Source of the DNA: an uncultured Thioclava sp.
GTDB taxonomy: Bacteria > Pseudomonadota > Alphaproteobacteria > Rhodobacterales > Rhodobacteraceae
Length of the DNA stretch: 37,713 bases
Reading direction: 5' to 3'
Assembly: GCF_913064665.1 (NCBI RefSeq)
Contig: NZ_CAJYBT010000036.1
Location: 1-37,713, forward strand
The notes under the pieces were generated by a model that ran no database searches, was not told where the DNA came from, and saw nothing but the letters and a program-made list of their open reading frames with translations. Every line of letters begins with the position of its first letter. Within the stretch, counting starts at the first letter, position 1. Positions 1 to 37,713 of this stretch are shown here, piece after piece. Made by a program: the position numbers and the translations under genes.

Positions 1-176
1 GCCTCGGCGATGAAGGCCAAGATCACGCTTGGCCCGCAGCGAAAGAAGACATGCCGCCCCTCGACGCGCGCGATCCGCTCAAGGCCAAGAAGGCCGCCAT
101 AGAAGCGTTCGGTCGCGTCAAGATCGCTGACATAAACCGCCGCTTCCAGAACACCGCTATGACCCGGAGCCCCCAT
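1..176 (-). CDS. VOC (glyoxalase/bleomycin-resistance fold) protein, 5' part only
   Basis: The first 58 codons of a gene that runs off the left edge of the window. The translation starts MGAPGHSGVLEAAVYVSDLD and continues with ERFYGGLLGLERIARVEG and FFRCGPSVILAF. This is the usual first beta-alpha-beta module of vicinal-oxygen-chelate proteins (metal-dependent dioxygenases, isomerases, lyases). The start lies 7 bases after the stop of the dihydropyrimidinase gene, with GGAG about 12 bases upstream, so it is probably co-transcribed with pydB. Its reaction cannot be told from this fragment. A role in pyrimidine breakdown is only suggested by position. Confidence 0.75.
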   Translation of the reverse strand, partial: MGAPGHSGVLEAAVYVSDLDATERFYGGLLGLERIARVEGRHVFFRCGPSVILAFIAE

Positions 177-183
177 TGCGACC

Positions 184-1635
184 CTACACTCCGCTCGCAG
201 GAATTCCACTGCGCTGCACGGGGCGCGGCGCAGTCAGCTCTTTCCATGTCGACAGCGCGCGCGTCACCGGCATGCCGGGATCGCGGGCGACGAATTGGCC
301 GTGGCCTTCCTTGGTCTTGATCTCACCATCGGCCCAGGCAACCACGCCGCGCGACAGCGTATAGCGCGGCAACCCGGTCACTTCCTTACCCTCGAAGACA
401 TTGTAATCAATGGCCGATTGCTGCGTCTTGGCCGAGATGGTTTTGCTTGCCTTGGGGTCCCAGACCACCAGATCGGCATCCGCGCCCACCAGCACCGCGC
501 CCTTCTTGGGATAGACGTTGAGGATCTTGGCGATATTGGTCGAGGTCACGGCGACGAATTCATTGGGCGTCAGCCGCCCCGTGCCAACGCCATAGGTCCA
601 CAGCATCGGCATCCGGTCCTCAAGCCCGCCCGTGCCATTCGGGATCTTGGTGAAATCGCCCACGCCATAGCGTTTCTGTTCCGTCGAGAAGGCGCAGTGA
701 TCGGTCGCGACGCAAGACAGCGTGCCCGACTGCAAGCCGGCCCACAGGCTGTCCTGATGCTGCTTATTGCGGAAGGGCGGCGACATCACGCGGCGCGCGG
801 CATGATCCCAGTCCTTGTCGAAATACTCGGATTCATCCAGCGTCAGGTGCTGGATCAGCGGTTCACCCCAGACGCGCTTGCCATTCATCTTCGCGCGCCG
901 GATCGCTTCGTGGCTTTCCTCACACGAGGTATGCACGACATAAAGCGGCACCCCCGCCATATCAGCAATCATGATTGCGCGGTTGGTGGCCTCGCCCTCG
1001 ACCTGAGGCGGGCGAGAATAGGCATGACCCTCGGGGCCGTTATTGCCCTCGGCCAACAGCTTGGCCGACAACTCCGCCACAACGTCACCATTCTCGGCAT
1101 GCACCAAGGGGATCGCGCCCAACTCGGCGCAGCGCTTGAAGCTCGAGTACAACTCGTCATCATTCACCATCAGCGCGCCTTTATAGGCCATGAAATGCTT
1201 GAAGGTGTTGATGCCGTGCTCGGTCACGGTCTTCATCTCGTCAAAGACCTGCTTGTCCCACCATGTGATCGCCATGTGGAACGAGTAATCGCAATGCGCC
1301 CGGGTCGATTTATTGTCCCATTTCTTGAGCGCATCCATCAGCCCCTCACCCGGTGAGGGCAGTACGAAATCAACCACCATCGTGGTGCCACCCGCCAGCG
1401 CCGCCCGCGTGCCGGATTCGAAATCATCCGCGCTATAGGTGCCCATGAAGGGCATTTCCAAATGCGTATGCGGATCAATCCCGCCCGGCATCACGTAACA
1501 ACCGGTGGCGTCCAAGCTCTCATCGCCCTTCAGGTCGGGGCCGATTTCAATGATCTGCCCGCCCTCAATCAGCACATCCGCCTTATAGGTCAGATCTGCG
1601 GTGACGATGGTTCCGTTCTTGATGACTGTGGTCAT
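184..1635 (-). CDS. pydB: Dihydropyrimidinase (D-hydantoinase family)
   Basis: A 483-residue amidohydrolase that hydrolyses 5,6-dihydrouracil or dihydrothymine to N-carbamoyl-beta-alanine or its methyl form in the cytoplasm. Visible metal-site elements are DPHTH (His56, His58), the FKHFMAYKG segment whose second lysine (about 152) is expected to be carboxylated, PLVHAEN, YVVHTSCEES and the late CVATDHCAFS aspartate. Length fits the family. The ATG at 1635 is preferred over an in-frame ATG nine codons earlier because GGGAG precedes it at a normal distance. Its neighbours, an N-carbamoyl-beta-alanine amidohydrolase upstream and PreT-PreA further away, make dihydropyrimidinase more likely than a hydantoin or allantoin enzyme, though sequence alone does not exclude hydantoinase activity. 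Confidence 0.93.
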   Translation of the reverse strand: MTTVIKNGTIVTADLTYKADVLIEGGQIIEIGPDLKGDESLDATGCYVMPGGIDPHTHLEMPFMGTYSADDFESGTRAALAGGTTMVVDFVLPSPGEGLMDALKKWDNKSTRAHCDYSFHMAITWWDKQVFDEMKTVTEHGINTFKHFMAYKGALMVNDDELYSSFKRCAELGAIPLVHAENGDVVAELSAKLLAEGNNGPEGHAYSRPPQVEGEATNRAIMIADMAGVPLYVVHTSCEESHEAIRRAKMNGKRVWGEPLIQHLTLDESEYFDKDWDHAARRVMSPPFRNKQHQDSLWAGLQSGTLSCVATDHCAFSTEQKRYGVGDFTKIPNGTGGLEDRMPMLWTYGVGTGRLTPNEFVAVTSTNIAKILNVYPKKGAVLVGADADLVVWDPKASKTISAKTQQSAIDYNVFEGKEVTGLPRYTLSRGVVAWADGEIKTKEGHGQFVARDPGMPVTRALSTWKELTAPRPVQRSGIPASGV

Positions 1636-1662
1636 TCTTTCTCTCCCTTCGAAAGGCTGCAA

Positions 1663-1685
1663 CCTTCCTCTTGATCGAAATATCC
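1663..1685 (-). repeat. Rhodobacterales-type intergenic repeat, copy 1
   Basis: Read on the minus strand this segment has the form GGATATTT-N6-AGAGGAAG. The same layout, GGAGTATTT-N6-AGATGAAAG, recurs on the plus strand at 27669-27703. Short GC hairpins followed by such a TATTT...AGATGAAG tail are, from memory, common between Rhodobacterales genes. The assignment is by pattern only. Confidence 0.35.
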
Positions 1686-1693
1686 TCGGGGGG

Positions 1694-1732
1694 CGCCGAT
1701 TGATGCGCCATTGGTCCGAGCACCAATCGGCG
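1694..1732. other. Intergenic inverted repeat between pydC and pydB
   Basis: CGCCGATTG at 1694-1702 is the exact reverse complement of CAATCGGCG at 1724-1732. An overlapping inner pair, ATTGGT (1710-1715) and ACCAAT (1722-1727), could form an alternative hairpin. It lies in the 127-base gap between the pydC stop and the pydB start, so it could attenuate or stabilise the message. There is no T-run next to it. Confidence 0.4.
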
Positions 1733-1762
1733 ACGGGGCAGACAGCCCCTCGGCGCCTGCCC

Positions 1763-3013
1763 TCAGCTCACGATTTTCGCCGTTTCAAGTGCCGCGTGGA
1801 ACAGCACATCGGTGCCCGCCGCAGCCCATTCCTTAGAGATATCCTCGGCCTCGTTATGGCTAAGACCGTCTACGCAAGGGCACATGATCATCGCCGTGGG
1901 CGCGACCTGATTGATCCAGCAGGCATCATGGCCCGCACCTGAGATGATGTCGCGATGGCTATAGCCCAGACGCTCGGCGGCGTTGCGCACGGCCGACACG
2001 CAGGTCGGATCGAACGCAACCGGATCAAAGCCACCGGTTTTCTCGAATTCCACACCCAGACCCATGTCGTCGCAAATTTTCTGCGCCCCGACGCGCAGGC
2101 GCTTTTCCATATCCTCAATCACCGACAGATCGGGCGACCGGAAATCGACTGTAAATACGACCTTCCCGGGGATCACGTTGCGCGAATTGGGATAGACGTC
2201 GATATGACCCGCCGCGCCGACCGCATCGGGGGCGTGCGACCAGGCGATCTCATCGACCAGTTCCAGCACGCGCGCCATGCCAAGCCCGGCATTCTTGCGC
2301 ATCGGCATCGGGGTTGAGCCGGTGTGGCTGTCCTTGCCGGTGATCGTGACCTGCGTCCAGCTGAGCCCCTGCCCATGCGTGACCACGCCGATATCTTTGC
2401 CCTCAGCCTCCAAAATCGGGCCTTGCTCGATATGCAACTCGAACATCGCATGCATCTTGCGCGCGCCGACCGTCTCATCGCCGACCCAGCCAATGCGTTT
2501 CAACTCATCGCCAAAGCTTCTGCCCTCGGCATCGGTCTTGCCGTAGGCCCAGTCTTGGGTGTGAACCCCGGCAAACACGCCCGAGGCCAGCATGGCAGGC
2601 GCAAACCGCGTGCCCTCTTCATTGGTCCAGTTGGTCACCACGATCGGGTGCTTGGTCTTGATCCCCAGATCATTCATCGAGCGCACGGCCTCCAACGCGC
2701 CCAGCACGCCCAAAACCCCGTCAAACTTCCCGCCCGTGGGCTGGGTATCAAGGTGGCTGCCCATATAGACCGGCAGCGCGTCGGGATCTTGCCCGGGCCG
2801 CGTGGCAAACATATTGCCCATGCTATCGACGCCCATGCTCATGCCAGCCGCTTCACACCATGACTGAAACAACGCGCGCCCCTCGGCATCCGCGTCCGTC
2901 AGGGTCTGGCGATTATTGCCACCCGCGACGCCGGGGCCGATCTTGGCCATCTCCATCAGGCTGTCCCAAAGGCGGTCGGGATTGATACGCAGGTTTTCTC
3001 CGGGTGCAGACAT
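1763..3013 (-). CDS. pydC: N-carbamoyl-beta-alanine amidohydrolase (beta-ureidopropionase, M20 family)
   Basis: A 416-residue binuclear-metal amidohydrolase of the HyuC/AllC/L-carbamoylase group. It would release beta-alanine, CO2 and ammonia from N-carbamoyl-beta-alanine, the last hydrolytic step of reductive pyrimidine breakdown. Visible elements are GSHLDTQPTGGKFDG (metal His87 and Asp98), TNEEGTRF, ELHIEQGP, the dimer-domain motif HTGSTPMPMRKN, GAGHDA and the C-terminal GLSHNEAEDIS with its metal histidine. AGGGAG precedes the start. It is the first gene of a pydC-pydB-VOC run and faces a TetR gene across two palindromic operators. Allantoate amidohydrolase is the main alternative because a urate oxidase lies elsewhere in the window, but the adjoining pydB favours the pyrimidine role. 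Confidence 0.9.
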   Translation of the reverse strand: MSAPGENLRINPDRLWDSLMEMAKIGPGVAGGNNRQTLTDADAEGRALFQSWCEAAGMSMGVDSMGNMFATRPGQDPDALPVYMGSHLDTQPTGGKFDGVLGVLGALEAVRSMNDLGIKTKHPIVVTNWTNEEGTRFAPAMLASGVFAGVHTQDWAYGKTDAEGRSFGDELKRIGWVGDETVGARKMHAMFELHIEQGPILEAEGKDIGVVTHGQGLSWTQVTITGKDSHTGSTPMPMRKNAGLGMARVLELVDEIAWSHAPDAVGAAGHIDVYPNSRNVIPGKVVFTVDFRSPDLSVIEDMEKRLRVGAQKICDDMGLGVEFEKTGGFDPVAFDPTCVSAVRNAAERLGYSHRDIISGAGHDACWINQVAPTAMIMCPCVDGLSHNEAEDISKEWAAAGTDVLFHAALETAKIVS

Positions 3014-3068
3014 TTATAGAACTCCCTGTCGGCTGGTGGGGCTTTGCCCTCTTGCGACGAATCTTGAT

Positions 3069-3084
3069 CTGACCGTATGGTCAG
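3069..3084. promoter_or_regulatory. RutR-type operator 1 (pydC/tetR divergent region)
   Basis: CTGACCGTATGGTCAG has exact 6-base arms, CTGACC and GGTCAG. It resembles the published RutR consensus TTGACCA-NN-TGGTCAA. It lies 56 bases before the pydC start and 56 bases before the TetR start at 3140, so one regulator could control both divergent promoters. Confidence 0.75.
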
Positions 3085-3101
3085 GTTGAGTGGGCCACGT
3101 C

Positions 3102-3117
3102 CTGACCAAACGGTCAA
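3102..3117. promoter_or_regulatory. RutR-type operator 2 (pydC/tetR divergent region)
   Basis: CTGACCAAACGGTCAA has exact inner arms TGACC and GGTCA. Its centre is 33 bases from the centre of operator 1, close to three helical turns, which would place two dimers on the same DNA face. Confidence 0.7.
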
Positions 3118-3139
3118 CAAAAATTCTGGCGGATCGCAT

Positions 3140-3802
3140 ATGAATGATGACGAGAATGGCAAAAGCCCAAAAAATGGGCGCAGCGGATCGGGAAGTCGGG
3201 CCGAGACGCGCCGTGCAACCGAGGAAGCGATCCTGAAAGCCGCCGAGACGGTCTTTGCCGAGGCGGGATTCGGCGGCGCGACGATGCAGTTGATCGCAGA
3301 TGTAGCGGGCTTGCCAAAAGCCAACCTGCACTATTATTTCGATACCAAAGAGGCGCTCTATCGCCGCGTGGTCCAGCAAATTTTCAACATCTGGCTTGAG
3401 GCCGCCGACGGGTTTGACGCAGCCTCTGGCCCCGCCGAAGGGATCGGGGCCTATATCGATGCCAAAATGGAAATCTCGCGCCGCCACCCCAATGGCTCAA
3501 AGGTCTGGGCCAGCGAAGTGATGCACGGAGCGCCAGTGATCCAGGACTATCTGGAAACGACGCTGCGCGACTGGACCGAGGGGCGCGCCAAAATCATCCG
3601 GCGCTGGATCGCGCAAGGCCAGATGGCCGAGGTGGACCCCTACCACCTACTTTATATGCTGTGGGCAACAACCCAGCATTACGCCGATTTCGGCCATCAG
3701 ATCGAGACACTGAACGGCGGCAAACCCCTGTCAGATGCGCAATGGGAAGCCACGAAAACCAGCGTCAAAGGCATCGTTCTACGCGGCATCGGGGTAGAGT
3801 AG
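3140..3802 (+). CDS. TetR-family regulator, RutR type (paralogue 1)
   Basis: A 220-residue repressor. The N-terminal helix-turn-helix spans roughly residues 25-70 (ILKAAETVFAEAGFGGATM, then IADVAGLPKANLHYYF). The C-terminal ligand domain has the RutR-like signatures WASEVMHGAP and LWATTQHYADF. RutR of Escherichia coli binds uracil or thymine and controls pyrimidine use. I chose the ATG at 3140 rather than one 21 codons earlier, because the earlier start would run the coding region through both operators; GGCGGA is the nearest ribosome site. It diverges from pydC and probably regulates both itself and that operon. It shares its layout with the second RutR-like gene at 7217 but is clearly a separate paralogue. 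Confidence 0.85.
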   Translation: MNDDENGKSPKNGRSGSGSRAETRRATEEAILKAAETVFAEAGFGGATMQLIADVAGLPKANLHYYFDTKEALYRRVVQQIFNIWLEAADGFDAASGPAEGIGAYIDAKMEISRRHPNGSKVWASEVMHGAPVIQDYLETTLRDWTEGRAKIIRRWIAQGQMAEVDPYHLLYMLWATTQHYADFGHQIETLNGGKPLSDAQWEATKTSVKGIVLRGIGVE

Positions 3803-3948
3803 CGCCTCTCGCCGGTCGTTCTAACAATTCGTGGCAATGCCGCAACGAAGCTGCAATTTCCGCAATGCTTCGCCAGAAGGGTTTGATTAAAAGATTTTGT
3901 TTGATCTATTTCGTCGCCAGGGACTGATCGCATTTTGGGATGCAAAAA

Positions 3949-4578
3949 ATGAATATAGGAAAAATCATCGCCAGTGCGGCTATCGCACTCATCGGGCTCG
4001 TTCATAGCGCATCAGCCGAGAGCTTCTACGGTTATGTTCTGGCTAATCGGACGTATGTCGAGCCGCACTATACATATAGCTTTGGCGACACGACGCCGAT
4101 CAATGCGGATGGCAACGGAATCACGCTGGGTTTCGGCAAGGCACTTACGCCTGCCGTAGCCGTTGAGGGCGACATTTCGTTTGGCGACTATTCGTCCGAC
4201 CGTATCGTGGGCAGCACCACCCCGTGCATCACCGCTGGAGAAGGCTGTACATTGAAGGCCGACTGGCTGGCAACCTTACGCGTTACCGCGCGCACCGAAA
4301 TGGGCAAGTGGACGCCCTATGTGACTGCCGGTCTCGCGGCGGGTCATATCAAAGGCAGCGCCGATACCGGCGCCTGTGGCGGGGATTGTAGCTATTCCAG
4401 TACGCAGCGGGGCTTTGCGCTCGGGCTCGGCACGGATTACGCCTTGAGCGACCGTATCGCGCTACGTGCAGAATTCATGCAGGTACTACTACAGAGCCCT
4501 GACTTCAGCGCGACGACTGTTACGTCGGGCGGCTATGCCTTTAGCCAGCTCCGTGTCGGCATGAAATATTCTTTCTAG
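3949..4578 (+). CDS. Outer-membrane beta-barrel protein (OmpA/Opa-like porin fold)
   Basis: A 209-residue secreted protein. It has a clear Sec signal peptide (MNIGKIIASAAIALIGLVHSASA, cut before ESFYG), alternating aromatic/hydrophobic strands (ITLGFGKALTPAVAVEG, WTPYVTAGLAAGHI, GFALGLGTDYAL) and a terminal phenylalanine in RVGMKYSF, the usual Bam recognition end. The second ATG (3949) is preferred because GGGA is then about 8 bases upstream; the ATG at 3940 would leave almost no spacing. Two cysteine pairs (CITAGEGC, CGGDC) sit in predicted loops. The gene stands alone, with its own terminator, in a stretch visibly more AT-rich than its neighbours, especially the 146 bases before it, which hints at later acquisition. 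The ligand or function is unknown. Confidence 0.8.
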   Translation: MNIGKIIASAAIALIGLVHSASAESFYGYVLANRTYVEPHYTYSFGDTTPINADGNGITLGFGKALTPAVAVEGDISFGDYSSDRIVGSTTPCITAGEGCTLKADWLATLRVTARTEMGKWTPYVTAGLAAGHIKGSADTGACGGDCSYSSTQRGFALGLGTDYALSDRIALRAEFMQVLLQSPDFSATTVTSGGYAFSQLRVGMKYSF

Positions 4579-4604
4579 GTCACACTTGCTTCACAGATTT
4601 AAAG

Positions 4605-4629
4605 GGGCGCGCATTCGCGCCCTTTTTTT
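4605..4629 (+). terminator. Rho-independent terminator of the outer-membrane protein gene
   Basis: GGGCGCG-CATT-CGCGCCC forms a perfect 7-bp stem followed by seven T residues, 26 bases after the stop codon at 4578. Confidence 0.9.
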
Positions 4630-4691
4630 CATGCCAAACCAGTCGGATATCGGCCTTTTCGTTCGGCTTCGACATGCAAGGGTAAGAAGGA

Positions 4692-4784
4692 TCACTCGAT
4701 CTTCTTCACCTCCTCTTTCAGTGCCCCAACCAAACCTTCAATCTGATCGGCCGGTTTGACGCGGGACGGTCGAATCTGGTTGGG
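4692..4784 (-). pseudogene. Orphan C-terminal reading frame (aminotransferase tail or frameshifted end of the neighbouring gene)
   Basis: On the minus strand, in a frame different from the exported protein at 4738-5544, an open stretch reads KPADQIEGLVGALKEEVKKI and ends at a TGA at 4692. The codons look used and the helix is amphipathic. It aligns without gaps to the last 18 codons of the aminotransferase at 5693 (EQIDELIGTLKGVLETLE), including the position of the stop. Upstream it is open only to a TGA at 4785. Either it is the remnant 3' end of an aminotransferase gene, or the true end of the exported protein reached through a frameshift near 4755-4780. Confidence 0.35.
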
Positions 4785-5544
4785 TCAGGGGCGCGACCTC
4801 GACCGCTGCGGACGGTGCGCCTTCAACCCCCTCGGGCAAATGCCTTTGCGGCAATTTGGACCCCAGCAATTCGCTCCCCTCTGCGATTTCGGCCCCGCTT
4901 TTGAGATTCGGCGCGGGGGCTGCCTGCATCGATGCCCCCTCAGCGCCCAGATCAGAGCAGACATAGACCGTGCTCCCTACGATCACCGCCGTGGCCGCCA
5001 ATGCAGGCGGGGAAGACGCCGCCAAAACACCGATCCCGGCCTTGAGCAGCTTGTCGCGCAACCGGCCGGATTGATCATGCACGATCTTGGTGCCAAGCCT
5101 GTCGCCAATCACCGCCCCGGCAGCATCCGCCGCGATATCGTCGGCTTGATCGCCCAGACCTTGCACGGTTTTCGCAGTGCCTATGAGGCGTTGGCAAAAG
5201 CTTTTCGACGGTTTGCGACACAGCCCATAGGCATCGCGCGCGCCCTCATTATAGCCCAGATAGGTCTTGGCCTTGGGATCCCATTGCAGGCAAAACGGCG
5301 CGCGCCCGCTATCCTCCAATTCAGGTGTCAGCGCGCGCAAAGTCACCAGCGCCGGGCAGGTCACATCGCCCGCCTCGCCAAACAGCTTTTCGCGCAAACT
5401 GCGGCTGTCTTTGAGCGCCGAATTGTCTGGATCATAGCGGAAATCATAGGTCTCGCCGCGAATCGAGGTCTTGCATGCAACCAGTTCGGCAAGCGCGGGT
5501 GTGGCGGGCAAAAGAAGGGCGAAAAGGAATGCGAGGCGCAGCAT
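4738..5544 (-). CDS. Exported protein of unknown function
   Basis: A 268-residue protein with a clean signal peptide (MLRLAFLFALLLPATPALA, cut before ELVACK), so it is periplasmic or secreted. The mature part holds eight cysteines (for example VACKTS, DVTCPAL, APFCLQWD, YGLCRKP, SFCQRL and VYVCSDL), a hydrophobic alanine-rich segment near residues 165-190, and a disordered Ala/Pro/Glu-rich tail. The start at 5544 is chosen over upstream codons because of the signal peptide and a GGAGG 8 bases before it. I do not recognise the family. The last residues (TVPRQTGRSD) do not look native, and a better-looking C-terminal helix exists in another frame just downstream, so the tail may be frameshifted. 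Confidence 0.6.
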   Translation of the reverse strand: MLRLAFLFALLLPATPALAELVACKTSIRGETYDFRYDPDNSALKDSRSLREKLFGEAGDVTCPALVTLRALTPELEDSGRAPFCLQWDPKAKTYLGYNEGARDAYGLCRKPSKSFCQRLIGTAKTVQGLGDQADDIAADAAGAVIGDRLGTKIVHDQSGRLRDKLLKAGIGVLAASSPPALAATAVIVGSTVYVCSDLGAEGASMQAAPAPNLKSGAEIAEGSELLGSKLPQRHLPEGVEGAPSAAVEVAPLTQPDSTVPRQTGRSD

Positions 5545-5641
5545 GGGGGAACCTCCGGGGCTGCGCGCAAGATAGGCTGCGCATTGCGCGGCACAAGGGG
5601 GTGCGCAGCGGCAAGCGGAAGCGCGCCGAGCGGAACCGAAT

Positions 5642-5667
5642 ACCCCCCGAAGCGAACTCCGGGGGGT
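5642..5667 (-). terminator. GC hairpin downstream of the aminotransferase gene
   Basis: ACCCCCCG (5642-5649) pairs exactly with CGGGGGGT (5660-5667) around a 10-base loop, 25 bases beyond the aminotransferase stop. There is no T-run, so a hairpin-type transcript end is likely but not proven. Confidence 0.45.
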
Positions 5668-5692
5668 TGAGACTGTCGTCAAAGGGACGGTC

Positions 5693-7018
5693 TTATTCGA
5701 GCGTTTCCAGCACGCCCTTGAGCGTCCCGATCAACTCGTCGATCTGCTCTTTCGAGATGATCAGCGGCGGCGACATGGCAATGATATCGCCCGTGGTGCG
5801 GATCAGGATGCCTTTTTCATAGGCCTTGAGGAAGGCGCTGAAGGCACGTTTCGTCGGCTCACCCGCGATCGGTTCCAGTTCGACCGCGCCGATCAGGCCC
5901 TCATTGCGGATGTCGATCACATGGCGCGTGCCCTTGAGCGAATGCAGCGCGTCCTGCCAATAGGGCGCAAATTCGGCGGCACGCTCGAACAGGCCCTCTT
6001 GCTTATATGTCTCAAGCGTCGCAAGCCCAGCCGCCGAGGCAATCGGGTTGCCCGAATAGGTATAGCCGTGAAACAGCTCAATCATGTGCTCGGGACCGTT
6101 CATGAACGCATCATGCACCGCCCCCGTGGTCATCACCGCGCCCATCGGAATGACGCCATTGGTCAAGCCCTTGGCGGTGGTCATGATATCGGGCGTGACA
6201 CCGTAATGCTGCGCGGCAAAGGCAGCGCCGAGACGCCCAAACCCGGTGATCACCTCGTCGAAAATCAGCAAAATCCCGTGTTTCTTGGTGATCTCGCGCA
6301 GCTTTTGCAGATAGCCTTTGGGCGGCAACAACACACCGGTCGAGCCCGCCATCGGCTCGACGATCACGGCGGCGATGGTTTCCGCGCCATGCAGCGCCAC
6401 GATGCGCTCCAGCTCATCGGCCAGATGCGCGCCATGTTCAGGCTGCCCCTTGGAATAGCTGTTCTGCGCGGGCAGATGGGTGTGGGGCATGTGATCGACG
6501 CCGGGCACCAGTGGGCCAAAGACCTTGCGGTTGGTAACGATCCCGCCAACCGAAATGCCGCCGAAATTCACCCCGTGATAGCCCCGCTCACGCCCGATCA
6601 GACGGGTGCGCGCGCCGTCGCCGCGTGCACGGTGATAGGCAATCGCGAGCTTGAGCGCGGTCTCAACCGATTCCGAGCCGGAATTGGTGTAAAACACATG
6701 CTCCATCCCCTCGGGCGCGATGTCGATCAGACGATTGGCCAGCTCAAACGCCATCGGATGGCCCATCTGGAAAGCGGGCGCGTAATCCATTTCGGCGGCC
6801 TGTTTCTGGATCGCCTCGGTGATCAAGGGGCGGCAATGGCCCGCGTTGCAGCACCACAGCCCCGCCGTGCCATCCAGCAACTGACGCCCATCCGAGGTGG
6901 TATAATGCATGTCCTTGGCACCCACGAACATGCGCGGGTTCTTCTTGAACTGACGGTTTGCCGTGAACGGCATCCAGAAAGCGTTGAGATCATTGGGGGT
7001 CTTGCGGTCGAGGGCCAT
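5693..7018 (-). CDS. Omega-amino acid:pyruvate aminotransferase (beta-alanine:pyruvate transaminase type)
   Basis: A 441-residue class III PLP aminotransferase, predicted to move the amino group of beta-alanine (or 3-aminoisobutyrate) to pyruvate, giving malonate semialdehyde and alanine. Typical elements are FWMPFTANRQFKKNPRMF at the N-terminus, the NSGSESVETALK phosphate-binding loop, ERGYHGVNFGG, IVEPMAGSTGV, the LIFDEVITGFGR motif with its PLP aspartate, and TTAKGLTNG with the Schiff-base lysine. GGAG precedes the ATG at 7018; longer in-frame extensions run into the operator. It is divergent from a RutR-type gene across a perfect RutR palindrome. It follows logically from PydC, whose product is beta-alanine. 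Exact substrate preference is inferred from context. Confidence 0.88.
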   Translation of the reverse strand: MALDRKTPNDLNAFWMPFTANRQFKKNPRMFVGAKDMHYTTSDGRQLLDGTAGLWCCNAGHCRPLITEAIQKQAAEMDYAPAFQMGHPMAFELANRLIDIAPEGMEHVFYTNSGSESVETALKLAIAYHRARGDGARTRLIGRERGYHGVNFGGISVGGIVTNRKVFGPLVPGVDHMPHTHLPAQNSYSKGQPEHGAHLADELERIVALHGAETIAAVIVEPMAGSTGVLLPPKGYLQKLREITKKHGILLIFDEVITGFGRLGAAFAAQHYGVTPDIMTTAKGLTNGVIPMGAVMTTGAVHDAFMNGPEHMIELFHGYTYSGNPIASAAGLATLETYKQEGLFERAAEFAPYWQDALHSLKGTRHVIDIRNEGLIGAVELEPIAGEPTKRAFSAFLKAYEKGILIRTTGDIIAMSPPLIISKEQIDELIGTLKGVLETLE

Positions 7019-7071
7019 GGCGTGTCTCCGGTCGGGCGGCCGGGGCAGCGCCACAGGCCAATGCATGCAAT

Positions 7072-7087
7072 CTGACCAGCTGGTCAG
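7072..7087. promoter_or_regulatory. RutR-type operator 3 (perfect 16-bp palindrome)
   Basis: CTGACCAGCTGGTCAG is a perfect palindrome matching the RutR consensus at all but the outermost base pair. Its centre is about 61 bases before the aminotransferase start and 137 bases before the RutR-like start. A further GACCAGTCAA half-site-like sequence follows within about 25 bases. Confidence 0.85.
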
Positions 7088-7216
7088 GGTCACGCTAGCA
7101 CAGCCAAAAGACCAGTCAAGCAAGACCGCTTGCGAAAATATCGCGCCCCTGAAGGCCAGCAAAGATTGATCCGCGCGCGCGTTTCCGGTTACGTTATCGT
7201 GATTGGGAGAAAAGCC

Positions 7217-7867
7217 TTGAACGACAATGGAAACCCGGCGCGCTTTGACGATGCCAGCGCGGCTGAGAAACCGCTGACCCGGATTCAGAAATTGAATCGG
7301 CGCAAGATCCTTGAGGCCGCTCTGGAGGTGTTTTCCGCAAATGGGTTTCGCGGCTCCACACTGGATCAGATCGCTGCCGAAGCGGGGCTGAGCAAACCCA
7401 ATCTGCTATATTATTTCCCCTCCAAAGAGGCGATCCACGGCGAGCTGATGATCGGGCTTCTGGATACCTGGCTGGCTCCGCTGCGCGCGATGAACCCCCA
7501 GGGCGATCCGCGCGCCGAGATCATGGGTTACATGCGGCGCAAACTTGAGATGAGCCGCGAAATGCCGCGCGAAAGCAGGCTGTTTGCCAATGAGATGCTG
7601 CAAGGCGCGCCGCGCATGGCAGACGATCTTGGCCATGATCTCAAGACTTTGGTCGATGCCAAGGCGCAGGTTATTCGCGACTGGATCGATGCGGGTCAGC
7701 TGGCGCCTGTCGATCCCCATCACCTGATTTTCTCGATCTGGGCGCTGACGCAGCATTACGCCGATTTCGAGGTGCAGGTGCGCGCGGTTCTCGGCCCCGA
7801 GACCGACCCGTTTGAGGGCGCGGGGCAGTTTCTGGACATGCTATTCGAGCGCTTGTTGGCGCCCTGA
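7217..7867 (+). CDS. rutR: TetR-family pyrimidine regulator, RutR type (paralogue 2)
   Basis: A 216-residue regulator, close to the usual RutR length. The N-terminal DNA-binding domain reads RRKILEAALEVFSANGFRGS, then LDQIAAEAGLSKPNLLYYF. The effector domain carries RLFANEMLQGAP, IRDWIDAGQL and FSIWALTQHYADFEVQVRAV, all features of RutR. The proposed start is a TTG at 7217, with GGGAG 7 bases upstream; the longer ATG-initiated frame would add about 29 residues with no homology to the family. It diverges from the aminotransferase gene over a perfect RutR operator and is the better candidate of the two paralogues for true RutR. Ligand (uracil or thymine) is inferred from the family. Confidence 0.85.
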   Translation: MNDNGNPARFDDASAAEKPLTRIQKLNRRKILEAALEVFSANGFRGSTLDQIAAEAGLSKPNLLYYFPSKEAIHGELMIGLLDTWLAPLRAMNPQGDPRAEIMGYMRRKLEMSREMPRESRLFANEMLQGAPRMADDLGHDLKTLVDAKAQVIRDWIDAGQLAPVDPHHLIFSIWALTQHYADFEVQVRAVLGPETDPFEGAGQFLDMLFERLLAP

Positions 7868-7984
7868 TCGCCTCGTGTCTTCGCGCCGTTAACCCTGTGT
7901 CTGAACCGCTGCCGCGTCTTTACCTTTGTGAAACCTCTTGGGGGCAGACTCACCATGTGGGGATGTTTATGCGAGGAAATGGGG

Positions 7985-8569
7985 ATGGACCGGATATCGG
8001 GGCTGATGCCTCAAACAGGTTGGTCGCCGCTATTTAGCCCGGCGACACCAAAGAAGGCGCCTGCCAGTACGGTGGAACCAGCGGCGAAATCCGCGAATAC
8101 GAATGGCGGCATGGGGGCCGGGACAGACACGCAAACTGCGCAGGATCATGCGCAAACCGCGCGTATGATCGGCGGTCTTGCAACGGCACTGCATGCCACG
8201 ACCCTGCCGGGAACGGAGCCGGTCGGACCGCCGCCCGACCCCAACGCACCCTCGGGGCCGATGCCCACCTTTGATGTGTCGCCCCTTGAAGAGGCGGCGG
8301 CGCGGGTCATGGCGGCACCGGACATGCAGTCTGCGGCGCAAATGGCGCAAGAGGCGCCCGCTGAAGCGCGCGACACTCGCGCGGAGCCATCGGCGGCGCA
8401 AGATGCAGGACAAAAGGATGATACTGTGTCCCAAGGCGATGTCGGCGCAAAATCAGCCGCCGATGCGCCAGACACCGCACCTCATACGGGCGTGACACAC
8501 CAGATACAGGAGAGGCCGTGGCCTCAGGTGCCCGAGGACAGCACGCCCTATCTGGATGTGACGCGCTAA
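7985..8569 (+). CDS. Proline/alanine-rich protein of unknown function
   Basis: A putative 194-residue protein, rich in Ala, Pro, Gln and Asp, with no signal peptide, membrane segment or recognisable domain. The only ordered-looking part is a short helix around TARMIGGLATALHA and another around LEEAAARVMAAPDMQSAAQMAQEAP. The C-terminus (WPQVPEDSTPYLDVTR) looks deliberately encoded, and the frame is open across a long stretch. AGGA lies 10 bases before the ATG at 7985, which is preferred over an ATG 19 codons earlier. It follows rutR at 117 bases and converges with preA. It is probably disordered. Function cannot be stated. Confidence 0.5.
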   Translation: MDRISGLMPQTGWSPLFSPATPKKAPASTVEPAAKSANTNGGMGAGTDTQTAQDHAQTARMIGGLATALHATTLPGTEPVGPPPDPNAPSGPMPTFDVSPLEEAAARVMAAPDMQSAAQMAQEAPAEARDTRAEPSAAQDAGQKDDTVSQGDVGAKSAADAPDTAPHTGVTHQIQERPWPQVPEDSTPYLDVTR

Positions 8570-8570
8570 T

Positions 8571-8597
8571 ACGCCCCCCCGCTATTGGGGAGGGCGT
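8571..8597. terminator. Hairpin between convergent genes (hypothetical / preA)
   Basis: ACGCCCCCCC pairs with GGGGAGGGCGT around GCTATT, with a single bulged A. It fills the 34-base gap between two convergent stop codons, the place where a shared terminator is expected. No T-run accompanies it. Confidence 0.45.
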
Positions 8598-8603
8598 GAC
8601 CCC

Positions 8604-9902
8604 TTATTCGGCGGCGGTGGCCGAAGGGTTGTTGGGATGCGTCGTCCAGTTCGCGTAATCGCCCACCGTTTCCCCGGTGCGCGGATCAACGCTGCCCTTG
8701 GCCATTTGCTTCATCTCGATGCACTCGACCGGGCAGACCTCGACGCACAGGTTACAGGCCACGCATTCCTCATCCTTGACGGTGAAGACGCGATCTTCTG
8801 ACATCGCGATGGCTTGGTGGCTGGTATCCTCGCACGCCGCGAAACAGCGCCCGCATTTGATGCAGTCTTCCTGAACGATCTCGGCCTTGGTGACGTAATT
8901 GAGGTTAAGATATTGCCAATCCGTCACATTGGGCACAGCCCGGCCCACCAGCTCGGATGTGTTGGTGAACCCCTTGCGATCCATATATTCCGACAGACCC
9001 GAGATCATCTCTTGCACGACCTTGAAGCCATAGGTCATCGCCGCCGTGCAAACCTGCACATTGCCCGCCCCCAGCGTCATGAATTCCGCCGCATCGCGCC
9101 ATGTCGTGACGCCACCGATGCCCGAGATTGGCAAGCCCGCTGTGTCGCGATCGCGCGCGATCTCGGCCACCATATTAAGCGCAATCGGCTTGACCGCCGG
9201 CCCGCAATAGCCGCCATGCGTGCCCTTGCCGTCAATCGTGGGCTCGGGCGCGAAATCATCCAGATCGACCGAGGTGATCGAGTTGATCGTGTTGATCAGG
9301 CTGACCGCATCCGCGCCCCCCGCCTTGGCCGCCCGCGCGGGGCCACGAATGTCGGAAATATTGGGCGTCAGTTTCACGATACAGGGCATGCGCGAATGCT
9401 GTTTCACCCAACGCGTGACCATCTCGATATATTCGGGCACCTGCCCGACAGCCGAGCCCATGCCGCGTTCAGCCATCCCGTGCGGGCAACCGAAATTGAG
9501 CTCAACCCCATCGGCCTCGGTCTCCTCGACGCGCGCAAGGATCGCCTTCCAGCTATCCTCATCGCAGGGCACCATCAGCGACACGATCAGCGCGCGGTCA
9601 GGATAGTCACGCTTGACAGATTTGATCTCGCGCAGGTTCACCTCAAGCGGGCGGTCGGTAATCAACTCGATATTGTTGAGCCCCAGTAGCCGCCGATCTG
9701 CGCCGTAAATCGCGCCGTAGCGCGGGCCGTTCACGTTGACCACGGGCGGCCCTTCGGAGCCGAGCGTCTTCCACACGACGCCACCCCAGCCCGCCTCAAA
9801 GGCGCGCCGGACGTTGTATTCTTTATCCGTGGGCGGGGCCGAGGCCAGCCAGAACGGGTTGGGGGATTTGATACCGATAAATTCGGAACGTAGATCGGCC
9901 AT
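8604..9902 (-). CDS. preA: NAD-dependent dihydropyrimidine dehydrogenase, subunit PreA
   Basis: A 432-residue catalytic subunit. The N-terminal three quarters are a dihydroorotate-dehydrogenase-like FMN barrel that reduces uracil or thymine (SPNPFWLASAPPTDKEYNV, ELNFGCPHGMAERGMG, CIVKLTPN, ISGIGGVTTWRDA, MTLGAGNVQVCTA). The C-terminal part has two [4Fe-4S] ferredoxin clusters (CIKCGRCFAACEDTSHQAI and CVACNLCVEVCPVECIEMK). These are the hallmarks of PreA/PydA, the bacterial counterpart of the mammalian dihydropyrimidine dehydrogenase C-terminal half. The gene starts three bases after the preT stop, so the two subunits are made from one message. It supplies the first step for the pydB and pydC enzymes. 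Confidence 0.95.
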   Translation of the reverse strand: MADLRSEFIGIKSPNPFWLASAPPTDKEYNVRRAFEAGWGGVVWKTLGSEGPPVVNVNGPRYGAIYGADRRLLGLNNIELITDRPLEVNLREIKSVKRDYPDRALIVSLMVPCDEDSWKAILARVEETEADGVELNFGCPHGMAERGMGSAVGQVPEYIEMVTRWVKQHSRMPCIVKLTPNISDIRGPARAAKAGGADAVSLINTINSITSVDLDDFAPEPTIDGKGTHGGYCGPAVKPIALNMVAEIARDRDTAGLPISGIGGVTTWRDAAEFMTLGAGNVQVCTAAMTYGFKVVQEMISGLSEYMDRKGFTNTSELVGRAVPNVTDWQYLNLNYVTKAEIVQEDCIKCGRCFAACEDTSHQAIAMSEDRVFTVKDEECVACNLCVEVCPVECIEMKQMAKGSVDPRTGETVGDYANWTTHPNNPSATAAE

Positions 9903-9905
9903 CTC

Positions 9906-11249
9906 TTAGCCCTCCATCAAAACGTGGTGGATGTCTTGCGCGGCGTCGCGCCCTTGCGCCACGGCCGTGACGGTCAGATCCTCGCCCGCATGGGTGCAAT
10001 CGCCCCCTGCCCAGACGCGCTCAACCGAGGTGCGCCCGACCCCGTCGACCTTGATCTTGCCACCCGCGACCTCGACCTTGGCGGGCGTGTCGCCCAACGT
10101 CTGGCCAATTGCCTTAAACACCTGATCGGCGGGCAAACGGAAGGTGGCGTCCGTCATCTCAAGCCCATCCGGCCCCTTGCGGGTATAGGCAAATTCGACC
10201 TCTCGCACCGCGCCGTTGCCATGAATGGCGATCGGGGCGGCGTTCTCGATGATGGTCACGCCATGGGTCAGCGCATGTTCCTGCTCGTGCAGGCTGGCGG
10301 GCATTTCCCCGCGCGAGCGACGATACACAAGGCTGACATTCAGCGCGCCCAGCAGTTTCGATTGCACCGCCGCATCAACCGCCGTCATACCGCCGCCAAT
10401 CACCACCACATCGCGCCCAATCGGCAAGCTGGCAAGATCCGAAGCCTGACGCAATTCGGCGATAAAATCCGTCGCAGGGCGGATGCCGTCTTTGTCCTCG
10501 CCCTCAAGGTGCAGCGCATTCACGCCTGACAGCCCCATGCCAAGGAAAACCGCATCGTGATCGGCCAAAAGATCGGCCAGATCGCCATCGCCCTTGCGGT
10601 CCAGCTGCCAGTTCTCGACCGCGGTGATGCCGCCAATCTGAACAAGCCATGCCACTTCGGCCTGCGCGAACCCGCCCGGAGCCTTGTAGCTGGCGATGCC
10701 GTATTCGTTCAGCCCACCGGGCTTGTCATGGGCATCATAAAGTGTGACCTCATGGCCCAGCATCGCCAAACGATGCGCGGCCGCCAGACCCGCAGGCCCC
10801 GCGCCCACCACCGCAACCGATTTGCCTGTGCGGGGCGCGCGCGTAAACGGGTGGTCTTGCTTGGCCATCAAAGTGTCGGTGGCAAAGCGCTGCAACGCGC
10901 CGATCTCCACCGGCTCGCCCTCAGAATCCATGCGCACGCAGGCACCTTCGCACAGCGTCTCGGTCGGGCAAACGCGCGCGCACATGCCCCCCAGAATATT
11001 TTGCTCAAAGATCGTGCGCGCTGCGGCCTCGGGCGTGCCGGTCGAGATCTGTCGGATGAAGAGCGGCACATCAATCGAGGTCGGACAGGCCTCCATGCAG
11101 GGCGCGTCATGACAGAAATAGCACCGATCAGCCGCGATACGCGCCTCTTGCGCACCGAGCGGAGGCGCGACATCGGCGAAATTTGTACAGTAACGTTCAG
11201 GATCAAGCCGGCCTGGCACGATCCCTTCGGTGAGCTGGCTATGTGACAC
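9906..11249 (-). CDS. preT: NAD-dependent dihydropyrimidine dehydrogenase, subunit PreT
   Basis: A 447-residue electron-transfer subunit. The N-terminal domain has cysteine clusters for Fe-S centres (CYFCHDAPCMEACPT and CARVCPTETLCEGAC). It is followed by an FAD-binding Rossmann motif (VAVVGAGPAGLAAAH) and an NAD(P)H motif (VVVIGGGMTAVDAA), ending with the VWAGGDCTHAGEDLTV FAD loop. This is the GltD-like architecture of PreT/PydX. It passes electrons from NADH to PreA. The start is a GTG at 11249, with GGGAG 8 bases upstream. Pairing with preA rules out the glutamate synthase small subunit. A degenerate RutR-like palindrome lies about 50-70 bases upstream, in line with control by the same regulator as the rest of the pathway. 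Confidence 0.95.
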   Translation of the reverse strand: MSHSQLTEGIVPGRLDPERYCTNFADVAPPLGAQEARIAADRCYFCHDAPCMEACPTSIDVPLFIRQISTGTPEAAARTIFEQNILGGMCARVCPTETLCEGACVRMDSEGEPVEIGALQRFATDTLMAKQDHPFTRAPRTGKSVAVVGAGPAGLAAAHRLAMLGHEVTLYDAHDKPGGLNEYGIASYKAPGGFAQAEVAWLVQIGGITAVENWQLDRKGDGDLADLLADHDAVFLGMGLSGVNALHLEGEDKDGIRPATDFIAELRQASDLASLPIGRDVVVIGGGMTAVDAAVQSKLLGALNVSLVYRRSRGEMPASLHEQEHALTHGVTIIENAAPIAIHGNGAVREVEFAYTRKGPDGLEMTDATFRLPADQVFKAIGQTLGDTPAKVEVAGGKIKVDGVGRTSVERVWAGGDCTHAGEDLTVTAVAQGRDAAQDIHHVLMEG

Positions 11250-11299
11250 TTGCGGGCTCCCTTGTCATTTTCCCTGTACCTACGCTGCCACAGCTAAGA

Positions 11300-11319
11300 A
11301 TTTTATCAAGTGGTAAAAT
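11300..11319. promoter_or_regulatory. Imperfect palindrome upstream of preT (candidate RutR-family site)
   Basis: ATTTTATCAAGTGGTAAAAT is 16/20 self-complementary and matches 11 of the 14 fixed bases of the RutR consensus. It sits in the 291-base gap between the divergent preT and accB genes, nearer preT. It is weaker than the three other sites, so binding is uncertain. Confidence 0.45.
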
Positions 11320-11540
11320 ATGCCGCGCCGCGGCAGCGGGTGGTTTTGACCGCTGAGCCCGGAAATTGGGCAGGATATATTTGCCCTGCCCATTTTCCGG
11401 GCATTCAAGTTTTCGCGACTGCTTCCCCCCGCGCAACCCGTTGCGGCTTTTCACCGCGCCACACCTCGCGTATAACCGCCTACGACAAGCTAAGGCCCCG
11501 ACAGAACGGGCCATTCGTGAAAGCACCCCTTGAGGATCGC

Positions 11541-12029
11541 ATGACCAAAGACACCCGAGATAATGACGTCGCCTTCATTCAGGCCCTGGCCGAACTTTTG
11601 AACGCAAACAAACTGACTGAATTGTCGGTGACACGCGATTACGGCCCCGATGACAGCCTTAAGGTGCGCGTGGCCAAGCAGGTGAATGTGGTTCAGCAAG
11701 CGCCCGCCCAAATGGCCGCCCCCGCCGCTGTGCCCGCTGCCGCAGCCCCCGCGCCAAGCGACGCGGCCCCGGTGACCAACGATCCCGCCGATCATCCCGG
11801 TGCAGTGGCCTCGCCGATGGTTGGCACGGCCTATATGTCGCCCGAACCCGGCACCGCCGCCTTCGTCAAACCCGGCGATCAGGTCAAAGAGGGTCAGACC
11901 CTGATGATCGTCGAGGCGATGAAAACGATGAACCATATTCCGGCCCCGAGATCGGGCACGGTGAAACGCATCCTCGTGGATGATGGCCAACCGGTGGAAT
12001 TCGGCACGACCCTGATGATCATCGAGTGA
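11541..12029 (+). CDS. accB: Biotin carboxyl carrier protein of acetyl-CoA carboxylase
   Basis: A 162-residue carrier. The N-terminal helix region (AFIQALAELLNANKLTELSV) is followed by an Ala/Pro-rich flexible linker (about residues 55-80) and a biotinyl domain (about 85-162) that begins at VASPMVGTAY and carries the biotinylated lysine in VEAMKTMNHIPA. The usual motif is EAMKMMN; here a threonine replaces the residue after the lysine, a variation tolerated in many proteobacteria. GAGG lies 8 bases before the ATG, and upstream in-frame codons lack homology. It is 10 bases ahead of accC and certainly in one operon with it. The carrier shuttles carboxybiotin to the AccA/D transferase for malonyl-CoA production. 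Confidence 0.95.
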   Translation: MTKDTRDNDVAFIQALAELLNANKLTELSVTRDYGPDDSLKVRVAKQVNVVQQAPAQMAAPAAVPAAAAPAPSDAAPVTNDPADHPGAVASPMVGTAYMSPEPGTAAFVKPGDQVKEGQTLMIVEAMKTMNHIPAPRSGTVKRILVDDGQPVEFGTTLMIIE

Positions 12030-12039
12030 GGGCGCGGAT

Positions 12040-13383
12040 ATGTTCGACAAGATCCTGATCGCCAATCGCGGCGAGATCGCGCTGCGCGTCATCCGCGCCT
12101 GCCGCGAAATGGGGATCGCCTCTGTCGCGGTCCATTCCACAGCCGATTCGGACGCGATGCATGTGCGCATGGCCGATGAATCTGTATGCATCGGCCCGCC
12201 GCCCTCGGCGCAAAGCTATCTTTCGGTGCCCGCTATCGTTGCCGCCTGTGAAATCACCGGCGCGCAAGCGATTCATCCGGGCTACGGGTTCTTGTCGGAA
12301 AATGCCGCCTTCGTGCAGGTTCTGGAAGATCACGGCATTACCTTCATCGGCCCCTCCGCCGCCCATATCCGCATCATGGGCGACAAGATCACCGCCAAAG
12401 AGACCGCCAAAGCCCTTGGCATTCCAGTGGTTCCGGGCTCTGCCGGCGGCGTTCCCGATGTCGAGTCGGCGAAGAAAGAAGCCGCCGCGATGGGCTATCC
12501 GGTGATCATCAAGGCAACGGCTGGCGGTGGCGGGCGCGGCATGAAGGTCGCCCAGGACGAAGCCGCATTGGAAAGCGCGTTTCGCACCGCGCGCGCCGAG
12601 GCGAAATCGGCCTTTGGCAATGACGAAGTCTATATGGAGAAATATCTCCAGCGTCCGCGCCATATCGAGGTGCAGGTGTTTGGCGATGGCAAGGATCGCG
12701 GCGTCCATCTGGGTGAGCGCGATTGCTCGCTGCAACGGCGCCACCAGAAAGTGTTCGAAGAGGCCCCCGGCCCCTCCATCACCCCCGAAGAGCGCGCCCG
12801 AATCGGTGGCATTTGTGCCGATGCGATTGGCAAAATGGGCTATTCCGGTGCAGGCACGATCGAGTTTCTTTATGAAGACGGCGAGTTCTATTTCATCGAA
12901 ATGAACACGCGCTTGCAGGTCGAACACCCTGTCACCGAGGCGATCTTTGGCGTCGATCTAGTGCGCCAGCAGATCAAGGTTGCTGCCGGTGAACCAATGG
13001 AATTCGAGCAAGACAAGCTCTCGATTCGCGGCCACGCCATTGAGGTGCGCATCAACGCCGAAAAGCTGCCGAATTTCTCGCCCTGCCCCGGCAAGATCAC
13101 CCATTATCATGCACCCGGTGGCCTTGGCGTGCGGATGGATAGCGCGCTCTATGACGGCTACACAATCCCGCCCTATTACGACAGCCTGATCGGCAAGTTG
13201 ATCGTACATGGGCGCGACCGCCACGAGGCGCTTCAACGTCTCAACCGCGCGCTGGGAGAGTTGATCGTGGATGGTGTGGATACGACCGTGCCGCTGTTCA
13301 ACGCGCTGCTGGCCGAGCCCGATATCCAAGCCGGGAATTACTCGATCCACTGGCTCGAAAAATGGCTTGAGAAGAACCTTTGA
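12040..13383 (+). CDS. accC: Biotin carboxylase subunit of acetyl-CoA carboxylase
   Basis: A 447-residue ATP-grasp enzyme that carboxylates biotin on AccB using bicarbonate and ATP. Recognisable parts are the N-terminal MFDKILIANRGEIALRVIRA, IHPGYGFLSENAAF, the glycine-rich ATP loop KATAGGGGRGMKV, RDCSLQRRHQKVFEEAP, the metal-binding FIEMNTRLQVEHPVTE and the C-terminal GKITHYHAPGGLGVRMDS. Length matches the family. A strong stem-loop directly after its stop ends the accBC message. Confidence 0.98.
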   Translation: MFDKILIANRGEIALRVIRACREMGIASVAVHSTADSDAMHVRMADESVCIGPPPSAQSYLSVPAIVAACEITGAQAIHPGYGFLSENAAFVQVLEDHGITFIGPSAAHIRIMGDKITAKETAKALGIPVVPGSAGGVPDVESAKKEAAAMGYPVIIKATAGGGGRGMKVAQDEAALESAFRTARAEAKSAFGNDEVYMEKYLQRPRHIEVQVFGDGKDRGVHLGERDCSLQRRHQKVFEEAPGPSITPEERARIGGICADAIGKMGYSGAGTIEFLYEDGEFYFIEMNTRLQVEHPVTEAIFGVDLVRQQIKVAAGEPMEFEQDKLSIRGHAIEVRINAEKLPNFSPCPGKITHYHAPGGLGVRMDSALYDGYTIPPYYDSLIGKLIVHGRDRHEALQRLNRALGELIVDGVDTTVPLFNALLAEPDIQAGNYSIHWLEKWLEKNL

Positions 13384-13401
13384 GCTTCGCGAGATAACTT
13401 G

Positions 13402-13429
13402 AAAACGCCCCCGATCCGGGGGCGTTTTT
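13402..13429. terminator. Bidirectional terminator between accC and the methyltransferase gene
   Basis: AAAACGCCCCCG and CGGGGGCGTTTT form a perfect 12-bp stem with a 3-base loop. Both strands finish in a T-run. It sits 18 bases past the accC stop and directly at the stop of the convergent methyltransferase gene at 13430. Confidence 0.95.
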
Positions 13430-14140
13430 CTATTTCGGAATCAACAAGCAAGTGCCGCGTCGCTTAGCCTGATCGGCAGCGCGATAATAGTCGCCGATAA
13501 ATTTGCGCTTGCCCGGCCCGATCTCGTTCCAGTCAATCCAGTGGCAATCGTAATCCAGCACATCCGCCATCGCCTCCATCGCCGGAAAGGACGGAATGCC
13601 GATCAACGCCTTTTCCTGCCCTTCGATCTGGGGGATGGAGTTCAACTCGTTATCCGTGCGCTCGCGCACCAGCATGATCACCTGACCGGGGCGCTGCGCA
13701 AATTCGCTATCCACGATCACCAGTTCCGGGCCCAGTTTGCGCACCAGTTGGAACAGTCGAAAATGATCCATGACGTGATAGAGGATGCCCAAAACCCCAA
13801 CAACATCAAAGCGTTCCCCAGCGTCGATCAGCTTTTGCATGCCGTCGTAAATATCATCGCAAATCAGCCGCACCTTCTCGCGCAGATGCGCACGGGGGAA
13901 TTCCTCAAAACGGTCGATCAGTTCCTGACGCCCCTCGATTCCCACCACCTCACGCGCACCAGCCGCCGCAAACGCATAGGCCCAACGCCCGTCATGCGCC
14001 GCCAAATCCAGCACCCGTTTGCCCGAAATCTGATCCTCCAGCGGCTTGATGATCATCTTGTGGCGCAGGTTCATCCGGTCCACCGTGCCCGGATCATCCG
14101 CATACCGCCCGATCTCGGGCAGGAAATCATAGAAACCCAT
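13430..14140 (-). CDS. SAM-dependent methyltransferase of unknown substrate
   Basis: A 236-residue class I methyltransferase. Motif I is KRVLDLAAHDGRWAYAFAAAGA, followed by VVGIEGRQEL (acidic residue for the ribose) and FDVVGVLGILYHVMDHF as motif IV. The N-terminus MGFYDFLPEIGRYADDPG and the C-terminal KRRGTCLLIPK resemble proteins annotated as DUF1698- or Methyltransf_23-like. The acceptor is unknown. GAGG lies 12 bases before the ATG. It converges on accC through a shared terminator and is divergent from aat, separated by 70 bases. Confidence 0.8.
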   Translation of the reverse strand: MGFYDFLPEIGRYADDPGTVDRMNLRHKMIIKPLEDQISGKRVLDLAAHDGRWAYAFAAAGAREVVGIEGRQELIDRFEEFPRAHLREKVRLICDDIYDGMQKLIDAGERFDVVGVLGILYHVMDHFRLFQLVRKLGPELVIVDSEFAQRPGQVIMLVRERTDNELNSIPQIEGQEKALIGIPSFPAMEAMADVLDYDCHWIDWNEIGPGKRKFIGDYYRAADQAKRRGTCLLIPK

Positions 14141-14210
14141 ATTTGCGCTCGGCCTCGCTCTGGTTCATCTTGGGGCGACCCTAGGCGTAACGGGAAAACC
14201 GGGCAAGAAA

Positions 14211-14849
14211 ATGACGGACAGATTGAGCGCGCAAATTTTGCTGTCAGGCTACGCGCAGGGCATCTTTCCAATGGCCGAAAGCCGCGACTCCACGCAGCTT
14301 CATTGGTTCGATCCCGCGCTGAGAGGAATCATTCCCTTGGAGAATTTCCACATTTCGCACTCGCTAGCGAAAGAAATTCGGCGCGCGGATTTCACTATTT
14401 CAACAAACCGCGCGTTTCGGGCCGTGGTCGAGGGCTGTGCGGATCGCAGTGAGACGTGGATCAACGGGCCGCTTTTCGCGCTCTATGATGAGCTGCATGC
14501 GGCAGGCTTTGCCCATTCGCTTGAGGTCTGGAATGGCGCCACTCTGGTCGGTGGTATTTTCGGTATCACGCTTGGCGGGGCATTTTTTGGGGAAAGCATG
14601 TTTTCGGCGCGTCGTAGCGGGTCGAAAATTGCAATCGCCTTTTTGGTGGATCGGCTGCGCGAGGCGGGGTTCTCGCTATTTGACACGCAATATATCACAC
14701 CGCATCTGGCCAGCCTTGGCGGAATCGAGGTGCCCCGCGAGGACTATCGCGCGCGACTTGCCAAGGCACTATATCAGAGCGCCGATTTCAACGCGCCGGA
14801 AACGCCGACGCCTCAGTTGCTTGTGCAGCGCACCACCCAGACGTCATAG
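14211..14849 (+). CDS. aat: Leucyl/phenylalanyl-tRNA--protein transferase
   Basis: A 212-residue N-end-rule enzyme that adds Leu or Phe from aminoacyl-tRNA to proteins with N-terminal Arg or Lys, marking them for ClpAP. Family signatures are YAQGIFPMAES, LHWFDPALRGIIPL, FTISTNRAFRAVVEGCA, TWINGPLFALYDELHAAGFAHS (split by a loop), SLEVWNGATLVGGIFGITLGG, GESMFSARRSGSKIA and FDTQYITPHLASLGG. Its 3' end overlaps the convergent DUF2155 gene by 37 bases, a compact arrangement typical of this alphaproteobacterial neighbourhood. Confidence 0.96.
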   Translation: MTDRLSAQILLSGYAQGIFPMAESRDSTQLHWFDPALRGIIPLENFHISHSLAKEIRRADFTISTNRAFRAVVEGCADRSETWINGPLFALYDELHAAGFAHSLEVWNGATLVGGIFGITLGGAFFGESMFSARRSGSKIAIAFLVDRLREAGFSLFDTQYITPHLASLGGIEVPREDYRARLAKALYQSADFNAPETPTPQLLVQRTTQTS

Positions 14850-15226
14850 CGCGGATGATCCAGCGCCGAGAGCGCCGGGCTTGAGGCGATCATCCAGCCC
14901 GAAAAGTCAGGCTTTGGCTTAGCCGGTTCGGTGATCGTCAATAACGCATAGGCATCCGAGGACGGGTCATCAATCGGATAGCGACATTCCCGCAAGGTAA
15001 TGGAAATAAACCCGAATTTTACCGTCTGCCCGGTCTTCATCTCGATATTCGAGGTGGTGCCCGCCACTTTATCAAGCCCGCGCAGCATCGCGCCGGTGCC
15101 ATCTCCCAAGCCACGCGCCGGTTCAGCCTGCGGAATTTGGTCATCGGGAGTCGCGTTAGGCAGCAATTCTTGCGCCCCCGCCAGGCTGGGCAGCAACATC
15201 AATGCTATGATCATCGCGCGCATCAT
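14813..15226 (-). CDS. DUF2155 domain exported protein
   Basis: A 137-residue secreted protein with a signal peptide (MRAMIIALMLLPSLAGA, cut before QELLP). The conserved core reads AMLRGLDKVAGTTSNIEMKTGQTVKFGFISITLRECRYP in segments, ending in FSGWMIASSPALSALDHPRYDVWVVRCTS. The two cysteines could pair. This is the DUF2155 family, found next to the NDUFA12-type gene in many alphaproteobacteria; its function is unknown. Its ATG overlaps the stop of mlaD (ATGA), so it is translationally coupled. Its 3' end runs 37 bases into aat. Confidence 0.9.
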   Translation of the reverse strand: MMRAMIIALMLLPSLAGAQELLPNATPDDQIPQAEPARGLGDGTGAMLRGLDKVAGTTSNIEMKTGQTVKFGFISITLRECRYPIDDPSSDAYALLTITEPAKPKPDFSGWMIASSPALSALDHPRYDVWVVRCTSN

Positions 15227-15681
15227 TGCGCCCCCTCCGGCGCAGTGCCGCCGGCGAATTTCAGCATCAGATTGAGCACCGAGACGGCACTTTGCGTATC
15301 CAAAATCTCATCACCTGGCTTGAGGTCATCCATCGCGCCGCCGGGGATCAACTCGATGTAATTGCTCCCCATCAGCCCGTCTTGCGTCACCGCAATCACC
15401 GTATCCTCGGGCAGTTTTACCGTGTCTTTCAGTGCAATCGTGGTGTCGGCGAAAAAGGTCTTTGGGTTTAGCGCCACATTGGTCACCGTGCCCACTTTCA
15501 CCCCCGCGAGCCGCACATCGGTGCCCGCAATCACGCCCCCGATTGAGCGGAAAGAGGCATGCAGCGGATAGCTACCGCCCTCGGGGCCAAGCCCGATTCC
15601 CCGGCCGGCCCAGACCAGAAAGCCCAGCGCCACGACCAGCACAGCGGCCCCGGTCACGATCTCGGTGCGGTTCTCAGCCAT
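15223..15681 (-). CDS. mlaD: Outer-membrane lipid asymmetry protein MlaD (MCE domain)
   Basis: A 152-residue periplasmic protein anchored by one N-terminal transmembrane helix (residues about 9-27, VTGAAVLVVALGFLVWAG). The MCE domain follows (YPLHASFRSIGGVIAGTDVRLAGVKVG, then LPEDTVIAVTQDGLMGSNYIELIPGG). MlaD hexamers form the channel of the MlaFEDB transporter that moves phospholipids between the membranes. The other Mla subunits are not in this window, so this is a detached mlaD, placed with NDUFA12 and DUF2155 as is common in Rhodobacterales. It lies 15 bases after the NDUFA12 gene stop. Confidence 0.93.
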   Translation of the reverse strand: MAENRTEIVTGAAVLVVALGFLVWAGRGIGLGPEGGSYPLHASFRSIGGVIAGTDVRLAGVKVGTVTNVALNPKTFFADTTIALKDTVKLPEDTVIAVTQDGLMGSNYIELIPGGAMDDLKPGDEILDTQSAVSVLNLMLKFAGGTAPEGAQ

Positions 15682-15696
15682 TGCTGCCCCTTGCGA

Positions 15697-16071
15697 TTAT
15701 TTGGGTTGCCACGCCTCGTAGTCGCGCCGCTCCACCGGTTGCGCCAACCGGATCGAGCCGGGAGGCACATAGGCGGCAGAGGTTCCCGTGTGGTTTTCCT
15801 GATGCGGCTTTTCCCACGGCTTATGGGCAAAAGGCTGCACGGTTGGCGGTTCATCATAGGTGAAATGCATCCAGCCATGCCAATCCGGCGGGATACGGCT
15901 CGCCTCAATCACACCGTTATAAATCACCCAGCGTTTCTTATCGTCGCGCGAGTGATAATAGATGTTGCCCTGCTCATCCTCGCCGACCTTCACGCCTTTG
16001 CGCGCCGTGAACAACTGCGTGCCAAACGTCTGACCGTTCCACCAGGTGAGAAGTCGAAGCAGGAAATTCAT
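15697..16071 (-). CDS. NADH:ubiquinone oxidoreductase accessory subunit, NDUFA12 family
   Basis: A 124-residue homologue of the mitochondrial complex I accessory subunit B17.2, found in alphaproteobacteria. Features are [51 protein letters not shown] (in parts), [16 protein letters not shown] and [28 protein letters not shown] lies 8 bases before the ATG at 16071; the longer frame upstream is unconserved. First gene of an NDUFA12-mlaD-DUF2155 run. It would dock on the peripheral arm of complex I near the NuoI/NuoC region. Confidence 0.93.
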
Positions 16072-16141
16072 AGGACACCCTCCGTGATCCGTCCTGACCG
16101 TTATATCCTTTGGCGCGCCAAGGTCCAGTAGCGCCGGGCGC

Positions 16142-16172
16142 AAAAACCAAAGGCGAGCCGAAGCCCGCCCTT
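16142..16172 (-). terminator. Rho-independent terminator of clpX
   Basis: On the minus strand AAGGGCGGGC-TTCG-GCTCGCCTTT forms a 10-bp stem with two G:U pairs and a stable UUCG tetraloop, followed by GG and five T residues, 24 bases past the clpX stop. Confidence 0.85.
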
Positions 16173-16195
16173 GCAAATTCTATCCTTTGACGGTG

Positions 16196-17461
16196 TCAGC
16201 TGGCTGACTTACCCTCTTTTTTGCTTTCAGCGTAGATCAGCAACGGCTTGGCATCGGCTTGGGTGACCGCCTCTTCGTTGACCACCACCTCTTCGACATC
16301 ATCAAGGCCGGGCAGTTCGAACATCGTATCAAGCAAGATATCTTCCATGATCGAACGCAGACCACGCGCCCCGGTTTTCCGCTCGATCGCGCGTTTGGAA
16401 ATCGCGACCAACGAATCATCGGTGAAGGTCAGCTTCACACCTTCAATGTCGAACAGGCGTTGATATTGCTTGACCAAAGCGTTCTTCGGCTCGGTCAAAA
16501 TCGTCACCAGCGCCTCGGCATCCAGATCGGTCAGCGTTGCAATCACTGGCAGCCGGCCAACGAATTCCGGGATCAGGCCGAATTTCAGCAGATCTTCGGG
16601 TTCGAGATCCATAAAGATCTCGCCCACACCGCGGCTGTCTTTTTCCTTCACATCCGCGCCAAAGCCCATTGCCGAGCCCTTGCCGCGCTGTGCGATGATC
16701 CGGTCGAGACCGGCAAACGCGCCACCGCAGATGAACAGGATATTGGTCGTGTCCACTTGCAGGAATTCCTGCTGGGGATGCTTGCGCCCGCCTTGCGGAG
16801 GCACCGAGGCGACCGTGCCTTCCATGATCTTGAGCAAGGCCTGCTGCACCCCTTCGCCCGAAACGTCGCGGGTGATGGAGGGGTTGTCGGACTTGCGCGT
16901 GATCTTGTCGACCTCGTCGATATAGACGATGCCGCGCTGCGCCCGCTCGACGTTATATTCGCTCGATTGCAGCAGCTTGAGGATGATGTTTTCCACATCT
17001 TCCCCGACATAGCCCGCCTCTGTCAGCGTCGTCGCATCGGCCATCGTAAAGGGCACATCCAGAATGCGCGCCAGCGTTTGGGCCAACAGCGTCTTACCGC
17101 ACCCTGTCGGGCCGATCAGCAAGATGTTGGATTTCGCCAGCTCAATATCGGTTTTTGTGCCGTGATTGAGTCGTTTGTAATGGTTATGCACCGCAACCGA
17201 GAGCACGCGCTTGGCGTGCATCTGCCCGATCACATAATCATCCAGAACCTTGCAGATATCGCGCGGCGTGGGCACGCCATCGGTGGATTTCAGCCCCGCC
17301 GATTTCGTTTCCTCGCGTATGATATCCATGCACAGCTCGACGCATTCATCGCAGATGAACACCGTCGGGCCCGCGATCAGCTTGCGGACCTCATGCTGGC
17401 TCTTGCCACAAAACGAGCAATAGAGCGTGTTCTTGCTGTCTGATCCGTTCGAGTTCGCCAT
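16196..17461 (-). CDS. clpX: ATP-dependent Clp protease ATP-binding subunit ClpX
   Basis: A 421-residue AAA+ unfoldase that feeds substrates to ClpP. The N-terminal zinc-binding domain has CSFCGKS and CDECVELC. The AAA+ module includes Walker [16 protein letters not shown], Walker [11 protein letters not shown], the pore loops [10 protein letters not shown] and [10 protein letters not shown], the IGF-type loop region AMGFGADV that contacts ClpP, and the sensor [22 protein letters not shown]. The length is typical. It follows clpP on the same strand after 116 bases, so a clpP-clpX unit is likely. Its own terminator lies downstream. Confidence 0.98.
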
Positions 17462-17577
17462 CTATAACCTCTACGCTGCCCGGCCGATCCGGGCTGTTTC
17501 GGGGGCCTGTCCCACCAGACTAGGACAGCCCACCCGCCACCTCAATGTCAAATTCGCGGATCAGTTAAGCCCCGCAA

Positions 17578-18207
17578 TCACTTTTCACCTTCGCTCGTGA
17601 CGCGATTTTCCAGAATCTGGTCAATCAGACCCCAGGATTTGGCGTCTTCGGCCGACATGAAATTATCCCGTTCCAACGCCGCTTCGACAGTTTCGTAATC
17701 ATTGCCCGTATGTTTGACATAGATTTCGTTCAACCGCCGCTTGAGCTTTTCGGTCTCACGCGCGTGAATCATGATGTCGGTCGCCTGACCCTGATACCCG
17801 CCCGAGGGCTGGTGGACCATCACGCGGCTGTTGGGCAGCGAGAACCGCATGCCCTTTTCGCCCGCCGTCAGCAGAAGCGAACCCATCGAGGCCGCCTGCC
17901 CGATCACCAGCGTCGAAATCTTGGGTTTGATATATTGCATCGTGTCATAGATCGACAGGCCCGAGGTGACGACGCCACCGGGGCTGTTGATATACATAGC
18001 AATTTCCTTGTTCGGGTTTTCCGCCTCAAGGAACAAAAGCTGGGCGCAGATCAGCGTCGACATGCCGTCATGCACCGGGCCCGAAAGAAAAATGATGCGC
18101 TCTTTGAGGAGGCGCGAGAAGATGTCATAGGCACGTTCACCGCGCGACGTCTGCTCGACCACCATAGGCACCAGCGTATTCATGTAGAAATCTTGGGGGT
18201 CTTTCAT
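17578..18207 (-). CDS. clpP: ATP-dependent Clp protease proteolytic subunit ClpP
   Basis: A 209-residue serine protease forming the tetradecameric chamber. The catalytic serine is in [11 protein letters not shown], the histidine in [12 protein letters not shown] and the aspartate in ERDNFM. The N-terminal [23 protein letters not shown] is standard. I chose the ATG at 18207, with GGAAGG 8 bases upstream, over an ATG 12 codons earlier that lacks conservation. The 251 bases upstream, to the convergent-facing puuD end, hold no gene; the clpP promoter must lie there but I could not pick convincing elements. Confidence 0.97.
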
Positions 18208-18458
18208 CGAGATGCCCTTCCTGCGTGTCTTTGGAAAATCCATAGCGTCAGTTCTTTACAGAAGTCTTAGTGACGCGGACAAAGCGCTGCAAGGGCGCGC
18301 AAAGATTCCTTTTTTGTCCAGCGCAGTTAATCTGATGCAAAGACCTGCCCCGCAAACACATCCTTACGGTCAAATTCTTGGCTTACATCATCGCGCGCAA
18401 CGCGTCCGCGCAGGCCTTTGGGCAATCGCGCCCGCGCCAAAACGCGCCGCAGCCGCCA

Positions 18459-19748
18459 TTACGAATCGCTTGGGGTGGATTTTGGCGCAGCCCCGCCATC
18501 CGCCTGCGCCGCCTGCACATACCCTTCGCCGGCGCGATACCATTTGCGGATCGCGGCACGTTCCTGGGGTTCCATGAAACTCAGATTGCCGGGGGGCATC
18601 GCATCGCTTAGCCCGGCTTGCAGGTAAATCTCACGCGCGGCGGCGGCCACTTCGCGCGGGGTTTCAAGATGAATGCCTTTGGGCGCGCGCCCGATGCCGT
18701 CGAAACCCGGATCGGTAGCGTGACACATCGAACAGCGCCCCATCACGATATCGCTGACATCCTCAAAGCCGGGTGCCGCGGCAAAGCGCGCCTCGGCCGG
18801 GGTCAGCATCGCCATGCCATCATCGTCACTGCCCGCATCCGGCTTGGGGATCGAGGACAGCCAGATGATCAGCCCAAAGATCACCGCCGTCACGCCCCAG
18901 GTCCACCACGGACTGCCCTTATGGGCGTGATGCGTGTTGAAGAAATGACGGATCGTCACCCCCATCAAGAAGATCAACGAAGCGATCAACCAGTTGTATT
19001 GGCTCGCAAATGCCAGAGGGTAGTGGTTCGACAGCATCAGAAAGATCACCGGCAGGGTGAGGTAGTTGTTATGGGTCGAGCGCTGCTTGGCGATCTTGCC
19101 ATATTTCGGGTCGGGGGCCCGCCCCGCCTTAAGATCGGCCACCACGATGCGCTGGTTCGGCATAATGATCAAAAACACATTTGCGGTCATGATCGTGGCG
19201 GTGAACGCGCCGAGATGCAGCAAGGCCGCGCGGCCCGAAAACACCTGCGTATAGCCCCAAGCCATCGCCACCAAAATCACATACAGCCCCAGCATCAGGC
19301 GGGTGTTATCCTCGCCAAAGCGCGACTTGCAGATCAGGTCATAAGCGATCCAGCCAAACAGCAACGAGCCCGCCGAAATCGCCACCGCCTGCCAAACGCT
19401 CAAGTCCATCACGCGCGGGTCAATCAGGAAAAACTGCGCCTGCATCCAATACAGCAGGATCAACATCGCAAAGCCTGACAACCAGGTGCCGTAGCTCTCC
19501 CATTTGAACCATGTCAGGCGGCTTGGCATCTGTTCCGGCGCGACCATGTATTTCTGGATGTGGTAAAACCCGCCGCCATGCACCTGCCACGCGGCCCCGG
19601 TCACGCCTTTGGGCGCACCGGGTTCCGGCGTCAGCCCGAGATCAAGCGCGATGAAATAAAACGACGAGCCGATCCACGCGATCGCGGTGATCACATGCAG
19701 CCAGCGCACCGCAAATTGCACCCATTCCATCCAAAACGTGTAATCCAT
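18459..19748 (-). CDS. puuD: Membrane-bound urate oxidase PuuD with C-terminal cytochrome c domain
   Basis: A 429-residue inner-membrane protein. It has about eight transmembrane helices (for example VRWLHVITAIAWIGSSFYFI, WLSGFAMLILLYW, AVAISAGSLLFGWIAYDL, LLHLGAFTATIMTANVFLII) and many conserved histidines and tryptophans. It ends in a cytochrome c domain with the haem motif CSMCH and a distal GNLSFM methionine region. This is PuuD, which oxidises urate to 5-hydroxyisourate and passes electrons to the respiratory chain, avoiding peroxide. Two adjacent ATGs exist (19751 and 19748); GAGGG is 7 bases before the second, which I chose. It follows the hydroxyisourate hydrolase gene by 108 bases, the next enzyme of the pathway. 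Confidence 0.93.
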   Translation of the reverse strand: MDYTFWMEWVQFAVRWLHVITAIAWIGSSFYFIALDLGLTPEPGAPKGVTGAAWQVHGGGFYHIQKYMVAPEQMPSRLTWFKWESYGTWLSGFAMLILLYWMQAQFFLIDPRVMDLSVWQAVAISAGSLLFGWIAYDLICKSRFGEDNTRLMLGLYVILVAMAWGYTQVFSGRAALLHLGAFTATIMTANVFLIIMPNQRIVVADLKAGRAPDPKYGKIAKQRSTHNNYLTLPVIFLMLSNHYPLAFASQYNWLIASLIFLMGVTIRHFFNTHHAHKGSPWWTWGVTAVIFGLIIWLSSIPKPDAGSDDDGMAMLTPAEARFAAAPGFEDVSDIVMGRCSMCHATDPGFDGIGRAPKGIHLETPREVAAAAREIYLQAGLSDAMPPGNLSFMEPQERAAIRKWYRAGEGYVQAAQADGGAAPKSTPSDS

Positions 19749-19856
19749 CATGCGTCCCTCATTTGCGCCAGAGTTTCCCCAAGCCCGCCCAAAGCGCAAG
19801 CCAACCCGCCGCGTCAACGCGCGAAAATTGCGCCTTTGCCCACAAACAGGGCGCGT

Positions 19857-20213
19857 TTAGCTGCCGCGATAGGTCGAATAGCCATAGGGCGACAACAGCA
19901 GGGGCACATGGTAATGCGCCTGCGGATCGGCCATGCCAAAGCGGATCGGCACCTGATCGAGAAACAGCGGCTCTGCGCTTGCCTGCCCGCTTGCGCGCAG
20001 ATAGTCCCCGGCGTGAAAGACCAACTCATAGCTGCCAGTTTCAAAGTCTTCAGCGGGAAAGATCGGACTGTCGGTGCGGCCATCGGCATTGGAGGTCATC
20101 TCGGTGATCTGCGCGCGCGCATCGCCAGAAAGGCGAAACAGAACAATGCGCAACCCCGCGGCCGGACAGCCACGCGCCGTATCAAGAACATGTGTCGTCA
20201 GATATCCCGCCAT
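19857..20213 (-). CDS. uraH: 5-Hydroxyisourate hydrolase (transthyretin-like)
   Basis: A 118-residue enzyme that hydrolyses the PuuD product 5-hydroxyisourate to OHCU. Characteristic are the N-terminal [29 protein letters not shown]-like [33 protein letters not shown] and the terminal YRGS signature that separates these enzymes from vertebrate transthyretin. The active-site histidines are in TTHV and HYHVP. The ATG at 20213, with AGG 7 bases upstream, gives the normal length. It sits upstream of puuD on the same strand. The OHCU decarboxylase gene that usually completes the trio is not in this window. Confidence 0.95.
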
Positions 20214-20349
20214 GATCACCTGCAATCCTTTTTCAAAGCCACATTCACTATGTCCCGCACGCCCCGCCAATGACAAGTTACAGAATGCTCACCGGAAGTT
20301 GCGCCCTTGCGAACACGCTTTTGCTTGATCGCAGGGGCGTGAACCCCAC

Positions 20350-20389
20350 CTGTCATAACAGTTGAATAAATCTGTCATCCCGCCGTTAC
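20350..20389 (+). promoter_or_regulatory. Pho-box-like array upstream of plcP
   Basis: In the 371-base gap between uraH and plcP, CTGTCAT occurs at 20350-20356 and again at 20372-20378, exactly 22 bases (two 11-bp PhoB periods) apart. The middle unit GTTGAATAAAT keeps the ATAAAT part, so 20361-20378 matches the 18-base PhoB box CTGTCATAAATCTGTCAT at 14 positions. A fourth weaker unit, CCGTTAC, follows in phase. The gap shows nothing else recognisable. It fits control of the plcP operon by PhoB. Confidence 0.7.
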
Positions 20390-20584
20390 GCTTTGCCGTC
20401 ATCCGGGGTGTGTCAATGTAATTGCGAGTGCCATGCCCAGTTCGACCGCCATTTTTGCGCCCCCATGCCTGCCCCACCCCGGCAGGGTGAACACGGGTCT
20501 CAGATCACGGATATGCGCCTACGTCATCTCGGCGGGCGAACGGGTCAGTTTTTCAAGCCCCTGTTGCCAACTCGGAGCCGCAAG

Positions 20585-21406
20585 ATGACCGTCCCCAGCG
20601 TCCCAGCCAAACCCAGTCGCCACCGCACACAGTATCGCACGCTGTTCTTGTCGGATTTCCACCTTGGCTCACGGGGCTGTCGACCCGGTCCGATCCTTGA
20701 CTTCCTGCGCGCAACCGACGCCGAGACGATCTATCTGGTGGGGGACATTCTTGATCTGTGGCACGGCGGTAAAGTGCAATGGACGGGGGCGCAGACCGAA
20801 ATCATGCACGAGCTGGAACTGCGCGCGGCACGCGGCACGCGGGTGGTGTATCTGCCGGGCAATCACGACGCCTCGATGCGCGGCCCCGGCATGAGTTTTC
20901 TCAATTTCGAACTGGCCGAACGGATCGTGCATCACGGCGCAGACGGGCAGCGCTATTTGGTCATTCATGGCGATCAATGCGATGTGCGGTTTCTGCGCTG
21001 GCATGCGATGACGCGCTTTGGCAGTCGCATGGATGCGCTGTTTCGCGGGCTTGATGCGTGGTTGCGCCGCCGGATGGGACGTTCGGAGACAGAGCATAGC
21101 GTAATCGAACTGGCGATTGCGGGCGTCAACCGCCTGTTGAGGCGCGGCGAGCGCTACGAGCGCCGCCTCACCACGCTTGCCCAGCGCGCCGATACCCATG
21201 GCATCATTTGCGGCCATTCGCACAAACCCGCGCTGCGCGATCTGGGCGGGCTGACCTATGCCAATTGCGGCGATTGGGTCGACAGCCTGACCGCCTTGTG
21301 CGAAGATCACTCTGGCGCGCTGCAACTGCTGGAATGGCGCGCCGAACGCCATGCCCAGCCCATTCTGAACGCCGAGAAACCGGCCTTGGCGAAGGTACGT
21401 GTATGA
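20585..21406 (+). CDS. plcP: PlcP-type phospholipase C (LpxH-like metallophosphoesterase)
   Basis: A 273-residue calcineurin-like phosphoesterase with all five metal motifs: LFLSDFHLGSRGC, LVGDILDLW, LPGNHD, LVIHGDQCD and ICGHSHKP, ending in ANCGDWVDSLTALCEDHSG. This pattern fits the PlcP group first described in Sinorhizobium meliloti and found in marine Rhodobacterales. There it strips phosphate head groups from phospholipids under phosphate limitation, leaving diacylglycerol. General annotation would be UDP-2,3-diacylglucosamine diphosphatase (LpxH), but the adjacent Agt-like glycosyltransferase and the Pho box make PlcP the better reading. GGAG is 7 bases before the ATG. Its stop overlaps the next start (ATGA). 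Confidence 0.83.
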   Translation: MTVPSVPAKPSRHRTQYRTLFLSDFHLGSRGCRPGPILDFLRATDAETIYLVGDILDLWHGGKVQWTGAQTEIMHELELRAARGTRVVYLPGNHDASMRGPGMSFLNFELAERIVHHGADGQRYLVIHGDQCDVRFLRWHAMTRFGSRMDALFRGLDAWLRRRMGRSETEHSVIELAIAGVNRLLRRGERYERRLTTLAQRADTHGIICGHSHKPALRDLGGLTYANCGDWVDSLTALCEDHSGALQLLEWRAERHAQPILNAEKPALAKVRV

Positions 21407-22527
21407 GTATTCTTGGCCTCATCCTAATCGGTTTTGTGGCGCTTACCGTCGCGATCCATCTCATCACCTCTGCGATGGCAGCTTTGCGCAGCCTGCGCCC
21501 TGCCCGCCCGACCCCGACCCAACTGCCCAAGATCGCGCTGCTGCGCCCGGTTTGCGGTGTCGATCCCTTTGATCGCGAAACGCTGGGCTCGTCCTTCAAT
21601 CTCGATTACCCCGATTACGAGGTGATCTTCTGTGCCCCCTCCAAAGCCGATCCGGCCTGCGATCTGGTGGCCGAGTTGATGGCGCAAAACCCCCATGTCA
21701 AAGCGCAGCTTCTGACGGGTCTTGATGCGGTATCGGGCAATCCCAAGCTGAACAACTTGCACAAAGGCTTGGCCGCGACCGATGCGCAATGGCTGGCGAT
21801 GACCGATAGCAACCTATTGCTTCCGCAAGATTATCTGCAACGCCTATTGGCAGAGTGGCGTCCGGGCACCGGGCTGGTATCCGCGCCCCCCGTGGGCACT
21901 CGCGCCAGCAATCTTTGGGGCGCCATCGAGGCTGCATTTCTCAACACCAATCAAGCGCGCTGGCAATTGGCTGCCGATATGCTGGGCTTTGGCTTTGCGC
22001 AGGGCAAGACCTTGTTCTGGAACCGCGACATCTTGATGAAAGGTGGCGGGTTTGGCGCTTTGGGGCGCAACATGGCCGAGGATGTCGCCGCAACCAAACT
22101 GGTGCGCGATCAAGGGCTGCAGGTGCGCCTGGCCCGCCATCTCTTTGCGCAACCGATCGGGACGCGCGCGCCCCGCGCGGTGTGGGAGCGTCAACTACGT
22201 TGGTCGAAAGTGCGCCGCGACGGGTTCGTCTTCATCTTCGCAGCCGAAATCGCGCAAGGTCCTGTTCTGCCCTTTGCCGCCGTCATCGCGCTGGTTGCAA
22301 CCGGGATATGGCCCGCGCTGGCATTGCCCGGCCTGTTTTTCCTGTGGTATGGCGTGGAATGGGCGCTGTCGCGGGCTGCCGGCTGGTCGGCAAGCTGGCG
22401 CGATCTGGCGGCGTGGATGATCCGCGACGCGATGTTGCCCGCGCTCTGGCTCGCCACCTGGAAAGACCGCCGCTTCACGTGGCGGGGCAATGAGATGTCA
22501 CATCACGAAACCTCCACGGGCGCATAA
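21403..22527 (+). CDS. agt: Agt/GT21-type glycosyltransferase (ceramide glucosyltransferase-like)
   Basis: A 374-residue membrane glycosyltransferase. There is one N-terminal transmembrane helix (LGLILIGFVALTVAIHLI) and C-terminal hydrophobic segments (PVLPFAAVIALVATGIWPAL, LPGLFFLWYGVEWAL). The catalytic part shows the aspartates expected of the family in YPDYEVIFCAPSKADPACD, LAMTDSNLLLPQDYL, and NMAEDVAATKLV, plus the acceptor motif QLRW (a Q/RxxRW form). In Rhodobacterales and Rhizobiales the Agt protein paired with PlcP sugar-modifies the released diacylglycerol to form glycolipids that replace phospholipids. Its ATG overlaps the plcP stop, so the two are coupled. Sugar donor (UDP-glucose or UDP-glucuronate) is not decided by sequence. 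Confidence 0.8.
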   Translation: MSILGLILIGFVALTVAIHLITSAMAALRSLRPARPTPTQLPKIALLRPVCGVDPFDRETLGSSFNLDYPDYEVIFCAPSKADPACDLVAELMAQNPHVKAQLLTGLDAVSGNPKLNNLHKGLAATDAQWLAMTDSNLLLPQDYLQRLLAEWRPGTGLVSAPPVGTRASNLWGAIEAAFLNTNQARWQLAADMLGFGFAQGKTLFWNRDILMKGGGFGALGRNMAEDVAATKLVRDQGLQVRLARHLFAQPIGTRAPRAVWERQLRWSKVRRDGFVFIFAAEIAQGPVLPFAAVIALVATGIWPALALPGLFFLWYGVEWALSRAAGWSASWRDLAAWMIRDAMLPALWLATWKDRRFTWRGNEMSHHETSTGA

Positions 22528-22530
22528 ATC

Positions 22531-23106
22531 ATGATCGGACTGGAGACGCTGACCGTTTTGATGGCCAAGCACGGGCTGGCGGTGATCGCCCCGGTCGCGG
22601 TGCTCGAAGGGCCGATCGTGACGGTGATCGCAGCTTGGCTGGCCAGTCAGCATTTGTTCTCGGTCTGGAGTGTGTCGGCCGTCGTCATTCTGGCCGATCT
22701 GGTGGGCGATATGGGGCTGTATGCGCTGGGGCGATGGGGCCTGCACCGCCTGCCCGCCCGCTGGCGCGACAAACTGGGGCTCAATTCCGAGCGGCTGGAA
22801 CGCAACGGGCAGCACTTTCGCGACAAGGGCGTGCGCACCTTGCTGTTTGGCAAATGGACCCACTCTGCGGGCGGGCCGGTGCTGGTGGCCGCAGGCGTCG
22901 GGCGGATGAATATCTGGGTTTTCGCGGCCACGAACCTGATCGCGACAATCCCGAAATCGCTGTTATTCGTGGCTTTGGGATACCAACTTGGTGCCTATTA
23001 CGGCAGCATCGACAGCTGGATCACGCGCGCATCCCTGGTCGCGCTCGGGGCGATCCTGCTTGGTGTAACTATCTGGTATTTCAGGAGAAAGAAGCCCCAC
23101 GCATGA
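22531..23106 (+). CDS. DedA/VTT-family membrane protein
   Basis: A 191-residue integral membrane protein. VLEGPIVTVIAAWLASQ carries the conserved glutamate of the reentrant loop, GDMGLYALGRWGLHRLP and FRDKGVRTLLFGKWTHSAGGPVLVAAGVGRM replace the usual GRFIPGVRT segment, and TNLIATIPKSLLFVALGYQLG follows. Family members act as lipid carrier flippases or scramblases (undecaprenyl phosphate, phospholipids). Three bases after agt and overlapped at its own stop by the next glycosyltransferase (ATGA), so it belongs to the same transcript. A role in moving diacylglycerol, glycolipid or a polyprenyl carrier during remodelling is inference. The KWTH variant of the arginine motif is unusual. Confidence 0.8.
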   Translation: MIGLETLTVLMAKHGLAVIAPVAVLEGPIVTVIAAWLASQHLFSVWSVSAVVILADLVGDMGLYALGRWGLHRLPARWRDKLGLNSERLERNGQHFRDKGVRTLLFGKWTHSAGGPVLVAAGVGRMNIWVFAATNLIATIPKSLLFVALGYQLGAYYGSIDSWITRASLVALGAILLGVTIWYFRRKKPHA

Positions 23107-23846
23107 TCCAGATCAGCTGTATCATCCCCGCCTATAACGAGGCCCCCCGGATCGGTGCCGTTCTAAAGACCGTGCTGGGGCATCCCCAGATCGCGCAGGT
23201 GATCGTGGTGGATGATGGGTCAAGCGATGACACCGCGCGCATCGCACAAGACCACCAAGGCGCGCATCCTCATTTGCAGGTGATCCGCCAGCCGCAAAAC
23301 GGCGGTAAGACGGCAGCCGTGGCCGCCGGGATCGCAGCCAGTTCGGGCAGCCATCTGCTATTGCTTGACAGCGACCTGTTGGGGCTATCGCCTGCCGATC
23401 TGGGGGCGCTGATCGCCCCTGTGGCGCGTGGGGAGGCGGACGTCTCGATCAGCCTGCGCCGCAATGCACCGCGCATCTGGCGGCTGATCGGGCTCGATTA
23501 CATCTCGGGCGAGCGGGTGCTGGAGCGCGCCGCTTTGGCCAGTCAACTTGATCAATTGAATGCGCTGCCGCGGTTCGGGCTGGAAGTGTTCATGAACCGG
23601 CTTTGGATCGCGCGATCTACGCGCATCGCCGTGGTCCCCTGGCCCGGCGTCGACAGTCCGATGAAACACGCGAAACTGGGCAATTGGCGCCAAGGTCTTA
23701 CGGCGGATGCCAAGATGATGCGCGACATTTTCCGCACCATCCCACCCCAACATGCCCTGCGCCAGATCCTTGCCATGCGGCGGTTGCGCGTCGCCGATCC
23801 GCCCCAACCCGAACCACAGCCGCAGACGGAACGAAACCCGCGCTAG
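23103..23846 (+). CDS. GT2-family glycosyltransferase
   Basis: A 247-residue soluble GT-A enzyme. The start reads MIQISCIIPAYNEAPRIGAVL, then VIVVDDGSSDDTA and NGGKTAAVAAGIA, with the DxD-type metal site in LLLLDSDLLGL. No membrane helix is visible, in contrast to typical polyprenyl-phosphate transferases. Its C-terminal tail is proline-rich. The ATG overlaps the DedA stop (ATGA). Being the fourth gene of the plcP operon, it could add a second sugar or use a lipid carrier, but acceptor and donor are unknown. Confidence 0.83.
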   Translation: MIQISCIIPAYNEAPRIGAVLKTVLGHPQIAQVIVVDDGSSDDTARIAQDHQGAHPHLQVIRQPQNGGKTAAVAAGIAASSGSHLLLLDSDLLGLSPADLGALIAPVARGEADVSISLRRNAPRIWRLIGLDYISGERVLERAALASQLDQLNALPRFGLEVFMNRLWIARSTRIAVVPWPGVDSPMKHAKLGNWRQGLTADAKMMRDIFRTIPPQHALRQILAMRRLRVADPPQPEPQPQTERNPR

Positions 23847-23883
23847 GGGGTTAGGTCTGGCAATCACCCAATCCGGAGGCATC

Positions 23884-25302
23884 ATGGCCCAGCACAACCG
23901 CGTCATCATTATCGGCTCAGGTTCGGCGGGGCTGTCGGCTCTGCGCGAGGTGCGCCGCGAGACCGACGATTTCCTGATCGTCAACGCGGGCGACTGGGGC
24001 ACGACCTGTGCGGCGCGCGGCTGCATGCCCTCCAAGGCGCTGATCGAGGCCGCCAACGCCTTTCATCGGCGCAACGATTTCTCCGAATTCGGCATCAGCG
24101 GAGCAGAAGCGTTGCGCGCCGACATTCCTACAATTCTAGCCCGGGTGCGCAGACTGCGCGATGACTTTGTCGCCTCGCCACGGTCCGTACCCAAAGATTT
24201 GGGAGAACGGGCAATCTCGGCCCGGGCGGAAATCATGGCCCCAAACCGCGTCATGATCGAGGGCTTGGGCGAGCGCACCGCAGACGCGATCATCCTTGCC
24301 ACTGGCTCCTCGCCCGTTTTGCCCAAACCTTGGGAGACATTTGGCAACCGCATTCTGACCACCGACACGTTGTTCGAACTGCCCGATCTGCCCCGGCGCA
24401 TCGCGGTAATCGGCATGGGCGCGATCGGGGTCGAACTGGCGCAGGCCATGGCGCGGTTGGGCGTCGAAGTGGCAGGCTTTGATGCGCTTGAAACGCTCGC
24501 TGGCGTCAGCGACCCCGAGGTCGCCGCTGCCCTGCATGCTCAGGTTTCACGCGATCTGCACCTGTATCTGGGCGCGCCCGCCGACATCGAAGACCAGGGC
24601 AGCACGCTGCGCGTCACTGGCGCAGGCGGCACGTTTGAGGCCGATGCAATCCTCGCTGCGATGGGACGCAAACCCAATATCGCCGGGCTCGGCCTTGAGA
24701 GCTTGGGCGTCGCGCTGAACGATCGCGGGATGCCGCAGGTCGATGCGAACACGCTGCAAATCGGCGATCTGCCGGTGTTTCTGGCGGGCGATGCCAATGG
24801 CGCGCGCGCGTTGCTGCACGAGGCCGCTGATGAGGGCTTTATCGCGGGGCGCAATGCCTTGGCCGCGACTCCGCATGCCTATTGCCGTCGCGTGCCGCTT
24901 GCGGTGACGTTTTCCAGCCCCAATGCCGCGCGCATCGGGAAGGGCTTTGGCGATTTGACGCCCGGCGCGTATCTTATTGGCGCGCAGGATTTCCGCCGGC
25001 ACCCCCGCGCCCGGATGGCCGAAAAGGCGCATGGGATGATCCGCATCTATGCCGCCAAGGACAGCGGCAAGCTGTTGGGGGCAGAACTGGCCCTGCCCGA
25101 GGGCGAACATATCGCCCATTTGCTGGCGCTGGCGCTGCATAAGGAGATGGATGTGCACGACCTGTTGGGCATGCCGTTCTATCATCCGGTGTTCGAAGAG
25201 GGGCTGCGCAGTGCGTTGCGCCAAATCATGCGCGATCTGCCCGATCAAGGGCGCTCTGATCTGGCCGATTGCCCGGCTTGCGGGCATGCAGCGCTAGATT
25301 AA
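23884..25302 (+). CDS. FAD-dependent pyridine nucleotide-disulfide oxidoreductase (dihydrolipoamide dehydrogenase-like)
   Basis: A 472-residue flavoprotein. FAD motif IIGSGSAGLSA (residues 11-16), redox disulfide Cys42-x4-Cys47 in GTTCAARGCMPSKAL, NAD(P) motif VIGMGAIGVELAQAM, the second FAD motif VFLAGDANG, and the dimer-interface pair in FYHPVFEEGL (catalytic His and Glu of the class). The C-terminus has an extra CPAC pair (Cys463, Cys466) six residues from the end, reminiscent of the mercuric reductase C-terminal cysteines. GGAGG is 6 bases before the ATG. It starts 37 bases after the GT2 gene on the same strand and may be in the Pho-controlled run. Substrate is unknown; no partner lipoyl protein gene is nearby. 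Confidence 0.85.
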   Translation: MAQHNRVIIIGSGSAGLSALREVRRETDDFLIVNAGDWGTTCAARGCMPSKALIEAANAFHRRNDFSEFGISGAEALRADIPTILARVRRLRDDFVASPRSVPKDLGERAISARAEIMAPNRVMIEGLGERTADAIILATGSSPVLPKPWETFGNRILTTDTLFELPDLPRRIAVIGMGAIGVELAQAMARLGVEVAGFDALETLAGVSDPEVAAALHAQVSRDLHLYLGAPADIEDQGSTLRVTGAGGTFEADAILAAMGRKPNIAGLGLESLGVALNDRGMPQVDANTLQIGDLPVFLAGDANGARALLHEAADEGFIAGRNALAATPHAYCRRVPLAVTFSSPNAARIGKGFGDLTPGAYLIGAQDFRRHPRARMAEKAHGMIRIYAAKDSGKLLGAELALPEGEHIAHLLALALHKEMDVHDLLGMPFYHPVFEEGLRSALRQIMRDLPDQGRSDLADCPACGHAALD

Positions 25303-25649
25303 AGCGCCGCGATCTGGGCCACGCGGGCGTTATTGTCGGGGGCAAGGCTGCCATCCGCCATCAGCAGCAAATTTTCGACCCCCACCCGCGCCTTGCCATC
25401 CGCTTGCAATGACACTTGCAAACAGGCCGTTTCGCCCGCCCCAAAAGCACAGAGCGCCCAGTCGGACCGAAACCGCGCGCCCGCCATCCATTCTCGAAAA
25501 GGCAGCAGCATCTCAGGCTGCGAGACCTGCCCCTCGACATCTCGGCCCAGCACGAAGATCAACTGCAGATCAGGGTTATGCAGCAGCCGCTCTGGCAGGA
25601 GCTGCGCCAAGGCCGCACCATCCTCGCGGCTGTAAAAAATATCTTGCAC
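25299..25649 (-). pseudogene. Truncated BKACE (DUF849, 3-keto-5-aminohexanoate cleavage) gene, C-terminal part only
   Basis: An open frame of 116 codons reads LQLIFVLGRDVEGQVSQPEM, WALCAFGAGETACLQVSLQA, GKARVGVENLLLMADGSLAP and DNNARVAQIAAL. This is the end of a beta-keto acid cleavage enzyme, a family normally near 280-300 residues. The N-terminal part, with the conserved metal histidines and barrel, is missing. The nominal GTG at 25649 has no ribosome site and sits inside the remnant of an aminotransferase gene in another frame. Its stop overlaps the stop of the flavoprotein gene. A fusion or reuse as a small protein is not excluded, but decay is more likely. Confidence 0.6.
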
Positions 25650-26300
25650 CGCATCATCGCCCGGATCGCCACGCCCAGCTTGTCGATCAACTCGCCAATC
25701 TGGTCCACACTGAGGGTAAAGTGCGAGGCGAACAGGACGTGATCGCCTTGCTGGCCATCAATCGTGCCCCCATCGGATAGCAGATTAGCCCCGCCTCGAA
25801 CGCCGCCGCCCTGATCTGCTTATGCACGCCGCGCGCCGGGTCAAAGGGCGCTTTGGTGGTGCGATCAGCAACGATCTCAAGCCCGCGAATATCGCCGATA
25901 TGAGGGTGGTGCAAAGCGTGTCCCCAATCGGCTGATAGCCCGCCCCCAGCCCATGACGATGGTCACAGTATCGGGCGCGATCCCGTCTTGCTCATAGGCA
26001 AACAGCGTGCCGGTGCGCCCTCTTCCAGCCATTCCTCGGGCAGCAGTTCGGGCCGCTCCATGAACAGCGGAAAACAGCGCGTTGATCATCGCAGTAACGC
26101 GGAAAGACATGGAGCATGGCAGCCCCTCCGGGACATGCTGGCGGAATACGCACTCAGCCTGATCCACAAACGGGCGTGCTTGCGAATATGCGATGCGGGG
26201 CGCGCGCGATCACCCCTGCGAGAGTTCCCCCCTGCCCGCACGCATCAACTTTTCCGGCGCAGAGCTGCGCGGCGCTGGTGCAACGCCCACCACAGCCTAC
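25650..26300 (-). pseudogene. Decayed class III aminotransferase gene
   Basis: Minus-strand fragments in different frames match one aminotransferase in order: RIAYSQARPFVDQAE and EGL (N-terminal part, near 26120-26200), GRTGTLFAYEQDGIAPDTV (near 25955-26015), a frame change at a G run then GAGYQPIG, a large internal loss, GDIRGLEIVADRTTKAPFDP and FEAGLICYPMG (about 25775-25905), a second frame change at another G run, then GDHVLFA and QIGELIDKLGVAI near 25690-25750. The internal loss and a foreign 83-base insert show real decay, even if the two G-run shifts were sequencing errors. It lies upstream of a BKACE remnant on the same strand, as such pairs often do in intact form. Confidence 0.75.
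26019..26101 (-). repeat. Inverted copy of an 82-base dgt segment inside the pseudogene
   Basis: Read on the minus strand, these 83 bases match dgt positions 29126-29207 (plus strand) with three substitutions and one added T. The match covers the codons for RVTAMINALF through PEEWLEE. The junction with aminotransferase sequence shares a GG. The intact dgt lies about 3 kb away in opposite orientation. Confidence 0.85.
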
Positions 26301-26334
26301 CTCATTATAAGACGCGGCGTAGGAGGACGCCAAA

Positions 26335-27090
26335 ATGAACAGTCTCAACGACATCATAGGGCGCAAAATCGCCCGGTTTTTGCAGGGGCGCACGCGGTTT
26401 TATCAAACCTTCGCCGCCGTACCCACGCCCACATTGCGCGAAAGCCTGCGTCCCTGCGATGTGCTGCTGGTTGAAGGCGACCGGCGGATTTCAGCGGCGA
26501 TCAAATATCTTACCCATTCGACCTGGTCACATGCCGCGTTTTACACTGGCGGCCCTGCGGGCGGAGAGCTGATCGAGGCCGATCTGGAACATGGCGTGCA
26601 AATCACGGGCCTGTCCGAATACGCCCATCTCAACACCCGGATTTGTCGCCCCGTCGGGCTGCCCTATGACCAGATGGAAGCGGTGATCGATTACATGCAG
26701 CGCGCGGTGGGGCGGCGCTATGACCTCAAACACGTGGTGGATCTGGCGCGCTACCTGATGCCCCACCCGCCTGTGCCGCATCGGTTTCGCCGCCGCTTGC
26801 TTGCGCTGGGATCGGGCGATCCGACCCGTGCGATTTGCTCGACCCTGATCGCAGAGGCCTTTCATTCAGTGCATTATCCAATCCTGCCCGATATCGAAAT
26901 GGTGGGCGACGCGACGGCCCTGCGCGAGATTCTACATATCCGGCATTATTCGCTGTTCACCCCACGCGAATTCGACCTGTCTCCCTATTTCAGGGTGGTC
27001 AAACCGACACTCGAGCAGGGGTTCGATTACCGCGACTTGACTTGGGACGAAACCGCGCGCCCCGCTAACGCGCGCTCAGAACAGACTTGA
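26335..27090 (+). CDS. YiiX/YaeF-like permuted papain (NlpC/P60-related) hydrolase
   Basis: A 251-residue protein with the motifs of circularly permuted papain-like enzymes: a conserved DVLLVEGD segment, the histidine in STWSHAAFYTGG, ELIEADLEHGVQI, and the later cysteine in AICSTLIAEAFHSV. Members remove acyl or peptide groups from lipids or cell-wall-linked substrates; the substrate of this one is not known. No signal peptide is visible. GGAGG precedes the ATG. Its promoter region overlaps the decayed aminotransferase 5' end on the other strand. Confidence 0.75.
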   Translation: MNSLNDIIGRKIARFLQGRTRFYQTFAAVPTPTLRESLRPCDVLLVEGDRRISAAIKYLTHSTWSHAAFYTGGPAGGELIEADLEHGVQITGLSEYAHLNTRICRPVGLPYDQMEAVIDYMQRAVGRRYDLKHVVDLARYLMPHPPVPHRFRRRLLALGSGDPTRAICSTLIAEAFHSVHYPILPDIEMVGDATALREILHIRHYSLFTPREFDLSPYFRVVKPTLEQGFDYRDLTWDETARPANARSEQT

Positions 27091-27154
27091 CCGCCAAGGC
27101 TGTGCAAGGCTTTTGATGACGTAGCAGCGCGCAAGCATGCGGTTGGGGGGAAGA

Positions 27155-27649
27155 ATGAAAAGACACAGCAACTTACTGTCGCGCGCGTTGCTCGGGCGCA
27201 AATATTCCGAACTGCAACCCGCCGAACAGCGCGTCATCGAGCAGATTTCGCTGACGCGCATGACCATGCCAAGCGGGCAAGGCGCGGGGGATGCAACCTT
27301 CGGCCAAAGGCTGGCGGATCGGGTCGCGCAGTTTGGCGGGTCCTGGACCTTTATCCTGATCTTCGGGGCGGTTCTGGGGGTCTGGGTCTTGCTCAACGGG
27401 TTCTTGTTGATGCGGCCCGTGCGCTTTGACCCCTATCCGTTCGTGTTTCTCAATCTCATCTTGTCGATGCTGGCCGCAATTCAGGCCCCCATCATCATGA
27501 TGTCGCAAAACCGCCAATCCGAGAAAGACCGTATCGCCGCGATCAGCGATTATCAGGTGAACCTCAAGGCCGAGATCGAAATTCTCGAATTACATCAGAA
27601 GATAGATCGCCTGACCGAGATGTTGAGTCACCCCGCCAATCCCCGCTGA
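27155..27649 (+). CDS. DUF1003 membrane protein
   Basis: A 164-residue protein with two transmembrane helices (WTFILIFGAVLGVWVLLNGFL and PYPFVFLNLILSMLAAIQAPI), then IIMMSQNRQSEKDRIAAISDYQVNLKAEIEI in segments, ending in a coiled-coil-like LELHQKIDRLTEML. These are the family marks. Function is not established. The ATG at 27155 with GGGGGGAAG ahead is favoured over one six codons earlier. It stands 64 bases after the YiiX-like gene. Confidence 0.9.
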   Translation: MKRHSNLLSRALLGRKYSELQPAEQRVIEQISLTRMTMPSGQGAGDATFGQRLADRVAQFGGSWTFILIFGAVLGVWVLLNGFLLMRPVRFDPYPFVFLNLILSMLAAIQAPIIMMSQNRQSEKDRIAAISDYQVNLKAEIEILELHQKIDRLTEMLSHPANPR

Positions 27650-27668
27650 GCGGGCAGGATAGGCCAGA

Positions 27669-27703
27669 CGCCTCCGGCGGGAGTATTTAGGGCTAGATGA
27701 AAG
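27669..27703 (+). repeat. Rhodobacterales-type intergenic repeat, copy 2
   Basis: CGCCTCCGGCGGGAG followed by TATTT, six bases and AGATGAAAG, between DUF1003 and erpA. The CGCC...GGCG part can fold into a small hairpin. It shares its layout with the minus-strand copy at 1663-1685. Confidence 0.4.
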
Positions 27704-27718
27704 GGCGCGGCGCGCGGC

Positions 27719-28048
27719 TCACATCGAGAAGGATATTCCGCAGCCGCAGGAACTGCTGGCATTGGGGTTTTCCACCACGAAACGCGCGCCTATCAACTCT
27801 TCGGTGAAATCAATCACGGCGTTTTCCAGAAACGGCAGCGAAACCGGGTCGATCAGCACCTTTTGTCCCGCCCCTTCCAGCACGATATCATCGGCGGCCG
27901 CAGCGGGTTCAAGTTTGATGTCATACTGAAATCCCGAGCATCCGCCGCCCTCGACCGCCACACGCAGGGCTTGGGGCGCCGTGTGGCTTGCATTGATCTC
28001 GGCCAGCCGGGCAAAGGCGCGCGGGGTGACTTTGGGGGGCAGTTGCAT
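27719..28048 (-). CDS. erpA: Fe-S cluster carrier, ErpA/IscA (A-type, HesB) family
   Basis: A 109-residue A-type carrier with the three cluster-binding cysteines: VEGGGCSGFQY and SSCGCGISFSM. The length and the DFTEELIGARFVVENPNA segment are standard. It would pass [4Fe-4S] or [2Fe-2S] clusters to target enzymes such as PreA/PreT. GGAGG lies 8 bases before the ATG at 28048. A much longer frame continues upstream on this strand but is only the shadow of dgt. Divergent from dgt. Whether it is ErpA or IscA in strict sense is not decided, since no isc genes are adjacent. Confidence 0.92.
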   Translation of the reverse strand: MQLPPKVTPRAFARLAEINASHTAPQALRVAVEGGGCSGFQYDIKLEPAAAADDIVLEGAGQKVLIDPVSLPFLENAVIDFTEELIGARFVVENPNASSSCGCGISFSM

Positions 28049-28141
28049 CGGATAACCTCCGCTTGGCCCGCGAGGGGCCTGTATTTTGCTGTCATTCAAG
28101 ATATAGGAGGACAAACGCCACGCGACAAGACGAGGATCGCT

Positions 28142-29353
28142 GTGCTTAAACCCTATGCCTGCCAGCCCGAGGATTCCCGTGGGCGACTGCACGATGAACG
28201 TATCTCGACTTTTCGTTCGCCGTTTCAGCGCGACCGCGACCGGATCATCCATTCCTCGGCCTTTCGCCGCCTTAAGCACAAGACACAGGTCTTTGTCGAA
28301 CATGAGGGCGATTACTACCGCACCCGTCTGACCCACACGATCGAGGTGGCGCAGGTGGCGCGCACCATTGCCGGGGTGCTGGGGCTTAACACCGATCTGG
28401 CCGAGGCGGTGGCGCTGGCGCATGATCTGGGTCATCCGCCGTTCGGCCATACGGGCGAGGATGCGCTTGCAGAATTGATGGCCCCCTATGGCGGGTTTGA
28501 CCATAACGCGCAGGCATTGCGCATCGTGACCAAGCTGGAAAAACATTACGCCGATTTCGACGGGCTGAACCTGACATGGGAGACGCTTGAGGGCATCGCC
28601 AAGCATAACGGACCGGCGATCTCGGATAAGGGCGGCTCGCATTCTTACCCCTCGCGCGCCGATCTGCCCTATGCTTTGGCCGAGGTGGATGCGCAGTGGG
28701 ATCTGGAGCTGGAAACCAATGCCAGCGCAGAGGCGCAGGTGGCGGCCGTGGCCGATGACGTGGCCTATAATCATCACGATTTGCATGACGGGCTGCGTGC
28801 CGGGCTGTTTGACGAAGATGATCTGTGTACCTTGCCCGTGATTGGCGAGTGTTTTGAGCAGGTCGATGCACTTTACCCTGATCTTGACCGCACGCGCCGC
28901 CAGCACGAGGCGCTGCGCCGGGTCTTTGGCGTAATGGTCGAGGACGTAATCGCGGTGGCGCAAAACCGGCTGACCTCGCTGGGGCCGGAAAGTGCCGATG
29001 ACATCCGCCACATGGACGGGCCGATCATTCGCTTTTCCAAGCCGCTTTATCAAAATCTCAAGGCGATCAAGGGTTTCTTGTTCGAGCGCATGTATCGCGC
29101 GCCCACCGTGGTGGTCGAACGCAGACGCGTCACTGCGATGATAAACGCGCTGTTTCCGCTGTTCATGGAGCGGCCCGAATTGCTGCCCGAGGAATGGCTG
29201 GAAGAGGTCGCGCTGGCACGCCAAGAGGGCGGAGATCGCACCCGTCCCGAGGCGAAACAGGCGTTGGCGCGGGTGGTGCTCGACTATGTGGCGGGCATGA
29301 CCGACCGCTTTGCGATTCAGGAATATGAGCGGTTGATCGGGCGCGCGCTCTGA
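28142..29353 (+). CDS. dgt: Deoxyguanosinetriphosphate triphosphohydrolase-like protein (HD domain)
   Basis: A 403-residue HD-domain enzyme that cleaves dNTPs to deoxynucleosides and triphosphate. Recognisable parts are RIIHSSAFRRLKHKTQVFV, the first metal histidine in RLTHTIEVAQVAR, the HD pair in ALAHDLGHPPFGHTGEDAL, and the later aspartate in ADDVAYNHHDLHDG. The start is a GTG at 28142 with GAGGA 5 bases upstream, 93 bases from the divergent erpA start. A piece of this gene (29126-29207) has been copied in inverted form into the pseudogene at 26019-26101. The gene itself is intact. Confidence 0.93.
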   Translation: MLKPYACQPEDSRGRLHDERISTFRSPFQRDRDRIIHSSAFRRLKHKTQVFVEHEGDYYRTRLTHTIEVAQVARTIAGVLGLNTDLAEAVALAHDLGHPPFGHTGEDALAELMAPYGGFDHNAQALRIVTKLEKHYADFDGLNLTWETLEGIAKHNGPAISDKGGSHSYPSRADLPYALAEVDAQWDLELETNASAEAQVAAVADDVAYNHHDLHDGLRAGLFDEDDLCTLPVIGECFEQVDALYPDLDRTRRQHEALRRVFGVMVEDVIAVAQNRLTSLGPESADDIRHMDGPIIRFSKPLYQNLKAIKGFLFERMYRAPTVVVERRRVTAMINALFPLFMERPELLPEEWLEEVALARQEGGDRTRPEAKQALARVVLDYVAGMTDRFAIQEYERLIGRAL

Positions 29354-29420
29354 TTAAAGGGAACCTCTTGGCCCCCGATCCGTTGAGCCGGGAATACGGA
29401 CCAAACCAGGAGGGAACATC

Positions 29421-29843
29421 ATGATCCGCAAACACGCATCCGCCCATTGGGAAGGCCCGATCAAAGAGGGCAAGGGCACGATTTCGACTCAGAGCGGCGC
29501 GCTTGACGCCCAGCCCTACGGATTTAATACCCGGTTTGAGGACAAGCCCGGCTCAAACCCCGAAGAGCTGATCGGCGCCGCCCATGCGGCATGCTTTTCG
29601 ATGGCGCTCTCGCTGGGGCTGGAACAGGCAGGCGTCACTGATGTGGTGATCGACACCAAGGCGGTCGTCTCGATGGACAAGGAAGGCGACGGGTTTGCCA
29701 TCAAATCCTCGGCGCTGAGTACCACGATCAAGGGCAAGGGCGATGAGGCCGCGATCCGCAAGGCCGCCGCTGACGCCAAGGCCGGTTGCCCGATCTCGAA
29801 GGTGCTGAACTGCGAGATCACGCTGGACGTAACGGTCAACTAA
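29421..29843 (+). CDS. osmC: OsmC-family peroxiredoxin
   Basis: A 140-residue thiol peroxidase for organic hydroperoxides. The two active cysteines are in AAHAACFSMALSLGL and AKAGCPISKVLNCEI; TRFEDKPGSNPEELIGAAH is the usual approach. The core RKHASAHWEGPIKEGKGTIS starts the protein. AGGAGG lies 8 bases before the ATG. Single gene between dgt and xth, with its own terminator. Confidence 0.95.
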   Translation: MIRKHASAHWEGPIKEGKGTISTQSGALDAQPYGFNTRFEDKPGSNPEELIGAAHAACFSMALSLGLEQAGVTDVVIDTKAVVSMDKEGDGFAIKSSALSTTIKGKGDEAAIRKAAADAKAGCPISKVLNCEITLDVTVN

Positions 29844-29864
29844 GCGACGTTCATGCCATATGCC

Positions 29865-29892
29865 AAGGCGTCCCTGCAGGGGCGCCTTTTTT
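29865..29892 (+). terminator. Rho-independent terminator of osmC
   Basis: AAGGCGTCCC-TGCA-GGGGCGCCTT forms a 10-bp stem with one G:U pair, followed by a T-run, 21 bases past the osmC stop. Confidence 0.9.
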
Positions 29893-29993
29893 GTTGCGGA
29901 TCGGGGCCGCTCACCCAGACGTGCGCCACGGCGGCGCTTGTGCCGCCCCCCCGCCTAGCGCTACACCTGCGCCCGAGCAGTCCGGAGGCCCCC

Positions 29994-30800
29994 ATGAAAA
30001 TCGCCACCTTCAACATCAACGGCATCAAGGCGCGACATCCCGCGCTGATCGACTGGCTGCGCGAGGCGCAACCCGATGTGGCCTTGCTGCAAGAGATCAA
30101 ATCGGTCGATGAGGCCTTTCCGCGCGAGCTGTTCGAGGATTTGGGCTATCAAGTCGAAACCCATGGCCAGAAAAGCTTCAACGGAGTCGCGATCTTGTCC
30201 AAGCTGCCGCTTGAGGACGTCACGCGCGGCCTGCCCGGCGACGACGCGGACGAACAGGCGCGCTGGATCGAGGCGACCGTGGTGGGCAGCCGGGCGGTGC
30301 GGCTGTGTGGGCTCTATCTGCCCAATGGCAATCCGGTGGAATTTGACGACACCGGCGCGCCGATCCGAGAGGGCAAGTACGGCTACAAGCTGGACTGGAT
30401 GGAACGGATGCAGACCCGTGCGGCCGAGTTGCTCGCGCTGGAAGAACCGTTCCTGATGGCGGGCGATTACAATATCATCCCGCAAGATGAGGATGCCGCC
30501 AAGCCCGAAGCTTGGCAGAAAGACGCGCTGGCGCTGCCCCAAAGCCGCGCCGCGTTTCGCAGGCTTTTGAACATGGGCTTCACCGAGGCGTTTCGCGCCC
30601 GCGACGCCGAACCCGGCCAATATTCGTTCTGGGACTATCAGGCGGGCGCTTGGCCGCGCAATAACGGCATCCGTATCGACCATTTGCTGCTGTCGCCCCA
30701 AGCCGCCGATCTGATGCGCGCGGTGGGCATCGACAAAGAAATCCGTGGTCGCGACAAGCCCTCTGATCATGTGCCGGTCTGGGTCGAACTGGCGGCCTGA
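29994..30800 (+). CDS. xth: Exodeoxyribonuclease III (AP endonuclease)
   Basis: A 268-residue exonuclease-endonuclease-phosphatase enzyme for base-excision repair. Motifs are KIATFNINGIKAR, LLQEIKS (metal glutamate), SFNGVAILSK, LCGLYLPNGNPV, LMAGDYNIIPQDED, the later NNGIRIDHLL and KPSDHVPVWVEL (catalytic histidine). GGAGG precedes the ATG by 5 to 6 bases. The following gene begins 53 bases downstream and may share its message. Confidence 0.96.
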   Translation: MKIATFNINGIKARHPALIDWLREAQPDVALLQEIKSVDEAFPRELFEDLGYQVETHGQKSFNGVAILSKLPLEDVTRGLPGDDADEQARWIEATVVGSRAVRLCGLYLPNGNPVEFDDTGAPIREGKYGYKLDWMERMQTRAAELLALEEPFLMAGDYNIIPQDEDAAKPEAWQKDALALPQSRAAFRRLLNMGFTEAFRARDAEPGQYSFWDYQAGAWPRNNGIRIDHLLLSPQAADLMRAVGIDKEIRGRDKPSDHVPVWVELAA

Positions 30801-30853
30801 TCGCTTGCACATCCCCGGTTTCGCCTGCACGATCCCGCGCAAGGAGGACCACC

Positions 30854-31420
30854 ATGCAACATCAGATCAGCCGCCACCCGATCCCTGCGCTTTCAGAGAT
30901 GCCCGACGACATCCGCACCCGCCTTGAGGCGGTGCAGGAGAAGGCCGGGTTCATTCCCAATATCTTCCTTGCGCTGGCCCATCGCCCCGACGAATTCCGC
31001 GCCTTTTTCGCCTATCACGACGCGCTGATGGAGCGCCCCGGCAACCTGACCATCGCCGAGCGCGAGATGATCGTGGTAGCGACCTCGGCGACCAACGAAT
31101 GTCAGTATTGCGTGATTGCCCATGGCGCAATTTTGCGGATTCGCGCCAAAGATCCGCTGATTGCCGATCAGGTCGCGGTGAATTATCGCAAGGCCCCGAT
31201 CACGCCACGCCAGCGCGCGATGCTCGATTTCGCGATGAAAGTGTCGCAGCGCGCGCAAGAGGTCGAAGGCGATGATTACGCCGCGCTGCACGCCCACGGG
31301 TTCACTGATGACGACATCTGGGATATCGGCGCGATTGCCAGTTTCTTCGCGCTGTCCAATCGGCTTGTGAACATGGCAGCGATTCCACCCAACCGGGAAT
31401 TCTACGCGATGGCGCGCTAA
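30854..31420 (+). CDS. Peroxidase-related AhpD/carboxymuconolactone decarboxylase-like protein
   Basis: A 188-residue helical protein with the AhpD redox site in SATNECQYCVIAHGAI (Cys-x2-Cys with a histidine four residues later). The EKAGFIPNIFLALAHRPDEFRAFF segment and the C-terminal SFFALSNRLVNM fit the peroxidase-related CMD subfamily of uncharacterised specificity. It may act as a hydroperoxide reductase or thiol oxidoreductase. AGGAGG lies before the ATG. It lies between xth and two hydrolases, all on one strand. Confidence 0.9.
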   Translation: MQHQISRHPIPALSEMPDDIRTRLEAVQEKAGFIPNIFLALAHRPDEFRAFFAYHDALMERPGNLTIAEREMIVVATSATNECQYCVIAHGAILRIRAKDPLIADQVAVNYRKAPITPRQRAMLDFAMKVSQRAQEVEGDDYAALHAHGFTDDDIWDIGAIASFFALSNRLVNMAAIPPNREFYAMAR

Positions 31421-31488
31421 GTGCTGCTGCTTGGTTGAGCCCTGTGCGCCGCGCGGTTAGGCTCGGCGCGAAGCTGAAAGGACGCTCC

Positions 31489-32235
31489 ATGACTGACTAT
31501 CTCGATACCCCAGAAGCCCGCCGCATCGCCTACAACTTCACGCCCGGCACAGGCCCCGGCGTGGTGTTTCTGGGCGGGTTCAAATCGGACATGGAGGGCA
31601 CCAAAGCACTGGCGCTAGAGGCTTGGGCGCGCGCGCAGGGCCGGGCCTTTTTGCGCTTTGACTATTCCGGCCATGGCGTGTCGGGTGGTGCCTTTGACGA
31701 GGGCGCGATTGGCGACTGGTATGAGGATGCGCGCGATGCAATCCTGGCGCTGACCGAGGGGCCGCAGGTTCTTGTCGGCTCTTCGATGGGCGGCTGGATT
31801 TCGCTTTTGATGGCGCGCGAGCATCCCGAGAAAGTCGCGGGCCTCGTAACCATCGCCGCCGCGCCTGATTTCACCGAAGACGGTTATTGGGCGAGTTTTG
31901 ACAAGGAAACCCGCCACAAGCTGGAATCTGAGGGCTTTGTCGAAGTGCCCTCGGAGTATGGCGATCCCTATGTCATCACCCGCCGCCTAATCAATGAGGG
32001 GCGCACCCGGTTGGTGCTGCGCAGCCCGCTTGCGCTGCCCTTCCCCACGCGGTTCCTGCAAGGCACGGCAGATGCCAGCGTTACCAGCGAAACGGCGCTG
32101 CGCCTGCTGGATCACGCGCAGGGCGAGGATATGCGCCTGACGCTGCTCAAGGGGGCCGATCACCGCTTTTCCACGCCCGAATGTCTGGGCCTGATCGAGG
32201 CCGCGTTGGCCGAGGTGCTCGGCGCGCTGCAATAG
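31489..32235 (+). CDS. Alpha/beta hydrolase, ABHD10-like
   Basis: A 248-residue serine hydrolase. LRFDYSGHGVSGG marks the oxyanion region, the nucleophile is Ser99 in VLVGSSMGGWISLLMA, the aspartate is in FLQGTADASV and the histidine in LKGADHRFSTPECL. The layout resembles ABHD10, a mitochondrial thioesterase/deglucuronidase acting on acylated thiols, so de-acylation is plausible. I chose the ATG at 31489, with AAAGGA upstream, over one 18 codons earlier. It probably follows the CMD-like gene in one transcript. Confidence 0.85.
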   Translation: MTDYLDTPEARRIAYNFTPGTGPGVVFLGGFKSDMEGTKALALEAWARAQGRAFLRFDYSGHGVSGGAFDEGAIGDWYEDARDAILALTEGPQVLVGSSMGGWISLLMAREHPEKVAGLVTIAAAPDFTEDGYWASFDKETRHKLESEGFVEVPSEYGDPYVITRRLINEGRTRLVLRSPLALPFPTRFLQGTADASVTSETALRLLDHAQGEDMRLTLLKGADHRFSTPECLGLIEAALAEVLGALQ

Positions 32236-32332
32236 GAAAGATCACGCCCTTTCGGTTTGCCACGCCCCGCAGCTTGCGGCACACTGAATTTTGTAAGAGC
32301 GCGATCAAGCGCCGACACATGAGGTTTGAGCG

Positions 32333-33043
32333 ATGCAAGACGATCCGTTGATCTTCCTGCCAGGATTTATGTGCGATGCGCGGCTGTTCTGGCACCCGGT
32401 GCAAGAGCTGTCGGCAGATCGCAGCGTCACTGTGGCGCGCCTGCGGGGGGCGACGATCGAAGAGATGGCTGCGCGGGTCTTGGCCGAAGCGCCGCCCCGC
32501 TTTGCGCTGGTCGGGCATTGGCTGGGCGGGGTCGTGGCGATGGACGTGCTGCGGCGCGCCCCCGAACGGGTCAGCCAGATCGCCCTGATCGATATCTCAT
32601 CGCTGCCCGAAACGCCGCAAATGGCGGGCAAACGCGAGCCGCGCATGGTGCGTGCGCGCACCGGACGTCTTGACGAGGTGATGCTGGAAGAAATCCCCGC
32701 CGAGGCGCTGGCACCGGGGGAAACCCGCCCGCATGTGCAGGCTTTGTTGCTGGAAATGGCTGCGGCCCTTGGGCCCGACACATTTATCGAGCAATCGCGC
32801 GCCCTGATGCGACGTCCCGATTTTCAGCGCACGTTGCGCTCGACCCGGACGCGGGCGATGCTGATGTGTGGCGAATATGACCAGATTTGCCCGCCGCGTC
32901 GGCATGAGTTTCTGGCCGAATTGATGCCCCATGCCACGTATCGGTTGATTTTGGGCGCAGGGCATCTAAGCCCGCTGGAGCAACCTGAAAAGATTACGCA
33001 GGGGCTGCGCGATTGGCTCGACGCGCCCCTGCTTTTGGCGTGA
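32333..33043 (+). CDS. Alpha/beta hydrolase-fold protein lacking the nucleophile serine
   Basis: A 236-residue alpha/beta hydrolase-fold protein with LIFLPGFMCDARLFWHPV, the acid in MLMCGEYDQICPPRR and the histidine in LGAGHLSPLEQPE in place. The nucleophile elbow reads LVGHWLGGVVAM, so residue 63 is Trp instead of Ser. The codon TGG at 32519-32521 differs from Ser TCG by one base. Unless the read is wrong there, hydrolysis by the usual triad is impossible; the protein could be a binding protein or a recently disabled gene. The reading frame is otherwise intact. It converges with phaZ, one base between the two stops. Confidence 0.8.
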   Translation: MQDDPLIFLPGFMCDARLFWHPVQELSADRSVTVARLRGATIEEMAARVLAEAPPRFALVGHWLGGVVAMDVLRRAPERVSQIALIDISSLPETPQMAGKREPRMVRARTGRLDEVMLEEIPAEALAPGETRPHVQALLLEMAAALGPDTFIEQSRALMRRPDFQRTLRSTRTRAMLMCGEYDQICPPRRHEFLAELMPHATYRLILGAGHLSPLEQPEKITQGLRDWLDAPLLLA

Positions 33044-33044
33044 T

Positions 33045-34379
33045 TTAAACCTGCGGCGCAGCCTTGGCTGCGGCGGGTGCAACGCGCGGTTTCTTGCGGA
33101 TCGGCGTGACGGTTGCGGCTTTGGGCTTGGGGCTCGTTTGCTCCGCGCCATCGGCGTATTCGTCGATGAAATCCAACACCAGAGGGCGGATATTATTGCG
33201 CCAATGCGAGCCCGCGAAGATGCCGTAATGGCCCGCGTCCGGTTCAAGGTGGTTGTTTTTCATTGAATCCGGCACCCCGGTGCACAGATCAAGCGCGGCA
33301 ACACATTGACCGGGTGCCGAGATGTCGTCTTTCTCGCCCTCCACAGTCTTGATCGCAACCGAGGTGATCTTGCCGATATCCACAAGCTTGCCGTTGATCT
33401 CAAAGCGGTTTTGCGCGATCTCGAGCCCTTTGAAGATACGGTCCACGGTCGAGAGATAGAACTCTGCCGTCATATCCATCACCGCAAGATATTCGTCATA
33501 GAACCGGTAATGCTTGTCCAGCACCGTGGCTTCGCCCGAGGCCTCGGACCAGATTTTTTCCTGAAACGCCTGCGTGTGCTTGTCCATGTTCATCGAAATG
33601 AACGAGGCAAGCTGCATCAACCCCGGATAGACCAGACGCCCCGCGCCTTTGAATTTAAACCCAACGCGCTGAATCACCATTTGCTCAAGCTGACCCATCG
33701 TGACGCGACGACCGAAATCAGTGACCTCGGTGGCGGCGGCATCCGGGTCGATCGGGCCACCGATCAGCGTCAGGGTGCGCGGCTGTGCGGCAGGGTCTTG
33801 CTCGGCCAGATAGGCGGTAGCGACCAAGGCCAGCGGCGCGGGCTGACAGACGGCGATCACGTTGGTATCGGGGCCGAGTTCTTTCATGAAATCGACAAGA
33901 TAAAGCGTGTAATCTTCGATATCGAACTTGCCTGCACTGACGGGAATGTCGCGCGCATTGTGCCAATCGGTGATCCAGACATCGGCATCGGGCAGCAGCG
34001 AGGTCACAGTCGAGCGCAACAGCGTTGCGTAATGGCCCGACATTGGCGCAACCAACAGAACGCGGCGCGCCATCGGCTCACGGCCCTGCACGTTGAAATG
34101 GATCAACGAGCCAAACGGCTTGTCCATCACCGTCTCGACTTCGACGAGGTGATCGCGCCCATCATCAGCGGCAATCGACACGATGCCCCAATCGGGTTTG
34201 ATTACCATCCGGGCGAACGAGCGTTCGGTCACGCGCCCCCAAGCCGACATGATCTTGAACATAGGATGCGGCGTAAGCCCCCAGACGGGATAGGATGCCA
34301 TGGCGCGGGCCGAAGCCCCCATCCATTCATTGGTATTCCTGACGGTTTCCATCAGGTCATAGCTCATGATCGACTTCAT
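33045..34379 (-). CDS. phaZ: Intracellular polyhydroxyalkanoate depolymerase
   Basis: A 444-residue depolymerase that mobilises stored PHB granules. The nucleophile is a cysteine in NVIAVCQPAPLAL, as in the Ralstonia PhaZ1 group, and the late GHYGIFAGSHWRNNIRPLV carries the histidine. The alanine/lysine-rich tail (PKPKAATVTPIRKKPRVAPA) is basic and may touch DNA or granule proteins. The ATG at 34379 has AGGAG 8 bases upstream; an in-frame ATG 17 codons earlier would run over the likely operator. It is divergent from phaC. Confidence 0.94.
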   Translation of the reverse strand: MKSIMSYDLMETVRNTNEWMGASARAMASYPVWGLTPHPMFKIMSAWGRVTERSFARMVIKPDWGIVSIAADDGRDHLVEVETVMDKPFGSLIHFNVQGREPMARRVLLVAPMSGHYATLLRSTVTSLLPDADVWITDWHNARDIPVSAGKFDIEDYTLYLVDFMKELGPDTNVIAVCQPAPLALVATAYLAEQDPAAQPRTLTLIGGPIDPDAAATEVTDFGRRVTMGQLEQMVIQRVGFKFKGAGRLVYPGLMQLASFISMNMDKHTQAFQEKIWSEASGEATVLDKHYRFYDEYLAVMDMTAEFYLSTVDRIFKGLEIAQNRFEINGKLVDIGKITSVAIKTVEGEKDDISAPGQCVAALDLCTGVPDSMKNNHLEPDAGHYGIFAGSHWRNNIRPLVLDFIDEYADGAEQTSPKPKAATVTPIRKKPRVAPAAAKAAPQV

Positions 34380-34400
34380 GTTGGCTCCTTGGCCGGGGCA

Positions 34401-34417
34401 TGCAGGTATCAACTGCA
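34401..34417. promoter_or_regulatory. TGCA-type inverted repeat upstream of phaZ
   Basis: TGCAG-N7-CTGCA (34401-34417) lies 21-38 bases before the phaZ start. PhaR of Paracoccus binds TGC-rich repeats, so this may be a PhaR site, though the arms are turned outwards relative to the phaP site. Confidence 0.4.
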
Positions 34418-34466
34418 CGTTGAGACTCAAACGCCGCTTTACCCCAAGACTACGGCAAGATTATGC

Positions 34467-34480
34467 TATCCTATAGGATA
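34467..34480. promoter_or_regulatory. Perfect 14-bp palindrome before phaC
   Basis: TATCCTATAGGATA is a perfect palindrome directly before the phaC ribosome site GGGAGG. It overlaps a candidate -10 region and the transcript start, so it could be an operator; the protein that binds is unknown. Confidence 0.4.
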
Positions 34481-34496
34481 GGGAGGAATTGGCGCT

Positions 34497-36290
34497 ATGA
34501 CAACTGAGGACGAGCACAAAAATGCTGCATCGCAGAAAATGCAGGAAAATATCGCCCGGATCGAGGCGCTGACAGAGCGGATGGTCGGCGCTTTGGCGCA
34601 CAAGAGAGCCCCAAATGTCGCACTTGAGGGCCCCGGCCCCGATTTACATTTCTCCGCGACGACAGCGTTGATGAAAGAATGGATGGAGAAGCCCTCGAAG
34701 ATCTTTGAGGCGCAGGCAAATTACTGGTCGCAAGCGATGAAGCAATATGTCGAGGCAAACGAGTCGCTGGCCCAAGGCACGTTCAGCCCGCCCGAAAATC
34801 CCGGCCCCACCGATCCGCGCTTCAAGAACCCGCTTTGGGACAGCCACCCCTATTTCAACTTCATCAAACAACAATATTTGATTGCCTCCAAAGGGATTCA
34901 GGATGCGGTTGATCAACTGGAAGACATTGACGAGGTCGACCGCAAACGACTGACCTATTTCTCGCGCCAGATCGTTGATCTGATGGCGCCGACCAATTTT
35001 CTGGCCACCAACCCGGACGCGCTGGAAAAGGCGGTGCAGACCGAGGGCGAGAGCCTTGTGAAAGGGCTCGAAAACCTTGTGCGCGACCTCGAGGCAAACA
35101 ATGGCAATCTGCTGGTCACGCTGGCCGACAAGGACGCGTTCGTGGTGGGCGAAAACATCGGCACCGCCGAGGGTTCGGTTGTGTATCGCAACCGCCTGTT
35201 TGAGCTGATCCAATACAAACCGACCACCGAGCAGGTCCATAAAACGCCGCTGATCATCTTTCCGCCCTGGATCAACCGCTTTTACATCATGGACCTGAAG
35301 CCGCAGAATTCCTTGATCCGCTGGATCGTCGATCAAGGGTTCACGCTGTTCATCGTCAGTTGGAAAAATCCCGATAAATCCTATGCCGATGTCGGCCTGG
35401 ATGACTATGTCCAAGAGGGCTATCTGGAGGCGATCAATCAGGTCAAAACAATTACCAAAGAGCCCAAGGTCAATGCCGTTGGCTATTGCATCGCGGGCAC
35501 GACGCTTAGCCTCACGCTGGGGCTGCTCGACAAGCGCAAGGACCGCTCGATCAACTCGGCCACCTTCTTTACAACGCTCACGGATTTCTCCGATCAGGGG
35601 GAATTCACGGTGTTCTTGCAAGACGATTTCGTGGACGGTCTCGAAAAGCAATGTCAGACCGATGGCGTGCTGTCATCCTACTTCATGTCGCGCACGTTTT
35701 CCTTCCTGCGGTCACGCGATCTGATCTATCAGCCCGCAATTCGTAGCTACATGATGGGCGAAGCCCCGCCCGCCTTTGACTTGCTATTCTGGAACGGGGA
35801 TTCCACCAACCTGCCCGGCAAGATGGCAATCGAGTATCTGCGCGGGCTGTGCCAGCAAGACCGTTTTGCGGGCAAAGGCTTTGAGGTGTTGGGTGAAACC
35901 GTCAGCGTACGCGATGTGAAAGTGCCGCTGATGTCGGTCGCATGCGAAAGCGATCATATCGCGCCTTGGGTTGCCGCCTTTGCCGGGGTCGCCCAGATGG
36001 GGTCGAAGGACAAACAGTTCATCTTGTCAGAATCGGGCCATATCGCGGGCATCGTAAACCCGCCCAGCAAAAAGAAATATGGCCATTACACCTCGGCGGA
36101 GCCCATCGCGAATGCCAATGAATGGAAGGCGAAGGCCGAATTCCACGAGGGGTCATGGTGGCCGCATTGGGGCGAATGGCTGGCGAAAAAATCGGGCAAG
36201 ATGGTGCCTGCGCGCGAACCCGGTGGACCCGATCACAAGATTCTCTGCGCCGCTCCGGGCACTTACGTCAAAGAGATCGTGAAAGTGTAA
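34497..36290 (+). CDS. phaC: Class I polyhydroxyalkanoate synthase
   Basis: A 597-residue polymerase that links (R)-3-hydroxyacyl-CoA units into PHA on granule surfaces. The catalytic triad is Cys331 in the lipase-like box VNAVGYCIAGTTL, the aspartate in ACESDHIAPWVAA and the histidine in ILSESGHIAGIVNPPS. The conserved IFPPWINRFYIMDLKP and FIVSWKNPDKSYADV segments are also present. The length is that of class I enzymes, so no PhaE or PhaR synthase subunit is needed. GGGAGG lies 9 bases before the ATG. Divergent from phaZ and followed by phaP and phaR. Confidence 0.98.
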   Translation: MTTEDEHKNAASQKMQENIARIEALTERMVGALAHKRAPNVALEGPGPDLHFSATTALMKEWMEKPSKIFEAQANYWSQAMKQYVEANESLAQGTFSPPENPGPTDPRFKNPLWDSHPYFNFIKQQYLIASKGIQDAVDQLEDIDEVDRKRLTYFSRQIVDLMAPTNFLATNPDALEKAVQTEGESLVKGLENLVRDLEANNGNLLVTLADKDAFVVGENIGTAEGSVVYRNRLFELIQYKPTTEQVHKTPLIIFPPWINRFYIMDLKPQNSLIRWIVDQGFTLFIVSWKNPDKSYADVGLDDYVQEGYLEAINQVKTITKEPKVNAVGYCIAGTTLSLTLGLLDKRKDRSINSATFFTTLTDFSDQGEFTVFLQDDFVDGLEKQCQTDGVLSSYFMSRTFSFLRSRDLIYQPAIRSYMMGEAPPAFDLLFWNGDSTNLPGKMAIEYLRGLCQQDRFAGKGFEVLGETVSVRDVKVPLMSVACESDHIAPWVAAFAGVAQMGSKDKQFILSESGHIAGIVNPPSKKKYGHYTSAEPIANANEWKAKAEFHEGSWWPHWGEWLAKKSGKMVPAREPGGPDHKILCAAPGTYVKEIVKV

Positions 36291-36337
36291 CAGCACGCTC
36301 TCTGATTGTGAATTTTCTGCGACGCAGCATTTTTCTC

Positions 36338-36366
36338 TTGAAATGCTGCACTGCAGCATGTATATC
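36338..36366 (+). promoter_or_regulatory. phaP promoter with PhaR operator in the spacer
   Basis: TTGAAA (36338-36343) and TATATC (36361-36366) are 17 bases apart, a normal sigma-70 spacing. The spacer holds ATGCTGCACTGCAGCAT (36343-36359), a perfect inverted repeat. It contains CTGC-N3-GCAG, the published PhaR target form of Paracoccus denitrificans. A further GCAGCAT lies at 36324-36330. Bound PhaR would block RNA polymerase directly. Confidence 0.8.
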
Positions 36367-36434
36367 GGATGCAGAACGAAAATGGGTCTAGCTGATATAG
36401 ATATCCCCCGGACCCCAACTCATGGAGACATCTT

Positions 36435-36884
36435 ATGAACAAGACCCAAGACTACACCAAAGTGATGCAAGACATGATGGCGTCCTTCCCGGTTGATACC
36501 TCGAAATTCCAAGGCGCATTCAAGTCGCAAGCCGCTCTGGGCGAGAAAATGTCGAAAGTGGCACTGGAAGCCGCTGAGAAATCGGCTGAGCTGTCGACCA
36601 AGTGGACCAAAGACACCATCGCAAAAGTTGGCGATCTGACCACGACCAAAGAAGAGCCCGCTGATTATGCAAAAGCTGTCAGCGATTTCGCTTCGGCTGC
36701 TGCTGAAATGGCCTCCGAGAACATGGCTGCTTTCGCTGAAATCGCGAAAAAAGTGCAGATGGAAACTGTTGAGCTGATGATGGCTGCGGGCAAAGACATG
36801 TCCGAAGAAGCCTCGGCTACGGTGAAAAAAGCAACTGCTGACATCGGCGCTGCTGCCAAAAAAGCGACTGCTGCTGCGAAGTAA
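36435..36884 (+). CDS. phaP: Phasin (granule-associated protein)
   Basis: A 149-residue Phasin_2-type protein, almost entirely amphipathic helix, rich in Ala, Lys and Glu. Typical are SQAALGEKMSKVALEAAEKS, ELSTKWTKDTIAKVGDL, and the C-terminal Ala/Lys-rich stretch TADIGAAAKKATAAAK. It coats PHA granules, controlling their size and number. GGAGA precedes the ATG by about 7 bases. It lies 144 bases after phaC with its own promoter, operator and strong terminator, so it can be expressed much more than phaC. Confidence 0.95.
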   Translation: MNKTQDYTKVMQDMMASFPVDTSKFQGAFKSQAALGEKMSKVALEAAEKSAELSTKWTKDTIAKVGDLTTTKEEPADYAKAVSDFASAAAEMASENMAAFAEIAKKVQMETVELMMAAGKDMSEEASATVKKATADIGAAAKKATAAAK

Positions 36885-36931
36885 GTTATTCCGACGACCC
36901 GGCCTCCTCCTCCCTGCCGGGCCACGGATAT

Positions 36932-36960
36932 AAAGGCGAGCCTTCGGGCTCGCCTTTTTT
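36932..36960 (+). terminator. Rho-independent terminator of phaP
   Basis: AAAGGCGAGCC-TTCG-GGCTCGCCTTT forms an 11-bp stem with a UUCG tetraloop followed by six T residues. Confidence 0.95.
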
Positions 36961-36979
36961 CTTTGGTTGCTTTTGCGCC

Positions 36980-37002
36980 TGCAGCGTCACACTATCGCTG
37001 CA
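36980..37002 (+). promoter_or_regulatory. Inverted repeat upstream of phaR (candidate autoregulatory operator)
   Basis: TGCAGCG (36980-36986) and CGCTGCA (36996-37002) are exact reverse complements, nine bases apart. It starts 20 bases after the phaP terminator and ends 29 bases before phaR, and its TGC-rich arms resemble the phaP operator. Confidence 0.65.
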
Positions 37003-37031
37003 ACGCAATAAGTTTTCTACCGGAGGACTAC

Positions 37032-37583
37032 ATGGCCGACGATGCCAAGCCCCTGCTGATCAAGCGCTATGCAAGCCGCCGTCTCTATAACACCGAGACG
37101 AGTGATTACGTAACGCTCGAAGACATCGCGAAATTCATTCGCGAAGGGCGCGAAGTGCAAATCATCGACCTGAAATCGGGTGACGATTTGACCCGGCAAT
37201 ACCTGCTGCAAATCGTGGCCGAACATGAGAGCCGCGGCGAGTCCGTGCTGCCCGTCGATGTTCTGACCGATCTGGTGCGCTCATATACCGGGGCCGCGCA
37301 GTCGGTGGTGCCGCAATTCCTGGCCGCCAGCTTTGAAATGCTGCGCGACGGTCACTCCCAACTGCTGGAAAACATGACCAAGATCCCAAGCCCGATGACT
37401 TCGATGCCCGGGTTCGAGGCACTGCAAGCCCAGCAACAAGCGTTCTTGAAAAACATGATGGCGGGCTGGGGCACGGCCGGATCTTCGGGCCCCGCATTTG
37501 AGGATGCTGGCGATGAACGCGGCGAATTGGACGCGATCAAAAAGCAACTGGCCGAATTGCAAAGCAAACTCAGCAAGATGTAG
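37032..37583 (+). CDS. phaR: Polyhydroxyalkanoate synthesis repressor PhaR
   Basis: A 183-residue regulator. The N-terminal DNA-binding domain (PLLIKRYASRRLYNTETSDY, then VTLEDIAKFIREGREVQIID) and the PHB accumulation regulatory domain (DLTRQYLLQIVAEHE, LPVDVLTDLVRSYTGAAQ) are both present, followed by a glutamine-rich linker and a C-terminal coiled coil (LDAIKKQLAELQSKLSKM). It binds PHA directly, leaving phaP and its own promoter when granules form. GGAGG lies 7 bases before the ATG at 37032; a longer start would include the operator. Not to be confused with the synthase subunit also called PhaR in Bacillus. Confidence 0.96.
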   Translation: MADDAKPLLIKRYASRRLYNTETSDYVTLEDIAKFIREGREVQIIDLKSGDDLTRQYLLQIVAEHESRGESVLPVDVLTDLVRSYTGAAQSVVPQFLAASFEMLRDGHSQLLENMTKIPSPMTSMPGFEALQAQQQAFLKNMMAGWGTAGSSGPAFEDAGDERGELDAIKKQLAELQSKLSKM

Positions 37584-37613
37584 CCTGCCGCACGATTGGT
37601 CGAATTGACGCAG

Positions 37614-37636
37614 CGCGCCCGTTTCGGGCGCGTTTT
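37614..37636 (+). terminator. Rho-independent terminator of phaR
   Basis: CGCGCCCG-TTT-CGGGCGCG followed by TTTT, 31 bases past the phaR stop. The remaining 77 bases to the window end hold no recognisable feature. Confidence 0.85.
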
Positions 37637-37713
37637 GCATGTGCGGCGCTTGACACCCCTGCCCCGGGCGCGCAAAACAGCCGCGAAATATAGTCCCGCA
37701 ACCGGGCGCTCCG

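Follow-up and report, generated by a model that had tools for sequence, protein, structure and literature searches.

The window, the whole 37,713-nt stretch of DNA analysed here, comes from a Thioclava genome. The genes plcP, GT21 (gene 2), DedA and GT2 span positions 20585-23846, 3' of a Pho-box-like array and ahead of a flavoprotein gene.

20350-20393, + strand: Pho-box-like array of four 11-bp units with two exact CTGTCAT copies (period test, shuffles, consensus match)
20585-21406, + strand: plcP, calcineurin-type phosphoesterase, PlcP-like phospholipase C, 273 aa (Pfam Metallophos_2/Metallophos)
21403-22527, + strand: GT21 glycosyltransferase, membrane-bound, Pgt/ceramide-glucosyltransferase family, 374 aa (PF13506, Glyco_transf_21)
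22531-23106, + strand: DedA/VTT protein with EGP and KxTH motifs, from a distinct lineage, 191 aa (PF09335, VTT_dom)
23103-23846, + strand: soluble GT2 with a GpgS/GtrB-like GT-A fold, 247 aa (PF00535, Glycos_transf_2)
23884-25302, + strand: FAD disulfide oxidoreductase, dihydrolipoyl-dehydrogenase-like (Pyr_redox_2 and Pyr_redox_dim; NF004939)

With gene starts picked by script, plcP and GT21 share a 4-base ATGA overlap, a 3-base gap separates GT21 from DedA, and DedA and GT2 share another 4-base ATGA overlap. The flavoprotein gene begins 37 bases after GT2 on the same strand. These coordinates confirm the tight linkage described in an earlier note on this DNA, as well as the position of the flavoprotein.

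Upstream of plcP, CTGTCAT is exact at 20350 and 20372, inside a series of four units at 11-bp spacing (in order, CTGTCATAACA GTTGAATAAAT CTGTCATCCCG CCGTTACGCTT). The 11-bp-periodic array of the earlier note is real, with two of its four units degenerate. The exact pair at 22-bp spacing occurs once in the whole window; with up to two mismatches allowed, the window contains two matches; 100 shuffles gave 0.16 on average, and two of them reached two. Across 71 plcP upstream regions (the window and the 70 plcP-bearing loci among the best 80 of 198 relatives), period 11 is detected at p ≤ 0.05 in 31, and the control periods 9, 10, 12 and 13 in 6, 8, 11 and 7, respectively; the array lacks significance in 40. 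The units resemble the PhoB half-site consensus, and by that consensus the plcP operon has the 11-bp-spaced upstream half sites of a Pho regulon member. At the pstS gene of the same genome, a candidate site with the same spacing ties with another site. The promoter scan, with 0 sigma-70-like sites in the sequence and 1.2 in shuffles, is uninformative. Judged from the array, the operon is probably switched on by phosphate shortage.

The plcP product matches Metallophos_2 (E 2e-11) and scores 41 and 54 bits against the two LpxH models, far below their cut-offs of 190 and 134; it is a calcineurin-type metallophosphoesterase distinct from LpxH, as PlcP is. Public records label it UDP-2,3-diacylglucosamine diphosphatase. 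Among 19 family genomes with plcP, the gene is linked to phosphorus-free lipid genes, with GT21-GT2 beside it in 13, a DUF3419 gene in 5 and neither in 1. DUF3419, the BtaA family, adjoins plcP in five of the six family genomes that have plcP without GT21. The lineage DedA was not found in any of these six plcP loci, so that it tracks the glycolipid branch and not PlcP.

Gene 2 matches PF13506 (E 5e-49) and, within Pfam, otherwise only PF13641, and its hydrophobic segments lie close to the N- and C-terminal ends. The processive Pgt belongs to this GT21 family. The GT21 motif (Q/R)xxRW is present in 77/77 homologues longer than 340 aa in the 80-locus set (three shorter ones left out), and together with the Glyco_transf_21 domain it fits a Pgt-type GT21 enzyme. 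Public records label this gene ceramide glucosyltransferase. The name Agt given to it earlier has to be withdrawn: characterised Agt enzymes are GT4 (GT-B) proteins, according to the portions of PMC8231724 and PMC9239053 consulted, and gene 2 belongs to another family. Among 12 Sinorhizobium plasmid records, a GT21 homologue has 42.5-45.1% identity in 10 and 34.6% in 2; the two Sinorhizobium loci examined gave no plcP, DedA or GT2 match.

The GT2 protein is modelled by AF2 with a pLDDT of 94.5. Nine of its top ten Foldseek matches are the glucosyl-3-phosphoglycerate synthase GpgS (TMq 0.63-0.67) and one is GtrB, with ArnC and DPMS next. It shares with all of these the GT-A fold and the DDGS-type and DxD motifs, at 20-25% identity (Foldseek rows). 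No hydrophobic segment or membrane helix was found in it; it lacks the C-terminal membrane domain of GtrB and ArnC, and membership of that group is ruled out.

The DedA protein belongs to the VTT/DedA superfamily (PF09335, E 2e-14, 54.5 bits against a cut-off of 33.9), and its AF2 model has a pLDDT of 88.6 and a pTM of 0.74. Sequence searches up to E = 1 gave no relative of solved structure, and the fold search gave no match with E ≤ 0.001. In a small tree, its lineage forms a separate clade (UFBoot 95) that includes a Mesorhizobium AR02 protein. The neighbours of that protein's gene are a GT4 and a different GT2, and the 10.5 kb examined around it gave no match to plcP or GT21. EGP and KxTH do not vary within the lineage; their count of 80/80 in the 80-locus set is partly by construction, because they were scan patterns. 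An alignment from whole-sequence searches covers 40 of 48 sequences (the window and 47 loci, less 8 close duplicates). There, YghB R130 corresponds to K in 40/40 and R136 to G in 39 and S in 1; the E39 and D51 columns are a gap and P, respectively, in 40/40. The pair of arginines conserved in COG0586 at its second re-entrant tip is thus absent, although K108 retains one positive charge at the arginine site. COG0586 proteins also have a pair of acidic residues at the first tip (E39 and D51); an invariant E26, two columns ahead of the D51 column, may substitute for one of them. In the sections of PMC10127716 consulted, the arginines R130 and R136 of YghB are assigned to phosphate binding, COG0586 proteins are undecaprenyl phosphate flippases and eukaryotic VTT proteins are phospholipid scramblases.

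The GT21-DedA-GT2 order is kept in 47/47 loci from genus, family and order genome searches and in 80/80 loci from the best 80 of 198 relatives, with plcP upstream of GT21 in 44/47 and 70/80; the two sets overlap, so their counts cannot be added. Genus loci were found with a GT21 query, family and order loci with a DedA query, and the relatives by a contig scan that used EGP and KxTH as patterns. The order and further-family searches scored at most 8 candidates per genome and one family search at most 22, so misses are possible. The 80 loci cover alpha-, beta- and gammaproteobacteria; hosts of the three-gene order include Rhodoferax, Acinetobacter, Brenneria, Serratia, a Pantoea and Pleomorphomonas, and it also occurs in one further alphaproteobacterial family. 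As raw counts that ignore shared ancestry, GT21 is present in 13 of 120 family genera, GT2 in the identical 13, and the lineage DedA (E<1e-20) in 12 of those and in none of the remaining genera. In the thirteenth (G061, locus L132), as on a Pannonibacter plasmid (L273), plcP-GT21-GT2 stays without DedA, which is therefore not indispensable. No plcP was found upstream in 3/47 and 10/80 loci, one of the latter (L229) beginning inside GT21; in two of the loci that lack plcP, the gene upstream of GT21 encodes a VTT-PAP2 fusion, possibly an alternative diacylglycerol source. The GT21 homologues outside the family share 40-49% identity and have no plcP, DedA or GT2 beside them in three of three class genomes (one ends just downstream) and four of four plasmid loci examined. 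Distances among the four proteins correlate at r 0.76-0.90 across 67 loci, with 0/500 permutations as high; this calculation left out 13 of the 80 loci (the 10 without plcP, and L186, L212 and L221), had no housekeeping control and indicates co-inheritance only. The observations support DedA and GT2 as conserved members of the plcP operon and not chance neighbours.

The flavoprotein behaves differently. It scores 540 bits against the NF004939 cut-off of 435 and adjoins the operon in 11/15 congeners. Among the best 80 of 198 relatives, however, it does so in only 8, of which seven are Thioclava records and the eighth is a MAG from that group, and it does so in 0/32 loci examined in other genera (11 + 21). 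Relatives with 44-45% identity in genomes G013 and G103 lie on a different contig from the operon. A five-gene operon in which the flavoprotein works in the phosphate response would fit the short same-strand gap, the stretch between GT2 and the flavoprotein in which no terminator-like site was found, and the fusion of VTT domains to such reductases elsewhere (PMC10127716, in part; locus L001 of the same genome); with so narrow a distribution it is highly improbable and was dropped. The flavoprotein is a Thioclava-specific neighbour outside the conserved module. Of the downstream genes that the earlier note assigned to the plcP unit, DedA and GT2 thus hold their place and the flavoprotein does not; in the neighbourhood check it had proposed, the five-gene order shrinks to plcP-GT21-DedA-GT2.

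Glycosyltransferases near or directly downstream of plcP are also found in the plcP-agt pair of Pelagibacter, Methylosinus and Pseudomonas, but Agt is GT4, whereas Thioclava has GT21 followed by DedA and GT2. The Pgt of Mesorhizobium loti and Agrobacterium is, like gene 2, a GT21-family transferase. In the parts of PMC4796936 consulted, plcP clusters have reported Pho-box sites, and plcP lies immediately upstream of putative glycosyltransferases in types 3 and 5; a Pho box is predicted for pgt in those of PMC3972451. Unlike in Thioclava, neither a DedA nor a GT2 partner is mentioned for the plcP-Pgt systems in the main text of these two papers, as far as covered. In the plcP-btaAB clusters (type 1, PMC4796936, in part), the same upstream enzyme presumably gives the same diacylglycerol supply, and betaine-lipid enzymes replace GT21-DedA-GT2. 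The lineage DedA has the VTT domain and two re-entrant helix tips of the COG0586, COG0398 and COG1238 subfamilies (PMC10127716, in part), and differs in EGP at the first tip, KxTHxxG at the second, the replacement of both arginines and its separate clade in the small tree.

We favour, with a probability of about 0.6, a four-gene Pho-type operon that would make and place a phosphorus-free glycolipid under phosphate shortage, its substrates, direction and phosphate response being predicted from sequence. PlcP would release diacylglycerol from membrane phospholipids at the cytoplasmic face, and the membrane-bound GT21 would transfer the first sugar or sugars onto it. The soluble GT2 would use that lipid too, most likely to extend it by another sugar, and DedA would carry the completed neutral glycolipid to the other side of the inner membrane, so that it could reach the outer membrane as well as the periplasmic leaflet. 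What we observe is the order of the genes, their conservation and co-occurrence, the motif changes and the promoter array; from these we infer the second-sugar step of GT2 and the glycolipid transport by DedA. Pgt-type GT21 enzymes alone can attach two or three sugars, so a separate second-sugar enzyme is not obviously needed. More tentatively, the EGP/KxTH proteins might be a fourth DedA lineage, specialised in flipping glycolipids that contain no phosphate, and thus the missing inner-membrane translocase of lipid remodelling, having evolved from an undecaprenyl-phosphate or phospholipid flippase through replacement of the phosphate-binding arginines.

DedA could instead serve PlcP as a scramblase that brings periplasmic-leaflet phospholipids to the cytoplasmic leaflet for cleavage. 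Its place inside the plcP operon, with plcP upstream in most loci of both sets, and the scramblase activity of eukaryotic VTT proteins (PMC10127716, in part) speak for this, but DedA remains with GT21-GT2 where plcP is absent, for example in Acinetobacter and Serratia, was not found in the six plcP loci without GT21, and in Mesorhizobium AR02 sits beside the GT4 and the different GT2, where the 10.5 kb examined shows neither plcP nor GT21; we regard such a role as unlikely. A polyprenyl-phosphate sugar pathway of the GtrB-GtrA/ArnC kind, with GT2 loading undecaprenyl phosphate and DedA flipping or recycling the carrier, appears decidedly unlikely: the GT2 fold is near GtrB, ArnC and DPMS, and COG0586 proteins flip that carrier (PMC10127716, in part), yet GT2 lacks the ArnC/GtrB membrane helices and has GpgS as its top fold matches, is kept with GT21 after DedA loss (L132, L273), and is accompanied by a DedA with both phosphate-binding arginines replaced. 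No GT-C transferase was noticed beside the module in an unsystematic look at its neighbours.

It is very unlikely that the product is a glycosphingolipid or glycosylated hopanoid and not a glycosyl-diacylglycerol. GT21 includes ceramide glucosyltransferases, the name gene 2 has in public records, and the nearest NCBIfam model is HpnI, although its score of 167 bits falls short of the cut-off of 310. Phosphate-starved Caulobacter does make a glycosphingolipid, via GT4 enzymes (PMC6445935, in part); against this, the upstream partner here is plcP or, in two loci, the VTT-PAP2 fusion, both plausible diacylglycerol sources.

In the portions of PMC8528852 and PMC9239053 consulted, no protein is named for glycolipid exit from the cytoplasmic leaflet, and no paper with both PlcP and DedA was found in the open-licence papers searched (text without figures or supplements). 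The family of the first glycosyltransferase, labelled ceramide glucosyltransferase in public records, is here corrected to GT21. The swap of phospholipids for glycolipids demands that new lipids be exported from the cytoplasmic leaflet, and DedA, a fixed operon partner altered at the presumed phosphate site, is a concrete and testable translocase candidate. If the favoured reading is true, the known cargo range of DedA/VTT proteins would widen, and a soluble GT2 would join the glycolipid pathway.

The module comprises four closely joined genes behind a Pho-box-like array, followed by a flavoprotein gene:

19857-20276, minus strand: uraH, adjoining the module
20350-20393: array with 11-bp spacing, upstream of plcP; two of its units are exact CTGTCAT copies
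20585-21406: plcP
21403-22527: GT21 glycosyltransferase
22531-23106: DedA protein
23103-23846: GT2 glycosyltransferase
23884-25302: flavoprotein

Re-reading confirmed the coordinates of these five genes and the joints between them. The exact CTGTCAT pair occurs once in the window. In 71 regions upstream of plcP (70 from named loci, one from the window), the three units that best fit the Pho-box consensus were scored against shuffles. Period 11 alone lies clearly above the shuffles, with a mean z of 2.02 and p<=0.05 in 31 regions, the array falling short of individual significance in the other 40 and related loci being non-independent. The control periods 9, 10, 12 and 13 give mean z values of 0.44, 0.25, 0.52 and 0.56, with 6, 8, 11 and 7 regions at p<=0.05.

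The gene order is conserved. Loci within the genus were located by the GT21 protein and wider loci by the DedA protein, with neighbours read by tblastn. The order plcP-GT21-DedA-GT2 is present in 15/15 other genomes of the genus, and all four genes accompany the operon-type DedA (E<1e-20) in each of the 11 other genera that carry it in the 120-genus family sample. The order sample (390 genomes) holds this DedA in 32 genomes at E<=1e-15; the 21 loci not already read all contain GT21-DedA-GT2, and 18 contain plcP. Pooled, GT21-DedA-GT2 is found in 47/47 loci and plcP in 44/47. Six DedA matches (E<=1e-22) appear among 398 genomes of the phylum, five within the own family, including the own genome, and the sixth (G1040) in another family of the same class, with all four genes. 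A scan of named genomes identifies Thioclava as the closest named relatives; among the best 80 of 198 relatives, GT21-DedA-GT2 occurs in 80, plcP in 70 and the exact 4-base DedA/GT2 overlap in 66, and these loci include Rhodoferax, three Acinetobacter, two Brenneria, one Serratia, one Pantoea and Pleomorphomonas. In two Acinetobacter loci, the gene preceding GT21 resembles ettA by eye. A plasmid locus (L066, G008:C3) carries a second, broken module copy, with stops in the GT21 frame and dedA matched in pieces; the intact copy (L057) is chromosomal.

The earlier note had counted the flavoprotein as a further part of the response; the flavoprotein adjoins the module in 11/15 congeners and 8 of the best 80 of 198 named relatives. 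It scores as a dihydrolipoyl dehydrogenase, and 5/13 genomes tested contain a match to it at E<=1e-60, which is the linked gene in three of the five; G013 and G103 encode a 44-45% relative on a different contig from the module. Elsewhere in the own genome (L001, G000:C76:1-2786), a VTT domain shares one frame with pyridine-nucleotide disulfide reductase-like sequence. Such a fusion, noted for COG0398 DedA in PMC10127716, parallels the flavoprotein beside DedA in Thioclava. The minus strand at window 25239-26020 holds what is left of a gene for a beta-keto acid cleavage enzyme, with a 116-aa open frame and patchy DNA similarity; the corresponding frame in Thioclava atlantica (L184) is 469 aa long.

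Gene 2, previously called Agt, is not Agt: it matches Glyco_transf_21, whereas the Agt enzymes of Agrobacterium, Pelagibacter, Methylosinus and Pseudomonas belong to GT4, and the processive Pgt enzymes to GT21 (PMC8231724, PMC9239053). Pgt places glucose and galactose successively onto diacylglycerol, with a Pho box predicted (PMC3972451). The annotations at L273 and L274 name the plcP product UDP-2,3-diacylglucosamine diphosphatase and the GT21 product ceramide glucosyltransferase, both likely misnomers.

The 289-genome class sample has GT21 homologues (E<=1e-40) in three genomes besides the own one; those three loci (44-49% identity, one ending just downstream) show no plcP, DedA or GT2, and neither do four plasmid loci with 40-45% homologues (two Sinorhizobium, Methylobacterium, Shinella). 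GT21 proteins of this kind are thus not always accompanied by the module. Across the 120 family genera, GT21 (E<=1e-40) is present in 13, GT2 (E<=1e-25) in the identical 13 and DedA in 12 of them; the hypergeometric chance of the GT2 and DedA overlaps with GT21 is ~1e-17 and ~1e-15, ancestry ignored. The sole GT21 genus without DedA (G061) keeps plcP-GT21-GT2, as does one Pannonibacter plasmid.

plcP (E<=1e-25) is found in 19/120 genera, the 13 with GT21 and 6 more. In five of these six genomes it adjoins a DUF3419 (BtaA-family) gene, and tblastn finds no operon-type DedA at the six loci. The partners of plcP thus fall into two classes: betaine-lipid genes on the one hand, GT21-(DedA)-GT2 on the other. 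This agrees with types 1 and 3/5 of the plcP clusters described in PMC4796936. Two loci (L162:2785-4680 and L240:2761-4659), in whose neighbours tblastn reading found no plcP, carry a VTT-PAP2-LssY_C fusion upstream of GT21-DedA-GT2, possibly another source of diacylglycerol.

The GT2 protein (247 residues) has no hydrophobic segment. Its model is confident (pLDDT 94.5), and in a Foldseek search GpgS structures fill nine of the top ten rows (TMq 0.63-0.67) and GtrB the remaining one, with ArnC and DPMS next. The N-terminal catalytic motifs of E. coli ArnC and GtrB align with GT2, but their membrane part is absent from it. Retention of GT2 with GT21 after DedA loss favours a step on the GT21 product over a carrier pathway formed by GT2 and DedA.

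In a small tree of DedA proteins (seven from E. coli, covering COG0586, COG0398 and COG1238, five own-genome paralogues and one VTT-PAP2 domain), the operon DedA and a protein of Mesorhizobium sp. AR02 separate from all other members (UFBoot 95), deeper nodes being weakly supported. The plasmid locus of the latter (L272:4971-7495) encodes a KxTH-type DedA, then a GT4 and a different GT2, and the sequence read around them contains no match to plcP or GT21; this DedA lineage also accompanies other glycosyltransferases. Residues E26-G27-P28, D56, G59, D60, Y64, K108, T110, H111 and K142 are among those invariant in both operon DedA alignments, and the AlphaFold2 model breaks its helices at E26 and 110-113, as expected for the tips. 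The literature searched yielded no experiment on the operon DedA or GT2. In YghB, R130 and R136 are assigned to lipid phosphate binding and E39 and D51 to protons, and DedA proteins without basic residues at the site are suggested to carry uncharged or positively charged lipids (PMC10127716). An alignment of 40 operon DedA proteins has K at the R130 position and P at the D51 position in every sequence, G at R136 in 39 with S in the remaining one, and a gap at E39 throughout. Since one lysine is kept at the site, the arginine replacement moderately supports an uncharged or positively charged lipid as the cargo.

In the proposed pathway, PlcP would release diacylglycerol, as published PlcP work indicates; GT21, by analogy with Pgt, and GT2 would convert it to a glycolipid; and DedA would move this glycolipid across to the opposite leaflet. 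The roles of GT2 and DedA are inferred from the constant order of the genes, their co-occurrence and the altered motifs.
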